Source of the DNA: an uncultured Spirochaetaceae bacterium
GTDB lineage: Bacteria > Spirochaetota > Spirochaetia > Sphaerochaetales > Sphaerochaetaceae
Assembly (NCBI GenBank): GCA_944389295.1
Contig: CALXLV010000041.1
Span: 1-64,000, forward strand
Direction: 5' to 3'
DNA length: 64,000 nucleotides
How positions within the stretch are numbered: position 1 is the first letter of the stretch; each line of letters begins with the position of its first letter. The translations under genes and the position numbers were made by a program. The notes beneath the pieces were generated by a model, which was given only the letters and a program-made list of their open reading frames with translations, did no database searches and was not told the DNA's origin. Positions 1-64,000 of this stretch are shown one piece after another.

Positions 1-76
1 TATCTCCGATACTGTGTGCCCGCCTTCAATGATGCTTTTCGCTATTTCCAGCTTCTGTTCATCTGTAAGTTTCATG
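1..76 (-). CDS. Transposase N-terminal fragment (runs off left edge)
   Basis: Only the first 25 residues are visible, starting MKLTDEQKLEIAKSIIEGGH, after a GGAAGGGG-like ribosome site. This resembles the first helix of the helix-turn-helix OrfA of IS3/IS150-type elements. It sits just inside the element end at base 122. The family call is inference from a short stretch; another HTH transposase is possible. Confidence 0.4.
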
Positions 77-122
77 AATTTACCCCTTCCATTGAACTTC
101 TGTCCAACAAAAGGGGTTCACA
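1..122 (-). mobile_element. Right end of an IS3-type insertion sequence (partial)
   Basis: The terminal bases read on the minus strand begin TGTGAACCCCTTTTGTTGG, close to the ends of IS150-group IS3 elements (TG, a GACCCC block, then GTTGGAC). A transposase start codon follows inside the element. The other end lies outside the window. No target duplication can be checked. Confidence 0.5.
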
Positions 123-181
123 TCACGATCCGACCAAAGATTAGCGCGGGTATCCAAAACTAATTAAGGCCAGAGCCGTCT

Positions 182-319
182 ATCGGCAGTGCCTCTTTGT
201 GATTTTATTATCACAGCATCCATCGGCAAAGTCAAATGCAGAGCCGGATGAATATCTTATCATCATAATTATGATTACTTCTCCATTGTAAAACATATAT
301 ACTGCAAATGGCACTGCCA
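182..319. repeat. Direct repeat, copy 1 (type I toxin regulatory module)
   Basis: About 138 bases nearly identical to 546-683. The repeat is bounded by inverted ends, CGGCAGTGCC at the left and GGCACTGCC at the right. It carries a minus-strand promoter (207-235) and a plus-strand promoter-like TTACTT/TATACT pair near the right end that could drive the toxin ORF at 417. This copy lacks a toxin gene on its left; the IS end is there instead. Confidence 0.85.
207..235 (-). promoter_or_regulatory. Antisense antitoxin promoter, copy 1
   Basis: On the minus strand TTGACT (230-235) and GATAAT (207-212) are separated by exactly 17 bases. Transcription would run leftward into the 3' side of a toxin unit, the usual layout of an antisense antitoxin RNA. 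In this copy the matching toxin is missing. Confidence 0.6.
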
Positions 320-416
320 CAGAATGGTGGACGGCTGGCCTCCTGATATACGGTAATCGGATGTCGGGAGCGTTGCTTCCCGACTCTTCGTAACGCTGAG
401 GAAGGAGGTGATGCCT

Positions 417-488
417 ATGGACTCTTATCAGATACTGATGGTTGTATTTACGGTCATCGGACTTTTGATTGCATGTTCAAGGAAATAG
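417..488 (+). CDS. Small hydrophobic holin-like type I toxin A
   Basis: A 23-residue peptide, MDSYQILMVVFTVIGLLIAC followed by SRK, made of one membrane helix and a basic tail. An AGGAGG ribosome site sits 8 bases before this ATG (an in-frame ATG at 411 is too close). The arrangement toxin, hairpin, then 'GAGGTCAGCCGTTCATCGGCAGTGCC' block matches the holin-like toxin units common in Firmicutes and their phages (TxpA/Hol_Tox kind). Such peptides damage the membrane when their antisense RNA is absent. Toxicity here is inferred. Confidence 0.65.
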   Translation: MDSYQILMVVFTVIGLLIACSRK

Positions 489-515
489 CCGCCCGGGTCT
501 AATCAAGCGGCTATT
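484..515 (+). terminator. Terminator hairpin of toxin A
   Basis: AATAGCCGC (484-492) pairs perfectly with GCGGCTATT (507-515) and overlaps the toxin stop codon. The U-tract is weak. Confidence 0.6.
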
Positions 516-545
516 CGATTAGCTTAATGGTGAGGTCAGCCGTTC

Positions 546-683
546 ATCGGCAGTGCCTCTTTGTGATTTTATTATCACAGCATCCATCGGCAAAGTCAAA
601 TGCAGAGCCGGATGAATATTCTATCATCATAATTATGATTACTTCTCCATTATAAAACTTATATACTGCAAATGGCACTGCCA
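546..683. repeat. Direct repeat, copy 2 (type I toxin regulatory module)
   Basis: Second copy of the 138-base module, with the same inverted ends and a few substitutions. It separates toxin A from toxin B. A third, truncated copy (only the first ~17 bases, ATCGGCAGTGCCTCTTAT) begins at about 912. Confidence 0.85.
571..599 (-). promoter_or_regulatory. Antisense antitoxin promoter, copy 2
   Basis: Minus-strand TTGACT (594-599), 17-base spacer, GATAAT (571-576). A transcript from here would run left through the repeat edge into the terminator and 3' end of toxin A at 417-488, so it could be the antisense antitoxin. Confidence 0.65.
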
Positions 684-774
684 TGAAGTTGGTGGACGGT
701 AGCCTCTCGTAACGGTAATCGGATCGTGAGGCGTTGCCTCTCGATTCTCCTGCAGACTTTGAGAGGTGATGCTT

Positions 775-846
775 ATGGATGATACGACCTACTATGTATT
801 GGTGATTGTTCTTATGATCATCGGGCTGGTAATCAATCGGAAATAG
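775..846 (+). CDS. Small hydrophobic holin-like type I toxin B
   Basis: A second 23-residue peptide, MDDTTYYVLVIVLMIIGLVI plus NRK, with a GAGAGG ribosome site and the same design as toxin A: short polar start, one membrane helix, basic end. Sequence outside the helix has diverged from toxin A, so this is an old tandem duplication. It is preceded by repeat copy 2 and followed by a hairpin and a truncated third repeat. Confidence 0.65.
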   Translation: MDDTTYYVLVIVLMIIGLVINRK

Positions 847-848
847 GT

Positions 849-881
849 AAGCCGCCCAGCTCCGCGAAAGCTGAACGGCTT
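849..881 (+). terminator. Terminator hairpin of toxin B
   Basis: AAGCCG (849-854) with CGGCTT (876-881), and nested CAGCT/AGCTG. It lies directly after the toxin B stop codon. Confidence 0.55.
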
Positions 882-1023
882 GTTCGTTCGTAACTAGCGA
901 GGCTACCGTTCATCGGCAGTGCCTCTTATTCATATTATAACCATTGTTCCCGAAAAAAAGTCAATTTTCCCAAAATCTCTGGGGAATTTTGGTTTATTCA
1001 ATTTATTATTGTGATTTTCATAC

Positions 1024-1038
1024 ACTTTTCATAAAAGT
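1024..1038. promoter_or_regulatory. Palindrome upstream of the Panacea-domain gene
   Basis: ACTTTT (1024-1029), CAT, AAAAGT (1033-1038). It lies about 55 bases before the start codon, next to a TTGCTA/TATATT promoter-like pair. It is a candidate autoregulation site of the toxin-antitoxin pair. Confidence 0.35.
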
Positions 1039-1093
1039 ATGATCATTGCTATCGCGCTTGATAATGCTATATTGTAAATGAGAGGAGGATGAG

Positions 1094-1618
1094 ATGGTTT
1101 ATGATGCAATTGATGTAGCAAGATACATTGTAAATAAGTTTAACTCGCAAGATTACATCATCAATGGATATACCATATCCAACATGAAACTACAAAAACT
1201 CCTCTATCTTGCACAAGCCTTTTTCCTCATTGAGAAAAATGGTGAACCTTGTTTTCGCGACAAGATAAAAGCATGGGCTTTTGGTCCGGTAGTCCCCGGT
1301 GTCTATCATGAATTCAAATGCTATGGGAATTTGCCAATCCCCGAAATCAAAAGCTATCTGGAGTATAATCCGAACAACCCTGCAGAAATGAGGCGTGTTA
1401 TTTATCAATCGAATATTTCTGCAGAAGATAAAGAGCGGCTTGATGCAGTCATAGATGCTTTCAAAGATTGGTCAGCTATAGAACTTATGAATCTCACACA
1501 TACACAAGAGCCATGGATAAATGCTTATGGTGGTGGGCATTCATATAATGATGAGATCACCAACAGCTCAATAATACAGTTCTTTGAAAAGGAGTTGAGC
1601 CGTAATGGACAAAAGTAG
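1094..1618 (+). CDS. Panacea-domain (SocA/GepA-like) antitoxin
   Basis: 174 residues. The N-terminal two thirds carry the Panacea signature: YDAIDVARYIVN near the start, ISNMKLQKLLYLAQA at ~27-41, and AWAFGPVVPGVYHEF at ~61-75. Panacea proteins (formerly DUF4065) are antitoxins that neutralise many unrelated toxins encoded next to them. Ribosome site GAGGAGGATGAG precedes the start. The gene overlaps the next ORF by 14 bases, so the pair is translationally coupled. The low-GC composition fits the mobile region. Confidence 0.8.
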   Translation: MVYDAIDVARYIVNKFNSQDYIINGYTISNMKLQKLLYLAQAFFLIEKNGEPCFRDKIKAWAFGPVVPGVYHEFKCYGNLPIPEIKSYLEYNPNNPAEMRRVIYQSNISAEDKERLDAVIDAFKDWSAIELMNLTHTQEPWINAYGGGHSYNDEITNSSIIQFFEKELSRNGQK

Positions 1619-2435
1619 GGCGAGCTGGCTCAATACCGCCTCTCCAAAAAGAAATGATCTTGGCTCTGATAAATCCGCAGAATGGAAAAAACTCATGGAT
1701 GAAATCATCAAGTCGCTAAGGTGTCCTGATGATCAGTATGATCCAATCAATACAATAGAAAAAATAGACCCTCTTGCCGATTCTCCGTTTAGCCGTCCAA
1801 TGTATTCATACCTTTCCACAGAAGTCTTGAAAGTTGAAGAAGACATGGACGACGAAGAAGGAAAAGAACAGGGATATCTCATTAGTAATTGCCAAAGGTT
1901 ATTTGAATATACGTTTGCGGAATGCAATAAAGATATGATTGCGGAAAAAGGATATAACGTCGAAGCGATGCAGAAAATGGTAATGCGTATATACGACGAT
2001 CTCAATCTCGCAAGTATTCAGAACAGGGCAATTGCATTCAATTTTGAGGCATTTTCAAAGAAAGTAGCTAAAGATGCCAGTGACGAGATGCAGGAAAATA
2101 TCAAAGAAATGCAGAGGACCTATATTTCCGCTTTTGCTGTGCTTGCCTCGATTCTTTTTGGATTGGTTGGTGGAATTGCTTTCTCGTTTGAAGGAATTAA
2201 GCAAGGTGCAGCATCTGGAAGTATTTATGGGCTCCTTGCTGTAATAAGCCTTCTTGGATCATTCTTTGTGGCAATATTCTCTTCATTGGTATGGCTTATC
2301 AGCTGGCTTGCCAACGACAAAAGGAATAGTCTGAATAGAAAAATAACAGGAAATCCCATATTACTACCCATAGCAATTGCCCTATTGATGCTTACTGCAA
2401 GTTTCATTTTTGCAGGCTTGGATATTAGCAAATAA
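1605..2435 (+). CDS. Putative membrane toxin partner of the Panacea antitoxin
   Basis: 276 residues, not recognised as a named family. The first ~165 residues are soluble and acidic, including a run VEEDMDDEEGKEQ near 77. The C-terminal third has three membrane segments: about residues 174-194 (AFAVLASILFGLVGG), 204-230 (GLLAVISLLGSFFVAIFSSL) and 250-270 (ILLPIAIALLMLTAS). Its start lies inside the antitoxin gene. Position and topology suggest a membrane-acting toxin, as known for some Panacea partners. A non-toxic membrane protein cannot be excluded. Confidence 0.55.
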   Translation: MDKSRASWLNTASPKRNDLGSDKSAEWKKLMDEIIKSLRCPDDQYDPINTIEKIDPLADSPFSRPMYSYLSTEVLKVEEDMDDEEGKEQGYLISNCQRLFEYTFAECNKDMIAEKGYNVEAMQKMVMRIYDDLNLASIQNRAIAFNFEAFSKKVAKDASDEMQENIKEMQRTYISAFAVLASILFGLVGGIAFSFEGIKQGAASGSIYGLLAVISLLGSFFVAIFSSLVWLISWLANDKRNSLNRKITGNPILLPIAIALLMLTASFIFAGLDISK

Positions 2436-2511
2436 GCGTCAACTACCTATCATTTAGAATTCAGAACCTTCCAAAATGTAAAGTCTCTATATATAAAACA
2501 TCCACTGGACA

Positions 2512-3651
2512 TTATTCCCCATGAAGCATATATGTAGTATCTGGACTTGCCGGCATGAGGAGATTCTCGTTTCCGATATAATTAGCTAGTTCTGAAGGGT
2601 ACATATTAAAATTATCAAGCACTACCGCTGGCGTTGTTACCTTCTGCTCAAAAAGAAAACGATAACCTTCCTCTATGTAATATGGTTTTTCAGGCTCAAT
2701 GCTGTCATCTAAAGGTTCTACCTTACGCCAGCCTTTCTTAGACAGTTCTATATTCATACTCTCATATTGGTTGTCTGATATAAGATACAGATCAAGCAAT
2801 CTTCTTGCACAAGCAGCAATGCTCACTCCCCATTGTTTTTTCAAACTGAGCAATTCGGAGAATGTTCTTTTGTGAACACTTTCCACAAAAGCCCTATGCG
2901 GCATCAGAAATGCCGAGGCAAATAAATTTGCCTGTCCTTCTATGTCTTTTGTCTTTTTAATATAATCTTCCTTATCTAAATAATGGTGCAAGACAATATG
3001 CCCCAGTTCATGAGCTAAGGTGAAACGCCGTCGAAAATATGTAGTCTTATTTGAAGTTATCACAAACCCAGATTCTCGCTCGGAACCATCAAAATATGAA
3101 CAACTGTTTACAGATTCTATCCTGCTTGGCATATCAAGCCTAGAACATATAATCCCATGATTCTCCAGCAATATCGTCATATTCCCAATTGCAGATTGTC
3201 CAAGTCCCCAATAATCACGAAGACGTAGAGCAAGAGCCTCCACATAATCAGAATCATTCAAATTACTTCCATGATCCTTTATTATGTCTGATGGTATATC
3301 TATATCTCGCTTATTAATGAATGAAAAAAGATATTGCGCGACATCCTTGACTGTAGAAACTTTCACATCTACAGAGGCATTATCAAGATTAGCTCTTGAG
3401 GAGAAACTGCGATATGTAAGCACCGTAGTGTCTATATAATCCCTTTTTATAGGAGTATAGAAAAAGCGTTCCGGCCTCTTTAATGCCCAAGAAAGTCTCA
3501 CTATCGTATCGCGCTGAGGATACCGAATCCTTCCATTAGCAAGATTGGAAACAGTAACCCTTGATAAACCGGACATATCTGCCAATTCGCCTATACGTAT
3601 TCGTCTATCCTTACATGCCTCCTGCAATCGGACCGGCTGAAATTGCATCAT
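2512..3651 (-). CDS. HTH (XRE) and ImmA/IrrE-type metallopeptidase fusion
   Basis: 379 residues. Residues ~9-60 form an XRE helix-turn-helix (IGELADMSGLSRVTVSNLAN). The middle contains the zinc-peptidase motif HELGH (in FTLAHELGHIVLHH, ~213-226) with a downstream EGQANLFASAFLMP helix typical of the ImmA/IrrE (M78, COG2856) family. In phages and integrative elements such proteases cleave or regulate repressors; related M78 proteins also occur in toxin-antitoxin pairs. It overlaps the upstream gene by 4 bases (ATGA), so the two are co-translated. Confidence 0.85.
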   Translation of the reverse strand: MMQFQPVRLQEACKDRRIRIGELADMSGLSRVTVSNLANGRIRYPQRDTIVRLSWALKRPERFFYTPIKRDYIDTTVLTYRSFSSRANLDNASVDVKVSTVKDVAQYLFSFINKRDIDIPSDIIKDHGSNLNDSDYVEALALRLRDYWGLGQSAIGNMTILLENHGIICSRLDMPSRIESVNSCSYFDGSERESGFVITSNKTTYFRRRFTLAHELGHIVLHHYLDKEDYIKKTKDIEGQANLFASAFLMPHRAFVESVHKRTFSELLSLKKQWGVSIAACARRLLDLYLISDNQYESMNIELSKKGWRKVEPLDDSIEPEKPYYIEEGYRFLFEQKVTTPAVVLDNFNMYPSELANYIGNENLLMPASPDTTYMLHGE

Positions 3652-4226
3652 TGATTATCTCCATTACTGCTCTTCTCGGCTCTTTTAAGGACAAATTCCG
3701 TATTTTTCTCAGCTTTATCCCGCATTACCGAAAGAGAGTCTAATATAACATCATTACGATCTTTCTTGAAAAGTTGTAGTTCAGAAAAGGCGCCCGTTCT
3801 CGACACAATCGAAAGATTAACAAGCTGATGATCATACAGAGAAAACACAAGAAAACCTTTTGGCCTACCCTTCTCTTTATCTGGATAAATACCAATTCCT
3901 CTATCAGCGAACAATGGATATGCATCATATGTATCATTCTTGATTGACCGATACAGATCATTTTGAGAGCAGACCCTTAAATCGACATCGGGGAAATGAA
4001 GAATATAACAATTATAATAACCTTCCTCGAATTCGCAGGAGGGGGCAATATCTTTCAAGTGGGTTTCTATAAATGAGCGATATATGGTAGGAAATGAATT
4101 CTTTTCAAGGGCTCTGATAGCATACAATGAGCTTCCTAATGAATAAGCCGCTTCTGCCTCAACCAACGATTCGAGTGCAGCTTTTCGTATTGCTTCCTGG
4201 TAAATGTGAGATATAATATCAGCCAC
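3648..4226 (-). CDS. Unknown protein coupled to the HTH/ImmA peptidase
   Basis: 192 residues, soluble, not recognised. The first ~40 residues are helical and alanine-rich; the middle (FPDVDLRVCSQNDLYRSI, then PLFADRGIGIYPDKEKGRPKG) looks like an alpha/beta domain. It is the first gene of a two-gene leftward unit and overlaps the peptidase gene by ATGA. The upstream ~190 bases to the next gene are AT-rich and hold the divergent promoters. It may be the substrate or partner of the peptidase (inference). Confidence 0.6.
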   Translation of the reverse strand: MADIISHIYQEAIRKAALESLVEAEAAYSLGSSLYAIRALEKNSFPTIYRSFIETHLKDIAPSCEFEEGYYNCYILHFPDVDLRVCSQNDLYRSIKNDTYDAYPLFADRGIGIYPDKEKGRPKGFLVFSLYDHQLVNLSIVSRTGAFSELQLFKKDRNDVILDSLSVMRDKAEKNTEFVLKRAEKSSNGDNQ

Positions 4227-4416
4227 TACAAAGCTCCTTTACATTACAAATTTATGTAATAGCGTAAAGAATATTACAATATTCATGCATATCTGTAAAG
4301 AAATATGATTCACGATATCAGTTTCGAGAGAGAAAAAAAATGTCTTTTTGTTTGAATATATAGTTGCATAAATATCATATAAATGATACTATATAACCAT
4401 GAAGGAGGTAGCGCTT

Positions 4417-4506
4417 ATGGATGAAAAACAAAAAGACCGGCTGGCAATAGCTACTTTGGTGGTCAGCATAATCCAGACGGTCATCGCAATCCTCGCCTTA
4501 CTTTAG
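4417..4506 (+). CDS. Tiny single-helix membrane peptide 1
   Basis: 29 residues, beginning MDEKQKDRLAIATLVVSIIQ, with a charged N-terminus followed by one hydrophobic helix (ATLVVSIIQTVIAILALL). A strong GAAGGAGG site lies 7 bases upstream. It resembles small phage membrane peptides rather than the toxins at 417 and 775. A very similar peptide follows at 4579. Confidence 0.6.
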   Translation: MDEKQKDRLAIATLVVSIIQTVIAILALL

Positions 4507-4519
4507 GCGGGTACAAATC

Positions 4520-4541
4520 GGAGGGAGTTACAGCTCCCTCC
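4520..4541 (+). terminator. Hairpin between the two tiny peptides
   Basis: GGAGGGAG (4520-4527) pairs perfectly with CTCCCTCC (4534-4541) around a 6-base loop. There is no U-tract, so it may be a processing or stability element rather than a terminator. Confidence 0.4.
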
Positions 4542-4578
4542 CCTATAGATTATTCCAAGACAAGAAAGGAGTCAAATC

Positions 4579-4659
4579 ATGAGGGATAAAATACAGATGG
4601 CAACACTCATTTTGCAGATCATCAACTGTGTACTGCTTATAGCAATATTGGTGGATTAA
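4579..4659 (+). CDS. Tiny single-helix membrane peptide 2
   Basis: 26 residues, beginning MRDKIQMATLILQIINCVLL. AAAGGAG lies upstream at a good distance. It shares the pattern of a charged start, 'ATL', then a hydrophobic helix with the peptide at 4417, so the two are probably paralogues. The next gene begins 3 bases after its stop. Confidence 0.55.
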   Translation: MRDKIQMATLILQIINCVLLIAILVD

Positions 4660-4662
4660 GCC

Positions 4663-4875
4663 ATGGAAGAAAAAAGCAATGCCCGGGGCGGCGCACGCCC
4701 CGGAGCCGGCAGGCCACGGGGGATAAAAAAACCATATGCGCAGATTGTCTGCTCTGTCCCTCTTGAGTATTCTCAGAAATTGAGGGCCATGGCAGAAACT
4801 GAGGGATTATCTCTCAGTAAGATGCTCCAAAGAATAATTGATTTTTATGAACAGAGAAACAAAGGGGGTGCGTGA
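4663..4875 (+). CDS. Small DNA-binding protein, AT-hook-like and ribbon-helix-helix-like
   Basis: 70 residues. The N-terminus GGARPGAGRPRGIKKP (~9-24) is a glycine/arginine AT-hook-like tract often seen in phage proteins. The remainder (SVPLEYSQKLRAMAETEGLS, LSKMLQRIIDFY) fits a ribbon-helix-helix fold. It follows the tiny peptide genes directly. A regulatory role is likely but the target is unknown. Confidence 0.6.
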   Translation: MEEKSNARGGARPGAGRPRGIKKPYAQIVCSVPLEYSQKLRAMAETEGLSLSKMLQRIIDFYEQRNKGGA

Positions 4876-4894
4876 GCCTTCTAGTTTCATCCAT

Positions 4895-4999
4895 TTACTC
4901 AGGCATGTCTTCCTTTATGGCCTTTTCAAAAGATTCAATCTCTTCGTCTGTCCAACTACACGGCGTAATGTCATCGAAGATGATTGAAACACATTTCAT
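4895..4999 (-). CDS. Possible small phage ORF (or 3' half of a frameshifted gene)
   Basis: A 34-residue frame (starts MKCVSIIFDDITPCSW, rich in acidic residues at the end) that overlaps the 33-residue frame at 4971-5072 in the +1 frame. Together they could be one cysteine-containing phage protein broken by a one-base indel. It is too short for a firm call. Confidence 0.25.
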   Translation of the reverse strand: MKCVSIIFDDITPCSWTDEEIESFEKAIKEDMPE

Positions 5000-5072
5000 A
5001 GGAACAATCTGCGCATTTAGTCTCCTGATGCTTCTCGCAATATGCTCTAATATCTTTTAATGTTATCATCAT
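4971..5072 (-). CDS. Possible small cysteine-rich phage ORF
   Basis: 33 residues (starts MMITLKDIRAYCEKHQETKC) with four cysteines in a pattern like small phage zinc-binding proteins. Its start codon overlaps the stop of the preceding ORF (ATGA). It ends abruptly, while the overlapping frame 4895-4999 continues, suggesting a frameshift. Confidence 0.35.
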   Translation of the reverse strand: MMITLKDIRAYCEKHQETKCADCSYEMCFNHLR

Positions 5073-5248
5073 TTCATCCTTTCGAGAAATTCCAGCACAA
5101 GCGGAGTGATTACCAGTGCGGTAGCTGATGCCTTATAAGCTATCACTATAAGGAAATCCCATATGCATGGAGGTATCCCCTCTGATGAAAAATTCACAGG
5201 CATTATCAGACATCCAATAATCAGCGAAAACCATCTTGCAGTTGTCAT
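5069..5248 (-). CDS. Small phage membrane protein
   Basis: 59 residues with two hydrophobic segments (WFSLIIGCLIMPV and FLIVIAYKASATALVITPLV). A GAGGGG ribosome site precedes the ATG. It overlaps the 3' end of the IS-split gene in another frame; one of the two frames may be non-coding there. Confidence 0.45.
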   Translation of the reverse strand: MTTARWFSLIIGCLIMPVNFSSEGIPPCIWDFLIVIAYKASATALVITPLVLEFLERMK

Positions 5249-5668
5249 AAACCCCTCACCATTGCCTGATAGAAAAGTCTAGAAGGACTATCGTATCCGT
5301 CCCCTGCTGGTAAATGTTCAACAGCTACTCCACCGCGCGGCATCCAACCGCCTTTCATGGCCTTACTCACTAAGTTGGATAGGTTTTTGATTGATCCATG
5401 AGCTAATATACAGTACTCCTCATTATCAGGATCGGCCGATTTTGAATAATTAGCCGTGTCCTTATTATCTGAATTAGCCGCTTCTGAATAACAAGACTCT
5501 GATATGCACCCATAAAAGGTAACACTTTCTATTCCCTCTGGTAGGATATAGGTAACACATTCTTACCCACAGAAGCCGTAATAGGTAACAGCTTTCTTCC
5601 TGCCGCATCCAGAAGAGGTAACACTTCAATATATACAGGAGGAATAATCCCTCCAGATCCGATTCCTG

Positions 5669-6601
5669 TCAATGCTTGGCTTCATCAAAGGCTACGATGC
5701 ATATCCCATTCGGGTTCCTCTTCCTGAATTCCACTGGAGGAGGTTTGCCGAGGTACTTCTTGCACCTGCGGTTGTTGTAGTAATCGATGAACCATTCAAC
5801 CTTTCTTACAATATTCTCCCTATGGACCCTCTTGCCATTGACCGCAGCCTTCCCGAACTCCGAATAAAGGGCCTCTGTCTTGATGATGCCGTTCAGCGAT
5901 TCCATTGCCGCATTGTCATAGCATGATCCCTTGCTGCCCATGCTCATCCGGATGCCAAGGCATGCAAGCTTCTCCCTGTATGCATATGACACATATGTGG
6001 ATCCGCAGTCGCTGTGGAGGATGATGCCGGATATGGCATCACCGAGCTCCGAGGCAAGCATATCCACGGTGTCCAGGCACAGCTTCGTGTCAGGATGCTC
6101 TGAGATCTTCCATGCGACTATCTCTCCGTTGAACATGTCCTCTATCGTGTTGAGGTAGAGATTGCCCTCAAGAGCAGGAAGATATGTTATATCCTCCACG
6201 AAGCGTGTTCGCGGATAGAATGAGAAGAATCTTCTTCCGATCAAATCCGGTATCCAGAGGCTCCTTAAAGCCCTTCTGGCTGCGTAGACCTCCTCGCTGT
6301 GCTTCTTCCTCCTGACATTGGAAAGAAGGCCGTTCTCGCGCATTATACGCTCCACGCGCTTCTCATTGACAGCTGTGTCGAGCTTCTTCGAAAGCTCCAT
6401 CGCCATCTTCCTGTAGCCAAGACAGTACCCATGCTCCTCCTGCATCCTGGCAATCTCCTCAAGCAGAATGGCATCATCGGCTTCCTTCTTTCTCGGTCTG
6501 AGGCTCTGGTAATAGCACTTGGGAGATACTCCTGCGATGCCGCACAGCCTCCTGGTGTTCTTCCTGCCGGACTCTACGGCTTTCCTGATTGCGGAAAACC
6601 T
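5669..6601 (-). CDS. IS3-family transposase OrfB (DDE catalytic part)
   Basis: The independent ATG-initiated part starts at 6445, but the frame is open up to the nine-A run and is expected to be made as an OrfAB fusion by -1 frameshifting there. An N-terminal HTH_21-like segment (HGYCLGYRKMAMEL) precedes an rve-type integrase core. The DDE triad is visible: D in FVEDITYLPAL, D in ILHSDCGSTYVS, and E in AAMESLNGIIKTE. Length is normal for the family. Confidence 0.85.
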   Translation of the reverse strand, partial: RFSAIRKAVESGRKNTRRLCGIAGVSPKCYYQSLRPRKKEADDAILLEEIARMQEEHGYCLGYRKMAMELSKKLDTAVNEKRVERIMRENGLLSNVRRKKHSEEVYAARRALRSLWIPDLIGRRFFSFYPRTRFVEDITYLPALEGNLYLNTIEDMFNGEIVAWKISEHPDTKLCLDTVDMLASELGDAISGIILHSDCGSTYVSYAYREKLACLGIRMSMGSKGSCYDNAAMESLNGIIKTEALYSEFGKAAVNGKRVHRENIVRKVEWFIDYYNNRRCKKYLGKPPPVEFRKRNPNGICIVAFDEAKH

Positions 6602-6987
6602 TTTTTTTTCATCACGCTGGACGGATCCTGCTTGATGATCTCATAGAGGGCCTCAAGATAGGCTACCTTGTCCTTGAGGTACTCGTTCTCTTCTCTCAGC
6701 GCCTTGTTCTCCTTCTTCAGATCCTCTCCGCTTATTTTCCTTGGCATCGCTTCCTCTGGGATGATGGCAATTCCGGCCTCGCATGCTTTCGAACCATCCG
6801 TTCTCCTTCGCTTATTAGCATAATGCTCTGCAAGGATGTTGTCTTTACTCCTGAGGCACCAGTTCTTCACGCTCGTGCGTGGCAGACGATGATCATTTGC
6901 GATTGCACTGATGCTCTTCCCGTTCTCATATTCAAGAATGCATTGCACCCTGAATTCCTCTGTGTAGTGGTTGTATTTCCCTCTCAC
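6574..6987 (-). CDS. IS3-family transposase OrfA
   Basis: 137 residues. Residues ~8-50 are a helix-turn-helix (EEFRVQCILEYENGKSISAI, then LPRTSVKNWCLRSK). The C-terminal part is a leucine-zipper-like coiled coil (EDLKKENKALREENEYLKDK). Nine consecutive A residues on the coding strand (6609-6601) code KKK and provide the slip site into OrfB. Both parts appear intact, so the element may be active. Confidence 0.85.
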   Translation of the reverse strand: MRGKYNHYTEEFRVQCILEYENGKSISAIANDHRLPRTSVKNWCLRSKDNILAEHYANKRRRTDGSKACEAGIAIIPEEAMPRKISGEDLKKENKALREENEYLKDKVAYLEALYEIIKQDPSSVMKKKGFPQSGKP

Positions 6988-7055
6988 ATCCTGCTCCTTC
7001 CGTTACCATCTTCCGGTGCGGAGGAACATTTTGTGTTACCTAAATGGGGTGCAGA

Positions 7056-7259
7056 TCACTCATATAGACGTGTCCAATCATGACATTCAGGCGTAATAAC
7101 AAGCTCGTTGATTTTAATTGCAGCCTTTTCCGTAGACCATGTGCCATATACAGACCATTCAATAGGCTTTTCATCATAAAGATACCAAGAGCCATCTCTA
7201 TCCTGTGCTATATAGCATCCAAAGAAATCCGCAATTTCCTGCGGCGTTCGCTTTCTCAT
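7056..7259 (-). CDS. Small phage protein of unknown function
   Basis: 67 residues; MRKRTPQEIADFFGCYIAQD at the start suggests a short helix, then a beta-rich region with many aromatics (GSWYLYDEKPIEWSVYG). Not recognised. Overlaps the upstream gene by 4 bases and the downstream (IS-split) gene start by 8 bases, so it belongs to the leftward early operon. Confidence 0.6.
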   Translation of the reverse strand: MRKRTPQEIADFFGCYIAQDRDGSWYLYDEKPIEWSVYGTWSTEKAAIKINELVITPECHDWTRLYE

Positions 7260-7495
7260 TTCACCTCCTGATACTCCATCGGGGCTACGTCAAAAGCCTT
7301 GATATCGTCTGAGAAAACATAGAGCGGCAAGCCATCTCCCAGGGATGTCAGTGCAATCCCGTTGTCAGAAACAGTACGGAGTTTCCCCCTCACGACACTG
7401 TTGTTAAAAAGTTTGACTTCTATGACGACTTCTTTCTCTAAATAGAAATCCTTCCCGCCGATCTCAACGTTCCACGCTTTAGAAGTTATATTCAT
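7256..7495 (-). CDS. Small phage protein of unknown function
   Basis: 79 residues from the ATG at 7495, which has GGAGGATCAGG in front; a longer TTG-initiated version (from 7516) is less likely. Sequence is beta-rich (FYLEKEVVIEVKLFNNSVVR) and resembles a small barrel. Overlaps both neighbours. Confidence 0.55.
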   Translation of the reverse strand: MNITSKAWNVEIGGKDFYLEKEVVIEVKLFNNSVVRGKLRTVSDNGIALTSLGDGLPLYVFSDDIKAFDVAPMEYQEVK

Positions 7496-7766
7496 CCTGA
7501 TCCTCCTTGTTGCCAATCAAATCTCTGAGTTGTTTTTCCCATGTATGAAATTCATATTCGATCTCCTGTTTTATTTCCTCTGGATCTGAATGTGACTTTG
7601 CATAGTAAACAGGTTTATTTGTTGATGTGTAAATTCCACCCGACAGCAACTCTACTCCACTTTTCCATCTATCCCATCTCACATGAGCATAAAATGGCGG
7701 GAAGATATCCGCCTCCCATTTCTTCTTATTCTTCTTGTTGCAGGACAGCTTCCAGTTAAGTTTCAT
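7479..7766 (-). CDS. Small phage protein of unknown function
   Basis: 95 residues, lysine- and tryptophan-rich start (KLNWKLSCNKKNKKKWEADI), acidic end. Not recognised. It is followed by the 79-residue gene with a 17-base overlap. Confidence 0.55.
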   Translation of the reverse strand: MKLNWKLSCNKKNKKKWEADIFPPFYAHVRWDRWKSGVELLSGGIYTSTNKPVYYAKSHSDPEEIKQEIEYEFHTWEKQLRDLIGNKEDQDEYNF

Positions 7767-7778
7767 TTCTTATTCCTC

Positions 7779-8369
7779 TTATACTTCCACTGCCCAGCAT
7801 TTCACCGCTCCTGGAGTATGCTTTGGAAGCGCCCATCCACAGACGTAGTAATAAGTATTTACCCATGTAGGGCTTATCTTTTCTTTCAGATCCTCAAGAT
7901 ACCCATCGGCCTCGCCACTCTCATAAATTGCCTTTACGAACTCTTCCGGAGTTTTATAGACATCCATATCGCCTAAAATGAATGTTATACCATCGCCGTC
8001 AATCACATAGATATAATCAGGAAGTACACTCTCGTCATAAATGTTTCCGGCAGCCTCGCACTCGCCTATGATATCGGCAGGGTCACAGTATTCATAATAA
8101 GCAACGCTATAAAGAGTGAATCCGAGAACACCGTCATCATTCCGCTGAAGCAGATATAGATCTTCATCATTCCATAGATAATCCCCCTCATAGACATCAT
8201 TTCCGTTTGCATCCTTACAAACAAACTGCCCAACTGTCTCGGGAATAACCGTGATAGCTAATCCATTTTCGTCTTCTATATAGCAATCACCTTGAGCATT
8301 CTTCTTAAAGTAGCCATATACCCATTCGCCTGTATTAATGTTCTTTCCTCTAAATTCGATTGTTTTCAT
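7779..8369 (-). CDS. YopX-family phage protein
   Basis: 196 residues. The start, IEFRGKNINTGEWVYGYFKK, and VGQFVCKDANGNDVYEGDYL at ~47-66, are the hallmark of the YopX family found in Gram-positive phages; its biochemical role is not established. A C-terminal extension (VIDGDGITFILGDMDVYKTP onward) is not typical. The start codon overlaps the upstream remnant by 20 bases. Confidence 0.75.
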   Translation of the reverse strand: MKTIEFRGKNINTGEWVYGYFKKNAQGDCYIEDENGLAITVIPETVGQFVCKDANGNDVYEGDYLWNDEDLYLLQRNDDGVLGFTLYSVAYYEYCDPADIIGECEAAGNIYDESVLPDYIYVIDGDGITFILGDMDVYKTPEEFVKAIYESGEADGYLEDLKEKISPTWVNTYYYVCGWALPKHTPGAVKCWAVEV

Positions 8370-8856
8370 TTATACCTCCTACAAATGTTCTGGAAACCTT
8401 TATAAAAAAGTGCCATTTCTTATAAAGATTTCTTATCTCCTTATCCTCAATGCCATCACCTGATAGAATATATCCCCCTGCACGAACATCTGACCGGATG
8501 GATACCATCCTTGGCGCGACAACTTCGTCATTTCCCCCGCAATGGAATCGAACGCTCCCTTCACGAGCCTGTATTCCGGTCTGTGGTAGATTTCCGCCGA
8601 ATGGACAAACAGCACATGAGGCTCCCATATTCAGATACTCGACCTCATCCTGTTCGCAGGCTACTACCTCTGATATAAGCCAGCCGACTGCATAAGAGAC
8701 ACGCTTTACGCCTCGCGATGATACTCTCTGTCCATAAAAGCCGCGTTTTTCAGGACCAGAGAAATACGGAGGATCAGAAATAGCAAGATCGAAAGCCTTG
8801 TCTGGAAGCGTCCGCATATAGTCCATGCAGTCAACGTTGTATGCTACAGATTGCAT
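8350..8856 (-). pseudogene. Truncated DNA adenine methyltransferase with foreign tail
   Basis: The first ~60 residues match the N-terminus of phage N6-adenine methyltransferases: NVDCMDYMRTLPDKAFDLAI and the catalytic DPPYF motif, then GFYGQRVSSRGVKR. After this, the expected WGCNYF and target-recognition parts are missing and the frame (SCAVCPFGGNLPQTG onward) does not look like a methyltransferase. In another frame, 8433-8615 encodes a more protein-like segment (AGEMTKLSRQGWYPSGQMFV, FYQVMAL). A deletion has probably fused two genes. Confidence 0.6.
8433..8615 (-). CDS. Possible small DUF1737-like remnant inside the methyltransferase tail
   Basis: A 60-residue frame containing AEIYHRPEYRLVKGAFDSIA and QGWYPSGQMFVQGDIFYQVM. 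It resembles the same small-protein type as the IS-split gene (GGWMPRGGVAV, FYQAMV). It lacks a clear start and ribosome site, so it is probably a gene remnant left by the deletion that truncated the methyltransferase. Confidence 0.4.
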   Translation of the reverse strand: MLFVHSAEIYHRPEYRLVKGAFDSIAGEMTKLSRQGWYPSGQMFVQGDIFYQVMALRIRR

Positions 8857-8858
8857 CC

Positions 8859-9062
8859 TCAGCTCCTCTTTATCATCTTCTGGATAAGAAGGTTGTTAAA
8901 ATGCATCGGAAGGCCGACGGGTTCATATCCAAGGGCTATATACTGATTCTCTTGCTCGGCCAGCTCATCAAAAGATTCCTCTGCACTCCAAAAGGCAATA
9001 GTGCAATAGAGAACTCTTTCAGTCTTGCCGTGTATTACTACTTCACTGCTGTGATCACTCAT
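8859..9062 (-). CDS. Small phage protein of unknown function
   Basis: 67 residues; a central segment (SFDELAEQENQYIALGYEPV) followed by GLPMHFNNLLIQ resembles the helix-plus-strand design of DUF1737-type proteins. It overlaps the upstream gene by 8 bases and ends 3 bases before the truncated methyltransferase. Confidence 0.5.
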   Translation of the reverse strand: MSDHSSEVVIHGKTERVLYCTIAFWSAEESFDELAEQENQYIALGYEPVGLPMHFNNLLIQKMIKRS

Positions 9063-9303
9063 GATTTTCCCCCGTATAAAATTCCGCTTTTATCGATACA
9101 ACGCAGACAGAGATCCCTAAAATTTTGCTCAGTCGTCTTGCCTGGCGTTCTGCGTTCTGAAGGCTTTTATAAAGCATTGGTATTGCCCCTTCTTGCCCTG
9201 TCTGTCTTTTGAGAGAAAACCAAGGTCCCCACCCCATGCTGTTGCGGTTATCAATGAAATATCCATCCCTGTCATTCTTTATGGCGTAATACTCAATAGT
9301 CAT
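9055..9303 (-). CDS. Small phage protein of unknown function
   Basis: 82 residues (IEYYAIKNDRDGYFIDNRNS, then LYKSLQNAERQARRLSKIL). A strand-rich first half and a basic helix in the second half. Starts within the TAATG junction with the upstream gene. Confidence 0.5.
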   Translation of the reverse strand: MTIEYYAIKNDRDGYFIDNRNSMGWGPWFSLKRQTGQEGAIPMLYKSLQNAERQARRLSKILGISVCVVSIKAEFYTGENHE

Positions 9304-9704
9304 TAATCTGTCCCCTTATCACTGCCATACATTCCAATTGAATCGAGTAATTTTTCAGCTTTCACAAAAAGCCTACTTGCCTCAGCAAGCGGAATTCCAT
9401 CTGAAAAGGCTTGGGAAATAAGAGACGCTGCATTTTTTGCTTCAGTCTTGTATCCAGATATGTAAGCCTTTTCAACTAAATCGACGATCCCGAGATATTT
9501 TGTCTTCTGGTTTTCCCTGAGATGCCTGATCTCTTTATCAGGTACTCTCGGAATAAATCTTCCATCTTTGAATATCAGATCTAACCCACCCGCCACAGCC
9601 TCAATTGCAGAGCGCCAGCCTGCAGCAAATGCATCCTGTGACTTTGATAAATCGGGCGCTGCATACAGTCGGCTAAGCACCCCGGATATTGTTATTCGTT
9701 CCAT
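9303..9704 (-). CDS. Phage protein of unknown function
   Basis: 133 mostly helical residues, not recognised. Its ATG overlaps the last codons of the small GTG-initiated ORF upstream, in the tightly packed leftward operon. Confidence 0.5.
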   Translation of the reverse strand: MERITISGVLSRLYAAPDLSKSQDAFAAGWRSAIEAVAGGLDLIFKDGRFIPRVPDKEIRHLRENQKTKYLGIVDLVEKAYISGYKTEAKNAASLISQAFSDGIPLAEASRLFVKAEKLLDSIGMYGSDKGTD

Positions 9705-9799
9705 TCACTTTCCCTCCCCATAAAACTTCTCTTTGGCTCCGGCAGAAACTGATTCAATTTCATGAACGGATGCTTTTTACAAAATTCATCTGGTGTCAC
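9692..9799 (-). CDS. Very small phage ORF, GTG start
   Basis: 35 residues beginning VTPDEFCKKHPFMKLNQFLP. The GTG overlaps the stop of the Dam gene (GTGA) and its stop overlaps the next start, so it fills the only gap in the operon. Coding status is inferred from this coupling. Confidence 0.4.
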   Translation of the reverse strand: MTPDEFCKKHPFMKLNQFLPEPKRSFMGRESEWNE

Positions 9800-10299
9800 T
9801 TGATAGCCCCCTTTTCTTTTTCAAAAACAACGACAGCAGATGGAAAAGGTGCAGAGGTTTTACTTCCCCCAAACTTCAATCGTCCACGGACAAACTTCAC
9901 CATCGAAGCGTGAGCAATAACATAGTCATGCCACCACGCCGTATCAGTCCTAGAAGGAAGAAGGCAGACGACTATAGCTCCTTTCAGAGAGGCTTCATAA
10001 GCTTTCTTTATCCATAACCCGATCTTTCGTCCGTATGGTGGATTCATCCAGCAAACCTCTGTACCCCATTCCTACGTCAGACCATCCTGCTCCTTGGTGA
10101 AATAAAGCTTACACTTGGCATTAGATGGAGTGGCACAGACATCAAGAGTGAAGTGGAACTTTCCATCGAGTTCGTCAAAAAAGTCTTGTGGAGTTGCCCA
10201 TTCATCAGTCTTTGATGAGAAAAGTCCTGGTGACAGATTGCCACATTCAATAACATTATTTAACACCGAAATCGGTTTATAAATTTTATTATCAATCAT
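9796..10299 (-). pseudogene. Phage N6-adenine methyltransferase (Dam) with in-frame amber codon
   Basis: 167 codons plus stop from the ATG at 10299. N-terminal part SSKTDEWATPQDFFDELDGK, then FTLDVCATPSNAKCKLYFTK, and the catalytic WMNPPYGRKIGLWIKKA after the break are those of phage DNA N-6-adenine methyltransferases. A single TAG at 10072-10074 lies between QDGLT and EWGTEVCW; CAG (Gln) would restore the protein. There is no frameshift. Either a nonsense mutation has killed the gene or the TAG is suppressed. The upstream half alone lacks the active site. Confidence 0.8.
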
Positions 10300-10513
10300 C
10301 GCAAACAGCCTCCCAAAGCGTCCTTGGCGCTTGATGGAAAATCTTATCTTCACGATATTTAGTCCAATCTTTGCAACCCGCGTCCTGATATGGTACATAT
10401 CTTTCCGCAAATGTCGCAAGTCCATTAGAAACAACAGCCCTTCGGCATAGACAGATTGTCCCATCAGACATGAGGCGCTTCATGTTGTTGCAAGTCCTGC
10501 AGTTCTTTTTCAT
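10292..10513 (-). CDS. Small cysteine-rich phage protein
   Basis: 73 residues with CRTC near the start and CLC about 13 residues later, a possible zinc site, then GCKDWTKYRED. Overlaps the Dam start by 8 bases and abuts the upstream gene. Confidence 0.5.
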   Translation of the reverse strand: MKKNCRTCNNMKRLMSDGTICLCRRAVVSNGLATFAERYVPYQDAGCKDWTKYREDKIFHQAPRTLWEAVCDD

Positions 10514-10777
10514 CTATCTTCCCCTTTGATTTGGTCCACGACGGAAACGCCCTGGTTTTGATAAGGCTTCTATGGAAGCTCTTTTACGTTTAGAGTCAGG
10601 GAAGCAGAGAAATGCACCATTCTCAGCCAACGGCATCTCTGAAGGCATTTGCCTTATGATCGCCCGGAGCTGGGAATTGCTTACATTAAGAGCATGTGAC
10701 AGGTCGTGTATCGATATCTGCTCAGGATAGACTGGGACAAGTTCTAAAAACCTGCTTCGCAGTTGATTGTCACTCAT
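10514..10777 (-). CDS. Small helix-turn-helix protein
   Basis: 87 residues. ISIHDLSHALNVSNSQLRAI (~22-41) fits a helix-turn-helix, and the C-terminus is strongly basic (SKPGRFRRGPNQRGR). Overlaps the cytosine methyltransferase stop by 4 bases. Probably DNA-binding; target unknown. Confidence 0.5.
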   Translation of the reverse strand: MSDNQLRSRFLELVPVYPEQISIHDLSHALNVSNSQLRAIIRQMPSEMPLAENGAFLCFPDSKRKRASIEALSKPGRFRRGPNQRGR

Positions 10778-12024
10778 ATTGCAGCCCTCCCTACTAGCGC
10801 TTCTGCCATCTTCGGACAGACTGCATTTCCTATCTGCTTCACGGTATCCGTCTTGGTCCCCGTGAACCTATACCAATCTGGGAAACTCTGTGCCGCCGCA
10901 AGCTCGTGAGGTTGAAGCATCCTGAATCCGATGCGGCAATTCTCAGGGCGAAAGAGCGCAAAGCGATCCCTGCATGTAACTGTTCCGAGGGGCCTTGATA
11001 TCGGCTGGCACTGACCATTGCCATAATATTCCATCACCAGTGGCTCTATAAGCCCAATTGCTCCTGCTCCCGCCACCGTTGGCAAAGGATTATCCACCGG
11101 CTTGACTGTCCCGCCGCTCTGCTGTGGTATGAACATCGGTTCGACAAGTCCGTAGCGGTTGCTTGTGTCCAGTGTGGGCACCGGATCATGTATGCTGTGA
11201 TACCGATGGTCGCCACCGTTGTATCGCACGAGAAACGGCTCTGCGGCTTCTCCCCAGTATTTCCGGATTCCATTCATGATTCGCCTCATCGTATTCGGTG
11301 ATAGCGGCCTCTTCCGTTCATCTATCGGCTGGCATGGTATCGACCAATCGATGATGGAAGAGGCGGGAATCCATGGTTTTCTTTCCGCGTCGAAGAGGTC
11401 TTCGGAAGAGTCTTCCGGATGCTCTGCATACTTCTGCTCTGGCCAGATAATCCTTTTTCCTGATCCTTTCTTCACCGCCTGTATAAAAAGCCTGCGGCGA
11501 GTTGTCGGTGCACCATAGTCAGCGGCGTTGCATATCTTCCAGTCCACCATGTAGCCAATGTTGTGGATCGCATTTATGAACATTGCGAAAAACGCTCCAC
11601 GTTGTTCTTTGATTGGGCGTAAGTCCTTGCCCAATGGCCCCCATGTGAGAAACTCGGGAACGTTCTCAATGATGATGCGCTTGACATCGATCATCGTGAG
11701 CCAGCGGATGATGTCAAAAGGTGTACAGCGCGACTGATCGTCCATTGGCTTGCCGCCTCTAGCCGTGGAGAAGTGGGTGCATTCTGGAGAGGCCCATAAA
11801 AGTTCAGCACTTTCACCTGGTTTCACAAGATCAGTCGGAATCACAGTCTGGATACTCTGGCACAAGCATTCATCCGATGGAAAATTCGTTGCATGTGTAT
11901 TGCATGCGACTTCCCAGTGATTTACCGCAAAGAGTTTGATGTTTTCTCCTTGGGCATCGAAGGCTGAGTGTATTCCACAGCTCTCTCCGCCAGCTCCTGC
12001 GAAAAGGTCAATCACGATTTTCAT
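10774..12024 (-). CDS. DNA (cytosine-5) methyltransferase
   Basis: 416 residues, complete. Motif I DLFAGAGGESCGIHSAF at the start binds AdoMet; motif IV SPECTHFS carries the catalytic cysteine (EC instead of the usual PC); motif VI is IIIENVPEF; motif VIII TRRRLFIQA; motif X QIGNAVCPKM near the end. Ribosome site AAGGAGCTGGGT. No partner endonuclease gene is adjacent, so it is likely an orphan phage methyltransferase protecting the element or its replication origin. The target sequence cannot be read from the protein. Confidence 0.9.
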   Translation of the reverse strand: MKIVIDLFAGAGGESCGIHSAFDAQGENIKLFAVNHWEVACNTHATNFPSDECLCQSIQTVIPTDLVKPGESAELLWASPECTHFSTARGGKPMDDQSRCTPFDIIRWLTMIDVKRIIIENVPEFLTWGPLGKDLRPIKEQRGAFFAMFINAIHNIGYMVDWKICNAADYGAPTTRRRLFIQAVKKGSGKRIIWPEQKYAEHPEDSSEDLFDAERKPWIPASSIIDWSIPCQPIDERKRPLSPNTMRRIMNGIRKYWGEAAEPFLVRYNGGDHRYHSIHDPVPTLDTSNRYGLVEPMFIPQQSGGTVKPVDNPLPTVAGAGAIGLIEPLVMEYYGNGQCQPISRPLGTVTCRDRFALFRPENCRIGFRMLQPHELAAAQSFPDWYRFTGTKTDTVKQIGNAVCPKMAEALVGRAAI

Positions 12025-12295
12025 ACCCAGCTCCTTCCAAGGAAATCATCAGCCCCGGATCAACATCGACAGAGAGCGATGCATTAAGCACGCCTACCGC
12101 CGTGCAGAAGATTCCAAAAGCTGTCAAAGTATTCTGATTCACTGCACCTTCAAACCCGGTTATGCAGTCCCAACTTCTGCCGATAAGGTCTGCATAACGC
12201 ACAACGAGATCGCTTTCCCTTTTCTCTTTTACCGCCAGACGCACGACAGAGCGTCTGTAGACCGTCCAAGCGCCTTTCCTGATAAAGAACCTCAT
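12008..12295 (-). CDS. Small phage protein of unknown function
   Basis: 95 residues with a basic start (MRFFIRKGAWTVYRRSVVRL) and a hydrophobic stretch near the middle (NTLTAFGIFCTAVGVLNASL). Overlaps both neighbours. Not recognised. Confidence 0.5.
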   Translation of the reverse strand: MRFFIRKGAWTVYRRSVVRLAVKEKRESDLVVRYADLIGRSWDCITGFEGAVNQNTLTAFGIFCTAVGVLNASLSVDVDPGLMISLEGAGYENRD

Positions 12296-12447
12296 CTTGC
12301 CCCTCCGAACGCACTCAGAAGCGTATAAATCGCTGTTACGAAGCAGATATCCATGACGATGAGGAATATCAGTGAATCGATCCGGCTTCTGAAAGCATTC
12401 CGCTTCTCTGCCTCGTACTGCTTTGACTGGGTTTTCCTTACTGCCAT
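12292..12447 (-). CDS. Small single-helix membrane protein
   Basis: 51 residues starting MAVRKTQSKQYEAEKRNAFR, then one membrane helix (SLIFLIVMDICFVTAIYTLL). Start codon after GGAGGAAGC; overlaps the HNH-like gene stop and ends in an ATGA with the next gene. Confidence 0.5.
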   Translation of the reverse strand: MAVRKTQSKQYEAEKRNAFRSRIDSLIFLIVMDICFVTAIYTLLSAFGGAR

Positions 12448-12749
12448 GCTTCCTCCTGATCGAGCCAGTTACGCCCGAATACCTTCATGAAAAGTTCGTG
12501 TCCGAACATCTGCTCAAATCTCATCTGTGCGAAACGCTTGAGTTTGAGGTCAAGCTCTCTGTTCCCGCCATGAACGCCTTCCGGCTGTGCTCTGTGGTGT
12601 TCTGGGCAGAGATAAACTTTCATCCCGTACCGTTCACTCTTCATCCGGTTAGCCGTGCCATAGAAAACGTGGTGTTCTTCAAGCGGGTCTCTCTTTCCGC
12701 AAACCCAGCACTGACGGGATCTCTGAAGAACCGATTCCGTACGCTTCAT
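12438..12749 (-). CDS. HNH-like zinc-binding phage protein
   Basis: 103 residues. CWVCGKRDPLEEHHVFYGT near 14-32 and LCPEHHR near 47-53 give a CxxC...HH...CxxHH arrangement as in HNH nucleases of the phage replication/recombination type. The catalytic asparagine is not evident. It lies between the replisome organiser and small membrane proteins in the early operon, with 4-12 base overlaps. Confidence 0.65.
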   Translation of the reverse strand: MKRTESVLQRSRQCWVCGKRDPLEEHHVFYGTANRMKSERYGMKVYLCPEHHRAQPEGVHGGNRELDLKLKRFAQMRFEQMFGHELFMKVFGRNWLDQEEAWQ

Positions 12750-13549
12750 TCTGCCACCCCGTTTGCCTCAGAGAGAGCCTCAAGTTCCAGACCGATAAGA
12801 AGCGATTTCCAGTCGGTGATATCTACCCCGTCAGCCTTCCAATCTTCCTCCGAGAAAGTGCTGTAAAAATCTCCCGGATCGATGTACTTGATGCCCGTCT
12901 GTCTGGTAAAATCAGCAACGTCCGAAACAGTCGGGATAACCTTGCTCTTCTTGGGGTCGAAAGCCTCGGGAAAGAGCTCTGTAAGGGGGTGTATGTTCTT
13001 TCCCCCTCTCTGCACTCTCCCTCTATCTCTATCTCTCGTTCTATATCTATCTCTTATATGTCGGACATCAGCGGTCACGCCCCGGACATCATCCGGTAAT
13101 AAAGCGGACACTTGCGGACATTGTGCGGACAAAATGGCCGTTTCTTCCTTTTCCTGAGCCCTGTACCGTCTCATTGTTCTGGCTGAAATTGACCCCGACA
13201 TTTCGGCCCCTTTCGGCGTGTAAAAAGTGTCCTCTGTCTCCTCCACAAGCCAGCCGTTTGTAAGCAGAAAATCTACCGCTATTTTCACGTTCTCCGGGGA
13301 CTCATCGATCGCGAGGGCAAGCTCCTTTGGGAAGGTGTCTTCAATCCCGTCATAGTAGAGTCTGTTATCGTTCTCCAGAGCCTCAAGGAATATCTCGAGA
13401 GTTATCAGGGCATAAGTATCTCCGCCTGCCATTTTCCGCAGTTTTCGGATGTTCTTGTCCTTGAAGAATCCCGCTGTCAGCTTGAGGAAGTAATAGCGCT
13501 TTTCTTTGTCCTTCTTTTCGGGTCTGTCCCCTGGTCGCCACTCACCCAT
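12746..13549 (-). CDS. Phage replisome organiser-type replication protein
   Basis: 267 residues. The N-terminal ~120 residues (YYFLKLTAGFFKDKNIRKLR, GGDTYALITLEIFLEAL, LTNGWLVEETEDTFYTPKGA) match the phage replisome-organiser N-terminal domain, a winged-helix origin-binding fold. An arginine-rich linker (RHIRDRYRTRDRDRGR) separates it from a unique C-terminus. Such proteins bind the phage origin and recruit helicase or its loader. The coding DNA of the linker includes a tract of repeated TCTATATC-like units, a possible origin iteron region. Confidence 0.7.
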   Translation of the reverse strand: MGEWRPGDRPEKKDKEKRYYFLKLTAGFFKDKNIRKLRKMAGGDTYALITLEIFLEALENDNRLYYDGIEDTFPKELALAIDESPENVKIAVDFLLTNGWLVEETEDTFYTPKGAEMSGSISARTMRRYRAQEKEETAILSAQCPQVSALLPDDVRGVTADVRHIRDRYRTRDRDRGRVQRGGKNIHPLTELFPEAFDPKKSKVIPTVSDVADFTRQTGIKYIDPGDFYSTFSEEDWKADGVDITDWKSLLIGLELEALSEANGVAE

Positions 13550-13551
13550 GC

Positions 13552-13743
13552 TTATACCTCAACGATGATTGCCTCGTTGCCCATTGAGCCCTCTCTTTCT
13601 GGGCTGAATACAACGAACTCAGAATCAATGATTGCCCATTGCTCGCGCTTTCTTTCAGTAGGTGAGAAAAGCACTACAATTGAGGCTATCAAAAACAAAA
13701 GCCCCCCTACCCCGAGGATCAGCTCGGGTACTCTTGCAAACAT
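13552..13743 (-). CDS. Small membrane protein
   Basis: 63 residues with an N-terminal membrane helix (ELILGVGGLLFLIASIVVLF) and a hydrophilic C-terminus. AAGGAAG precedes the start. A competing plus-strand frame has no ribosome site. Confidence 0.45.
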   Translation of the reverse strand: MFARVPELILGVGGLLFLIASIVVLFSPTERKREQWAIIDSEFVVFSPEREGSMGNEAIIVEV

Positions 13744-13887
13744 AGTCTTCCTTTGCCATGCTTAAAGTGTTGTTGCGAGGGGCATGGTTCCCTCAATTCC
13801 GCGGCCCCTGTTTCCGGCAGGAGCCGCGATCTTTTTCCTGCTCTAGCCTTTCAGTCCGGCTCGACATCCGATTCCGTTCTATCGGCT

Positions 13888-14226
13888 TCAGGCTTTTGCC
13901 TGCTCCCGTGCAAATTTCTTACGAGTCTGCATCCATGCCTCAAGATCAGACTCCTTAAACCTCCGCACATTGCGGCCATAGTCATACCAAGGCGGAGCCT
14001 CACCAGACGCTATCAGTCGACGAAAATACGAATATGAAAATCCCAAATAATCCGCGGCTTCCGATGATGTAAGCAGCCGTTCATCCTTTGGCTCTGGTAT
14101 CGAGACGACCGACTGTTCCATCGGCTTATCCTCAAACTCTGAGAGGAGATTGATGAACCCATCTCTGAGAGTGGTAAAGTATCCATCCAAAGCCGCTTTC
14201 ATGGCCTCTATTTGTGCTGCATTCAT
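13888..14226 (-). CDS. MerR/excisionase-like HTH protein
   Basis: 112 residues from the ATG at 14226, which has AAGGAGG upstream. The last ~55 residues (LLTSSEAADYLGFSYSYFRR, LIASGEAPPWYDYGRNVRRF, ESDLEAWM) are a helix-turn-helix_17 domain as in phage excisionases and helper DNA-binding proteins. The N-terminal half is a helical extension. It is placed at the start of the leftward early operon. An excisionase or early regulator is likely. Confidence 0.65.
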   Translation of the reverse strand: MNAAQIEAMKAALDGYFTTLRDGFINLLSEFEDKPMEQSVVSIPEPKDERLLTSSEAADYLGFSYSYFRRLIASGEAPPWYDYGRNVRRFKESDLEAWMQTRKKFAREQAKA

Positions 14227-14286
14227 ACTCGCCTCCTTAAAGAAAGGCCGTTTCGGGGCTGAGGTGGCCGGCCTCATCAGAGAGCC

Positions 14287-14499
14287 CTATGACTGTAGGC
14301 TGTCCCTTATATCACCGCTGTCGTTGGTATGGGGATGAGACGCAGCGGTGGAAGTAGCAAGTTCGTTTTTGATAAGTTGTCCCAGCCAGCCCATAAAACT
14401 CATGCCTTTACTTTTGGCAAGTTTCTTTGCCTGCTCCCTCTCATCAAGGGAAATTTGAACAGTTAGTTTCTGATATTGGGTACATTTTTGAACCTTCAT
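14287..14499 (-). CDS. Arc/ribbon-helix-helix-like regulator
   Basis: 70 residues. KLTVQISLDEREQAKKLAKS then MSFMGWLGQLIKNEL reads as strand-helix-helix of the Arc/MetJ fold. It is the first gene leftward from the control region. One operator-like palindrome (14479-14494) overlaps its start codon and two lie upstream. No clear ribosome site is seen; translation may be leaderless. Confidence 0.55.
   Translation of the reverse strand: MKVQKCTQYQKLTVQISLDEREQAKKLAKSKGMSFMGWLGQLIKNELATSTAASHPHTNDSGDIRDSLQS
14479..14494. promoter_or_regulatory. Operator-like palindrome 1
   Basis: GGTACATTTTTGAACC, an imperfect inverted repeat (GGT..CA / TG.ACC) overlapping the start codon of the leftward Arc-like gene. 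One of three related sites in the phage control region. Confidence 0.5.
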
Positions 14500-14511
14500 G
14501 GCTTTATATTA

Positions 14512-14527
14512 GGTACATATATTCACC
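14512..14527. promoter_or_regulatory. Operator-like palindrome 2
   Basis: GGTACATATATTCACC, same ends as site 1 (GGTACA...ACC), 33 bases away, about three helical turns. Confidence 0.5.
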
Positions 14528-14551
14528 TTGTCAACATTTTTCTCTATTTTT

Positions 14552-14568
14552 GGTGCAAATTTTGAACC
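14552..14568. promoter_or_regulatory. Operator-like palindrome 3
   Basis: GGTGCAAATTTTGAACC, the third member, ending 19 bases before the divergent repressor gene. Sites are spaced to control both divergent promoters. Confidence 0.5.
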
Positions 14569-14587
14569 CTAGATTTATTCTCTATAC

Positions 14588-14941
14588 ATGAGAGATATAA
14601 GGGCCATTGATATATGGAACAGAATAGACTGTCTTAGAGATGTTCCTCTTACTAATTTATGCAAGTCTATTGGGGTTCCATATACAAGAGTTAAAAGGAA
14701 TAGAACAGACTGTCGTATTCCTTCTTGTGAAGATTTGTTAGCCCTTGCTGATGGTCTTAACACAACAGTCGATTATTTATTGACAGGAGAAACAAAACAG
14801 AAAATTTATCCCGAAAGAATCGAAATTATTGCTTCACATTGTTTAAATGCGAATGATGAAGATCTCTCTCTTGTCGAAAGGATCTTGCGGATAGAACCGC
14901 ATGGTGGGGAAAAATCTAATTCCCATAACGCGCTTGCGTAA
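14588..14941 (+). CDS. cI-like HTH repressor
   Basis: 117 residues. VPLTNLCKSIGVPYTRVKRN and RIPSCEDLLALADGLNTTVD (~20-60) are an XRE-type helix-turn-helix with the usual 'DYLLTGE' tail. The remainder is short and lacks a peptidase domain, as in small phage repressors. It is divergent from the leftward early genes with three palindromes between, so it is likely the lysogeny repressor. Confidence 0.7.
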   Translation: MRDIRAIDIWNRIDCLRDVPLTNLCKSIGVPYTRVKRNRTDCRIPSCEDLLALADGLNTTVDYLLTGETKQKIYPERIEIIASHCLNANDEDLSLVERILRIEPHGGEKSNSHNALA

Positions 14942-14972
14942 TGGGGCAATTTTATACGTGGGGAGATAAAAA

Positions 14973-15170
14973 ATGAAAGACGAAGTAAAATTCTGGAAGC
15001 GTTTATCAATCATATTAATAGTTGTACTTATCGCCATTACGAGTATCAGCTGGAGTAATTATAGTATAGGAGAAGCGACGCTTTCTGATGTTTGCGATGA
15101 GCTGAATGATATTGAACGTGCAATAGATAGATTAGCATCAAGTGTGAATAGCATTTATTTTGAACTTTGA
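14973..15170 (+). CDS. Small membrane-anchored protein
   Basis: 65 residues: basic start, one membrane helix (LSIILIVVLIAITSISW), then a helical acidic tail (LSDVCDELNDIERAIDRLAS). GGGGAG precedes the start. Probably co-transcribed with the repressor; function unknown, possibly a superinfection-exclusion type protein (speculation). Confidence 0.5.
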   Translation: MKDEVKFWKRLSIILIVVLIAITSISWSNYSIGEATLSDVCDELNDIERAIDRLASSVNSIYFEL

Positions 15171-15473
15171 CTTGAGTAATAAATTGGGGAAAATCCAGAA
15201 CCAAATATTGATCGGGCTGACTATCGCATATGTTATTGAACACAGAAACAATGTTGCCTATAAACAGTAGTTCGGCTATTCCGAACTACTGCTACAGATA
15301 AAAGGAGGTGAATAAAGAAAAGAACCTATTTATGGTTCAAAAACTGGTTTCAACTTGGTTCCACCTCTTGTTATATAAATGTAACGGTGTGGATATCACA
15401 AACAATGTAATTGATTGTATCTACTGGAATTAAGATACAATTAGGAAAAGCTGAAAAGCTCCATTGACCGGCA
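15171..15473. other. Gene-poor stretch between phage genes and att site
   Basis: Contains a perfect 11-base hairpin, CAGTAGTTCGG (15265-15275) with CCGAACTACTG (15281-15291), which may end the repressor transcript although no U-tract follows. A GGAGG-led GTG frame at about 15308 could code ~42 residues but shows no recognisable design. Otherwise I see nothing. Confidence 0.4.
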
Positions 15474-15514
15474 TGGTAAGGTGGGGGTCAGCGGTTCAAA
15501 TCCGCTCGGGGGCT
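15474..15514 (+). other. att site: 3' half of a tRNA-Thr(GGU) gene
   Basis: TGGTAA (anticodon loop with GGT), GGTGG (3' anticodon stem), GGGTC, T-arm AGCGG-TTCAAAT-CCGCT, acceptor strand CGGGGGC and discriminator T. The matching 5' half (CCACC stem, GCCCCCG acceptor) is absent upstream. A tRNA 3' half at the junction between AT-rich phage genes and GC-richer chromosome is the scar of integration into a tRNA gene. Confidence 0.75.
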
Positions 15515-15619
15515 CTTTATTTTTCTCCGCAGGTTCTCCGTTCAAGGCATATCAGACTGAACATCTTATTTGCGTCTGGCTGCATAAACCCGAGAACCGG
15601 AATGAACGGAAGTACCTCG

Positions 15620-16456
15620 TCATCTGCATCCGGAATCACTGTCTTTCAAGAAGAATCCTATCGCCTTCTCTATCACCTGATCCCAGAAGCGCCACTCATG
15701 CCCGTATCCTTCTTTCTCAATGAAACAGACATCAGCTTTCCTTCTCTCACATTCCTTCCTGAAGAATACGAAGTCGTCATAGAAGATATGATCCTCCGCC
15801 CCACAAGCAAAGAGAAGCGGAGGCAAAGTGCCCGCAGCCGCCATACGGAAGAAGTCAGACCAGAGATCATGACGGCGGAGGAACGCATCCCTTCCTCCGG
15901 CATTCTCCACCTGATTCCTGAAACGCGGATTGCACATGCCCATGCGGACTTCAGGATGAGTACCCTCCCAGTCCCATTTATCCGAAGGCACAGGACAGGC
16001 GGAGAGAACCGCGCCGGAAGCGAAGAGTTCTGGATAACGGAGTATGTAGGAAAGTACACCGAGGCCGCCCATTGAGAGCCCTGCGATGAAGTTGTCGCAG
16101 CGCTCTGCCGATACAGGCAGCCAGCCGTAGACAAGAGGCATCAGCTCCTTTACCAGATGTGACTCCATATCATAGCCGAGGCCGAAACCGTCCCAGGATG
16201 TGTAGTCGGAGTTGGCAGCGCTCGGCATGACGCAGACAAGATCGTGCTCGCAGGCATAGAGCTCCACCATGCTCTTGCGTATCCAGTCACTGCTGTCACC
16301 ATAGGTTCCATGAAGCAGCCACAGAACCCTGTACTTCTTTCCGCTGCCATAAAATGAGGCGGCCTCCTCCTCTTTAGGCCTGTCAGGCATGATGATGCCT
16401 ACAGTCGTATTTGAATGCAGATACTGGCTCTCGAAATCAAACTGGATGAACGCCAC
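15620..16456 (-). CDS. Esterase, alpha/beta hydrolase (EstA / CE1-like)
   Basis: 278 residues, cytoplasmic (no signal peptide). LLHGTYGDSSDW at ~48-59 is the oxyanion region, GLSMGG (~122-127) the nucleophile elbow, GAEDHIFYDD the acid and GHEWRFWD near the end the histidine, as in tributyrin esterase and S-formylglutathione hydrolase-like enzymes. GTG start preceded by GAGGAGGAGAAC. First chromosomal gene beyond the att scar. It probably removes acyl groups from small or sugar esters; the substrate cannot be told. Confidence 0.8.
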   Translation of the reverse strand: MAFIQFDFESQYLHSNTTVGIIMPDRPKEEEAASFYGSGKKYRVLWLLHGTYGDSSDWIRKSMVELYACEHDLVCVMPSAANSDYTSWDGFGLGYDMESHLVKELMPLVYGWLPVSAERCDNFIAGLSMGGLGVLSYILRYPELFASGAVLSACPVPSDKWDWEGTHPEVRMGMCNPRFRNQVENAGGRDAFLRRHDLWSDFFRMAAAGTLPPLLFACGAEDHIFYDDFVFFRKECERRKADVCFIEKEGYGHEWRFWDQVIEKAIGFFLKDSDSGCR

Positions 16457-16510
16457 GTTCTCCTCCTCACGATATTCTAGCAGCAGTATGATAATCCTGC
16501 CGCAGAATTG

Positions 16511-17431
16511 TCACTCACTCCATCCGGACGGGTTGAAAAGCTCCAGCTTTGCATAGAAATCCTCAAGAATGAGACGCGGGTCGATGGACTCATATACCTT
16601 TACAGGCTTTGTGAAAGAAGATTCCAGATACTCCATCGAGCTTCCGACAAGAGGCGCCTTTCTCCAGCTGCAGCAGAACCTGTGCTCATAGATAAGGAGG
16701 CCCACTGCGGGAGAATCTCCGAGAACCCAGCTCTCTCCGGTGCGGAAAGGGCTCTTCCTCGACACAGGATCATCCGCGGAAGCCATAAGCCTGTCGAAAA
16801 GATACTTCCCTGTTTTCCCGGCGCTCATCACCTTTCTCTGCAGTTCCACGAAGCTCACAGGCATCATCTCATAGACATTCTTGGGAACCTGCCAGAGCTG
16901 CAGCGGAGATGAGAAAACCGCATTTGCAGCGGCAATGTCGTTGCCGAGGTTGAACTCAGGACCTCCATGGGGATAGGCGCCTCCGCCGATCCAGACGGCA
17001 GTCAGACGCCCGGCAATGCGCGGTTCGGAAAGATATGCTGAGGCAAGATCAGTAAGCGGACCGAGGAAGAGGACAAAGAGCGGCCTTGCATCATCCTTCA
17101 TCGCCTCACGGACGATCAGATCGGAACCTTCGGACGGGACGGGAACGGATGCAGAGTGCATTGCATGCGGCGCTCCCCTGTATATGATATTGTCATAAGG
17201 ACACTCCATGACGGAGAAAATACGGAGAAGCTCTTCCCGGCTTCTCTCAGCACCATCTGGATGCTCCGCGCCGTAATGAGCGGCGATGAATCCCACGTTG
17301 TCGAAACGGGGAGAGAGCATGGCGTGGACGACAGCGAACTGGTCATCGCCCTCATTTGCCGCATCTGTATCCACTATGACCCTGATGCGCTTCTCATCAG
17401 GGACATTGAACGCATAATTGCTGTATCTCAT
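16511..17431 (-). CDS. Inosine/uridine-preferring nucleoside hydrolase family protein
   Basis: 306 residues from the ATG at 17431; the open frame extends further upstream but that part is the shadow of the divergent gene. RVIVDTDAANEGDDQFAVVH near the start is the calcium-binding DTDxxxDD variant of nucleoside hydrolases, with LFLGPLTDLASA and FNLGNDIAAANAVF (an N-D calcium/ribose motif) later. Variation in the first motif (AANEGDD) places it in a divergent subgroup. It hydrolyses N-glycosidic bonds of ribonucleosides. Its neighbour is a nucleoside-binding protein, fitting salvage. Confidence 0.75.
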   Translation of the reverse strand: MRYSNYAFNVPDEKRIRVIVDTDAANEGDDQFAVVHAMLSPRFDNVGFIAAHYGAEHPDGAERSREELLRIFSVMECPYDNIIYRGAPHAMHSASVPVPSEGSDLIVREAMKDDARPLFVLFLGPLTDLASAYLSEPRIAGRLTAVWIGGGAYPHGGPEFNLGNDIAAANAVFSSPLQLWQVPKNVYEMMPVSFVELQRKVMSAGKTGKYLFDRLMASADDPVSRKSPFRTGESWVLGDSPAVGLLIYEHRFCCSWRKAPLVGSSMEYLESSFTKPVKVYESIDPRLILEDFYAKLELFNPSGWSE

Positions 17432-17542
17432 GGCTGCATTGTAATCACAGGATGGAAAGCAGTCAGCAGCAAACCGATATAAAAGCCGCGGAGAGCCTGC
17501 CGGGGTATTCACACAAACTCCCAGTTCGGGAATAATCGGTAT

Positions 17543-18550
17543 ATGAGAAAACTCCTTATAATCCTTCTGGTGGCTGTTGCCATCATCCCTTCGGCAGCGG
17601 CGGAGGCAGTGAAAATCGATGCGCTGATCCTCCCGAAATTCGAGAACGGCGAAATGAGCGGCGATTTCCCTGGAGAGGCCCAGTATTACCACGAGGCCTA
17701 TACCGAGGGCGGCGAGGTCTATGACATCGCAGGCGCGATGGACGGCCATCAGCTCTACGTCAAAGACGGCATAGCCCTCTTTGTCACCGGCATGGGCAAG
17801 GTCAATACAGCAGTCAGCCTCACATCGCTCATTACCGATGAGCGCTTCGACTTCTCCGATACCTACTTCCTCGCCACAGGCTGCGCAGGCTCTTCCACAG
17901 GCTACACCGTGATGGGAGACGTATTCATCATCACAGCCACGATCGACTACGATCTCGGTCATCATGCAGACCCGAGGGAGATGACATCAGGCTCCGAGAC
18001 GACATGGTTCCACGATGCCGGATACGATGATGCCTCCTTCAAGCTGCTCAATCAGGACCTTTCAGAGAAGGTCTACCAGATGACAAAGGATGTCGAGCTC
18101 GCCACTACCGAAAAAACTGCGGCATTCATGGCTGCAGCATTCCCCGGAGAGGAGTGGGCTGTCAGGAATCCTATGGTGCTCAAGGGAACGACGGTAACCG
18201 GAGACAACTACTGGAAGGGATACTACGATGAGGCCAACGCGAGACTGATGACGGAGACTTACGGCGCTCCTGATCCCTACGCACTCTCCGAAATGGAGGA
18301 CAACTCGATCGCGGTGACGCTTGACAGATTCGGCCTTCTCGACAGGCTGATCATCATCCGCGACAGCGTGAACATGGATGTATTCATGCTCGGAGCCACA
18401 CCCGAGAGCCTCTGGGACCCCGAGTTCGAGAGTTCGCTCTCCGACGAGGACAGCGTTGAGGCGGCGGACATCTTCGCAACAGCCATGGAAAACAACTTCA
18501 AAGTCGGAAGCGTAGTCATCGATGCGATAAAGAACGGAACACTGCAGTAA
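17543..18550 (+). CDS. Purine nucleoside permease (NUP) family protein, secreted
   Basis: 335 residues with a clear signal peptide (LLIILLVAVAIIPSAAAEAV). The body follows the NUP family (PF06516): ALFVTGMGKVNTAVSLTSLI and YFLATGCAGSSTGYTVMGDV resemble nucleoside phosphorylases. VTGDNYWKGYYDEANARLMT is the family core. Known members take part in purine nucleoside uptake, but the fold suggests a periplasmic enzyme or binding protein. Divergent from the nucleoside hydrolase. Confidence 0.75.
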   Translation: MRKLLIILLVAVAIIPSAAAEAVKIDALILPKFENGEMSGDFPGEAQYYHEAYTEGGEVYDIAGAMDGHQLYVKDGIALFVTGMGKVNTAVSLTSLITDERFDFSDTYFLATGCAGSSTGYTVMGDVFIITATIDYDLGHHADPREMTSGSETTWFHDAGYDDASFKLLNQDLSEKVYQMTKDVELATTEKTAAFMAAAFPGEEWAVRNPMVLKGTTVTGDNYWKGYYDEANARLMTETYGAPDPYALSEMEDNSIAVTLDRFGLLDRLIIIRDSVNMDVFMLGATPESLWDPEFESSLSDEDSVEAADIFATAMENNFKVGSVVIDAIKNGTLQ

Positions 18551-18580
18551 GCGGCAGCGCAGATATTCCCAATAAAGCTG

Positions 18581-18606
18581 ACGGGTACCGGAGGAACGGT
18601 ACCCGT
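18581..18606 (+). terminator. Terminator after the nucleoside permease gene
   Basis: ACGGGTACCG (18581-18590) pairs perfectly with CGGTACCCGT (18597-18606), followed by TCTCTTCT. Confidence 0.8.
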
Positions 18607-18780
18607 TCTCTTCTGCCGGACACCGCCGGAAAAGCCTGAAACTCAGGGAAAATCCACTCAGCCGAAGCCGTTCAAACGGCCGGCGAACTCCGGAATTCCT
18701 CCCCTTCGAGATGTAAATTGCAGGCTGATGTGCGTTTTACAACACACATGATTTCCACGCCATAGTTATATCAAATTCCT

Positions 18781-18894
18781 GTTAATAGCGATAATTAACC
18801 ATGCCCTGCGAGGAAAATCCTCGGATTTTTTATTGACAAAATTCCGAAATTTGTCAAAGTCTTATATGAGACTTAATACTCAGGAGTACAGAAA
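18781..18894 (+). promoter_or_regulatory. Control region of the fatty-acid operon
   Basis: Holds, in order: GTTAAT/ATTAAC inverted repeat (18781-18799); a short terminator-like hairpin CGAGGA/TCCTCG with a T run (18809-18830); TTGACA at 18833-18838 within the near-palindrome TTGACAAA...TTTGTCAA (18833-18857); and AAGTCT-TATATG-AGACTT (18857-18874). The ribosome site CAGGAG follows. The two palindromes cover the likely promoter and are candidate operators for a lipid-sensing repressor (FapR/FabT-like role, identity unknown). The exact -10 is unclear. Confidence 0.6.
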
Positions 18895-19128
18895 ATGACA
18901 GAACAGGACGTTTTCAGCGCAATCGCAGAACTTGTTGCAGATAGAACAGACTGCAATATCGAAGATGTTAAGATGGAGAGCACATTCCGTGATCTCGGAA
19001 TCGATTCCCTCGACACTGTTGAAGTTCTCATGGAGCTTGAGGACAAGCTCGGAATCTCCATCGAGCTCGACAAGAAGATCGAGACTGTCGGAGACCTTGT
19101 TTCCTTCATCCTCAGCAAGGAGAACTGA
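18895..19128 (+). CDS. acpP: Acyl carrier protein
   Basis: 77 residues. GIDSLDTVEVLMELED contains the phosphopantetheine-attachment serine in DSL; overall acidic with the four-helix ACP pattern. It carries the growing acyl chain in type II fatty-acid synthesis. First gene of the operon, 5 bases before fabK. Confidence 0.95.
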   Translation: MTEQDVFSAIAELVADRTDCNIEDVKMESTFRDLGIDSLDTVEVLMELEDKLGISIELDKKIETVGDLVSFILSKEN

Positions 19129-19133
19129 GAAAG

Positions 19134-20078
19134 ATGATCGTTACGCCGATCACAGAGATGCTGGGGATAAAGTACCCGGTGTTCCAGGGCGGTATGGCCT
19201 GGGTCGCTGACGGCCCCCTTGCCGCCGCGGTGTCCAACGGAGGCGGACTCGGAATAATCGGTGCGGGCAACGCCCCCGCTGACTATGTCCGCTCCGAGAT
19301 ACAGAAGGCCAAAGCTCTCACCGACAAACCATTCGGCGTGAACATCATGCTGATGAGCCCGTTTGCCGATGAGGTCGCGGCAGTCGCTGCCGAGGAGAAG
19401 GTCGCAGTAGTAACGACAGGTGCGGGAAACCCCTCCAAATACATGGAAATGTGGAAGGAAGCGGGAATAAAGGTGATTCCCGTCGTGGCATCTGTTGCGA
19501 TGGCAAAGCTCATGACACGCCTGGGGGCGTCAGCCCTGATCGCGGAAGGCGGAGAGAGCGGCGGACACGTCGGAGAGCTCACTACTATGGTTCTCGTGCC
19601 CCTCGTGGTTGATTCCACCGATCTTCCCGTGATCGCAGCCGGAGGCATTGCTGACGGACGCGGAGTTGCGGCGGCATTCATGCTCGGAGCTGTCGGCGTT
19701 CAGATGGGAACGAGATTCCTCAGCGCCGATGAATGCAGCATCCACCCCACATACAAGGAGAAGGTAATCAAGGCAGGCGATCTCTGCACTATGGTTACGG
19801 GCAAGAAGCTCGGTCACCCCGTGCGTTCTCTCAGGACAAACTTCGCGCGTGAATACGCCAAAGCGGAGTTCGGAGGAATGGACGATGAGTCGCTGGAGAA
19901 GATGGGCGTAGGAGCCCTGAGGAAGGCGGTTCAGGAGGGTGATCTCAAAGAGGGATGCTTCCTCGCAGGACAGATAGCGGCAATGGTGAACAAGACACAG
20001 CCCGCAGCCGAAATCGTCAGGGAAGTCATCGAAGAGGCCGAGCCTGTGCTCAGAGGAGCTATGAAATGGGTAAAATAG
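19134..20078 (+). CDS. fabK: Enoyl-ACP reductase II (FMN-dependent)
   Basis: 314 residues of the nitronate monooxygenase/FabK TIM-barrel family: YPVFQGGMAWVADGPLAAAV at the N-terminus, AEGGESGGHVGELTTMVLVP (the conserved GGESGGH FMN motif), and VIAAGGIADGRGVAAAFMLG. It performs the last reduction of each elongation cycle with NAD(P)H. Its position directly after acpP and before fabD supports FabK over a nitronate monooxygenase. No fabI is seen here. Overlaps fabD by 13 bases. Confidence 0.93.
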   Translation: MIVTPITEMLGIKYPVFQGGMAWVADGPLAAAVSNGGGLGIIGAGNAPADYVRSEIQKAKALTDKPFGVNIMLMSPFADEVAAVAAEEKVAVVTTGAGNPSKYMEMWKEAGIKVIPVVASVAMAKLMTRLGASALIAEGGESGGHVGELTTMVLVPLVVDSTDLPVIAAGGIADGRGVAAAFMLGAVGVQMGTRFLSADECSIHPTYKEKVIKAGDLCTMVTGKKLGHPVRSLRTNFAREYAKAEFGGMDDESLEKMGVGALRKAVQEGDLKEGCFLAGQIAAMVNKTQPAAEIVREVIEEAEPVLRGAMKWVK

Positions 20079-20986
20079 CCTTTGTCTTTGCAGGACAGGG
20101 AGCTCAGTACCCGGGAATGGGAAAAGAACTTTACGGCGGCAGCAAAGCAGCTGCAGCCGTGTTCGATGCGCTTGAGGCGCTCCGCCCCGGCACCAAGGAG
20201 ATGTGCTTCTCCGGTACTGAGGATGATCTCAGGAAAACAGCAAACACACAGCCCTGCATGTACGCAGTGGAGACAGCCGCCGCGGCGGCGCTCTCCGAGA
20301 AGGGAATCAGGGCAGACATGACAGCAGGCTTCTCGCTTGGAGAAGTCGCGGCGCTCGCATACGCGGGAGCATATTCCGCCGAGGACGGATTCAGGATCGT
20401 GATTGAACGCGGAAGCCTGATGCAGAAGGCGGCGGAGGAGAAAGAGACAGTGATGGATGCGGTGCTCAAACTCTCGGACGAGAAGGTCGAGGAGATCGCA
20501 TCGATGTTCAGCGAAGTCTATCCGGTGAATTACAACTCGCCGGGACAGGTCGTCGTCTCAGCGGCGGCAGGCTCGATAGAAGCATTCGAGGAGAAGGTGA
20601 AGGAAGAAGGCGGAAGGGCCATGCGCCTCAATGTCGCAGGAGGTTTCCACTCTCCATTCATGAACGGCGCCGCAGAAGCATTCGGAAAAGCGCTCGAGGC
20701 ATTCACTTTCTCGCCGGTGTCAATCCCGGTCTATGCAAACCTCACGGGAAGCATCTACGGAGATGACATCAGATCATTCATGACAATGCAGATAAAGTCG
20801 CCCGTCAGATGGGTGGCAGCAGTCAGGAACATGATAGAGGCAGGAGCGGACACATTCATCGAAATCGGTCCCGGCTCCACTCTCTCAGGACTGATAAAGA
20901 GAATCGACAAGGGCGTAAGGACATACAGTGTCGCTGACATGGCCGCTGTCGAGAAGATCGTTTCGGAGGTACAGAACAATGGCTGA
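20066..20986 (+). CDS. fabD: Malonyl-CoA:ACP transacylase
   Basis: 306 residues from the ATG inside the fabK end. FVFAGQGAQYPGMGKE at the start, nucleophile serine in GFSLGEVAAL, histidine in AGGFHSPFM, and FIEIGPGSTLSGLIKR at the C-terminus are FabD landmarks. It loads malonyl groups onto ACP. Overlaps fabK and fabG, indicating translational coupling. Confidence 0.95.
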   Translation: MGKIAFVFAGQGAQYPGMGKELYGGSKAAAAVFDALEALRPGTKEMCFSGTEDDLRKTANTQPCMYAVETAAAAALSEKGIRADMTAGFSLGEVAALAYAGAYSAEDGFRIVIERGSLMQKAAEEKETVMDAVLKLSDEKVEEIASMFSEVYPVNYNSPGQVVVSAAAGSIEAFEEKVKEEGGRAMRLNVAGGFHSPFMNGAAEAFGKALEAFTFSPVSIPVYANLTGSIYGDDIRSFMTMQIKSPVRWVAAVRNMIEAGADTFIEIGPGSTLSGLIKRIDKGVRTYSVADMAAVEKIVSEVQNNG

Positions 20987-21716
20987 CGGCAACAGAACAG
21001 CTGTGGTCACAGGAGGCTCAAGGGGAATCGGACGCGAGGTCGCACTCCGCCTTGCCTCTCTTGGCTATGATATCGCGATCGTATATGTAGGAGACCCCGC
21101 CGAGGCTGCGGATACCGTCTCTGAATGTGAGAAGAAGAACGTGAAGGCGAAAGCCTACATCTGCAACGTCGCCTCATTCGAGGAGACGAAGAACACCATC
21201 GCCGAGATCGTGAAGGATTTCGGAAGCAACATCGCGGCGCTGGTGAACAATGCGGGAATCACGCGCGACGGACTTATCGCGATGATGAAGGAAGAGGACT
21301 GGGACAGCGTCATCAGCGTCAATCTCAAGGGCGCATTCAACATGATAAGGCATCTCTCCAGACTCTTCATAAAGAACAAGGGCGGAAGGATCGTCAACAT
21401 CAGCTCGGTCTCCGGCCTGATGGGCAATGCGGGACAGATCAACTACTCCGCATCCAAGGCTGGAATCGTCGGACTTACGAAGTCCACTGCCCGCGAGCTT
21501 GCGGCCAAGAACGTGACCTGCAATGCGGTCGCGCCTGGATTCATCCGCACAGACATGACGAAGAACATAACAGAGGACAACTCGGAGCTTCTCAGGACAA
21601 TTCCGCTCGGAAGAATGGGAGAAGCCGGAGATGTCGCCGATGCCGTCGTATTCCTCCTCTCCTCGCCGTACATTACGGGAGAGGTGCTGAGAGTCGACGG
21701 CGGAATCGCTATGTGA
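20979..21716 (+). CDS. fabG: 3-oxoacyl-ACP reductase
   Basis: 245 residues; short-chain dehydrogenase with TGGSRGIG (NADPH binding), NNAGITRDG, catalytic Ser in NISSVSG, YSASK (Tyr/Lys) and APGFIRTDM. It reduces 3-oxoacyl-ACP. Begins within the last codons of fabD. Confidence 0.95.
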   Translation: MADGNRTAVVTGGSRGIGREVALRLASLGYDIAIVYVGDPAEAADTVSECEKKNVKAKAYICNVASFEETKNTIAEIVKDFGSNIAALVNNAGITRDGLIAMMKEEDWDSVISVNLKGAFNMIRHLSRLFIKNKGGRIVNISSVSGLMGNAGQINYSASKAGIVGLTKSTARELAAKNVTCNAVAPGFIRTDMTKNITEDNSELLRTIPLGRMGEAGDVADAVVFLLSSPYITGEVLRVDGGIAM

Positions 21717-21723
21717 GGTGATT

Positions 21724-22956
21724 ATGGAAAGAAGAGTTGTAGTCACTGGCCTCGGAGCCATTTCCCCCATAGGAAACAGCGTCGATACCGTATGGGACAG
21801 CATGATAAACGGCAGATGCGGCATCGGAGAGATAACATATTTCGATACAACCGCATACAAGGCAAAGCTCGATGCGGAAGTCAAGGACTTCAATCCCCGC
21901 GACTGGATGGAGAAGGCCGACACTCTCAGGTCCGACAGAAACGCGCAGTTCGGAATCGCGGCAGCGGTTCAGGCGATGTCAGACAGCGGAATCGAAGGAA
22001 CGCTCGATCCTGAGAGATTCGCAGTCTACTTCGGCAGCGGAATCGGAGGAATCCAGACATTCACAGCCGAGATGGACAAGCTCCGCTCGCGCGGACCGGG
22101 AAGGGTATCTCCCTACTTCGTTCCCATGATGATTGCAAACATGGCTGCCGGCATGATCGCAATACGCTTCAACTGCCAGAATGCGGCGCTTCCCGCGGTC
22201 ACGGCCTGCGCATCAGGCTCAAACGCGATCGGAGAGGCGCTGAGGGCAATCAGGCACGGCTATGCGGATGCCGCTATCACAGGCGGCACGGAAGCCGCTA
22301 TCACCGAGCCGGGAGTTGCCGGATTCGTCAACATGCAGGCTCTCACGACGGCCACCGATCCCAATGCCGCATCCCTTCCTTTCGATAAAAGGAGAGCCGG
22401 ATTCGTCATAGGAGAAGGAGCTGCTGCCCTCATCCTCGAGGAGTATGAGCACGCAGTCAGGAGAGGAGCAAAAATCTACGGAGAAGTCTGCGGATACGGC
22501 TCGACATGCGATGCATACCACATCACAGCTCCGCGCCCGGATGCCGACGGAGGAAGAAGGGCGATGGCTGAGGCTCTCAGAGAGGCCGGATACAAGACGG
22601 GCGAGAAAATCTACATCAACGCCCACGGAACAGGAACGCCGCTCAACGACAAGGGCGAGACACTTGCAATCAAGGGAGCCCTCGGCGAGGAAGAGGCGAG
22701 AAAGGCGGTCATAAGCTCGACAAAGTCGATGACGGGCCACATGCTCGGAGCCGCGGGAGCCATCGAAGCCCTCGCCTGCCTCAAGGCGCTTGATACGGGA
22801 ATCATTCCACCGACGATCAACCTTCTCGAGCCCGATCCGGAGTGCGATCTCGACTACGTTCCCAACACAGCCCGCGAGCTGAATGTCGATATCGCCATCT
22901 CCAACTCTCTCGGCTTCGGCGGCCACAACGCATGCCTTGCGTTCAGGAGGGTGTGA
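21724..22956 (+). CDS. fabF: 3-oxoacyl-ACP synthase II (condensing enzyme)
   Basis: 410 residues from the ATG at 21724 (GAGGTG ribosome site). Catalytic cysteine in VTACASGSNAIGEA, histidines in NAHGTGTPLNDK and STKSMTGHMLGAAGAI, and LGFGGHNACLAF at the end. It elongates acyl-ACP with malonyl-ACP. No fabH is present in this operon, so initiation must rely on another locus or on FabF decarboxylating malonyl-ACP. Stop overlaps the accB start (TGATG). Confidence 0.95.
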   Translation: MERRVVVTGLGAISPIGNSVDTVWDSMINGRCGIGEITYFDTTAYKAKLDAEVKDFNPRDWMEKADTLRSDRNAQFGIAAAVQAMSDSGIEGTLDPERFAVYFGSGIGGIQTFTAEMDKLRSRGPGRVSPYFVPMMIANMAAGMIAIRFNCQNAALPAVTACASGSNAIGEALRAIRHGYADAAITGGTEAAITEPGVAGFVNMQALTTATDPNAASLPFDKRRAGFVIGEGAAALILEEYEHAVRRGAKIYGEVCGYGSTCDAYHITAPRPDADGGRRAMAEALREAGYKTGEKIYINAHGTGTPLNDKGETLAIKGALGEEEARKAVISSTKSMTGHMLGAAGAIEALACLKALDTGIIPPTINLLEPDPECDLDYVPNTARELNVDIAISNSLGFGGHNACLAFRRV

Positions 22957-23390
22957 TGAAGGAAGAGGCGATCAGGAAATACGCAGGACTGATGAAGGAG
23001 CTCGATCTCGATGCCCTCCAGATAAAGGAGGACGGCTATGAGCTGAGGCTTGAGCGCTCTGTAAGACGTCCTGCAGCCGCCGTCGAGACAGTGGCAGTAC
23101 CGGAGGCGCCGCATGCGGAGCCTCTGCCGAAGGCGGAGAAAGCGGACGAGGGCACAATCCTCAAGTCCCCGATGGTCGGCGTATTCTACGCCGCTCCTGC
23201 TGAGAACGCCGATCCGTTCGTCACGGTCGGAAGCAGAGTCAGAAAGGGCGACACGCTCTGCCTGATAGAGGCTATGAAGCTGATGAACGAGATAAGCGCA
23301 GACGAGGACGGAGTGATACTCGAAGTCTATGCGCTCAACGGCAAGATCGTAGAGTACGGAGCACCCCTTTTCAGGATAGGGAGGGCATGA
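22956..23390 (+). CDS. accB: Biotin carboxyl carrier protein of acetyl-CoA carboxylase
   Basis: 144 residues. N-terminal helical part (YAGLMKELDLDALQIKEDGY), an alanine/proline linker, and a C-terminal biotinyl domain with EAMKLMNEI, where the lysine carries biotin. It shuttles CO2 between AccC and AccDA. Start overlaps the fabF stop. Confidence 0.93.
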   Translation: MKEEAIRKYAGLMKELDLDALQIKEDGYELRLERSVRRPAAAVETVAVPEAPHAEPLPKAEKADEGTILKSPMVGVFYAAPAENADPFVTVGSRVRKGDTLCLIEAMKLMNEISADEDGVILEVYALNGKIVEYGAPLFRIGRA

Positions 23391-23830
23391 TGGACAGAGA
23401 AGGAATAATGAAGATACTCCCCCACCGCAACAGCATGCTGCTTCTTGACGAGGTGGAGAAGGTCGGAGACGAAGCTCACGGAAAGTACAAGGTAAAGGGA
23501 ACCGAGTTCTTCCTCGACGGACACTTCCCTTCCGCTCCGATAGTACCCGGCGTCATCCTCTGTGAGATAATGGCGCAGTCGGCGTGCATACTCCTCGACG
23601 GCACAATCGGCGAGGACAAGCTGCCGGTATATGCAGGACTGGACAAGGTAAAGTTCAAGGGTCCTGTCCGCCCGGGAGACACTTTTGAGACAAAATGCAG
23701 GATAACACGCTCAATGGGAGCATTCTTCTTCGGCGAGGGCGAAGGATATGTGGACGGAAAGCTCTGCATAAAGGCATCCTTCTCATTCTGCATCGCTGAC
23801 AAGGAGAGCGTATGTTCTCCAAGATCCTGA
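23387..23830 (+). CDS. fabZ: 3-hydroxyacyl-ACP dehydratase
   Basis: 147 residues with a hot-dog fold. LPHRNSMLLLDEV near the N-terminus, then catalytic histidine in DGHFPSAPIVPGVILCEIMA. The usual glutamate is present in CEIMAQSA. Starts 4 bases inside accB and ends inside accC. Confidence 0.93.
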   Translation: MMDREGIMKILPHRNSMLLLDEVEKVGDEAHGKYKVKGTEFFLDGHFPSAPIVPGVILCEIMAQSACILLDGTIGEDKLPVYAGLDKVKFKGPVRPGDTFETKCRITRSMGAFFFGEGEGYVDGKLCIKASFSFCIADKESVCSPRS

Positions 23831-25119
23831 TCGCTAACCGCGGAGAGATAGCGGTAAGGGTCATCAGGGCCTGCAAGGAGATGGGGATAAAGACGGTCGC
23901 CGTCTACTCCGAGGCCGACAGGGATGCCCTCCACACCGCGCTGGCGGACGAGAGTATCTGCATCGGTCCCGCAGCAGCGGCTGACAGCTATCTCAACCCC
24001 GAGCGCATCATCAGCGCGGCCCTTGCCACAAGGGCTTCCGCGATACATCCGGGATATGGATTTCTCTCCGAGAACGCTGATTTCGCAGCGCTCTGCCGCA
24101 AGAACGGAATAGCCTTCATAGGCCCGTCCGCGGAGGAGATGAACAGGCTCAGCGACAAGGCGCGCATCAAGCAGATAGCTGCCGAGGCGGGACTGAGCAC
24201 AATCCCCGGCACCGATACGCTCTCCTCAGTTGAGGAAGCGCTGGAGGCTGCGGAGAAGTTCGGCTACCCGGTAATGCTGAAAGCGCGCTCAGGCGGCGGC
24301 GGAAGGGGCATCAGGCCGGCATACTCCGCAGAGGAGCTCCGCGAGGCCTATCCGCTCTCTGTTGCAGAGAGCAAGGCGGCATTCGGGGACGGAGGACTCT
24401 ATCTCGAGAAATGCATAACCCCCGCACACCACATCGAGGTGCAGATCATAGCCGACGAGCATGGCAACGCAGTCGCCCTCGGAGAGAGGGACTGCTCGGT
24501 GCAGAGACACCATCAGAAACTTCTGGAGGAGTCCCCATCGCCGGCAGTGACAAAGAAGATGAGGAACGCGCTTCTTGACAACGTTGAGAAAGCGATAAAG
24601 AAGATCGGATACACGGGAGCGGGAACCCTTGAGTTCCTCCTCGACAAGGACGGCAACTTCTGGTTCATGGAGATGAATGTGCGCCTCCAGGTCGAGCACG
24701 GAGTGACCGAAATCCTCACCGGCGTCGATCTCGTGAAGTGGCAGATAAGGGTAGCAGCGGGCGTTCCAATCCCGTTCACGCGCTCAGACATACGCCTGAA
24801 CGGAGCGGCCATAGAGTGCAGGATAAACGCGCTGACGCCGGGAACGATAAAGACAATACACGTTCCGGGAGGCCCGTTCGTGCGCTTCGACACATATCTC
24901 GAGCCCGGGACAACAGTTCCGCCGTACTATGATTCGCTTGTCGGCAAGCTGATGGTATTTACTGGGGCGAGAGAGGAAGCCATCAGGAAGATGAAGGCAT
25001 ATCTCTGCGAGCTCGTGATAGACGGAATCAAGACAAACATCGAGGAGGAGCTTTCGATAATAAGCGATCCGCGATTCGAGTCAGGCCGGTATGATACCGG
25101 ATTCATGGAAGGAAGATAA
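23812..25119 (+). CDS. accC: Biotin carboxylase subunit of acetyl-CoA carboxylase
   Basis: 435 residues. ILIANRGEIAVRVIRACKEM start, IHPGYGFLSENADFA, ATP-grasp part with MLKARSGGGGRGIR, and biotin-carboxylase core NVRLQVEHGVTE (usually MNTRLQVEHPVTE; here P is replaced by G). Slightly shorter than the ~447-residue norm. It carboxylates biotin on AccB. Overlaps fabZ by 19 bases. Confidence 0.94.
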   Translation: MFSKILIANRGEIAVRVIRACKEMGIKTVAVYSEADRDALHTALADESICIGPAAAADSYLNPERIISAALATRASAIHPGYGFLSENADFAALCRKNGIAFIGPSAEEMNRLSDKARIKQIAAEAGLSTIPGTDTLSSVEEALEAAEKFGYPVMLKARSGGGGRGIRPAYSAEELREAYPLSVAESKAAFGDGGLYLEKCITPAHHIEVQIIADEHGNAVALGERDCSVQRHHQKLLEESPSPAVTKKMRNALLDNVEKAIKKIGYTGAGTLEFLLDKDGNFWFMEMNVRLQVEHGVTEILTGVDLVKWQIRVAAGVPIPFTRSDIRLNGAAIECRINALTPGTIKTIHVPGGPFVRFDTYLEPGTTVPPYYDSLVGKLMVFTGAREEAIRKMKAYLCELVIDGIKTNIEEELSIISDPRFESGRYDTGFMEGR

Positions 25120-25964
25120 TGGCCCTGAAATTCACACGCAAGCCCGGGAACGAGCTTGAGAAAGAAGGAAGAAGCCTTGAGCCGACTTTAGGCGAGACGG
25201 AGTATGTCTGCCCCAACTGCCACAGGACGCTGCCGGAGAGCACGCTCGATGCGGGGATGTGGGTATGCACATGCGGCCATCACTTCCGCATCTCCGCACG
25301 TAAGCGCCTCGCGCTCCTCACGGACGAAGGCTCCTTCTCCGAGCTCTTCGGAGATATAGAGAGCAACGATCCCCTCGCCTTCCCCGGATACCAGAAGAAG
25401 CTGGAGAAAGCGAGGGAGACAAGCGGAGAGAAGGAATCGGTCGTTACAGGCACTGCCTCATTCTCCGGAATAAAGGCCGCGGTATTCGCTATGACCCCCG
25501 ATTTCATGATGGGATCAATGGGAACCGCTACAGGAGAGAAGATAACAAGACTCTTCGAGTATGCTGCGGAGAACAGCCTTCCCGTGGTGGGATGGACTGT
25601 ATCCGGAGGCGCGAGGATGCAGGAGGGGCTTCTCTCGCTCATGCAGATGGCAAAGACCAGCGGAGCGGTGAAGAAACACTCTGACAGAGGACTTCTCTAC
25701 ATAACGGTGCTCACCGACCCCACAACAGGCGGCGTCACGGCCAGCTTTGCGATGGAGGGGGATATCATCATGGCAGAGCCGGGAGCGACAGTGGGATTTG
25801 CAGGACGCAGGGTTGTTGAGCAGACAACGATGGAATCCCTCCCGAGGGACTTCCAGACATCGGAGTTCATACTCGCCCACGGCTTTGCGGACATCATCAC
25901 GCCGAGAAGCGACGAGAAGAGGCTCATCTCCGCACTTCTCGGATTCCACGGAGAGACAAGATGA
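25119..25964 (+). CDS. accD: Acetyl-CoA carboxylase carboxyltransferase beta subunit
   Basis: 281 residues. Zinc finger CPNCHRTL...WVCTCGHHFR (~31-55), then crotonase-like core with GGARMQEGLLSLMQMAKTSG and DPTTGGVTASFAMEGDI. Works with AccA to move CO2 to acetyl-CoA. Shares one base with accC and overlaps accA. Confidence 0.95.
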   Translation: MALKFTRKPGNELEKEGRSLEPTLGETEYVCPNCHRTLPESTLDAGMWVCTCGHHFRISARKRLALLTDEGSFSELFGDIESNDPLAFPGYQKKLEKARETSGEKESVVTGTASFSGIKAAVFAMTPDFMMGSMGTATGEKITRLFEYAAENSLPVVGWTVSGGARMQEGLLSLMQMAKTSGAVKKHSDRGLLYITVLTDPTTGGVTASFAMEGDIIMAEPGATVGFAGRRVVEQTTMESLPRDFQTSEFILAHGFADIITPRSDEKRLISALLGFHGETR

Positions 25965-26743
25965 CGGCATATGACAGAGTAAGGACGGCGAGAAACACAT
26001 CCCGCCCGACAACGCAGGATTACATAACGGCTATGTTCACAGGCTTCATCGAGCTCCACGGGGACAGAAGATACCGTGACGACGAGGCCATCATCGGCGG
26101 TCTGGCATATCTTGGAGACATGCCTGTTACCGTCATCGGCATAGAGAAAGGACACGATACGATAGAGCGCATGAGGCGTTCATTCGGCGCTCCTGAGCCG
26201 GAAGGCTACAGGAAGGCTCTCAGGCTGATGAAGCAGGCTGAGAAGTTCCGCCGCCCCGTAATCTGCTTCGTGGACACCTCAGGCGCATACTGCGGAATAG
26301 GAGCGGAGGAGCGCGGGCAGGGACAGGCGATAGCCGAGAACCTCATGGAGATGATGACGCTCCGCACACCGATTATATCGGTGCTCATCGGAGAGGGGGG
26401 AAGCGGAGGTGCGCTTGCGCTGGCTGTCTCCGACAGAGTGTGGATGCTTGAGAACGCCGTCTATTCGGTGATCTCGCCGGAGGGATGCGCGAGCATACTC
26501 TACAAGGATGCATCGGAAGCGCCGAAAGCCGCGGAGAGTCTCCGCCTCACAGCAGCGGATGCACTCTCATTCCGCGTCGCAGAGCGCGTGATCAGCGAAG
26601 AGGGAATAGGAACAGAGGAGTTCTACGGAGCTCTCGCCGGAGACCTCTATGAAGAGCTCGGCAGACTTGCCGGGACTGAGGACCTTACGGAGAAGAGATA
26701 CCAGCGCTTCCGTTCTTTCGGAAATTATAAGGACATCAAATGA
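25961..26743 (+). CDS. accA: Acetyl-CoA carboxylase carboxyltransferase alpha subunit
   Basis: 260 residues, shorter than the ~317 of E. coli because the N-terminal coiled extension is missing. ARNTSRPTTQDYITAMFTGF, ELHGDRRYRDDEAIIGGLAY, FVDTSGAYCGIGAEERGQGQ and GEGGSGGALALAVSDRVWML are AccA blocks. Overlaps accD and the following synthetase by 4 bases each. Confidence 0.94.
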   Translation: MTAYDRVRTARNTSRPTTQDYITAMFTGFIELHGDRRYRDDEAIIGGLAYLGDMPVTVIGIEKGHDTIERMRRSFGAPEPEGYRKALRLMKQAEKFRRPVICFVDTSGAYCGIGAEERGQGQAIAENLMEMMTLRTPIISVLIGEGGSGGALALAVSDRVWMLENAVYSVISPEGCASILYKDASEAPKAAESLRLTAADALSFRVAERVISEEGIGTEEFYGALAGDLYEELGRLAGTEDLTEKRYQRFRSFGNYKDIK

Positions 26744-28377
26744 GCATATACAGGGAATTCTGTACCGAGACCGTCGACGAGAACGGCCGGCTTACGGATA
26801 TAGAGTTCCACTACCCCGGCAACTTCAATTTCGGGTATGACGTAGTGGACAGGATAGCAGCAGAGACGCCTGACAAGAGGGCGATGGTCTGGTGCAATAC
26901 AGAGAACGAGGAGCACATATTCTCATTCTCGGATATAAGCAGGATGAGCACCAAGACAGCCAATGTCCTGCTCTCAGCCGGAATCAGGAAGGGCGACAAG
27001 GTCATGGTCTGCCTCAAGAGGCACTATGAATACTGGTTCACCGCCGTCGCTCTCCACAAGATAGGAGCGATCCTCATCCCCGTGACGCACATGCTCACGG
27101 CGGAGGACTTCATCTACCGTCTGCAGGTCTCCGGAGCTAAAGCCATCATCGCAACACCGCTCAACGATGTGCCCAGGCATGTGATGGATGCCGTCAAGGG
27201 CGGTGACTTCAACGTGATACTCTGGAGCGTCCAGCAGGATGTCGACGGGTTCAGGAATCTCACGAAGGAGATAGAGGAAGCCCCGGACACTATGGAAAGG
27301 CAGGAGACTAAGGCCTCCGATCCGATGGTCATGTACTTCACATCAGGGACGACCGGCTATCCCAAGGGCGTCATCCACGACTACACCTACCCTCTCGGCC
27401 ACATAGTGACTGCGGCGTACTGGCAGCAGGCGGAGGACAACGGTCTCCACTTCACAGTCTCCGAGACAGGATGGGCAAAGGCTTCGTGGGGGAAGATATA
27501 CGGACAGTGGCTTGTCGGTGCGGCCGTAATGGTATTCGACTTCGACAACTTCGACCCGCGCCAGCTTGCTATGGTAATAAACAAGTACAAGGTGACATCA
27601 TTCTGTGCTCCTCCGACTATCTACAGATATCTCGTGAAGAAGGGAGTTCCGGAGATGCCGTCGCTCAGGCACACATCCACGGCCGGAGAGTATCTCAATC
27701 CCGAGATATTCAGGCTCTTCAAGGAAAAGACAGGGCTTGAGCTCCATGAGGGATACGGACAGACCGAGTCCACACTGCTTGCCGGCAATTTCCGCGGCAT
27801 GCAGGCCGTCGACGGCTCGATGGGCGTTCCCTCGCCTCAGTACAATGTGGCACTGCAGAGAAAAGACGGCTCAGTTCCTGAGACGGGAGAGGTCGGAGAG
27901 ATCGTCGTAATACCCAAAGACGGAAAAAGACCTATCGGCATATTCTCCTCATACCTCAACAATGAGGAACTCTATAAGGAGGTATGGAGAGGCGGCGTCT
28001 ACCATACAGGAGATTCCGCATGGATGGATGAGAACGGCGCTCTCTGGTTCAACGGACGCTTCGACGATATCATCAAGAGCGGCGGTTTCCGCATCGGGCC
28101 GGGGGAGATCGAGAACATACTCATAACCCACCCCGCTGTCCTTGAGTGCAGCGTGATAGGCATCCCTGATCCTCTCCGCGGACAGGCCATAAAGGCCATC
28201 ATCGTGCTCAACGAGGGATACGAGCCGGGGCACAAGCTGGACAAGGAGATAAAGGACTACTGCAACTCCCGCCTCGCGGAGTACAAGTGGATAAGAACTG
28301 TCGAGTTCGTTCACGAGATGCCCAAGACGATAAGCGGCAAGATAAAGAAAGCGGAACAGCGCAAGAACAACGCGTAA
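26740..28377 (+). CDS. Acyl-CoA synthetase (AMP-forming, medium-chain-like)
   Basis: 545 residues. P-loop YFTSGTTGYPKGVIHDY, acyl-binding SETGWAKASWGKIYGQWLVG, HEGYGQTESTLLAGN, and C-terminal GGFRIGPGEIEN with the lysine in PKTISGKIKK. Closest in design to medium-chain or acetyl/propionyl-type synthetases. It activates free carboxylic acids to acyl-CoA. It is the last gene of the fatty-acid operon (4-base overlap with accA), suggesting it feeds exogenous or branched primers, or recycles fatty acids. Confidence 0.88.
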   Translation: MSIYREFCTETVDENGRLTDIEFHYPGNFNFGYDVVDRIAAETPDKRAMVWCNTENEEHIFSFSDISRMSTKTANVLLSAGIRKGDKVMVCLKRHYEYWFTAVALHKIGAILIPVTHMLTAEDFIYRLQVSGAKAIIATPLNDVPRHVMDAVKGGDFNVILWSVQQDVDGFRNLTKEIEEAPDTMERQETKASDPMVMYFTSGTTGYPKGVIHDYTYPLGHIVTAAYWQQAEDNGLHFTVSETGWAKASWGKIYGQWLVGAAVMVFDFDNFDPRQLAMVINKYKVTSFCAPPTIYRYLVKKGVPEMPSLRHTSTAGEYLNPEIFRLFKEKTGLELHEGYGQTESTLLAGNFRGMQAVDGSMGVPSPQYNVALQRKDGSVPETGEVGEIVVIPKDGKRPIGIFSSYLNNEELYKEVWRGGVYHTGDSAWMDENGALWFNGRFDDIIKSGGFRIGPGEIENILITHPAVLECSVIGIPDPLRGQAIKAIIVLNEGYEPGHKLDKEIKDYCNSRLAEYKWIRTVEFVHEMPKTISGKIKKAEQRKNNA

Positions 28378-28396
28378 TTCCGCACATTGCCGAACG

Positions 28397-28426
28397 AATG
28401 CCTGCCTCATAGTGACGGCAGGCATT
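28397..28426 (+). terminator. Terminator of the fatty-acid operon
   Basis: AATGCCTGCC (28397-28406) pairs with GGCAGGCATT (28417-28426), followed by TTCATAATAA. Confidence 0.8.
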
Positions 28427-28609
28427 TTCATAATAAGACGGGATTCAAAAGATAATCCTGCAGATACGCAGTGAAACCAGCGGTCAATAACCAGACAGCC
28501 AGCGTTCCAGAAGCCTCTCTTTTCATAAGAACTGTCCTCTTATTGAATATATTGTGAAAAATTATCTATCATAAACCGGACAGCCTCATCGCAGAGGCAA
28601 GGAGAAGCC

Positions 28610-31135
28610 ATGGCAGAGAAAACAGTCAACACGCGCTTCGGGCGCAATAAGAAAGATATTGCCCAGGATTTTGCGGAGCAGCTTAAATACAGTCTCGATG
28701 CAGACGTTTATCATACAACACCGGAAGGAAGGTATCAGGCACTGGCCTACGCCATCCGTGACAGGATAATCCACCAGTGGGATCTCTCCAGAAAGACACA
28801 GAGAGCAAAGCACTCAAAGAGAATCTACTATCTTTCCCTCGAGTTCCTCATGGGCAGGGCGATGACGAACAACATCATCAACCTCGGGCTTGAGAAGAGT
28901 GTGAAAGATGCCCTCTCCTCTCTGGGCTACACGCTTGAGGAACTTGTCGACGTGGAGCCGGATGCGGGACTTGGAAACGGAGGCCTCGGCCGTCTCGCCG
29001 CGTGCTTCCTCGACTCTCTCGCCACGCTTGAGTATCCGGCATACGGATATGGAATCAGATACAACTACGGAATATTCCGCCAGCAGATAAAGAACGGACA
29101 GCAGGTCGAGTTCCCGGACAACTGGCTCAAGGACGGCAATCCGTGGGAGGTCAAAAGACCCGATCTCATCTACCCCGTACTCTTCGGCGGCACTGTGCGC
29201 CAGATATACGAGAACGGAAAGGACATTTTCCGCTGGATTCCCGATGAGACAGTAAACGGAATAGCATACGACACTCCGATCGTAGGCTACGGCGGAAAGA
29301 CAGTGAACACTCTCCGCCTCTGGTCCGCGCAGTCTCCGGAAGGCTTCTCGTTCGAGGACTTCAACTCCGGCGACTACACGGAGGCCGTAAGGAACAAGAT
29401 AAACGCGGAGACGATCTCGCAGGTGCTCTACCCCAACGACACGCTCTACATGGGCAAGGAGCTGAGGCTCAAGCAGCAGTATTTCTTCGTCTCCTGTTCA
29501 CTGCAGGATATCCTCAGGAGATTCAAGAGAAACGGAGACTACGACTGGGCAAAGTTCTCAGACATCGCGGCAATCCAGCTCAATGACACGCACCCGTCCC
29601 TTGCTATCCCTGAGCTGATGAGGCTCCTGATAGACAAGGAAGGACTCGGATGGGACGAGGCATGGGACATTACGGTAAAGACGATGGGATACACCAACCA
29701 CACTCTGATGCCTGAAGCGCTTGAGAAGTGGCCTCTCCCGATGCTGGAGAAGATACTGCCGAGACACATGCAGATCATCTACGAGATCAACCAGCGCTTC
29801 CTTGACCACGCTGTGTCTTTCTTCCCGATGCAGAACGACAAGATCGCGAAGGTCTCCATCATAGAGGAGTCAAACCCGAAGATGGTGAGGATGGCGAACC
29901 TCTCCATCATAGGCTCACACTCCACAAACGGCGTTGCAGAGCTTCACTCCGAGCTTCTCAGGAAGGACATGTTCCCTGAGTTCAGCACGATCTTCCCAGA
30001 GCGCTTCAACAACAAGACGAACGGAATCACGCAGCGCAGGTGGCTTCTCGATGCCAACCCCGCCCTCTCCTCTCTCATCACAGAGGCGATAGGACCGGAG
30101 TGGATCACGGACTACAGCAAAATCGCCGATCTCAGGCCGTTTGCGGACGATGCATCATTCGTCGAGAAGTTCGGCAAAGTGAAGGACATGGCGAAGGCAA
30201 AGGCCGCCTCCTTCCTCTCCGGAGACATGGGATATACTCTCGACACCTCCACTCTCATAGATGTACAGGTGAAGAGGATACACGAGTACAAGAGACAGCT
30301 TCTCAACGCCCTCAACATCCTGATGATCTACAACAGGATGAAGAACGACAGAGCCTATCTCGACTCATTCCAGCCTACAACATTCCTCTTCGGAGGCAAG
30401 GCAGCTCCCGGATATGTGAACGCCAAGCTCATCATCAAGTTCATCTGCAACGTCGCCAAGGTGATAGCCAGCGACAGTCTCGTGCGCGACAAGCTCAAGG
30501 TGTGCTTCATGCCCGACTACCGCGTGACGATGGCGGAGGCCGTAATTCCTGCAACGAACATCTCAGAGCAGATATCCACAGCAGGAACGGAGGCATCCGG
30601 AACAGGAAACATGAAATTCATGTTCAACGGCGCACTTACTGTCGGAACGCTTGACGGAGCTAATGTCGAGATCGCGGAGGAAGTCGGAAAGGACAACATC
30701 TTCATCTTCGGACACACCGAGGAGGAGATCGCGGCACTGGCAAAAGAGGGATACAGTCCGAGGGAATGGGTTGAGAAGGATGCCGAGATAAAGGCGATGA
30801 TCGACCTGATCGACTCAGGATACTTCTCCATCAACGAACCCTCGATCTTCACTCCGCTCAAGGACTCCCTCTTCGGATACGGCAACGACAGATACTACCT
30901 CTTCGCGGACCTCAGGATGTACCACGACGTGCATGAGAGAGCGATGGCTCTCTACCGCGATGACAGGAACGGATGGAACAGGAAGGCGGTAATCAACATC
31001 GCCTCCTCCGCAAAGTTCTCTTCCGACAGGACGATAAAGGAATATGCCGACGATATCTGGCACATAAAGCCCTGCAAGGTGAGAAGATCATCCAGCGACA
31101 CAGTGCTTGAAGATGCGAGAAAGGCAGGAAACTGA
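28610..31135 (+). CDS. glgP: Glycogen/maltodextrin phosphorylase
   Basis: 841 residues, full length for family GT35. LEFLMGRAMTNNII and DAGLGNGGLGRLAACFLDSL near the start; pyridoxal-phosphate lysine in EASGTGNMKFMFNGAL, followed by GTLDGANVEI. It releases glucose-1-phosphate from alpha-glucans. A promoter-like TTGAAT/TATCAT pair lies about 40-65 bases upstream and AAGGAG precedes the ATG. The following gene overlaps its end. Confidence 0.96.
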   Translation: MAEKTVNTRFGRNKKDIAQDFAEQLKYSLDADVYHTTPEGRYQALAYAIRDRIIHQWDLSRKTQRAKHSKRIYYLSLEFLMGRAMTNNIINLGLEKSVKDALSSLGYTLEELVDVEPDAGLGNGGLGRLAACFLDSLATLEYPAYGYGIRYNYGIFRQQIKNGQQVEFPDNWLKDGNPWEVKRPDLIYPVLFGGTVRQIYENGKDIFRWIPDETVNGIAYDTPIVGYGGKTVNTLRLWSAQSPEGFSFEDFNSGDYTEAVRNKINAETISQVLYPNDTLYMGKELRLKQQYFFVSCSLQDILRRFKRNGDYDWAKFSDIAAIQLNDTHPSLAIPELMRLLIDKEGLGWDEAWDITVKTMGYTNHTLMPEALEKWPLPMLEKILPRHMQIIYEINQRFLDHAVSFFPMQNDKIAKVSIIEESNPKMVRMANLSIIGSHSTNGVAELHSELLRKDMFPEFSTIFPERFNNKTNGITQRRWLLDANPALSSLITEAIGPEWITDYSKIADLRPFADDASFVEKFGKVKDMAKAKAASFLSGDMGYTLDTSTLIDVQVKRIHEYKRQLLNALNILMIYNRMKNDRAYLDSFQPTTFLFGGKAAPGYVNAKLIIKFICNVAKVIASDSLVRDKLKVCFMPDYRVTMAEAVIPATNISEQISTAGTEASGTGNMKFMFNGALTVGTLDGANVEIAEEVGKDNIFIFGHTEEEIAALAKEGYSPREWVEKDAEIKAMIDLIDSGYFSINEPSIFTPLKDSLFGYGNDRYYLFADLRMYHDVHERAMALYRDDRNGWNRKAVINIASSAKFSSDRTIKEYADDIWHIKPCKVRRSSSDTVLEDARKAGN

Positions 31136-31781
31136 GAAGGATCAGGCTTCCGAAGGGCTTCTGGTGATGGCGCTCATCACGCTCTCCGGAGGCCTGCAGG
31201 ATGCCTACTCGTACATTGTCCGCGACGGCGTATTCGCCAACGCGCAGACAGGCAACATAGTGCTTCTAAGCCAGGCGCTCTTCTCCTGCGACGCGGGAAG
31301 AGCTCTTTCCTATCTTGTGCCTGTGGCGGCATTCGCATGCGGAACCTTCGCAGCCGCCGAGATAAGGCACAGATTCAAAAGAGGCGGAAACATACACTGG
31401 CGGCAGATAGTCGTCATTCTGGAAATCATCCTGCTTGCAGCCGTCGGCTTCATTCCGGCAGGACATTCGCACATCGCAAACGCGCTCGTCTCCTTTTCAT
31501 GCGCAATGCAGGTGGAGGCTTTCAGGAAAGTGAAGGGACTGCCTTATGCAAGCACGATGTGCATAGGCAATCTCCGGAGCTGCATGGACAGTCTCTCAGG
31601 ATACTGCCATACAAAGAACCGCACGGATGCGGTGAAAGCACGTCACTACGCCGCGGTGATAATCCTCTTCGCCGCAGGCGCGGGAGCCGGCAGCATAATC
31701 GCGGAAACGGCAGGTATAGGAACAATATGGATTTCTGCCCTCCTTCTTGCCGCCTCATTCATAGTCATGCTCAGGCGGTGA
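31113..31781 (+). CDS. YoaK/DUF1275-family membrane protein
   Basis: 222 residues; the ATG lies 23 bases inside glgP, with a later ATG (MALITLSGG) also possible. About six membrane segments. GGLQDAYSYIVRDGVFANAQ TGNIVLL is the family signature (GxxDAxxY...ANxQTGN), and MCIGNLRSCMDSL recurs as its internal pseudo-repeat. Function in the family is not established, a transporter is assumed. Confidence 0.82.
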   Translation: MRERQETEKDQASEGLLVMALITLSGGLQDAYSYIVRDGVFANAQTGNIVLLSQALFSCDAGRALSYLVPVAAFACGTFAAAEIRHRFKRGGNIHWRQIVVILEIILLAAVGFIPAGHSHIANALVSFSCAMQVEAFRKVKGLPYASTMCIGNLRSCMDSLSGYCHTKNRTDAVKARHYAAVIILFAAGAGAGSIIAETAGIGTIWISALLLAASFIVMLRR

Positions 31782-32486
31782 AAGGAAAGCATCAAGGCTT
31801 TTCCTGTCCGGAAGCACGAATGTCACGGACATCGGGAAATCAGGATTGAGGGAGGCGAATATTCTCACCGCAGATGTGGCTATGCCGGCTTCTTCCTGAA
31901 CGGGATAATCCGAAAGCGGCGAGACAGAGAGGACATGGTATCCTCCCGCCGCGGCTTTGCTGAGCACATTCCGGTAAGCGACGGCAAGCCTCTCCTTTGC
32001 ACGCTTTCCATCACCCTTCACGACTCTGGGAACAGTAAGGACTGCATCCGCGTTCCACTTCTGTATGGACGGGAAAGATTGAAGCATCTCCTCAGCAACG
32101 ATGGCCGCTTCACATTCATATGATGATATATCCTCGGCAACTGCCGTCATCATGCCATCATCAACCGCAGATATGATCTCCTCTATGAATCCCTTCTCGA
32201 TGATGATGTCGTCGAGCAGAAGGCCGTCAAGACCGAGATATCTGTCGGTAAAGGCTAGGATGACATCGCGGAGAGGAACACGCTTCCCCTTCCCGGAAGC
32301 AATATGGGCGGAAAGATATGCCTTGCCGTAATTCTCTGCGACCTTCTCTTCCGTGAATATCTCTTTTCCAAGCCAGATGCATCTTGAGAGCGTATAGAAA
32401 AGCTCATCATCGAAATCTGCGGACGGCTTCTCCTTTATCATCTCCCTGAGTCTCTCAAGAACGGAATTATCCTCTTTCCTTCTCAT
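31755..32486 (-). CDS. Unknown protein with macro-domain-like C-terminus
   Basis: 243 residues, no confident family. The N-terminal half is helical (YTLSRCIWLGKEIFTEEKVA). From ~145 to the end (VLTVPRVVKGDGKRAKERLA, then VAYRNVLSKAAAGGYHVLSV, EAGIATSAVRIFASLNPDFP, VTFVLPDRKSLDAF) the order of elements resembles the second half of a macro domain, but the N-terminal ADP-ribose-binding motifs are not evident. Convergent with the YoaK gene, overlapping by 27 bases. Confidence 0.4.
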   Translation of the reverse strand: MRRKEDNSVLERLREMIKEKPSADFDDELFYTLSRCIWLGKEIFTEEKVAENYGKAYLSAHIASGKGKRVPLRDVILAFTDRYLGLDGLLLDDIIIEKGFIEEIISAVDDGMMTAVAEDISSYECEAAIVAEEMLQSFPSIQKWNADAVLTVPRVVKGDGKRAKERLAVAYRNVLSKAAAGGYHVLSVSPLSDYPVQEEAGIATSAVRIFASLNPDFPMSVTFVLPDRKSLDAFLSPPEHDYE

Positions 32487-32520
32487 GCCTCCATTGTAGC
32501 ATCTGTGCTATCATCAGGGA

Positions 32521-33075
32521 ATGACGGTGATCGTTCTGGCGGCAGGGCTCTCAACAAGAATGGGCAGGAACAAGCTCCTTCTCCCCTGCAGGGGAAAATC
32601 AATCATACGCAGCACTGTGGAAAGCATTCTGGAATACACGGAGAGAATAACCGTCGTCACAGGCTTCGAGAGCGATCTGATCATCAAGGAGCTCAGCGGC
32701 CTCAGCATCACAGCAGTACATGCAGATAATTATAAGAAAGGCCAGAAGGAAAGCACACTCTGCGGAGTAGAACACACAGACGATGATTTCGCAGTCATTC
32801 CCGGCGATCTCCCGCTAATAACAGCAGAAGATTTCACGGGTACCGAGAAAATGCTTCTCAGCCATTCCATATCCAGAGCGTATCACGAAGGCATTCCCGG
32901 ACATCCCGTAATGTTCAGAAGAGAGCACAGAGAGAAGCTGCTGTCGTATCCCGGTACGCTGAAAGAATACCTCGCATCCCATGACACAGGAATCTATGAG
33001 GGCGGCATCGGATGCACATTCGATATCGATACTCCTGAGCGCTACAGCGAACTTCTCTCCAGATACGAACACTGA
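32521..33075 (+). CDS. MobA-like nucleotidyltransferase
   Basis: 184 residues. VIVLAAGLSTRMGRNKLLLP at the start is the nucleotide-binding LxAGxSxRMG(x)NK motif, then VIPGDLPLITAEDF (metal-binding GD.P) and GIPGHPVMFRREHREKL. This is the molybdenum-cofactor cytidylyl/guanylyltransferase type (MocA/MobA), acting on molybdopterin. No other molybdenum genes are in the window. Divergent from 32486 with only 34 bases between. Confidence 0.8.
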   Translation: MTVIVLAAGLSTRMGRNKLLLPCRGKSIIRSTVESILEYTERITVVTGFESDLIIKELSGLSITAVHADNYKKGQKESTLCGVEHTDDDFAVIPGDLPLITAEDFTGTEKMLLSHSISRAYHEGIPGHPVMFRREHREKLLSYPGTLKEYLASHDTGIYEGGIGCTFDIDTPERYSELLSRYEH

Positions 33076-33178
33076 TTCCATTCAGTTTTTCTCATATTTT
33101 CCTCTGACAGCAGCTCAGGCCGGCAATATTTCAAAGATGAAGCATGAATACATTTGTCTCAATGTCATGATTCATAAG

Positions 33179-33210
33179 AATGCCGGGAAGGTTCATGCCC
33201 TCCCGGCATT
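33179..33210 (-). terminator. Bidirectional terminator after clpB
   Basis: AATGCCGGGA (33179-33188) pairs with TCCCGGCATT (33201-33210). T-rich bases lie on both sides; it lies 17 bases beyond the clpB stop. Confidence 0.75.
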
Positions 33211-33226
33211 TATCATCAGGGGATCA

Positions 33227-35794
33227 TCAGAACGTTACTCTGATCTTCCCGTTCTCCGCTGAAAGATGTATCACAGCTCCATCCGTGAGCTTTCCTGAAA
33301 GCATTGCACGAGAGAGCTCATTCTCAACATCATTCTGGATGCACCTTCTGATAGGACGTGCTCCGAACGCAGGATCAAATCCGGCCGTGGTAACATGCTC
33401 CTCGACGCTGTCATCCCACTCAAGCCTGTAGCCGCGCTTCTCAACTCTCTCCCTGAGAGTCTCAAGCTGAAGATGAACGATCTTCCTGATCTCGGCGCTT
33501 CCGAGCGGATTGAACATCACGATCTCGTCTATCCTGTTGATGAACTCAGGCTTGAATGTATGCCTGATGATCTCCATGACATGCGCTTCCGCATGTTCAG
33601 GATCGGCAAGAATCTCCTGCGAGCCGAGGTTGGACGTCATTATGATGATGGTGTTCGTGAAGTCCACCACCCTTCCCTGTCCATCGGTGAGACGGCCGTC
33701 ATCCAGCACCTGCAGCAGGATGTTGAATACATCGGGATGCGCCTTCTCTATCTCATCGAAGAGAATGACCGAGTACGGACGCCTTCTCACGACTTCCGTA
33801 AGCTGTCCGCCCTGATCATAGCCGACGTATCCAGGAGGAGCTCCAATGAGTCTCGAGACTGAGTACTTCTCCATGTACTCGGACATATCGATACGCGTGA
33901 GAGCCTTCTCATCATCGAAGAGGAACGAGGCAAGAACCTTGGCAAGCAGCGTCTTTCCGACACCTGTCGGACCTGCAAAGAGGAATGAACCGAGCGGTCT
34001 GTGCTCATCGCCTATTCCCGCCTTGTTCCTCCTGATCGCATTCGCAACGGCCGCTATGGCCTTATCCTGACCGATGACTGACTGAGAGAGAATCTTCTCA
34101 AGGTTGAGGTACTTCTCCATCTCAGAACCGAGCATCTTGGCAACAGGCACGCCTGTCCATGCGGATACGACCTTCGCTATATCATCCTCAGTCACTTCCT
34201 CTCTGAGAAGCCTTCTTCCGTCCTTCGTGAAGGAGTTTACCTTCGACTCGGCATTCTCTATCTCCTTCTGCAGCGCAGGGAGCTTGCCGTGCTTTATCAT
34301 TGCAGCAGTGGAGAGATCACCCTGACGTTCGGCGTTCTGTTCCTCCTTGCTGAGTTTTTCAAGCTCGGCTTTCTTCTCACGCAGCGCAAGGATGGCTTCC
34401 CTCTCGTTCTGCCATTCAAGGTGGAGAGCATCATACTTAGACTGCATCTCGGCGAGTTCTGAGGTTATCTTCTCAAGTCTCTCCTTTGAGCCGGCATCCT
34501 CCTCACGGGAAAGCGCCTGCTTCTCTATCGAGAGCTGCAGCATCTTGCGGTGCAGGTTGTCCAGCTCGGCAGGCTGGCTCTCTATCTCCATCTTTATCTG
34601 CGAGGCTGCCTCATCCACGAGGTCGATAGCCTTATCCGGCAGGAATCTGTTTGTAAGGTACCTGTCAGAAAGCACCGCGGCGGCGACAAGCGCCTCATCC
34701 TTAATGCGCACTCCGTGATGGAGCTCATATTTGGGCTGCAGACCGCGGAGGATTGAGATAGTGTCCTCAACCGAGGGTTCCTTCGTATATACAGGCTGGA
34801 ACCTCCTCTCAAGGGCCTTGTCGGACTCGATGTACTTGCGGTACTCGTCAAGCGTAGTGGCACCTATTGCATGGAGCTCACCGCGTGCGAGTGCGGGCTT
34901 GATGAGATTGGAAGCATCTGTCGAACCCTCCGCAGCACCAGCCCCGACTATCGTATGGAGCTCATCTATGAAGAGTATGATCTTGCCTTCGCTCTTCGTG
35001 ACCTCGTTTATGACGCCCTTGAGCCTCTCCTCGAACTCTCCGCGGAACTTCGCTCCGGCGATGAGAGAGCCGAGATCGAGGGAGAGAAGGCGCTTGTCGG
35101 CAAGGGACTCAGGTACATCGCCCTTGGCGATACGCTCCGCAAGTCCTTCGACTATTGCAGTCTTTCCTACACCGGGTTCTCCTATGAGGACAGGATTATT
35201 CTTCGTCCTTCTGCAGAGAACCTGCATCACACGCCTGATCTCCTCCTCCCTTCCGATAACGGGATCGAGCTTGTCCTCAGCGGCAAGACGTGTGAGATCC
35301 TTGCAGTATTTGTCCAGTGACTGATAACCCGCCTCAGGGTCCTGAGAGGTTATCCTCTGGTTTCCTCTAATGCTCTGCAGCGCTTTCAGCACTCCGTCCT
35401 TCGTGACTCCGAGCGCGATGAGGACATCTTTTTCGGGGCATTCATCCGTAATGAGCGCGATGAGGAAATGCTCCGCCGATATATATTCATCCTTGAATTC
35501 AGCCGCGACCTTGTCGCAGGAGGAGAGTATCCTCGCCGCAGAACGGGAGAATGATACCTGCGCATCCCCGTAGAGCTTGGGGAGTCCCGCAAGGATTTTG
35601 TCCATGGCCTCCGTCACAGCCTCGGGCGAGACACCCAGCTTCTCGAAAAGCGGACGCAGGACGCCGTCCTTCTGCCCGGTCAGGGCCTTGATTATATGTG
35701 CCGGCGTGACCTCGGAATGTCTCTCGGAAGAAGCATTCTGGGCCGCCTCCTCTATAGCGCTCTGCAGCTTAAGTGTAAATTTATCGTAGTTCAT
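33227..35794 (-). CDS. clpB: ATP-dependent disaggregase ClpB
   Basis: 855 residues. N-terminal Clp-N domain ([20 protein letters not shown]), first AAA+ module with Walker A GEPGVGKT, a long coiled-coil middle domain (residues ~400-520), second AAA+ with GPTGVGKT and [12 protein letters not shown]. The middle domain marks ClpB rather than ClpA/C. It resolves protein aggregates with DnaK. GGAGG before the start. No CIRCE element is visible upstream. Confidence 0.96.
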
Positions 35795-35871
35795 TTCAAA
35801 ACCTCCAGAGTTCTATATTTCCGTACTATCTGTACACCGGGAATATAATAACGGAGGCTGAAATCGTTAAG

Positions 35872-36468
35872 TCAGGCCCGGAAACTCTCCAGATAATTTT
35901 TTATTATCTTCATCGAGGCCTCCTTGCTGTAGGCCCGGAAGAAAGCCACCTGGAAGCACTCAAGCTCTGCCAGATTGATAATCGCATCGGATGTGGAGTC
36001 TATATCTATCTCCCTGAGCCTGCCTGCGGCTATGCCCTGACGTATGAGACGCTTGAAGAGTATGGATAGCTTTGCGGTGCGCCTGTGGATCACATCGGCG
36101 AAATCAACACCTTCCCTCTTTGCGGATATCATCACGGTCATGAGATTCATGAGCGCGCTCTCATTGCTCATGGCGGTGTCTATGATGTCAGAGAGGATGC
36201 GCGTCATGCGCTCTATCTCATCGCCGCCGTGCTCCCCCCACGCTATGAGAGAATATTTCGCGAAGAGTTTTCCAGTGATCAGCTTGACGGCGTAGTAGTA
36301 TATCTCATCCTTGTTGTGGAAATACTGATAGACCGTAGGACGCGAGATTCCCGCCTCCTCTGCGATGATGGAGAGATTCGAGTCATGATACCCTTCCCTC
36401 GCGAACACCTCGAGAGCGGTACGCAGTATTGTCTCCTTCCTTCCATTGTGGTCTATCTTCTTTGGCAT
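35872..36468 (-). CDS. TetR-family regulator, probably of the LysE exporter
   Basis: 198 residues if started at MPKKIDHN (36468); two upstream ATGs (36477, 36492) are in frame but lie in the promoter. HTH: LSIIAEEAGISRPTVYQYFH. Its C-terminal ligand domain is generic. A palindrome at 36486-36505 sits in its own promoter (TTTCAC, 17 bases, TATCAT), so autoregulation and control of the divergent exporter gene are likely. Confidence 0.8.
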   Translation of the reverse strand: MPKKIDHNGRKETILRTALEVFAREGYHDSNLSIIAEEAGISRPTVYQYFHNKDEIYYYAVKLITGKLFAKYSLIAWGEHGGDEIERMTRILSDIIDTAMSNESALMNLMTVMISAKREGVDFADVIHRRTAKLSILFKRLIRQGIAAGRLREIDIDSTSDAIINLAELECFQVAFFRAYSKEASMKIIKNYLESFRA

Positions 36469-36485
36469 CCAGTACATGATACAGG

Positions 36486-36505
36486 GTTTCACGATTTAGT
36501 GAAAC
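36486..36505. promoter_or_regulatory. TetR operator palindrome
   Basis: GTTTCAC (36486-36492), GATTTA, GTGAAAC (36499-36505): a perfect 7-base inverted repeat between the divergent TetR and LysE-type genes. Confidence 0.75.
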
Positions 36506-36547
36506 ATCATAAGTGAAGATTGCAGCCATTTAGGCTATCATCATGGC

Positions 36548-37114
36548 ATGGCGGAGATGCTCATTTACATTATCGTCATGTCCATCACTCCGGGGCCGAA
36601 CACGATACTGTCTCTCTCAAATGCAGCCGCAGTGGGGCTCAGGAAAGGAGTGAGGCTGAACATAGGCATGCTCGTAGGGATATCGATTGTTACAGCAGCG
36701 GCGTATATGGCCTCAGGGATCATCTATACGCTCATCCCCTCCGCGGATGTATTCCTGAGAATTCCTGCATTCGTCTATCTGGTCTACCTTGCATGGAAAA
36801 CATTCAGGAAAGGGAGCATTGAGGATGGAGGAAAGACTGCCTCATTCTCGGAAGGTCTTATCCTGCAGCTTGTGAACATCAAAGTCTATCTTCTCGCTCT
36901 CACCGCGATAGCCACCTACATAATGCCGGAATCTGAGACACTGCTGCACTCCGTTCTGCTCTCCGCCCTCATTCCTCTGATATGCTTCATATCCGGGCTT
37001 ATCTGGGCAGCTGGAGGAGCGATGCTCTCGGGAATTTACAAAAGACATACCAGAGTAGTATGTTCACTCCTTGCACTTTCGCTCCTCTACTGTGCCGTGA
37101 GAATATTCATCTGA
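36548..37114 (+). CDS. LysE/RhtB-family amino-acid exporter
   Basis: 188 residues, about six membrane helices. The N-terminal MSITPGPNTILSLSNAAAVG is the LysE-family signature (TPGPN). Such proteins export amino acids or analogues. Divergent from a TetR gene with an operator between, a common drug- or metabolite-induced efflux layout. Confidence 0.85.
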   Translation: MAEMLIYIIVMSITPGPNTILSLSNAAAVGLRKGVRLNIGMLVGISIVTAAAYMASGIIYTLIPSADVFLRIPAFVYLVYLAWKTFRKGSIEDGGKTASFSEGLILQLVNIKVYLLALTAIATYIMPESETLLHSVLLSALIPLICFISGLIWAAGGAMLSGIYKRHTRVVCSLLALSLLYCAVRIFI

Positions 37115-37177
37115 CCCTGATTTAATTTCCTGCAGCTTCTTGCACTTACCAATCAACGCTGGTAAATTTCAGACTAT

Positions 37178-37249
37178 GCCTGCGTAGCATAATGGATAGT
37201 GCATTCCCCTCCGGAGGGAAGGATGACGGTTCGATTCCGTCCGCGGGTA
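37178..37249 (+). tRNA. tRNA-Arg (anticodon CCG)
   Basis: 72 bases. Acceptor GCCTGCG with CGCGGGT (two G-U pairs), D-arm AGCATAATGGATAGTGC, anticodon arm TTCCC-CTCCGGA-GGGAA with CCG, T-arm GACGG-TTCGATT-CCGTC. Discriminator A; CCA is not encoded. Confidence 0.92.
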
Positions 37250-37416
37250 CATATCACCGGACTTTCCATAATAAAATTAAACCAAGGTTGTCTCTATAAC
37301 TCTGCATCAGCGTGCAACAAAAGAACGCCTTTGGCATCTCTCTAGCACGCAATAAACCAATAAACAAAGCAGTAAGGATCGCATTGAATCAAAATAAAAT
37401 CTAACCGGAGGAAGTG

Positions 37417-37459
37417 CTGAAAACATACAGGAACAACCACATTAAGCTGCTGTTTTCAG
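37417..37459 (+). promoter_or_regulatory. Inverted repeat upstream of uidA
   Basis: CTGAAAACA (37417-37425) and TGTTTTCAG (37451-37459), 9-base perfect arms with 25 bases between, 63 bases before the uidA start. A candidate regulator site or leader hairpin. The rest of 37250-37521 shows nothing else. Confidence 0.45.
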
Positions 37460-37521
37460 GCAAAGAGAGAACTGCATGTTGTCTCCCTGTGTGATAGACT
37501 ATCCACTGATTAGGAGTGATT

Positions 37522-39318
37522 ATGCTTTACCCTGAAATAAACGAGAGAAGAGGAATCATAGACCTCGGCGGCGCATGGCAGTTCCGCCTTGACGACAGAG
37601 AGCACGGAGAAGGATTCGCAGATACGGATTTCTTCCGCGGTTCAGAGCTCATTGCAGTCCCCGCCTCATACAACGACCAGAAAGAGGACATACGCTTCAG
37701 AAGCCACTGCGGGTGGGCCTACTACAGAAGGACATTCACGCTGCCTTCTTATCTTGAGAGCGAAAGAAGGGTACTTAGGTTTGATGCCGTCACTCACAAT
37801 GCGAAGGTATATCTCGACGGACAGCTCATCGCCGAGCATACGGGAGGATTTCTTCCCTTTGAAATCGACATAACCGGCATCGCTGCAGGAGAAGAGCATG
37901 ATCTCATCGTAGCCGCGGACAACAGGATAAACCACTCCACGCTCCCGATGGGAAACGAGGGAGGAACCGCATTCTTCGGTTCTGACAACGCAGACGTGCC
38001 CAGCGTTATAGCGGCAAAGAAGCACAGGAAGCCTGTCAACCTGCCGAACTTCGACTTCTTCAACTATGCAGGCATAAACAGGCCTGTGAGGATATACACG
38101 ACGCCCAAAGCGTATATAAACGATGTCTCGCTCGTCCCTTCAATAGACGGGAAGAAAGGTATAATCCGCTATGAAATCGTGACATCGGGAGATGGAGAGA
38201 CCTCGATAGAGATACTGGATGAGGACGGAAAGAAAGTCGCCTCAGGCAGCGGAGATAAGGGAGAACTGGTGATAGAGAATGCGAATCTCTGGTGGCCTTA
38301 TCCTGGAAAGCCCTATCTCTACACCGCAGTGATAAGACACGGCGATGATATCTACCGCCTTGAGACAGGAATCAGGACGGTTGAGGTCAGAGGAGAGAAA
38401 TTCCTCATAAACGGAAAGCCTTTCTACTTCAAGGGATTCGGAAAGCACGAGGACAGTGCGGTACACGGACGCGGGTTCGACTTCGTTCTCGACATGAAGG
38501 ACATAAGCCTCATACACTGGTTCGGAGCCAACTCATTCCGCACAAGCCACTACCCATATGCGGAGGAGATATACCAGCTCTGCGACAGGGAGGGAATAGT
38601 CATAATCGATGAGACGCCCGCTGTCGGCATCGGAGGAACAAGCGAGGATATCTACAAAGTCGGTAAATTCCAGCAGCACCACAGGGATGTGATAAAAGAC
38701 CTGATCGCAAGGGACAAGAATCATCCGTCCGTCGTCATGTGGTCTATGGGCAATGAACCCGATACCGTAAGCTACCCAGACTCCGCATATGAATACTGGC
38801 ACAGCCTCTACTGCTGCACAAAGCCGCTCGACCCCGCCGGACGTCCTGTGACATTCGTATGCTGCCAGAACAACTATGAACGCGACAGGATAACAAGGGA
38901 GATGGATGTAGTCTGCATCAACCGCTATTACGGCTGGTACAACCTCTCCGGCGATATGGAAGCCGCGGTCTACGCGCTCAATCTCGAGCTTGATTTCTGG
39001 CAGGACATAGGAAAGCCCGTGATCATAACGGAATACGGAGCTGACACGCTTCCCGGCTTCCACCTCACAGCCCCAGAGATGTTCAGCGAGGAGTTCCAGA
39101 AAATGTACTACGATACCCTCAACAGAGAGTTCGACAAGCGGTCCTTCGTAATCGGAGAGCATCCGTGGAACTTCGCCGACTTCAATACGATACAGGGACC
39201 GATGAGGGCCGACGGCAACCGCAAAGGACTGCTGACAAGAGACAGGAGGCCGAAAATGGCCGCTCACTACTTCAGGGAACGGTGGAATTCCATTCCCGAT
39301 TTCGGATACAAGGAATGA
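37522..39318 (+). CDS. uidA: Beta-glucuronidase (GH2)
   Basis: 598 residues, cytoplasmic, near the E. coli length. GH2 sugar-binding and immunoglobulin-like domains, then the barrel: FLINGKPFYFKGFGKHEDSA, acid/base Glu in WSMGNEPDT, nucleophile Glu in IITEYGADT. The glucuronate-recognising N-x-K motif appears as GNRKGLLTRDRRPK near the C-terminus. ATG at 37522 has TAGGAG. It frees glucuronate from conjugates, typical of gut bacteria. Stop overlaps the next gene. Confidence 0.93.
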   Translation: MLYPEINERRGIIDLGGAWQFRLDDREHGEGFADTDFFRGSELIAVPASYNDQKEDIRFRSHCGWAYYRRTFTLPSYLESERRVLRFDAVTHNAKVYLDGQLIAEHTGGFLPFEIDITGIAAGEEHDLIVAADNRINHSTLPMGNEGGTAFFGSDNADVPSVIAAKKHRKPVNLPNFDFFNYAGINRPVRIYTTPKAYINDVSLVPSIDGKKGIIRYEIVTSGDGETSIEILDEDGKKVASGSGDKGELVIENANLWWPYPGKPYLYTAVIRHGDDIYRLETGIRTVEVRGEKFLINGKPFYFKGFGKHEDSAVHGRGFDFVLDMKDISLIHWFGANSFRTSHYPYAEEIYQLCDREGIVIIDETPAVGIGGTSEDIYKVGKFQQHHRDVIKDLIARDKNHPSVVMWSMGNEPDTVSYPDSAYEYWHSLYCCTKPLDPAGRPVTFVCCQNNYERDRITREMDVVCINRYYGWYNLSGDMEAAVYALNLELDFWQDIGKPVIITEYGADTLPGFHLTAPEMFSEEFQKMYYDTLNREFDKRSFVIGEHPWNFADFNTIQGPMRADGNRKGLLTRDRRPKMAAHYFRERWNSIPDFGYKE

Positions 39319-39971
39319 AAAGAATAAACTCTGCCGGCGATATGGCCGCAATAGTTGAGGAATATGGTTTCCTGCCGTTCTTCCAGTCTGGCATCCCCGG
39401 CTTCTCAGTGGAGGAGATGGCCTCCCCTTCCGTCTGGTTTCCGCCTAAAGGAGAAGGCGTATGGGAGTGGAAGGACCCTGTAATGAGGATGACAGGGTGC
39501 GCATACGGGAAGTTCTTCCGCTCTCATCCGGGCTTTATCTCATCAGAGCTCTTTCCTGTCCTCGCCGCCTACAGACGTGACGGCTATGACATGGAGGGCA
39601 TGATAAACGACGGGCTGATGAGCCATGGCGAAAGGGTCGTCTACTCCATACTTGAGGAGACGGAGAGCGAGAGCTCGACATTTCTCAGACTGAAATCGAA
39701 GATGGCGAAATCATCATTCGAGAAAGCTGTCTCCGATCTCCAGATGCGCACCTTCGTGATGGTATCAGGTTTCGAGTACAGCCTCACGAAGGACGGACGC
39801 CCGTACGGCTGGGGAAAAGCAAGATATGCCCTGCCGGAAACGGTCTACCCAGGCTTTGAGGAGAGCATCGACAGATATACCCCGGAAGAAGCACATAAAA
39901 TCCTTATGGAGAGAATGAAAAAGAACTTCCCCGATGCCGAGGAAGTCCTTATACAGAGATTCATAGGATAG
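39315..39971 (+). CDS. AlkZ-related protein
   Basis: 218 residues starting MKRINSAGDMAAIVEEYGFL, overlapping uidA by 4 bases. WFPPKGEGVWEWKDPVMRMT, GCAYGKFFRSHPGFISSELF, and MINDGLMSHGERVVYSILEE, TFLRLKSKMAKSSFEKAVSD suggest winged-helix repeats like those of the AlkZ/YcaQ glycosylase group, but the catalytic QxQ motif of AlkZ is not seen. Function unknown; coupling to uidA may be accidental. Confidence 0.6.
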   Translation: MKRINSAGDMAAIVEEYGFLPFFQSGIPGFSVEEMASPSVWFPPKGEGVWEWKDPVMRMTGCAYGKFFRSHPGFISSELFPVLAAYRRDGYDMEGMINDGLMSHGERVVYSILEETESESSTFLRLKSKMAKSSFEKAVSDLQMRTFVMVSGFEYSLTKDGRPYGWGKARYALPETVYPGFEESIDRYTPEEAHKILMERMKKNFPDAEEVLIQRFIG

Positions 39972-39973
39972 AA

Positions 39974-40984
39974 TCAGAACTTGAGCGTATCCGAGAGTGT
40001 CGCGACCATCACCGCCTTGATCGTATGCATCCTGTTCTCAGCCTCGTCAAAGACAACCGATGCGTGGCTTCTGAACACCTTGTCGGTGACCTCCATCTCG
40101 CTGAGTCCGAACTTCTCGTGAACCATCTGGGCAGTTGTGGTGTTGAGATCATGGAAAGACGGCAGGCAGTGCTCGAAAATCGTATTCTTACCAGTCGACT
40201 TCAGCAGTTCCATAGTCACCTGATAAGGCTTGAGAAGCGATATCCTCTCAGCCATCTTATCCTCCTCACCCATCGAGCACCAGATATCCGTATAGATGAT
40301 GTCGGCGCCCTTCACCGCCTCATAGGGATCGGTGACAACGGTTATCGAGGAGCCGTTCTCTTCCGCCCATCCCCTGCACTGCGAGAGAAGATCATCAGCG
40401 GGCATCAGCGAAGCGGGAGTCGCCACAGCATAGTCCATTCCGACCTTGGCCGCGCCTATCATAAGGGCATTCGCCACATTGTTCCTGCCGTCTCCGACAT
40501 AGGCGAGCTTCATCTCATCGAGAGGCTTCCCGAGGTGTTCAGATGCAGTGAGGAAATCAGCGAGCACCTGCGTGGGATGATCCTCGTCAGTAAGACCGTT
40601 CCATACGGGAACGCCTGAATACTTCGCGATATCCTCGACAATTGAATGGGCAAATCCCCTGTACTCTATGCCGTCGTACATCCTGCCGAGAACCTTCACC
40701 GTATCCTCAAGCGACTCCTTTTTTCCCATCTGCGAGTTGGTGAGGAAGGTCACGCCGGCGCCTTCATCATATGCCGCGACCTCAAAAGAGCACCTTGTCC
40801 TCGTAGATGTCTTGTCAAACAGGAGTACGATATTCTTTCCGGAGAGAAGACGACCGTGAACACCAGGATCAACAGGCTGGCCCTTCTTCTTTTTCTTCAG
40901 CTCCGCCGCCAGTTTTATGAGATAGAGTATCTCCTCTTTGGTGTAATCCCTGAGTGTCAGGAAACTTCTGCCTTTCAGTGTCAT
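39974..40984 (-). CDS. argF: Ornithine carbamoyltransferase
   Basis: 336 residues from the ATG at 40984 (GGAGGAGAAT). Carbamoyl-phosphate site STRTRCSFE, ornithine site [20 protein letters not shown]. It makes or phosphorolyses citrulline. No other arginine genes are adjacent, so biosynthetic (ArgF) versus catabolic (ArcB) use cannot be decided; the RmuC gene lies upstream. Confidence 0.9.
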
Positions 40985-41005
40985 ATTCTCCTCCAATATG
41001 CAAAG

Positions 41006-41035
41006 ACTATCGCATTTTTATGCATTAACTGTCAA
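41006..41035 (-). promoter_or_regulatory. Promoter of the carbamoyltransferase gene with a palindrome
   Basis: Minus-strand TTGACA (41030-41035), 18-base spacer, GATAGT (41006-41011). The spacer contains GCAT-AAAA-ATGC (41012-41023), a perfect 4-base inverted repeat that could bind an arginine regulator, though it is not a classic ARG box. Confidence 0.55.
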
Positions 41036-41058
41036 GGATGCTGTGTAAAGCGGAATAT

Positions 41059-42366
41059 TTATTCAATTTGCTGCGGTTTCTGTTCTCCCCACTCGGCATC
41101 AAGTTGTCCTCTTGCATCCATATCGTCAGGCAGCTCTATCCTTCCCAGCTTCCCTGAGATCATATTGTTCCTCTTCACCGCATTGCCCAGCTTGTCGGAT
41201 GCCCTGTCTATCGCCTCCTGCGTTTTAGTGAGATCCTCTCCGAACCTGTAGAACTGCGCCTTGAGATCACGGAAGAGCTGCCAGATCTTCCGAGTATTCT
41301 TCTCCACCTGCAGCGTCCTGAATCCGATCTGCAGCGAGTTTATCAGGGCGGAGAAGTTCGTGGGGCCGGTAAGGACGACCTTGTAAGTATCCTGCAGCGT
41401 CTCAGCAAGTCCGTCCATGCGGAGAAGCTCCGCGTAGAGGCTCTCAGTCGGGACGAACAGAATCGCGAAATCCGTGGTTTTCGGAGGAACGATATACTTG
41501 TCCCTTATGTCGCGCGCCTCGGAAAGAACTCTTGCGCGGAGATCTCTGAGAGCGGTGCGCACAGCCTCGTCATCGCCCTCAGATACGGCATTCGAGTATC
41601 TCACATAGTCCTCCGTGGGGAACTTGGAATCTATCGGAAGGAATACCTCCTCGTCCGCATCCTTTCCAGGCAGCCTTATGGCGAACTCAACCACGGGACC
41701 GCCCCTCCGCGGCGCGAAGTTCTTCACATACTGAGCGCTCGTCATAAGGTCGGAGAGTATGTTCTCAGCCTGCACCTCTCCCCATGTGCCCCTGACTTTG
41801 ACGTTTGAGAACATCTTTGAAAGCGATGAGACATCACCAGCAAGCCTGTTCATCTCACCTATTGACTTGTAAAGCGACTCAAGGTTCTTCGTTACCTGTT
41901 CAAATGATGCGGAAAGCCTTGTCTCAAGCGTGGTCTGCAGCTTCTCATCGACGGTCATACGCATTCTGTCGAGCTGCTCAGAGCTCTCCTTGCGTATGGC
42001 CTCCATCCCCTTTCCGACCTCTTCAGTCAGCGCGCGGCTGCTTTTCAGAACCGCCTCCATTGTGCGGAGGTTCTCCTCTCTTATGCCGTTAAGCACTGAG
42101 GAGACTGCGTCGGAGGACTGTTTCTGCCTCTGCTCAAGCCGCTCTCCCAGCTCTCTGTTCTCACGGAAGAACGTCGCCATCTGGCTACTGTTCTGCGTGC
42201 CGAGTTCGGCAAGCCGTTTCTCTATGGCCTCGAGACGTGCCTCCGAAGAAGCTCTGAATGATTCGATGGAAGATGAATCCTTTCTCCGTGACGACCTTGC
42301 AAGAAGAAGCGAGAGAAGAACGATGATGACAACACAGAGTACAAGGCAGGCTGCTGATATATACAT
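41059..42366 (-). CDS. rmuC: DNA recombination protein RmuC
   Basis: 435 residues. One N-terminal membrane helix (ISAACLVLCVVIIVLLSLLL), a long coiled coil (~30-190), then the nuclease-like RmuC core: VKVRGTWGEVQAENIL, LPIDSKFPTEDYVRY, FAILFVPTESLYAELLR. Limits inversions at repeats in E. coli. No overlap with neighbours. Confidence 0.92.
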   Translation of the reverse strand: MYISAACLVLCVVIIVLLSLLLARSSRRKDSSSIESFRASSEARLEAIEKRLAELGTQNSSQMATFFRENRELGERLEQRQKQSSDAVSSVLNGIREENLRTMEAVLKSSRALTEEVGKGMEAIRKESSEQLDRMRMTVDEKLQTTLETRLSASFEQVTKNLESLYKSIGEMNRLAGDVSSLSKMFSNVKVRGTWGEVQAENILSDLMTSAQYVKNFAPRRGGPVVEFAIRLPGKDADEEVFLPIDSKFPTEDYVRYSNAVSEGDDEAVRTALRDLRARVLSEARDIRDKYIVPPKTTDFAILFVPTESLYAELLRMDGLAETLQDTYKVVLTGPTNFSALINSLQIGFRTLQVEKNTRKIWQLFRDLKAQFYRFGEDLTKTQEAIDRASDKLGNAVKRNNMISGKLGRIELPDDMDARGQLDAEWGEQKPQQIE

Positions 42367-42406
42367 ACGGCTATGATAACCCCCTGAGGACGGAGAGAGA
42401 AGCGGA

Positions 42407-43585
42407 CTACAAGAGCAGCTTCCTGAGAATTGACCGGAATCCCCTCGCTGAGCGCGTCAGCTGGTCTATCTCGATGTACTCATCCCTCACATGCGCAAGG
42501 CTCTCGAGCGACGGGCCGTATCCGATGCAGGGAATGCCCGCCTCTCCTGCAAAGTGGCTGCCGTTCGTGCAGAAATCGAAGTGAGAGACTGGAGCATCTA
42601 TACCTGCTTCATGAAGTCCTTCAAGAGCTTTCCTGACAAACGGATCATCCTCCGATGTGAGCCATGCGGGGAAATAGCGCTTCGCGCGTATAGTCTCGCC
42701 CGTCCAGCATTTCTCCTCCCCTTCGGCTATATAACATCTGGCTTTTATTTCTGGAGAGAGTGTTTTCGCCCGTACGATCGCATCCTCTATCTCCGAGAGG
42801 ATGGATGCCTCGCTCTCTCCCACGAGAGTTCTTCTGTCAAATGTGGCCCGGCAGAGAGAAGGCACGACGGATGCGCCGGGATAGGGGAAACTCTTTATGT
42901 CCGTAAGCTCAAGTATTCCCCTGCCGAGCACCGGATGGCAGGGAGGAACGATTTTCCTTATCTCACCGATGACGGTCATCATATCATATACGGCGTTGCG
43001 GCCCTTCTCAGGATTGGATGAATGACAGCTCACTCCTTCTGTCTCGACTATAATCTCCGCCCTTCCCCGCTGGCCAGTCTTGACCGTTGTTGAAGAAGCC
43101 TCTCCGACGATGACGAAATCGGGCCTTGCAAGTTCTGAGATCACACGGGCGGAGACACCTTCGAAGCACTCCTCATGGACTGTGCAGGAGACATAGATAC
43201 TGCCGGCGAAATCCCTGCCGCACTCCTCCGCGAAATCCGCTGCGGCCGTTATCATCGCAGTGACGCTGCCCTTCATGTCGGATGTGCCGCGCCCGTATAT
43301 CCTGCCATCAGCGATATCTCCGGAGAACGGACCGTGCGTCCAGCTCTCCCTGTCTATGACTCCGACCGTGTCTATATGGCCGTCAAGGAGTATGCGGGGC
43401 CCCTTCCTGCTGCCGCGGATGCAGCCGAGCACGCTTCCGTACTTTACTGTCTCAGCCTCGTCGAAGCCCATGGAAAGCATACGGCGCTTCATCAGCTCCG
43501 CAGCCTCTTTCTCGCAGCCTGACGGACTGGGTATCCTCACCGCTTCCTGACAGAATGAAATGAGATCGCTGTCGCTTGTCATCAT
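42407..43585 (-). CDS. M20-family peptidase (YgeY-like hydrolase)
   Basis: 392 residues from the ATG at 43585 (an ATG follows directly at 43582) after GAGGAGG. Metal-binding blocks: LLDGHIDTVGVID, GRGTSDMKGSVTAMI, TVHEECFEGVS, and GEASS. The sequence order matches the YgeY type (linked to selenium-dependent purine degradation in E. coli). No selenium genes are visible, so substrate is open: acylated amino acids or peptides. Confidence 0.8.
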   Translation of the reverse strand: MMTSDSDLISFCQEAVRIPSPSGCEKEAAELMKRRMLSMGFDEAETVKYGSVLGCIRGSRKGPRILLDGHIDTVGVIDRESWTHGPFSGDIADGRIYGRGTSDMKGSVTAMITAAADFAEECGRDFAGSIYVSCTVHEECFEGVSARVISELARPDFVIVGEASSTTVKTGQRGRAEIIVETEGVSCHSSNPEKGRNAVYDMMTVIGEIRKIVPPCHPVLGRGILELTDIKSFPYPGASVVPSLCRATFDRRTLVGESEASILSEIEDAIVRAKTLSPEIKARCYIAEGEEKCWTGETIRAKRYFPAWLTSEDDPFVRKALEGLHEAGIDAPVSHFDFCTNGSHFAGEAGIPCIGYGPSLESLAHVRDEYIEIDQLTRSARGFRSILRKLLL

Positions 43586-43699
43586 CTTCCTCCTCGTACG
43601 ATTATCCTGCACAAAGGGAAAACCGCAAACCGGTTCTTTACTAAAAAAGGCACCGCAGAGAGCCCGCGATGCCTTATGACTGTATGATTCAGACCATGC

Positions 43700-44503
43700 T
43701 CAGTCTACGAGAATGACCTCTCCGTTGGGATAGCGCTCAGCAACGTACTCCCTGACGGTGTCGCTCTTGAGAGCCTCGACAAGCGCCTTAATCTTCGGCT
43801 CGTTCTCCGTTCCCTCGCGCACTGCGACGACATTCACATACGGGCTGTCAGCACCCTCAACATAGAGACCGTCGCGTGTAGCGATAAGTCCTGCCGGGAT
43901 CGCATAGTTGCCGTTTATGACTGCGGCATCAACATCGGGAAGAACACGGGGAAGAGATGCGGCCTCGATCTCAGAGAACTTGAAGTTCTTCGGATTGTCG
44001 GCGATATCAGCGGGGACAGCCTCAAGGCCTGCACCCTCACCGAGCGTGATGAGTCCTGCGCTCTGCAGAAGGAGAAGCGCGCGTCCCTCGTTGGTCGGAT
44101 CATTGGGAATCGCTATCGTAGCACCGTCGGGAATCTCATCAAGGGATGAGTACTTGTCGCTGTAGACAGCAAGCGGCTCGATGTGGATTCCGCCGGCGGA
44201 AACAAGGTTGTATCCCCTCTCAGCGTTTGCGGATTCCAGATACGGCAGATGCTGGAAGTAGTTGGCGTCAAGCTCTCCGGAAGCGAGCGCCTCGTTGGGA
44301 GTCACATAATCCGTGAACTCGACTATCTGCAGATCATAGCCCTCGCCGGCAAGCTGATCGACGATCTGGCTGAGGATGGCTGCATGGGGATCGGGCGTGG
44401 CGCCTACCTTGATGACATTGGGATCGGACTCCTGTGCTCCGTTGGCGAACACGGGAACTGCGAGCGCGGCGAGCGCAAGAACGATAACAGCAAACTTTTT
44501 CAT
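43700..44503 (-). CDS. metQ: Methionine-binding protein of the MetNIQ importer
   Basis: 267 residues from the ATG at 44503 (GGAGA site). Signal peptide MKKFAVIVLALAALAVPVFA followed by NGAQES; no lipobox cysteine, a style common in spirochaete binding proteins. Body: VGATPDPHAAILSQI, ANYFQHLPYLESANAERGYN, IAIPNDPTNEGRALLLLQSA and INGNYAIPAGL are the NlpA/MetQ hallmarks. It delivers methionine to MetNI. Separated from metI by a terminator, its own promoter and a Met-rich leader peptide. Confidence 0.92.
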   Translation of the reverse strand: MKKFAVIVLALAALAVPVFANGAQESDPNVIKVGATPDPHAAILSQIVDQLAGEGYDLQIVEFTDYVTPNEALASGELDANYFQHLPYLESANAERGYNLVSAGGIHIEPLAVYSDKYSSLDEIPDGATIAIPNDPTNEGRALLLLQSAGLITLGEGAGLEAVPADIADNPKNFKFSEIEAASLPRVLPDVDAAVINGNYAIPAGLIATRDGLYVEGADSPYVNVVAVREGTENEPKIKALVEALKSDTVREYVAERYPNGEVILVD

Positions 44504-44589
44504 ATTAAAATCTCCAGAAATACGGATGAACCGTTCGATAATACATCCCTTGAAGGGACCCTTTTGCAGAAAAATATTCATCTGGTGGA

Positions 44590-44618
44590 AAAAGAAAGTA
44601 TCATGCCCTCTCGGGCAT
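44590..44618 (-). terminator. Attenuator hairpin overlapping the Met leader
   Basis: On the minus strand ATGCCC (44618-44613), loop GAGA (a GNRA tetraloop), GGGCAT (44608-44603), then GATACTTTCTTTTT. The 5' arm includes the last Met codon of the leader and the 3' arm overlaps its stop codon. The U-tract begins about five bases after the stem, so strength is uncertain. Confidence 0.6.
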
Positions 44619-44663
44619 CATCATGGAGGACATCATCATGGATATCATCTGAAAACTCTGCAT
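44601..44663 (-). CDS. Methionine-rich leader peptide of metQ
   Basis: 20 residues, MQSFQMISMMMSSMMMPERA, eight of them methionine, with two MMM runs. AGGAGG lies 7 bases upstream of the ATG at 44663. A competing ATG in another frame (7 codons) is only 2 bases from the ribosome site. It sits 98 bases before metQ, and its last codons lie inside a terminator-like hairpin. Together this is the layout of a ribosome-mediated attenuator that senses charged tRNA-Met. Coding and function are inferred from sequence. Confidence 0.75.
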   Translation of the reverse strand: MQSFQMISMMMSSMMMPERA

Positions 44664-44675
44664 CTCATGTCCTCC
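44625..44675 (-). promoter_or_regulatory. Leader ribosome-site sequestering stem
   Basis: GGAGGACAT (44675-44667), holding the leader ribosome site, is perfectly complementary to ATGTCCTCC (44633-44625) inside the Met-codon region. Pairing would hide the leader's translation start, giving a second RNA state. Confidence 0.55.
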
Positions 44676-44687
44676 TTGATCTAAGAT

Positions 44688-44727
44688 GACTTCATTATGC
44701 ATAAAATGGAAGTTTATGCAAGATTTT
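44688..44727 (-). promoter_or_regulatory. Promoter of metQ
   Basis: Minus strand TTGCAT, 16-base spacer, CATAAT, directly after the terminator of metI and upstream of the Met leader. Hence metQ can be transcribed separately from metNI. Confidence 0.55.
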
Positions 44728-44734
44728 TGCATTA

Positions 44735-44766
44735 AAAATAAGACGTCCGCTCTGCACGGACGTCCT
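44735..44766 (-). terminator. Terminator after metI
   Basis: Minus strand GACGTCCG, loop TGCAGAG, CGGACGTC, followed by TTATTTTT. Strong stem and U-tract. Confidence 0.85.
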
Positions 44767-44774
44767 TTCTCCTT

Positions 44775-45437
44775 TCAGCGCCTGGAGATAAGATGGCTGC
44801 TTATCCTGTCTCCAATGAACTGTATCAGCTCTACCATGACAATTATTATCACGACGGCCGCGACCATGTAGGAGGGTCTGAAGCGCTGGTAGCCGTATCT
44901 GATCGCCAGGTCTCCAAGTCCGCCTCCTCCGATCGCTCCAGCCATGGCCGAGTAGCCGATGAGGTTTATTATCGTCAGCGTCACGCCCGCGGCAAGTGAT
45001 GGCAGCGCCTCGGGAATCAGAACCTTGACTATTATCTGCCAGTTCGTCGATCCCATCGCCTTCGCAGCCTGCACAACTCCCGGATCGACCTCCTTGAGCG
45101 ATGACTCTATTACCCTCGCGACGAAAGGCGCCGCGGCTATCGAGAGCGGTATCACCGTGGCCATCGTGCCGATGCTCGTTCCTATTATGAGGCGCGAGAG
45201 CGGCATCAGGACTATCATCAGTATGAGGAACGGGAACGAGCGGAGGATGTTCACAATGCGCGAGAGCACGCTGCAGAACACTGGATGGGGAATAATGCCC
45301 CCGTGCTCCTCCGGCCCAGTCACATGCAGAAGCACTCCGATCGGGAAGCCCAGAACCATCGAGAAGATCGTGGAGAGGAAAACCATGACAACAGTCTGCC
45401 ATGTCGCTTCAAGAACCAGATTGATCATCGTAGACAT
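44775..45437 (-). CDS. metI: Methionine ABC transporter permease
   Basis: 220 residues, start one base after the metN stop. Five membrane segments; the EAA-loop lies in VIESSLKEVDPGVVQAAKAMGSTNWQ (split here across two helices), then GAIGGGGLGDLAIRYGYQRF, both MetI signatures. Membrane channel of MetNIQ. Confidence 0.93.
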   Translation of the reverse strand: MSTMINLVLEATWQTVVMVFLSTIFSMVLGFPIGVLLHVTGPEEHGGIIPHPVFCSVLSRIVNILRSFPFLILMIVLMPLSRLIIGTSIGTMATVIPLSIAAAPFVARVIESSLKEVDPGVVQAAKAMGSTNWQIIVKVLIPEALPSLAAGVTLTIINLIGYSAMAGAIGGGGLGDLAIRYGYQRFRPSYMVAAVVIIIVMVELIQFIGDRISSHLISRR

Positions 45438-45438
45438 A

Positions 45439-46437
45439 TCACACCTCCCCCGACTCTTCGACGTGGACGCCCTTCTCCTCAAGCATCCTCACTGCAGATT
45501 CCGCAACCTCGCCTTCCGGTCCGATGTCGGTTATCATCACGCCCAGCTCCTCGCCGTCGACAGTCTGGACGCCGGCCGCCCTGATGTTGAAGATCGCGCC
45601 GGTTGCGGAGGAGACTGCGGAGATGATCGGCTCGTCTGTCTTTCCGCCGCGGAAGCGGAGAGTATAGTGACCGCCCTCCTTTGACCATCTGATTATAGAC
45701 TCGCGGACTGTCGTCAGCGATGAGAGGAAATCCTTTGTCACGGCGTGATGCGGACTGGCGAAGATATCGGAGACCTTTCCCTCCTCGACGATGCGTCCTG
45801 AATCGAGCACCGCGACACGGTCGCATGCATCCCTGACAACCTCCATCTGGTGCGTGATCATCACAACGGTGAGGTTCATCTTCTTCTGTATCTCTTTTAT
45901 CAGGGCGAGGATTGAGCGAGTGGTCTGGGGATCGAGCGCGCTGGTGGCCTCGTCGCAGAAGAGTATAGAGGGATTTGTGGCAAGCGCCCTTGCTATCGCG
46001 ACCCTCTGCTTCTGTCCGCCGGAAAGCGTCGAGATCGGGGCATTGCCCCTCCTCTCAAGGCCGACAAGGGCCAGAAGCTCCTCAGTGCGCTTTTTTATAT
46101 GCTCCTTATCCATATGGCAGATCTCCATAGGATATGCGATATTGTCCGCGGCGTTGCGGGAGGAGAAGAGGTTGAAGGTCTGGAAGATCATGCCGATATG
46201 CCTTCTTTCCTCTATCAGCTCCTTTCTGGAGAGATTGTCCACGCGCTTGTCGTCATAGTAGACCTCTCCGCTGTCCGGGGCCTCAAGCATCGACACAAGC
46301 CTCACCAGTGTGGACTTTCCCGCGCCGGATTTACCGATTATCCCATAGACGGTGTTGGACGGTATAGAAAGAGAGACATCCTCGACCGCATGGAGCTTGC
46401 CGTAGCTCCTTCTGAGATTTTTAAGTCTTATCTCCAT
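45439..46437 (-). CDS. metN: Methionine ABC transporter ATP-binding protein
   Basis: 332 residues. Walker A GKSGAGKST, signature LSGGQKQRVAIARAL, Walker B ILFCDEATSALD, H-loop TVVMITHQM. The C-terminal ~90 residues form the NIL domain that binds methionine and inhibits transport. Follows the glycerophosphodiesterase gene by 18 bases, so the two may share a transcript. Confidence 0.94.
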   Translation of the reverse strand: MEIRLKNLRRSYGKLHAVEDVSLSIPSNTVYGIIGKSGAGKSTLVRLVSMLEAPDSGEVYYDDKRVDNLSRKELIEERRHIGMIFQTFNLFSSRNAADNIAYPMEICHMDKEHIKKRTEELLALVGLERRGNAPISTLSGGQKQRVAIARALATNPSILFCDEATSALDPQTTRSILALIKEIQKKMNLTVVMITHQMEVVRDACDRVAVLDSGRIVEEGKVSDIFASPHHAVTKDFLSSLTTVRESIIRWSKEGGHYTLRFRGGKTDEPIISAVSSATGAIFNIRAAGVQTVDGEELGVMITDIGPEGEVAESAVRMLEEKGVHVEESGEV

Positions 46438-46455
46438 AAAGCACTCCGCTGTCCT

Positions 46456-47196
46456 TTATATCAGATTATCGCGGGAAGCACCAACGGCGGAACGCGCCTT
46501 CTCCGGCTCGTTCGTTATCAGCCCGTCAATACCCCACTCCGCAGCTTTTATCATCTCTTCTGATGTGTTGACAGTCCAGACATTAATGCGCACTCCGTTA
46601 TCATGAAGTTCCCTGACGCACTCATCATCGAGAATCCGGAAAGAAGGATGGTAGCACTCGAACCCCGCATCGCTTATCTCGCGGCCTATGTTCCTCAGCT
46701 TCATGCCGTCAAAGAGGAAGCCGGCGGGAATACCGGGAGCAAGGGTTCTCAGACGGAAGAGCGTCAGCCAGTTGAACGAGGAGAAAAGCACCCTCTTCTC
46801 AACTCCGAAACGGCTGATTAGCGCAATAACCTTCTCCTCTATCCCGGGGTAATACACAGGCGCGGTCTTGAACTCTATATTTGTGTACAGCCCTGTCTGG
46901 GAGATCATCGAGAGGTACTCCTCAAGAGAGGGAATGGGAGTGAAGCCGAATATATCATCCTTCGTCCTTCCGGCGCTGATCTTCTCAAGCTCGCTTCTGG
47001 TGTAATCGGAGATGCATCCATCTCTCCCCGCCGTCCTCATCAGAGCCTCGTCATGCATTATCATCACCTCTCCGTCACGGGAGAGATGCACATCGAGCTC
47101 TATCGCATCCGCCCCGGCCTCGACGGCTTTGCGGAATGCAAGCATTGTATTCTCGGGATAAGCGCCGCTGTATCCCCTGTGCGCGATAATATCCAT
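46456..47196 (-). CDS. Glycerophosphodiester phosphodiesterase
   Basis: 246 residues from MDIIAHRGYSGAYPENTMLA (catalytic HRG and EN); the frame extends 32 residues further upstream. ELDVHLSRDGEVMIMHDEAL holds the metal-binding ExD and catalytic H. YIEFK-like TNIEFKTAPVYY and INVWTVNTSEEM finish the UgpQ-type barrel. Cytoplasmic. It splits glycerophosphodiesters to glycerol-3-phosphate. Located just upstream of metN. Confidence 0.88.
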   Translation of the reverse strand: MDIIAHRGYSGAYPENTMLAFRKAVEAGADAIELDVHLSRDGEVMIMHDEALMRTAGRDGCISDYTRSELEKISAGRTKDDIFGFTPIPSLEEYLSMISQTGLYTNIEFKTAPVYYPGIEEKVIALISRFGVEKRVLFSSFNWLTLFRLRTLAPGIPAGFLFDGMKLRNIGREISDAGFECYHPSFRILDDECVRELHDNGVRINVWTVNTSEEMIKAAEWGIDGLITNEPEKARSAVGASRDNLI

Positions 47197-47306
47197 ACCC
47201 CTGAGATACTCCCCCTGCGCAATAAAAGCAAGAGCGGAGAATAAGCATCGCCGCAGCACGGAAACCGGCATTTGACTGCACCGCCGTTTCATACGATATT
47301 GATTCT

Positions 47307-47714
47307 ATGGCCAATGGTTCATTTTCCGGGCGCAACGGCTCGGATCAGCTGTCAGTTTTCCTAATAGCCGCGGCGCTTGTCCTCGCGGTGGCGGTCTCCG
47401 TAATGACCGATGATAAGTTGAAAGCCGCGGTGAGCGCTGCGGCAGTGGTTCTTGTCGCGGTCTCAGCGTTCAGGATGCTGAGTACGAATATCGCGAAGCG
47501 CAGAGCGGAGAACGAGAAGTTCCTCTCTATTTTCATATCAATTGCAGGAAGTCCTGAGGAGAGGGCCAGAAAGAAGGCCCGCAAAGAGGACCTGAAAACT
47601 CACGTCTATTTCAAGTGTCCCGAGTGCAAGACCGAGTGCAGGGTTCCCAGAGGCAAGGGAAAGATAAGGATAACCTGCCCTAAATGCTCTCACCAGTTCA
47701 TAAAGAGGACATAG
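47307..47714 (+). CDS. Two-helix membrane protein with zinc ribbon
   Basis: 135 residues: two N-terminal membrane helices (~16-33 and ~41-58), a charged linker (EERARKKARKEDLK), and a C-terminal zinc ribbon FKCPECKTECRVPRGKGKIR with ITCPKCSHQF. Ends 1 base before the DUF5685 gene. In this three-gene cluster the ribbon may be a client or RNA/protein binder; no reaction is known. Confidence 0.65.
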   Translation: MANGSFSGRNGSDQLSVFLIAAALVLAVAVSVMTDDKLKAAVSAAAVVLVAVSAFRMLSTNIAKRRAENEKFLSIFISIAGSPEERARKKARKEDLKTHVYFKCPECKTECRVPRGKGKIRITCPKCSHQFIKRT

Positions 47715-47715
47715 A

Positions 47716-48513
47716 ATGTTCGGTTATGTGCTCGCGAACGGACAGGCGCTCTCGAATGAGGAAAAAGCGGTCTACAAGGCCCACTACTGCGGACTGTGCC
47801 GCGTGCTGAGGGAGCGCTACGGACAGAAAGCCGTCATGGCGCTCAGCTACGACATGGTATTTCTGGAGATGGTCCTTTCCGACCTCACTGGTTCAGATGA
47901 GGAGTCGGGAACTGAGAGATGCGTACCGCATCCCGTCAAGGAACACAGCTATACGGTGACAGGATTCACATCATATGCCGCGGACATGCAGATGCTTCTG
48001 GGCTACTACTCTCTCCTCGACAAAGTCCATGACGAGGGAAAGGGAAAGGAGGCGGAAAAGAAGATGAGAGAGCTGCTTCCTTCTCTTGAGGAGAAGTATC
48101 CGAGGCAGTGCGGTGCTGTCAGAAAATGGCTTGAGGTGCTGGGAGAGAACGAGAAGAAGAATCTCAGGGACCCGGATGAGATGTCGCTCATCTTCGGACG
48201 GCTTCTGGGAGAGATCTTCGCATATGACGATACATCATTCTTCCGCGACGACCTCAAGGCGCTCGGATGCGCTCTCGGACGTTTCATCTACCTCCTCGAT
48301 GCATGGTGCGACAGAAAGAAGGACAAGAAGAAGGGAAGCTACAATCCTCTTCCGGATGGAATAACAGCTGAGGAGATGAAGGAGATGCTCCTCGATGCCG
48401 CGGCGGCCGCCTCAGACAGCTTCGAACGTCTACCGCTGGATCAGCATGTTTTCATTCTGCGCAATATCCTTTACAGTGGAATCTGGACGAAATTCAAGGA
48501 AGAGAAGGAATGA
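47716..48513 (+). CDS. DUF5685-family protein
   Basis: 265 residues. MFGYVLANGQALSNEEKAVY, AHYCGLCRVLRERYGQKAVM, and LLDAWCDRKKDKKKGSYNPL are typical of DUF5685 proteins, which are largely helical with a conserved HYCGLC cysteine pair. Activity unknown. It overlaps the DnaJ-like gene by 4 bases, a recurrent neighbourhood pointing to a chaperone-related role. Confidence 0.75.
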   Translation: MFGYVLANGQALSNEEKAVYKAHYCGLCRVLRERYGQKAVMALSYDMVFLEMVLSDLTGSDEESGTERCVPHPVKEHSYTVTGFTSYAADMQMLLGYYSLLDKVHDEGKGKEAEKKMRELLPSLEEKYPRQCGAVRKWLEVLGENEKKNLRDPDEMSLIFGRLLGEIFAYDDTSFFRDDLKALGCALGRFIYLLDAWCDRKKDKKKGSYNPLPDGITAEEMKEMLLDAAAAASDSFERLPLDQHVFILRNILYSGIWTKFKEEKE

Positions 48514-49133
48514 TGGACCCATACAGCGTCCTCGGCCTCAGGCCGGGTGCCTCTGATGAGGAGGTCAAGAAAGCGTACAAGACCCTTGCGAAGAAATACC
48601 ATCCGGACGTGGCGGGAAACAGCCCCGAAGCGGCAAGGAGAATGCAGGAGATAAACGCGGCCTACGACCAGATAATCAACCACAAGGAAAGTTATTCCTC
48701 CGGCAATGCAGGCTACAGTCAGGGTTACGGCTTCGGCGGATACGGGAGCGGTTACGGTACAGGCTACGGCTACAGGAACGCCGGTGAGACAGGAGATCCG
48801 ATAGAGCTCAGAGCGGCTGTTGCCTATATCAACGCGAGGCGTTATGCCGAGGCGATCACAACTCTCGGCGCGATTCCAAGGGAGAAGCGCTCCGGAAGAT
48901 GGTACTATCTGATGGCCTACGCTGAGGCCCACACAGGGGACAGCGTCGGCGCGCTGAGGGACATAAACACCGCCATCTCGATGGAACCGGGGAATGCCAC
49001 ATACCTCGCGTTCAGGGACAGGCTCTCGGGACGCAGGGTGCAGTATGAGGACTGGTCAAGGAACTTCGGAGGATTCAGCACAGGATTCTTCCCCTGCTGT
49101 TTCCCCTTCTTCCCCTGCTGCTGCATAATCTGA
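48510..49133 (+). CDS. J-domain protein with TPR-like region and cysteine-rich tail
   Basis: 207 residues. J domain at ~1-65 with KKYHPDVAG (HPD motif), a glycine/tyrosine-rich linker (SQGYGFGGYGSGYGTGYGYR), two TPR-like repeats (~95-165), and an unusual end FFPCCFPFFPCCCII with five cysteines. It would stimulate a DnaK-type ATPase and may be membrane- or metal-associated through the tail. Coupled to DUF5685. Confidence 0.8.
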   Translation: MMDPYSVLGLRPGASDEEVKKAYKTLAKKYHPDVAGNSPEAARRMQEINAAYDQIINHKESYSSGNAGYSQGYGFGGYGSGYGTGYGYRNAGETGDPIELRAAVAYINARRYAEAITTLGAIPREKRSGRWYYLMAYAEAHTGDSVGALRDINTAISMEPGNATYLAFRDRLSGRRVQYEDWSRNFGGFSTGFFPCCFPFFPCCCII

Positions 49134-49143
49134 AGAAATAAGT

Positions 49144-49752
49144 CTATTTGAACGATTCCGAGAGCGGCTTCACCACAGAGCCCATCAGCTCCGTCATAAG
49201 CTCAGGAGCAGCCTCAAGCTCAAGCGGCAGCCTGCCGTAGAGTATATCGAAGTAGGTTCCGGTCACAGCAGTCACTATGAAGTCGAAGGCTGCCTGAATC
49301 TTCTCCCTCTTCTGTCTCTCCGAGGCGAAGTGCTGTGTGAATGTGGACTTCATGAAATAATCCACAACGGAATAGCGTCCCTCCTCCACCATCGCGCGGA
49401 AATCGGGAACCGAGAGAAGCATGCGGTAGTATTCCCTGTCTCTGGAAAGGAGTGCCGAGAGAGCCTCGAAGAACGGCCGGGGATTGGCAAGTATTATATC
49501 CGGCGTCATTGCGCCGAAGGCCTCATTAAGCTCCTCAACTGCGTTCTCCTTTATCGACTCAAGGACTTCGGATGTATCCTTGAAATGCGCATAGAACGTT
49601 CCTCTGTTGATATCGGCTTCCTTCACTATGTCGGTTATGGTTATCTTCTCGAAAGGCTTCGCCCGCATCAGGGAAACAAGAGCTTCCCGAATCAGGCGCT
49701 TTGATCTGAGCGAACTTCGGTATTCCGCTTTCACTCTCGTTTTCTCCTCCAT
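49144..49752 (-). CDS. TetR-family regulator
   Basis: 202 residues; HTH ITITDIVKEADINRGTFYAH at ~36-56, followed by a TetR_C-type ligand domain as in Firmicutes DhaS-like regulators. GGGGAGG precedes the start. Convergent with the J-domain gene (10 bases). Target unknown. Confidence 0.8.
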   Translation of the reverse strand: MEEKTRVKAEYRSSLRSKRLIREALVSLMRAKPFEKITITDIVKEADINRGTFYAHFKDTSEVLESIKENAVEELNEAFGAMTPDIILANPRPFFEALSALLSRDREYYRMLLSVPDFRAMVEEGRYSVVDYFMKSTFTQHFASERQKREKIQAAFDFIVTAVTGTYFDILYGRLPLELEAAPELMTELMGSVVKPLSESFK

Positions 49753-49828
49753 TCTCTGCCTCCCCTTGGTTCTTACAGTTTAGAATGGTTTTCACCGGAA
49801 AGAAAGGGAAATTGTTCACTATTACGGA

Positions 49829-50641
49829 TTACGAAGCGCCGGAAAGAGCCCTGATGGCAAAATCGATGCCTTTCTCAAGACCATCATTCTCCAAATCGGG
49901 AGCGACCCATGAAGCTGCAGCTTTAAGATCCTCAGAGCTGTTTCCCATGGCGATTCCGACAGCCGCATGCGTGACCATCTCGATGTCGTTCGCACCGTCT
50001 CCGAACGCGGCGGTGGAGGAGATATCCTCTCCGAGATACTCCAGCACGCGGTCAATGCCGGTAGCCTTCGTAACACCTTTAAGGACTATCTCTCCCATGT
50101 TGTCGCGCGGCAGTCCGACAGTATTGTCAACAATGGAGAAACGGTCTCCTATCTCAGCCCTTATCTGCTGTATGTCATAGCCTTCCGTGACATAGAGGAT
50201 CTTGTTCACCTCGGCATCTGTAGGAAGAGCATCGGAGATGATGAGTGAGTCAAGCACGATTTCGGCACCCATATGAGCATGCATGAGAGAACGCCAGAAA
50301 GAAAGGCCCTCAGCCGTTATGTACGTTCCTTCATCTGTCTGCACAAGCGTACGGAATCCCCGCTCACGGCAGTATGAGAGAGCGGCCTCCTTCTCTTCGG
50401 CGGAGAATATTCTCTTGTATATCACCTTGCCGCCGCAGATCACGGATGCGCCTGCGGCAAAGACCCCGCCGTCAAAGCCTATATCATAGACTGACTGCGG
50501 AACCTCCGCATGACTCCGGCCGGTGGCGAGAAAGGCGCGGTGGCCATCCCGTCTCAGGTTCCTTATCGCGCGGACGGCGCTCTCAGGCGCGCCTTTCCCG
50601 AACGGGAGTATGGTCCCGTCCACATCGAAGAAGAAGTTCAT
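49829..50641 (-). CDS. Cof-type HAD phosphatase
   Basis: 270 residues. Motif I FFFDVDGTILPFGKG, motif III lysine in IVLKGVTKATGI, motif IV FGDGANDIEMV, with a C2B cap. Cleaves small phosphometabolites such as sugar phosphates or FMN. The ATG shares one base with the ilvA stop, so the two are coupled. Confidence 0.85.
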   Translation of the reverse strand: MNFFFDVDGTILPFGKGAPESAVRAIRNLRRDGHRAFLATGRSHAEVPQSVYDIGFDGGVFAAGASVICGGKVIYKRIFSAEEKEAALSYCRERGFRTLVQTDEGTYITAEGLSFWRSLMHAHMGAEIVLDSLIISDALPTDAEVNKILYVTEGYDIQQIRAEIGDRFSIVDNTVGLPRDNMGEIVLKGVTKATGIDRVLEYLGEDISSTAAFGDGANDIEMVTHAAVGIAMGNSSEDLKAAASWVAPDLENDGLEKGIDFAIRALSGAS

Positions 50642-51843
50642 CACCTTCCCTCGCCGACGAACTGGAATCCGGCGGCGGAAAGTTTCTCCTTTATCTCCCT
50701 GATATGCTCGAAATCCCTCGTCTCCATCGTCACGCGGAGGGTGCAGTTGTTGAGCTGTTTTTCATTTCCGGTCTTGTCATGGAATACTCCGACCACGTTC
50801 GCGCCGGAAGAGGCTATGATCGAGGAGACCTCAACGAGCTGCCCCGGCTTGTCGATCAGCTCGACGGTTATATCCGCAAGGCGTCCCTGCTTTATAAGAG
50901 CGCGGTTTATCACTCTCGAGAGTATTGTGACGTCGATGTTTCCTCCGGATACAAGGCACACGGTCTTTCCAGTCACGGGGACCTTGTGGAAGAGCGCGGC
51001 GGCTACGGCAACGGCACCGGCTCCCTCCGAGACCAGCTTCTGAGTCTCCATCATGCTGAGTATTGCAACGGCAGTCTCATCATCCGTGACGGTGACTATG
51101 TCATCGACATACTGCTCTGCAAGCGAATATGTCAGGTCTCCGGGGCACTTTACGGCGATTCCGTCAGCAATCGTCGATACGGACGGGAGCTCTTCGATCC
51201 TGTGATCATGCAGGGAGTTCACCATCGACGGCGCGCCGGAGGACTGAACTCCGTATATCTTCACCGATGGCTTGAGCATCTTCATCGTGAAGGCCATTCC
51301 GGCGATGAGGCCGCCGCCTCCGACAGGCACGATCACATTGTCCACCTCGGGAAGCTGCTGGAGAATCTCAAGTCCTATTGTTCCCTGCCCCGCTATCACA
51401 TCCGGATCGTTGAACGGATGGATCATCGTCCTGCCCGTCTCCTTCATTATCTCCAGGGCCCTGTTGTAGGCATCATCGTAGACGCCCTTGACCAGCTCTA
51501 CAGTAGCACCATATGCCCTTGTAGCCTCCACTTTAGATATAGGAGCGCCTTCCGGGATGCAGATCACCGCATCGATTCCCTGCCTTGAGGCGGCGAGAGC
51601 GACGCCCTGCGCATGGTTTCCGGCAGAACATGCTATGACGCCCTTCCTCTTCTGCTCGTCCGTCAGCCTTGATATCTTGTAGTAGGCTCCCCTGACCTTG
51701 AATGAACCCGTCGTCTGGAGATTCTCCGTTTTCAGATAAACTTCCTCGCCGGGGAACATCCGCGGAGCTCGGATGAGATCGGTGGTCCTTGCGACTTCCT
51801 TCAGAGCAAAGGATGCCTGATAAACTGTATCGAGTGTAAGCAT
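50641..51843 (-). CDS. ilvA: Threonine ammonia-lyase (TdcB/IlvA type with ACT domain)
   Basis: 400 residues. PLP lysine in TTGSFKVRGAY, CSAGNHAQGVALAA, PVGGGGLIAGMAF; C-terminal ACT domain at ~325-400 (ITVELIDKPGQLVEVSSIIA). Makes 2-oxobutyrate and ammonia from threonine, for isoleucine synthesis or catabolism. The short single ACT form is the TdcB-like class. Confidence 0.9.
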   Translation of the reverse strand: MLTLDTVYQASFALKEVARTTDLIRAPRMFPGEEVYLKTENLQTTGSFKVRGAYYKISRLTDEQKRKGVIACSAGNHAQGVALAASRQGIDAVICIPEGAPISKVEATRAYGATVELVKGVYDDAYNRALEIMKETGRTMIHPFNDPDVIAGQGTIGLEILQQLPEVDNVIVPVGGGGLIAGMAFTMKMLKPSVKIYGVQSSGAPSMVNSLHDHRIEELPSVSTIADGIAVKCPGDLTYSLAEQYVDDIVTVTDDETAVAILSMMETQKLVSEGAGAVAVAAALFHKVPVTGKTVCLVSGGNIDVTILSRVINRALIKQGRLADITVELIDKPGQLVEVSSIIASSGANVVGVFHDKTGNEKQLNNCTLRVTMETRDFEHIREIKEKLSAAGFQFVGEGR

Positions 51844-51963
51844 ACATCTAATCTGAACTTCTAGCCTTTCATGGTCAAGCCTGACAGAAGCAGAGAAAAA
51901 CTCATGAGAGGGATTTTCCTGCTATCATTCATGAAAGAAAGCTGTTGCCAGAGGGAGGGACAT

Positions 51964-52518
51964 ATGAGAGGAGCCGGAACCAGGCGGAGGCGCGTCTCCG
52001 ATTACCGTTCGGAAGAGACAAGGAAACGCATTGCCGCAGCGATGCAGAATCTTCTCAGGAAGAAAGGACTGAGGGAGATCACCGTAGGCGAGATAACGCG
52101 CAAAGCCGCGATGAGCAGGAAGAGCTTCTACTACCACTTCGCATGCAAGGAACAGCTGGCCGAGTGGATGATGGCGGACGACTTAAATGAAAACATACTC
52201 TGCGAGAGGATTGATAATGCGTGGGATGCGGTTGAAATTGTCTGCCGCCATGTGCATGAGAAGAAGGCGCTCTACCGCGGCATCCTCAGCGGCGGAGGAG
52301 CCTCATCTTTCTCCGAATTGCTGACTCCCCTCTTCCTTGATCTCACCGGAAAGAAGAATGAGGTAGATGAGTTCGCCTCTTTTCTCGCCAGCGGTCTCAC
52401 GATCTTCCTCTCCTCATGGCTTCTCTCTGAAAAAGGAGATGATCCCGACAAAGTCCTCGCACAGCTCAGGCGCAGCATCCTCCGGCTCTCGGAATCCTCC
52501 CTCCGGCATACCCATTAA
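51964..52518 (+). CDS. TetR-family regulator
   Basis: 184 residues from the ATG at 51964, which has GAGGGAGGG upstream; the frame runs upstream but lacks a start. HTH ITVGEITRKAAMSRKSFYYH at ~37-56. Its end lies at the -35 of the metK promoter. Target unknown. Confidence 0.78.
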   Translation: MRGAGTRRRRVSDYRSEETRKRIAAAMQNLLRKKGLREITVGEITRKAAMSRKSFYYHFACKEQLAEWMMADDLNENILCERIDNAWDAVEIVCRHVHEKKALYRGILSGGGASSFSELLTPLFLDLTGKKNEVDEFASFLASGLTIFLSSWLLSEKGDDPDKVLAQLRRSILRLSESSLRHTH

Positions 52519-52543
52519 CGCTTCTGTCAGAAGACGTTATAAT
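52515..52543 (+). promoter_or_regulatory. Promoter of metK
   Basis: TTAACG (52515-52520), 17-base spacer, perfect TATAAT (52538-52543). Transcription would begin near 52550, leaving a leader of about 285 bases. Confidence 0.7.
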
Positions 52544-52549
52544 GACTGA

Positions 52550-52836
52550 AAGCTGTTTTCCGCGAGGGCGGGAAGCGTTTCAGGAACGGCATTGGAAGAG
52601 GCAATGCCGCAGCCTGCCGCATATTGAAAAGGCACGCGTCCATATGAAGCGCATCCCACTGTTCAGAGAGAGGCTAAAAAGGCATACTCTCTGAGGCTCC
52701 GGCAAAAAGCGTTCCACGTATGCTGGAGGAACAAGGAGCCTGAGAAGGAAAACGCACTGCAGCGGCGGAGGCACTGTCCTCTGTCCGGAGAGAAAGCAAG
52801 ATTACACCAGGAAAGCCTGTGTGACCGGAGGAAATA
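52550..52836 (+). ncRNA. Structured metK leader RNA, candidate riboswitch
   Basis: Several paired elements: CGGCATTG/CAATGCCG near 52587-52610; CAGAGAG (52664-52670) with CTCTCTG (52687-52693); AGGCTCC (52694-52700) with GGAGCCT (52735-52741) enclosing GTTCC (52711-52715) with GGAAC (52728-52732); and ACAC..AGG/CCT..GTGT just before the ribosome site. I find no SAM-I or SMK consensus, although CCGGCAA at 52699 recalls the SAM-I/IV core. A 50-codon frame here has no ribosome site. Confidence 0.5.
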
Positions 52837-53994
52837 ATGAGAAGGCTATTCACTTCTGAATCTGTGACAAACGGACACCCCGACAAGGTCTGCGACCAGA
52901 TTGCTGACGGAATACTGGACGAACTGCTGGCAGCCGATCCCCTCTCGCGTTCGGCATGCGAAGTCATAGCGGAACCGGGAGCGGTTCACATAATGGGAGA
53001 GATAACGACAAAGGCTAAGCCCGACTACATCGCCATAGCACGCCGCGTGATAGAGAGCATCGGATATTCGAAGCCGGAATACGGCTTTGACAGCAATGCT
53101 TCGATCACATGTTCGGTGCACGAACAGTCGGGAGACATTGCGATGGGTGTTGATTCCTCATATACGGACCAGTCCACTCTTGGTGCCGGCGATCAGGGCA
53201 TGATGTTCGGCTATGCATCAGACGAGGGCGAGGAGTACATGCCTCTCGCGCTGACGCTTTCAAGGAAGCTCGCGATGAAGCTGACGGAGGAGAGAGTAAG
53301 CGGAAGAATGGCTTTCCTCAGGCCCGACGGCAAGAGCCAGATAACGGTGGAATATGACGGAAGGAAGCCTGTGCGCATCGACACTGTCGTTCTCTCAGCC
53401 CAGCATGATCCCGACATTCCGATGGATGATCTCAGGAAGGAGCTTCTTGAGAATGTTATAAAGCCCTCCCTTCCAGAATCAATGCTCGACAGCTCGACGC
53501 GCTTCTTCATCAACCCGACAGGGCGTTTCGTTCTCGGCGGACCTGCGGCGGACACCGGACTTACAGGACGCAAGATAATAGTCGACACCTACGGAGGCTA
53601 TGCCCACCACGGAGGCGGAGCGTTCTCAGGAAAGGACCCCACAAAGGTCGACAGGACAGCAGCCCTCGCTCTGAGGAACATCGCAAAGACGATCGTCGCT
53701 TCAGGCGCGGCTGCAGAGTGTGAGCTTCAGGCGGCCTATGCCATAGGAGTGGCTGAGCCTGTCTCCCTCGCGGTCTCCACGAACGGAACCGCGAAAATCG
53801 GCGAGGACAGGATCATAGGATGGATAAAGAATCACTATGATCTTAGACCGGCGGGAATGATCGAACGCTTCGATCTCAGACGCCCGATATACCTCCCCAG
53901 CGCGGGATACGGAGCATTCGGAAGAACGGATGTGACCTTCCCATGGGAGATAATCGATCAGGATGCCCTCGCTGATCTCAGAAAGCTGATATGA
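52837..53994 (+). CDS. metK: S-adenosylmethionine synthetase
   Basis: 385 residues. TSESVTNGHPDKVCDQIADG at the start, GAGDQGMMFGYA, and the P-loop-like GGAFSGKDPTKVDRTAA. Makes S-adenosylmethionine from ATP and methionine. CGGAGG before the ATG, in the 3' end of the leader hairpins. Confidence 0.96.
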   Translation: MRRLFTSESVTNGHPDKVCDQIADGILDELLAADPLSRSACEVIAEPGAVHIMGEITTKAKPDYIAIARRVIESIGYSKPEYGFDSNASITCSVHEQSGDIAMGVDSSYTDQSTLGAGDQGMMFGYASDEGEEYMPLALTLSRKLAMKLTEERVSGRMAFLRPDGKSQITVEYDGRKPVRIDTVVLSAQHDPDIPMDDLRKELLENVIKPSLPESMLDSSTRFFINPTGRFVLGGPAADTGLTGRKIIVDTYGGYAHHGGGAFSGKDPTKVDRTAALALRNIAKTIVASGAAAECELQAAYAIGVAEPVSLAVSTNGTAKIGEDRIIGWIKNHYDLRPAGMIERFDLRRPIYLPSAGYGAFGRTDVTFPWEIIDQDALADLRKLI

Positions 53995-54000
53995 CGGAAA

Positions 54001-54033
54001 AAGGGGTGCTCAGGATATAACCTGGCACCCCTT
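54001..54033 (+). terminator. Terminator of metK (shared)
   Basis: AAGGGGTGC (54001-54009) with GCACCCCTT (54025-54033), and nested CAGG/CCTG. Works also for the convergent lipoprotein gene. Confidence 0.8.
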
Positions 54034-54053
54034 AATCATAGGGATATAAAACC

Positions 54054-55352
54054 TTATTTCACGACAGCGCCGTTCTCAGGCGTATTATTTTTCACATTTG
54101 TCACGCGCGGATCGTTTATGTAGATAATTGTGCTGGCGCAGGAATCACCTTCAATTACGGTATCATCGGAGCAAGTATTATCACACACCTCTGTCGCACT
54201 CACAGAATCAGCATCGGAGAAAAGATTATTCTCATCGACCTGCTGTGCTCCCACTATTCCGCTCACAAACCTAGTTCCTTTGATTAAAGCTCCATTGTTT
54301 GTGTTTCCATTCACCTTTCCGGTGTTGTAGAGCATACCGACGATGCCGCCGGCTCCAACGCTGTACTCTCCTGTGATTTCCCCGTAATTGAAATTGCCAG
54401 TGACTTCAATGGCCTCGCTTCTCCCATACGATGATGCATTATCCTGATAGCGTATCCACCCCGCGATTCCGCCAAGTCCGTAGTATGTGCCGGATATCTC
54501 ATTTGAGTTGGTTATCTTCCCTTGATTCTCACAGCCTGTGATAAATCCATAGTTGTCCATCTCACCGATGATACCTCCGATACATGTACCTTTACCGGTC
54601 ACATCACCGTAGTTTCTGCACTTTGAGACCTCTCCGGCGACAAGTCCGCTTATACCGCCTGTGTAGCCTCCTTCAGTCACAATAGTTCCATGATTCTCGC
54701 AGTCGGAAATAACTATGGTCTTTCCTTCTTCTGAGTAGTATGCCTTTCCGACTATTCCGCCGGCTCCTCCTGCGGTTGTTGTTACGTCAGCTTCGTTGAC
54801 GCAGCCGGTGATCGTTCCCTCAAGAATCATCCTGCCGACAATTCCGCCGCCCTCTGCTCCGGAAACAGAGCTGTTCCCGATTACCTTCACATTCTCTATG
54901 CGTGAATTTCCTACAGCAAGACCCACGGCAGTTCCGACAGTGGAGGATTTGTTTCCTGCGACTGCGGAATCAGCGAATATGACATTCTTTATGACAGCAC
55001 CATCAATAACACCGAAGAAGCCTGCGGCATAATCTTCATTATCTTCGTTATAGACGATGTTCAGTCCGGAGATCGTATGACCATTTCCGTCGAACACACC
55101 TGTGAACGGTTCAGTTTCTACTGTATATGAGGAACCATCCCTTGTACCTTCAAAAAGCGGAATCCAGGGATCGGAAAGCTCGATGTCTGAAAGGAGAACG
55201 ACTTCCGAATCAGAGCTGATGTTCTCAAGAGCAGCCGCGAAATCCTGATAGACGACGCCGTCAACCTCAGCTGCTCCCTTCACTGCATCCTCTTCGCATG
55301 ATGCAAAGAGGAAAACGATAATGCCAAGCAACAGAACTAATTTTTTCATCAT
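54054..55352 (-). CDS. GLUG-repeat lipoprotein
   Basis: 432 residues. Signal peptide with lipobox LFASC (Cys ~19), then repeated GLUG-type motifs (GGIVGRM, GGIVGKAY, GGISGLVAG, GGIIGEM, GGIAGW, GGIVGML, SGIVGA) about every 25-30 residues, each followed by a N/D-rich strand such as GCVNEADV, NHGTIV, NYGDVTG. This builds a beta-helix anchored at the outer surface. Probable adhesin or surface protein; ligand unknown. Confidence 0.82.
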   Translation of the reverse strand: MMKKLVLLLGIIVFLFASCEEDAVKGAAEVDGVVYQDFAAALENISSDSEVVLLSDIELSDPWIPLFEGTRDGSSYTVETEPFTGVFDGNGHTISGLNIVYNEDNEDYAAGFFGVIDGAVIKNVIFADSAVAGNKSSTVGTAVGLAVGNSRIENVKVIGNSSVSGAEGGGIVGRMILEGTITGCVNEADVTTTAGGAGGIVGKAYYSEEGKTIVISDCENHGTIVTEGGYTGGISGLVAGEVSKCRNYGDVTGKGTCIGGIIGEMDNYGFITGCENQGKITNSNEISGTYYGLGGIAGWIRYQDNASSYGRSEAIEVTGNFNYGEITGEYSVGAGGIVGMLYNTGKVNGNTNNGALIKGTRFVSGIVGAQQVDENNLFSDADSVSATEVCDNTCSDDTVIEGDSCASTIIYINDPRVTNVKNNTPENGAVVK

Positions 55353-55529
55353 GATGCCTGGATAATAGTCTATTTTTTTTTGTCGTAAAGAATTACATAT
55401 AATGAGGCGCGATTTTTGAGATATTATCCGCCACTAATGCTGTAGCAGAACGGAATCTATTCAGAAAGAAGCATGCTTCCGGAAATGAGTACGGATAAAT
55501 ACCATGATCTGCTGCCGTTATTTAATAAA
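55353..55529. other. AT-rich gap
   Basis: No gene seen. A run of T bases at 55372-55381 precedes the lipoprotein start on the minus strand, in its promoter region. Confidence 0.4.
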
Positions 55530-56369
55530 TCACTTCTTCTCCGATGAGCCCTCTATCGGCAGATTCTTCTCCTTTGCGATCATTGTGGGGATGAATCTCT
55601 TTGCGAACTTTCCTTTTCCCCTGTTCTTCACATAGAAGAAGCCTATGATGGAGAAGCAGAACGCTCCGATGAGAGTCACAAAGAGATCCTTCATCGTATC
55701 GAAGAGACCGATGTCGAGATAGCCGTCGATTCCGAGATCAACGCCGTTCACCGCTGTCGATGTTATCCCTGTGATTATGACGGGCCTGTTCGACTTCTCA
55801 GGATCAAGCAGGACGGAGCCTATCGAGTTTATGACCGTATCCTTCTGCATATCGAGAAGGAAGAGGCGGTCCATGGAGAACTCGAAGAACTCCCATATCA
55901 CTCCGATCGTCATCGAGAAACAGAACGCCGCTATGGAGACGTACACGGGCGACAGGTAGAGCTTAGTGTTCTCGTTGCGGTTTATGATATCGACAAGGGA
56001 GAATCCGACAGCCGCGGAGAGAAACCCTGTGATCGTATGAAGAGCGGTGTCCCACCCGGGAACATTGAGATAGAACGCCCTTATCTCCCCCAGAACCTCG
56101 GCCGAGTAGATGAAGATTATGACTATGACCTCAAGCGTGTTGGGGATATCGATGTGCCAGTTGCGCTCTATGAATGTCGGCACCGTGAAGAGGATGAGCG
56201 TAAGGACGCAGAGCATCACGTTCTGCCAGTCGCGGTTGAATATCTGAGCGACCATAACGGCTATGACGGAGAGCCTCAGCAGCGAGTAGACGGCGAACTT
56301 TCCCGGCTCCTTCTTTATCTGCTCCCTGAACGACAGCGTGTGAACCTTTCTTCTCTCTTTCCTTGCCAT
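55530..56369 (-). CDS. YjdF/DUF2238-like integral membrane protein
   Basis: 279 residues if started at MARKERRK; four residues longer is possible and no ribosome site decides. About seven membrane helices. WDTALHTITGFLSAAVGFSL and IGVIWEFFEFSMDRLF are typical of the YjdF family; FAKRFIP ends a basic tail. Function unknown. Confidence 0.65.
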   Translation of the reverse strand: MARKERRKVHTLSFREQIKKEPGKFAVYSLLRLSVIAVMVAQIFNRDWQNVMLCVLTLILFTVPTFIERNWHIDIPNTLEVIVIIFIYSAEVLGEIRAFYLNVPGWDTALHTITGFLSAAVGFSLVDIINRNENTKLYLSPVYVSIAAFCFSMTIGVIWEFFEFSMDRLFLLDMQKDTVINSIGSVLLDPEKSNRPVIITGITSTAVNGVDLGIDGYLDIGLFDTMKDLFVTLIGAFCFSIIGFFYVKNRGKGKFAKRFIPTMIAKEKNLPIEGSSEKK

Positions 56370-56444
56370 GAATGGTAGCATATCATGAAAAGTCTCTCTT
56401 TGCAGTACAGCCGTGAATGATTATCATTCCGTGAAGGAGGAGCT

Positions 56445-57758
56445 ATGAACGAGATAAGAAGATACAGGGACTTCCTCGACAGGGGCAAGACTGAGCGCGA
56501 GTGCATCAGTGAGATAATAAGGCTTGCCGAGGAGAAGGGATACAGGAACATAGAAGAAACGGAGAGCCTCACTGCCGGAGACAAGGTCTATTATGTGCAG
56601 TACGGCAAATCAATAGCCCTGTTCCATATAGGAACGGAGCCTGCCGAGAAGGGAATGAACATACTCGGGGCACATATCGATTCGCCGCGTCTCGACGTCA
56701 AGATGAACCCTCTTTATGAGAGCGATGGAATCGTCTACCTCGACACCCACTACTACGGAGGCATCAAGAAGTACCAGTGGGTCACGATACCGCTTGCAAT
56801 CCACGGAGTCGCCGTACTCAGGGACGGGACAAAGAAGGAGATCACGATCGGAGAGGACGACGAGATGACGTTCTGCATCTCCGACATTCTGCCGCATATG
56901 GCACAGGACCAGATGAAGAAAACAGCCTCAGAGTTCATCGCAGGAGAGGATCTGGATCTCATCGTCGGGCTAAGCTCAGAGAAGGGAGAGAACGCAAAGG
57001 ATGCGGGGAAGAAGAGAATTCTCTCCATCATCGCAGAGAAACTCGGCATGGAGGAGAAGGACTTCCAGAGCGCGGAACTGGAGATAGTTCCCGCAGGACG
57101 CTCGAAGCTGATGGGACTTGACCAGTCGATGCTACTTGCCTACGGGCAGGACGACAGGGTATGCGCTTTCACTTCGCTGGATGCACTGCTGGATGCCGGA
57201 GAACAGAAGAGAACTGCCTGCTGCCTGCTTGTGGACAAGGAGGAGATAGGCTCAGTCGGCGCTACAGGAATGGACAGCGTATTCTTCGAGAACGCCGCAG
57301 CGGAGGTGCTGCAGAGGCTCGGAGGATATGACGGACTGAAGCTGAGAAGGATGATGAGGAACTCCTATATGCTCTCAAGCGATGTCAACGCAGCCTATGA
57401 TCCTCTCAACGCATCACTCTATGACAGGAAGAATGCATCCTCGCTCGGAGGCGGTGTAGTGTTCAACAAATACACAGGCTCAAGAGGAAAGTCGGGGGCA
57501 TCCGATGCCAACGCGGAGTTCATCGCCAGGCTCAGGGCCACGATGGACAGATGCGGCGTTACATACCAGATGTCTGAGATGGGAAAGGTCGATACAGGCG
57601 GCGGCGGGACGATCGCGCGCTATGCGGCCTACTACGGAATGCAGGTGATTGACTGCGGCGTGGCCGTACTCTCAATGCACTCCCCGTGGGAGATAACTGC
57701 GGTAAGCGATGTGCTCTCGGCAGAAGCATGCTACAGAGCGTTCCTGACGATGGAGTGA
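56445..57758 (+). CDS. M18 aminopeptidase
   Basis: 437 residues. Metal ligands: AHIDSPRLDVK, VGATGMDS region with DKEEIGSVGATG, SSDVNAAYDP, and a C-terminal CGVAVLSMHSPWE. It removes N-terminal (acidic) residues. GAAGGAGGAGCT precedes the start. Confidence 0.88.
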   Translation: MNEIRRYRDFLDRGKTERECISEIIRLAEEKGYRNIEETESLTAGDKVYYVQYGKSIALFHIGTEPAEKGMNILGAHIDSPRLDVKMNPLYESDGIVYLDTHYYGGIKKYQWVTIPLAIHGVAVLRDGTKKEITIGEDDEMTFCISDILPHMAQDQMKKTASEFIAGEDLDLIVGLSSEKGENAKDAGKKRILSIIAEKLGMEEKDFQSAELEIVPAGRSKLMGLDQSMLLAYGQDDRVCAFTSLDALLDAGEQKRTACCLLVDKEEIGSVGATGMDSVFFENAAAEVLQRLGGYDGLKLRRMMRNSYMLSSDVNAAYDPLNASLYDRKNASSLGGGVVFNKYTGSRGKSGASDANAEFIARLRATMDRCGVTYQMSEMGKVDTGGGGTIARYAAYYGMQVIDCGVAVLSMHSPWEITAVSDVLSAEACYRAFLTME

Positions 57759-57767
57759 TCAGCAGCC

Positions 57768-58286
57768 TTATTCAAGTTCCCGAGTATAGAGGGGAGTATA
57801 TACCATCCTCCCCTCTCCTCTTTCAGAGAGCATCAGCGAAAAGGAACTCACGCGGGCGATTACGGGTTCAGTTCTGCCTGTTCTGGCATTTGTGACCACC
57901 CTGCGCCCCAGCGTGATGTGAGGTCTGTACTTCCTCTTCTCAACTCTCAGGCCGCGGACGGCAAGCTCCCTGCGGAGATTCCTCTGCAGGGAGATAAGCG
58001 CGCTGCTTTCATCTGCGCCGAGCCACCAGATATCCCCGTCGGGACGCTGGAAGAACCCAATTCTGCCCATGCTTATGGAAAAAGGCTCAGCGCTGACTGC
58101 CTCCATCGCTTCTGTTATCAAAGGGAGTTTCTGCTGCCCGCACTCGCCGAGAAACTCAAGAGTCAGATGAAGATTCTCAGCGGGTGTGAAACTTCCGGCG
58201 ACAGAAAGATCGTGCACGGAATCCCTTATTGCGGCGATCCTGCTGACAGCATCCGGAGGAAAAAGCACAGCGATGAAAAGCCTCAT
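57768..58286 (-). CDS. thpR: RNA 2',3'-cyclic phosphodiesterase (LigT/ThpR)
   Basis: 172 residues. Two HxTx motifs, HLTLEFLGE at ~42 and HITLGRR at ~127, of the 2H phosphoesterase fold. Opens 2',3'-cyclic phosphates, possibly in RNA repair or tRNA. It begins 6 bases after the symporter stop and is likely co-transcribed. Confidence 0.88.
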   Translation of the reverse strand: MRLFIAVLFPPDAVSRIAAIRDSVHDLSVAGSFTPAENLHLTLEFLGECGQQKLPLITEAMEAVSAEPFSISMGRIGFFQRPDGDIWWLGADESSALISLQRNLRRELAVRGLRVEKRKYRPHITLGRRVVTNARTGRTEPVIARVSSFSLMLSERGEGRMVYTPLYTRELE

Positions 58287-58292
58287 CGGAGA

Positions 58293-59765
58293 TCAGCGCT
58301 CCTCAGCTTCCAGCTTCTCAGCCTCCTTTTTCGAGAGGAAAGCCGAAGGCGCAGGCTCGACACCCATCTTCCACTCAACCGCATTGACGATGAAGAACGT
58401 AACGGTTCCGACCGCACAGCCGAATACAACAGGAAGAACGCCGAGATAGAAGTCGCCACCTGAGAGTATCTGCCAGAATACGACGCCGATGGTTCCCGTG
58501 ATGACAGATATCTGTCCTGAGTGCTTCGTCGCGCGCGGAACGACCATTCCAAGCCCGTAGGCCGCGAAAGGACCGGCACAGCGGATCGCGAATGCGAAGG
58601 TGTTCATCGTGACTATGTTTATCTGCAGGAGAGAGATCAGCATCGCGACTGCGCAGAAGATTACATTGCACGTTCTCGTCCAGAATATCGTCTGGCTGTC
58701 GGAGAGGTTCCTGCACTTCTCGCTGTAGTGGAACATGATGTCCTTCATGAACATGGTGGACATACAGAGGAGGTTCGAGTCAGCGGAGGACATCGTCGCG
58801 GAGATGATAGCTGCGGAGACAAGGCCCGTGATGATCGTGGGCGCGAAATGCTCCGTGACGGCCATCATTGCAGTGGCTCCCGTTATTCCCTCGATCTGAT
58901 CCTGCATAGCAAGAGCCGCAAGTCCGAGAAGGGTCGGGAATACAGCCATGGCAGCCATCAGAACGCCGGAAAGAAGGGAGGCGCGGAACGCCGTTTTCTC
59001 ATCCTTGGCGCTCTCGAAACGGCTGATCATCTCAGGGCCGGAGAGGAATGTGCAGAAGTAGTTGAAGATATATCCGATTATGACGACCCAGCCGATCTTC
59101 GTAGGATTGAGCTGCTCGCCCGGAAGCTGTGAGGATATAACTTCCCATCCGCCGCAGCCGTGAATTACTATCGGCGTCGCGATCGCAAGACCCGCGAGGA
59201 TGATGATGAACTGCACAAAGTCGGAGATCTGATCCGCGATCATTCCGCCGAGCGTGGTATAGAGGATGATTATGATTCCTGCCACGATAAGGCAGACATT
59301 CATCGGTATCCCAGTGAGAGTGGAGACGACCGCACCTGAAGCTGCGACCTGCGACGACGTCAGGCAGAAGAGCGCAAGGATGTTAAGCACTGCCGAGAAT
59401 ACAGAACTCCCCTTCCCGAACCTTCGTCCTATGACCTCGGGAATCGTCACCGCCAGAGTCTTTCTGATACGTGGAGCGAAATATGCAAGCGGAATCATCG
59501 CAATGGATGCAGCCAGGACATACCAGATGGCGCTCATGCCCCAGGCCCCGAACGCCTTGTCTGCAAGTCCTGTCGTGGAACCGCCTCCGATGTTGTTTGC
59601 CGAGAGCGAGAAGGCGACCATGAAAAGTCCCATCCTGCGTCCGGCGATCATATAGTCGCTGCTGGTCTTTATCTTCACCTTTCCCACGATGAAGCCGATC
59701 ACGAGCATACCTATGAGGTATCCCCCAACTATAATAAGAGCACCAGTGTTTATTTCCATATCCAC
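58293..59765 (-). CDS. Sodium:solute symporter family protein
   Basis: 490 residues with ~13 membrane helices. SSDYMIAGRRMGLFMVAFSL, ANNIGGGSTTGLADKAFGAW and SAAIISATMSSADSNLLCMS are hallmarks of the SSS family (the last near the sodium site). Substrate cannot be told. Divergent from the rubredoxin gene. Confidence 0.88.
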   Translation of the reverse strand: MDMEINTGALIIVGGYLIGMLVIGFIVGKVKIKTSSDYMIAGRRMGLFMVAFSLSANNIGGGSTTGLADKAFGAWGMSAIWYVLAASIAMIPLAYFAPRIRKTLAVTIPEVIGRRFGKGSSVFSAVLNILALFCLTSSQVAASGAVVSTLTGIPMNVCLIVAGIIIILYTTLGGMIADQISDFVQFIIILAGLAIATPIVIHGCGGWEVISSQLPGEQLNPTKIGWVVIIGYIFNYFCTFLSGPEMISRFESAKDEKTAFRASLLSGVLMAAMAVFPTLLGLAALAMQDQIEGITGATAMMAVTEHFAPTIITGLVSAAIISATMSSADSNLLCMSTMFMKDIMFHYSEKCRNLSDSQTIFWTRTCNVIFCAVAMLISLLQINIVTMNTFAFAIRCAGPFAAYGLGMVVPRATKHSGQISVITGTIGVVFWQILSGGDFYLGVLPVVFGCAVGTVTFFIVNAVEWKMGVEPAPSAFLSKKEAEKLEAEER

Positions 59766-59845
59766 TCCTTTTCTCTTTCAAGTCTGTCACAGGCATGGCG
59801 TCTCTGCAAACAGAATTGACGACATGCGGCAAATAGGTTACCTTA

Positions 59846-59862
59846 TTGATAACGATTATCAA
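59846..59862. promoter_or_regulatory. Fur-type box before rubredoxin
   Basis: TTGATAA-CGA-TTATCAA, a perfect 7-base inverted repeat that matches the 7-1-7 Fur consensus (TGATAATnATTATCA) in 14 of 15 positions. It follows a TTGACG promoter-like element and lies 15 bases before the start codon. Confidence 0.75.
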
Positions 59863-59876
59863 TAATGGAGGCCATT

Positions 59877-60038
59877 ATGAAGAAGTATGTCTGCAATCTC
59901 TGCGGTTATGTCTATGATGAGGCTGCCGGTGATCCCGACAACGGAATCGCACCGGGAACAAAGTGGGAAGATGTCCCCGCTGACTGGGTATGCCCGCTCT
60001 GCGGCGCCGGAAAGGACGAGTTCTCCCCGGAGGAGTAA
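59877..60038 (+). CDS. Rubredoxin
   Basis: 53 residues. [20 protein letters not shown] and [17 protein letters not shown] give the four iron-binding cysteines (two CxxC). Electron carrier for oxygen or peroxide reduction in anaerobes. A Fur/PerR-type box at 59846-59862 lies just upstream, suggesting iron or peroxide control. ATG after GGAGGCCATT. Confidence 0.95.
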
Positions 60039-60061
60039 TCCGGCATATCAATAGAAACGGT

Positions 60062-60089
60062 CCGGCCGCAGGATCATGATTGCGGCCGG
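60062..60089 (+). terminator. Hairpin after rubredoxin
   Basis: CCGGCCGCA (60062-60070) with TGCGGCCGG (60081-60089). Without a U-tract; a second hairpin, GGCCCAG/CTGGGCC (60105-60124), lies between it and the glutamine synthetase end. Confidence 0.6.
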
Positions 60090-60134
60090 TATCCATTTGT
60101 GCGCGGCCCAGTATTTCCTGGGCCGTTATCATCA

Positions 60135-62219
60135 TCAGACGTAGAAGAGCATCTCGCCGTATGTAGGATAAGGCCAGTACTTCTGCCCGACGACAAGCTC
60201 GAGTGCATCCGAGTACTTCCTCACCTCATCCATCGCAGGGATGATGGAGTTGCGGCTGAAATGGGCAAGCGGAGAGCCTTCGTAGTCGGAGGAGAACGCC
60301 ACAGTTCTCTCAAGCTCCTTGACGGCCCTGTAAAGACTGCCTGAAAGCCCCTCGATCTCCGCAAGTCTCTCCTTCTCTGCATCCAGATTCATTCCGGGAA
60401 GCGCAGCTGTTTTCTCATTGATGCTCCTCGCGATATCCGCAGAATAAGCCATCACAGCGGGAAGAACCTGCTTGTTTATCATATCGGTCATCGTCAGAGC
60501 CTCGATGTGGATGGTCTTTGAATACTCCTCATTGAGAATCTCATAGCGCGAGTGGAGCTCAACCGAGCTGTAGATGCCGAACTCGGAGAAGAGCTCGATA
60601 TTCTTCGGGGCAAGGAGCGTGTCATATGCCTCAGGAGACGAAGCGAGGTTGAGAAGTCCCCTCCTCTGTGCCTCATCGACCCACTCAGATGAGTAGTTGT
60701 TGCCGTTGAATACTATGCGGCGATGCGCGATGTATGTGTCGCGCACGAGATCGGAGACGGCCCTGTTGAAGTCGTCAGCCTTCGAGAGTATTCCGTAGAA
60801 CTCCCTAAGCTCCTTCGCGACTATCGTGTTTATTACCGTGTTCGGACCGGCGACTGAGAACGAAGAGCCGAGCATCCTGAACTCGAACTTGTTGCCGGTG
60901 AATGCGAACGGGCTCGTCCTGTTGCGGTCCGTCGTATCCTTGGGAATCGCAGGAAGGACGTGGACGCCAAGCTGCATCTTCTCCTTGGCACGTCCCGAGA
61001 GAGACTTGCCTTCGGCAATGGAGTCGAGGATCTCGGTAAGCTCATCGCCGAGGAATACGGAGACAATCGCTGGAGGTGCCTCATTGGCGCCTAGCCTGTG
61101 GTCGTTTCCGGCAGAGGCGACAGACATCCTCATCAAATCCTGATACTCGTCGACCGCCTTCAGCACCGCCACGAGGAAGAGGAGGAACTGGGCGTTGTCC
61201 TTAGGATTGTCTCCCGGCTCAAGGAGGTTCACTCCTTTGTCGGTGGAAATAGACCAGTTGTTGTGCTTGCCGGAGCCGTTAACGCCGGCAAAAGGCTTCT
61301 CGTGAAGAAGGCATGCGAAGCCGTGGCGCTCAGCGACCTTCTTCATCATCTCCATCGTAAGCTGGTTGTTGTCCACGGCGACGTTGGTAGTACCGTAGAC
61401 AGGAGCGAGCTCATGCTGGCAGGGTGCAACCTCGTTATGGGAGGTCTTGGCATAGATGCCGAGCTTCCAGAGCTCCTTATCGAGATCATGCATATACTCG
61501 GAGACCCTCGTCCTCAGCGCGCCGAAGTAGTGATCCTCCATCTCCTGCCCCTTGGGAGAACGCGCACCGAGGAGCGTGCGTCCAGTGTAGATGAGGTCCT
61601 TGCGCCTCTCGTAGTCCTTCTTGTCGATGAGGAAGTACTCCTGCTCCGGGCCGACGGTGGTTATAACTTTCTTGGCATCGTTGCCGAAGAGGGAAAGAAT
61701 CTTCACCGCCTCCTTTGAAAGCGCCTCCATGCTCCTCAGAAGAGGAGTCTTTTTGTCCAGAACCTCGCCTGAGTATGAGCAGAACGCAGTCGGGATGCAG
61801 AGAGTGTCATCCTTGATGAAAGCATAGCTTGTCGGGTCCCATGCGGTGTATCCGCGCGCCTCGAATGTGGCCCTCAGGCCGCCGGAGGGGAATGACGAGG
61901 CATCGGGCTCGCCCTTTATGAGCTCCTTTCCGGAGAACTCGAGGAGGACCTTGCCGCCATCTGCGGGGGAGATGAAGGCCTCATGCTTCTCCGCCGTGAT
62001 TCCCGTCATAGGCTGGAACCAGTGGGTATAGTGGGTGCATCCCTTCTCGATCGCCCAGTTCTTCATTGCGTTGGCGACGGAGTTGGCTACATTTATATCG
62101 AGATCCTTGCCGTCGTCCACAGTGCGCTTGAGCGCCTTGTAGATATCCTTGGGCAGACGTTCCTTCATGACTTCATCGTTGAAAACAAGCGATCCGAAGT
62201 AATCCGCTACAGTTTCCAT
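60135..62219 (-). CDS. glnN: Glutamine synthetase type III
   Basis: 694 residues from the ATG at 62219 (GGGAGGAAC); the open frame beyond it is a shadow. [65 protein letters not shown] and [20 protein letters not shown] are GSIII motifs. The enzyme makes glutamine from glutamate and ammonia. Divergent from a second, type I synthetase; its leader holds a terminator-like hairpin. Confidence 0.95.
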
Positions 62220-62239
62220 AGGTTCCTCCCTGACGAAAA

Positions 62240-62273
62240 AAGGGTGATGCAGTATCGTCTCTGCAACACCCTT
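62240..62273 (-). terminator. Terminator-like hairpin in the GSIII leader
   Basis: On the minus strand AAGGGTG (62273-62267) with CACCCTT (62246-62240), inner GCAG/CTGC, and a run of T (62241-62235) directly before GGGAGGAAC and the start codon. It occupies most of the ~60-base leader, so full transcription needs antitermination. Confidence 0.75.
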
Positions 62274-62285
62274 GTTGACAGCCCT

Positions 62286-62314
62286 GTTATAGCTGAACGG
62301 AAAAAGATAGTCAA
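62286..62314 (-). promoter_or_regulatory. Promoter of the type III glutamine synthetase
   Basis: Minus strand TTGACT (62309-62314), 17-base spacer, TATAAC (62286-62291). Transcription would start near 62279 and run straight into the leader hairpin. Confidence 0.75.
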
Positions 62315-62381
62315 TAATGAACGCATGCGCTTCCCGGACTTGAAGAAAATCCCCCGATACGGTTATTCTCACTTTGTTGAC

Positions 62382-62412
62382 AAAGGCGTCACGAACAAGC
62401 TGAGGCGCCTTT
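62382..62412 (+). terminator. Terminator-like hairpin in the GSI leader
   Basis: AAAGGCG (62382-62388) pairs with CGCCTTT (62406-62412), followed by CTCTCCC. It lies 65 bases before the type I glutamine synthetase start, and CTTTG-TTGA-CAAAG (62372-62385) overlaps its 5' arm as a possible alternative stem. Confidence 0.55.
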
Positions 62413-62477
62413 CTCTCCCGGTATCCGGAACGAAGGGAATCAGCGGTTCCTGACAGCTCACTCACACGGAGGTGAAC

Positions 62478-63743
62478 ATGACCGGATACAGCAGGAAAGA
62501 TGTCCTTGAATACGCGAAGGAGAACAGCGTGCGCTTTGTGCGGCTTTCCTTCTGCGACATCTTCGGCCAGCTCAAGAACGTATCTATATCCGCAAGCGAG
62601 CTCGAAAGGGCATTTGAGGAGGGAATAGGCTTCGATGCCTCTGCCATCAGAGGATTTCTGAACATCGAGGACTCCGATCTCCTTCTCTTCCCCGATCCGG
62701 ACACACTCGCGGTGCTGCCCTGGCGGCCTGTAGAGCACGGCCGAGTCACGCGTCTTTACTGCAGCATCATGCATCCCGACATGACGCCTTTCGAGGGTGA
62801 TGCGAGATACCTGCTGAAAAATCTCGAGAAAAGGCTTTACGATGAAGATCTTACAATGCTCTCCGGCACGGAATGCGAGTTCTACCTCTTCCAGAGCGAT
62901 GACAGCGGCAATCCGACGCTGAACCCCATGGATAATGCGGGATATCTCGACGTCGCGCCGATGGATAAGGGCGAGAATCTCAGGCGCGAGATATCGCTGA
63001 TGCTCGAGGAGATGGGGATATACATCGAGACAAGCCATCATGAGAAGGGGCCGGGACAGAACGAAGTGGCGTTCAGGCCGTCTCCCCTGCTCTCCTCGGC
63101 AGATGACCTCATAACGTTCAAATCCGCGGTGAAGATGCTCGCATCCCGCTCAGGACTCTATGCCTCATTCCTGCCGAAACCCCTTTTCGACGAATCTGGA
63201 TCAGGGCTGCACATAAGTCTTTCCTGCCGCAGCGGCGGACGCTCATTCGATGATATGAAAGAGATGATGGCAGCGGGCATCCTCTCCCATATAAAGGAGA
63301 TGACTGTATTCCTCAATCCTGTGGCAAACTCATATGACAGGCTCGGGTCTTTCGAGGCGCCGGGCTCCGTGAGCTGGGGAACAGGAAACAGAGGGCTCCT
63401 GCTGAGGATGCCTGAGACAAGAAGCGAGAGCGCGAAGCGCATCGAGGTGAGAGCCGCCGACCCCTCATGCAGCCCATATCTTGCCCTACTGCTGCTCGTG
63501 AGCGCGGCTGAGGAAGGAATAAAGAAGGGAATGAGACTGTCAGAGATCAGCGCGGGAGAGAAACTTCCAGAGAACCTCAGGGAAGCGGTTGAGGCGGCTG
63601 AGAACTCCTCTTTCATCAGATCGGTGCTGCCGGAACACCTTATCGAGTGTTTCCTGAATGCGAAGAAGGCCGACTGGGAGAGGGCATCGCTTTCGGGTTA
63701 TCCGAAGGTGGCGGCGCGCGATATGGAATTCCTCGTGACGTGA
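62478..63743 (+). CDS. glnA: Glutamine synthetase type I (short)
   Basis: 421 residues from the ATG at 62478 (GGAGGTGAAC). [52 protein letters not shown], and [29 protein letters not shown]. Shorter than the ~445-470 residue norm and without a visible adenylylation tyrosine, so it is probably not regulated that way. Divergent from the type III enzyme. Confidence 0.92.
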
Positions 63744-63773
63744 TGCATCAGGAAAATCCGCGGGAGTACAGCC

Positions 63774-64000
63774 ATGAGAATACTTACAGTATCCGCAGCA
63801 GAGAGAAGCGCAGCGAACATCGTCTCACTGATAAATGAGGCGGGGATGTCGTCGGCTGTATCGCTCTCTGCATCCAGCGCCCGGCGGAGGATACTCGACG
63901 AGGAGTGGGACACCGTGGTGATAAACTATCCCCTCTCCGACGAGTCGGGGCTCGAGCTTGCCCATATGGCTGTCTCCGAGACTGGCACATCTGTCGTGAT
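63774..64000 (+). CDS. Response-regulator-type protein, probably with ANTAR output (partial)
   Basis: The first 75 residues, open to the window end. MRILTVSAAERSAANIVSLI, SARRRILDEEWDTVVINYPL, SDESGLELAHMAVSETGTSV follow the receiver domain of the ANTAR antitermination regulators that sit beside glutamine synthetase genes in clostridia ('DLVIINxPLxDExGxELA'). GGGAG precedes the ATG. The RNA-binding ANTAR domain would lie beyond the edge, so this part is inference. Confidence 0.65.
   Translation, partial: MRILTVSAAERSAANIVSLINEAGMSSAVSLSASSARRRILDEEWDTVVINYPLSDESGLELAHMAVSETGTSVV

Follow-up and report, generated by a model that had tools for sequence, protein, structure and literature searches.

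The window, the whole stretch of 64,000 nucleotides that was analyzed, carries the genes of a methionine ABC transporter on its minus strand in the order metN-metI-metQ, with metQ as the third gene. metN (45439-46437) encodes an ATPase with a C-terminal NIL domain (PF00005, PF09383), metI (44775-45482) the permease, assigned from PF00528 and from its position adjoining metN and metQ, and metQ (43700-44503) the substrate-binding lipoprotein, which matches PF03180 with E = 3.7e-95 and NF008285 (MetQ) below the cut-off of that model. The metQ Shine-Dalgarno (SD) sequence GGAG is at 44515-44512 on the same strand. metI and metQ are separated by a gap of 270 bp, containing the metI terminator, a promoter-like site and then a leader ORF. 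The predicted intrinsic terminator (AGGACGTCCGTGCAGAGCGGACGTCTT and ATTTTTAATG; 44740-44766, minus strand) has a d'Aubenton-Carafa score of +24.8, and separates metNI from the metQ unit. The promoter-like sequence TTGCAT-16-CATAAT (44694-44721, minus strand), predicted rather than mapped, lies just 5' of the leader, and transcription is predicted to start near A44687 within a conserved CATC. This arrangement, i.e. TTGCAT...GCATAAT...CATC, is common to most relatives. Since both the metI terminator and the promoter-like site precede the leader, it probably serves metQ alone.

The leader ORF (44601-44663, minus strand) encodes MQSFQMISMMMSSMMMPERA followed by a stop codon. It runs from an ATG at 44663-44661 to a TGA at 44603-44601, and eight of its 20 codons are Met, counting the start. 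The sequence AAGGAGG lies about 8 nt 5' of the ATG. A 20-codon ORF with eight Met codons and its own ribosome site ahead of metQ was the starting point of the first-pass annotation, and its coordinates are right. Of the 138 short ORFs with an SD in front that the window contains, none is richer in Met codons (the runner-up has four), and the maximum in such ORFs from 20 Markov-simulated 64-kb windows was three to five. A His-rich ORF on the plus strand (44376-44684), antisense to the leader, is an artefact of the ATG repeats.

Searching with the MetQ protein, leaving the motif unused, retrieved 22 orthologs of the same genus with readable upstream DNA. An equivalent leader ORF is found in the same place in all 22, with the Met clusters and the hairpin P2 described below, and an SD sequence in all but one. 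Comparison of the relatives' metQ leaders, which had been proposed as a check of the first-pass annotation, shows the ORF and its Met clusters to be kept throughout the genus set, a conservation well in excess of what chance would give. Of the 48 genomes of the genus, 46 have the P2 pattern, by which most of the leader sequences were found. Family-wide, the leaders compared number about 80 different ones, two of them (L104 and L105) in Bullifex porci, a culturable member of the group. Covariance-model searches place the leader in 8 of the 22 genera of this family of Sphaerochaetaceae-type spirochaetes; models R1 and R2 find it in 81-83 of 138 family genomes, the higher count including one false match in genus g22. 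It was absent from other families of the class, both by covariance models and by pattern search. In lineages such as g25, g26, g18 and g22 metQ is directly 3' of metI, and there is no leader there, nor before metN where that region could be read. Pattern matches outside the spirochaetes (Gemmatimonadetes, Rhodoferax, Maricaulis, Erysipelotrichaceae L111 and others) were judged from their ORF context to be other-frame fragments or chance, and three weak model matches (L307, L315, L316) have no leader.

The composition of the ORF was examined in 73 non-redundant leaders. They differ in length (17-27 codons) but maintain the frame, and ATG occurs 392 times in frame compared with 10 out of frame. 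Met makes up 27% of internal codons, with fixed places at −8, −6, −3, −2 and −1 relative to the final Pro. The N-terminal half is not conserved, and in this variable part Met constitutes 6.6% of codons (p = 2e-7 against an assumed background of 2.6%). Cys is the most frequent replacement for Met, mainly at −7, where NNC also serves the pairing. The placement of Met is partly tied to RNA pairing, but the N-terminal enrichment is seen as well. A C-terminal MMMPxRA is common, yet its final residues track the P2 stem, with RA, GA and WA varying with the base preceding GGGCA. Certain leaders instead terminate as MMMP-stop or MMMR-stop, or carry CP for MP. One subclass ends MMMR-stop (ATGATGATGCGC then TGA or TAG) and has a compensatory GCGC in P2 (L243, L309, L317 and L318); all four precede divergent metQ paralogs. 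The comparison supports a Met-codon leader that is conserved, looks translated and belongs to methionine genes.

The leader SD sequence GGAGGACAT (44667-44675, minus strand) is also the 5' arm of a helix that we term P1. Its 3' arm is an anti-SD sequence ATGTCCTCC (44625-44633, minus strand) lying within the Met-codon region. That the ribosome site can pair with its own Met region had been pointed out at the first pass; the pairing is exact over 9 bp, and it covaries. Pairs taken from the same leader have a mean energy of −13.9 kcal/mol compared with −10.8 kcal/mol for swapped partners (z = −11.2, 0 of 20,000 permutations), although swapping leaves some relatedness; with 46 representatives below 80% identity z = −9.6, and control windows gave +3.8, +2.8 and −3.0. 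The types found include GGAGGAC/GTCCTCC, GGAGAGC/GTTCTCC, GGAGAGT/GCTCTCC, GGAGAGAC/GTCTCTC, GGAGGCA/TGCCTC and GGAGGTA/TACCTC. On average, the SD is predicted to pair with the Met region with a probability of 0.70. Two leaders without an SD sequence, L149 (about 3000) and L114 (about 1714), are also without P1; their ATG is at the expected transcription start and they are apparently leaderless. The covariation supports selection on the pairing of the SD with the Met region.

The second hairpin, P2 (44603-44618, minus strand), opens in the last Met codon, and its final T belongs to the stop codon too. Its arms ATGCCC (44618-44613) and GGGCAT (44608-44603) enclose a GAGA loop, and its predicted probability is 0.98. 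P2 is almost invariant, which is no evidence among leaders selected by its pattern, but it is kept as well in leaders that were not so selected. Compensatory versions exist, ATGCGC/GCGCAT in L243 and L309, and TGCGC/GCGCA in L317 and L318. The stem and loop described earlier as a GNRA-capped, terminator-like element are thus present, but a GNRA loop is seen in this species alone, relatives having mostly GTCA or unrelated loops, and the terminator scores are weak. As drawn, P2 has a negative d'Aubenton-Carafa score in all 73 leaders, and with an extended stem the score is positive in 15% of 40, with a median of −7.8. By comparison, terminators after metQ are 97.5% positive with a median of +34, and coding controls inside metQ have a median of −56. 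P2 is thus intermediate between the two. Since its scores are well below those of the gene-end terminators of the genus, it was rejected as a canonical terminator in the form first proposed, and it may instead be a weak or assisted terminator; the earlier reading has partial support.

Past the leader stop codon is a U-rich, G-depleted tract TACTTTCTTTTTCCACCAGATGAATA (44575-44600, minus strand), G-free over 44600-44583. Family-wide, positions +3 to +34 after P2 contain 4.5% G compared with 18.5% farther downstream, with C exceeding G in 73 of 73. By composition, a C-rich, G-poor rut-like stretch is therefore present 3' of the leader, and a rho gene is encoded. The order 3' of P2 is RR followed by a U-rich stretch; TTNTTT comes right after P2 in 28 of 73 leaders (13.5 when shuffled), and a motif resembling CCACCACAT recurs in the tract (27 of 82 against 2.2 expected). 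Among relatives the spacing to metQ is 79-160 nt. Between the tract and metQ there is a third small hairpin TCCCTTCAAGGGA (44546-44558, minus strand), which sequence comparison finds in part of the genus only. It is of the GGGTCCC...GGGACA type with variable sequence, 40-50 nt past the leader stop (relatives L003-L009, L083 and L014).

Among the windows tested for covariation, only the pairing of the SD with the Met region covaries. The SD of metQ was compared with all upstream windows, the Met region included, and covaries with none of them (no z below −2); its sequestration by the Met region was therefore rejected. Visual inspection had suggested that the CACCACATCAT tract might pair with the Met region, and this was discarded for the same reason. 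No covarying alternative pairing that could be an antiterminator was found in these windows, though the nearly invariant P2 could not reveal partners in this way. Rfam covariance models, those for the SAM riboswitch and T-box included, gave no relevant match in the window or the leader. SAM-I riboswitches occur in 13 of the 48 genomes of the genus, with metK as their gene where the locus was read (L270), and none was detected in the incomplete genome to which the window belongs; T-boxes occur in all 48, on thrS in the single locus read (L267).

The genes that follow the leader indicate the signal. Most leaders precede metQ, and others precede divergent metQ paralogs (L068, L160, L163, L123, L133, L243, L309, L317 and L318), metN (L098), the O-acetylhomoserine sulfhydrylase MetY (TIGR01326; L305), the homoserine acyltransferase MetA (PF04204/NF047918; L306) and an operon of an oxidoreductase and a methionine-aminotransferase-like gene (L304). 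In genus g28 a leader lies before an oligopeptide-type binding protein (SBP_bac_5; L099 and L100), a context that suggests uptake of Met-containing peptides. In our view nothing speaks more strongly for methionine as the signal than this independent recurrence before genes of methionine uptake and synthesis. Comparison of the sequences shows the ORF with its Met codons, both P1 and P2, the tract without G and a regulon of methionine genes.

We consider that this is quite probably a leader-peptide attenuator of methionine genes that senses Met-tRNA and is ON in starvation. Stalling of the ribosome, and the direction of the response, are inferred by analogy with known attenuators. Transcription would begin just 5' of the leader, and a ribosome would load on the strong leader SD. 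When methionine is replete the ribosome would pass both Met clusters, terminate at the stop codon inside P2 and depart. P1 would then close over the leader SD, P2 would reform, and transcription would end before metQ. It could do so at the weak element formed by P2 and the U-rich stretch, perhaps with help from NusA or NusG, or through Rho loading on the G-less C/U-rich tract. Termination may thus be intrinsic or Rho-assisted. When charged Met-tRNA is scarce the ribosome would stall on the Met run abutting P2, holding P1 open with the SD free and P2 melted, and transcription would reach metQ. A simple scheme in which the stalled ribosome blocks a terminator arm requires quick release, or slow or assisted termination, since P2 would be covered by a ribosome at the stop codon as well. 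Also against the model are the poor terminator score of P2, the finding of neither a covarying antiterminator nor a covarying partner of the metQ SD, and the need of initiation itself for fMet, by which severe starvation could shut down the leader. A more specific proposal is a family-wide spirochaete methionine regulon under a leader-peptide attenuator whose layout would be new: the leader SD finds its anti-SD in the Met-codon region itself, the sole downstream hairpin is melted directly by the stalled ribosome with no antiterminator, and Rho or NusG finishes termination on the adjacent G-less tract. This is plausible, if just short of an even chance.

How the signal is transmitted could differ from this scheme. 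With methionine sensed in the same manner, the leader might act mainly by controlling access of Rho to the C/U-rich G-less tract, as in tnaC or mgtL, with P2 a pause or spacer hairpin and not a terminator. The failure of P2 in canonical terminator scoring, the low G content of the 32 nt after it with C above G in every leader, the recurrent CCACCACAT and the presence of rho all agree with such a role. Yet the conserved T-rich order right after P2 would suit pausing or intrinsic termination, and the tract lies beyond the reach of a ribosome stalled on the Met run; we hold this version tentatively, as a possibility we would not favor. Alternatively stalling might affect the stability or translation of metQ mRNA in an erm-like manner, leaving termination unaffected. 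A strong terminator is indeed absent, and the AU-rich single strand between the hairpins might be an RNase site, but the variable spacing to metQ and a metQ SD that covaries with nothing upstream make this unlikely. Transcription attenuation, by a weak or assisted terminator or by Rho, is favored over translational control because the metQ SD has no covarying partner, P2 scores weakly, the tract lacks G and rho is present.

Other readings concern the peptide itself. The common MMMPxRA C-terminus could be an arrest peptide of the TnaC kind, detecting methionine or SAM from within the tunnel of the ribosome. However, the residues follow the P2 stem, and leaders ending MMMP-stop or MMMR-stop or with CP for MP exist, so we think this very improbable. 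Least credible of all, and largely refuted, is that the ORF encodes a stand-alone small protein, such as a metal-binding peptide, or that it arose by chance or as an antisense frame. A Met/Cys-rich composition might suit the former and the readable His-rich plus-strand ORF the latter. Against these stand the unconserved N-terminal half, selection on RNA pairing, a regulon of methionine genes, and antisense frames that are not conserved, being broken in 72-82 of 82 relatives.

Attenuators are textbook material for Trp, His, Leu, Thr, Phe and Ile, whereas methionine genes had been assigned to riboswitches, T-boxes or repressors. Sensing methionine by stalled translation is awkward, as fMet starts every protein, and a conserved working example would show how a cell tells scarcity of elongator Met-tRNA apart from loss of initiation. 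The leader group spans gut and environmental spirochaetes, and the leader would mark the members of this regulon in a gut spirochaete lineage that is large and for the most part uncultured. The usual RNA controls of methionine genes are the S-box (SAM-I) riboswitch and the T-box; the metQ leader matches no Rfam family. No family of Met-codon leaders was described in the literature searched, which is weak evidence given that subscription papers fell mostly outside the search. The earlier statement that no Met-codon attenuator had been described thus holds for a family, but a leader named metL has been predicted before metNIQ in a single genome, Streptomyces lividans, with no conservation shown (PMC8079986). 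Like the present leader it is a small ORF before a methionine importer with no clear intrinsic terminator; it differs in its unrelated peptide MSTTSDRTPATEATTTPGARCMCRRMCAF, with only two internal Met, and in its actinobacterial host (PMC8079986).

The leader shares with the trpL, hisL, leuL, thrL, pheL and ilv attenuators a promoter-proximal short ORF, runs of regulatory codons, hairpins that overlap the ORF and downstream genes for the same amino acid. It differs from them in its use of Met, in that no strong terminator/antiterminator pair was found, in an anti-SD within the Met codons and in a stop codon inside the second hairpin. The layout is compact, the codon run being itself the anti-SD. 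In Escherichia coli trpL the leader ribosome site is masked by pairing, as here, and pyrL is an example of a leader of this class that has no antiterminator helix. Leaders of the tnaC and mgtL type control Rho; they too have a C-rich, G-poor stretch past the stop codon, and in them the position of the ribosome decides readthrough, as it would here. The spirochaete leader is distinguished from these by its many codons for the very amino acid whose genes it precedes, which stand in a run, and by having no conserved arrest peptide.
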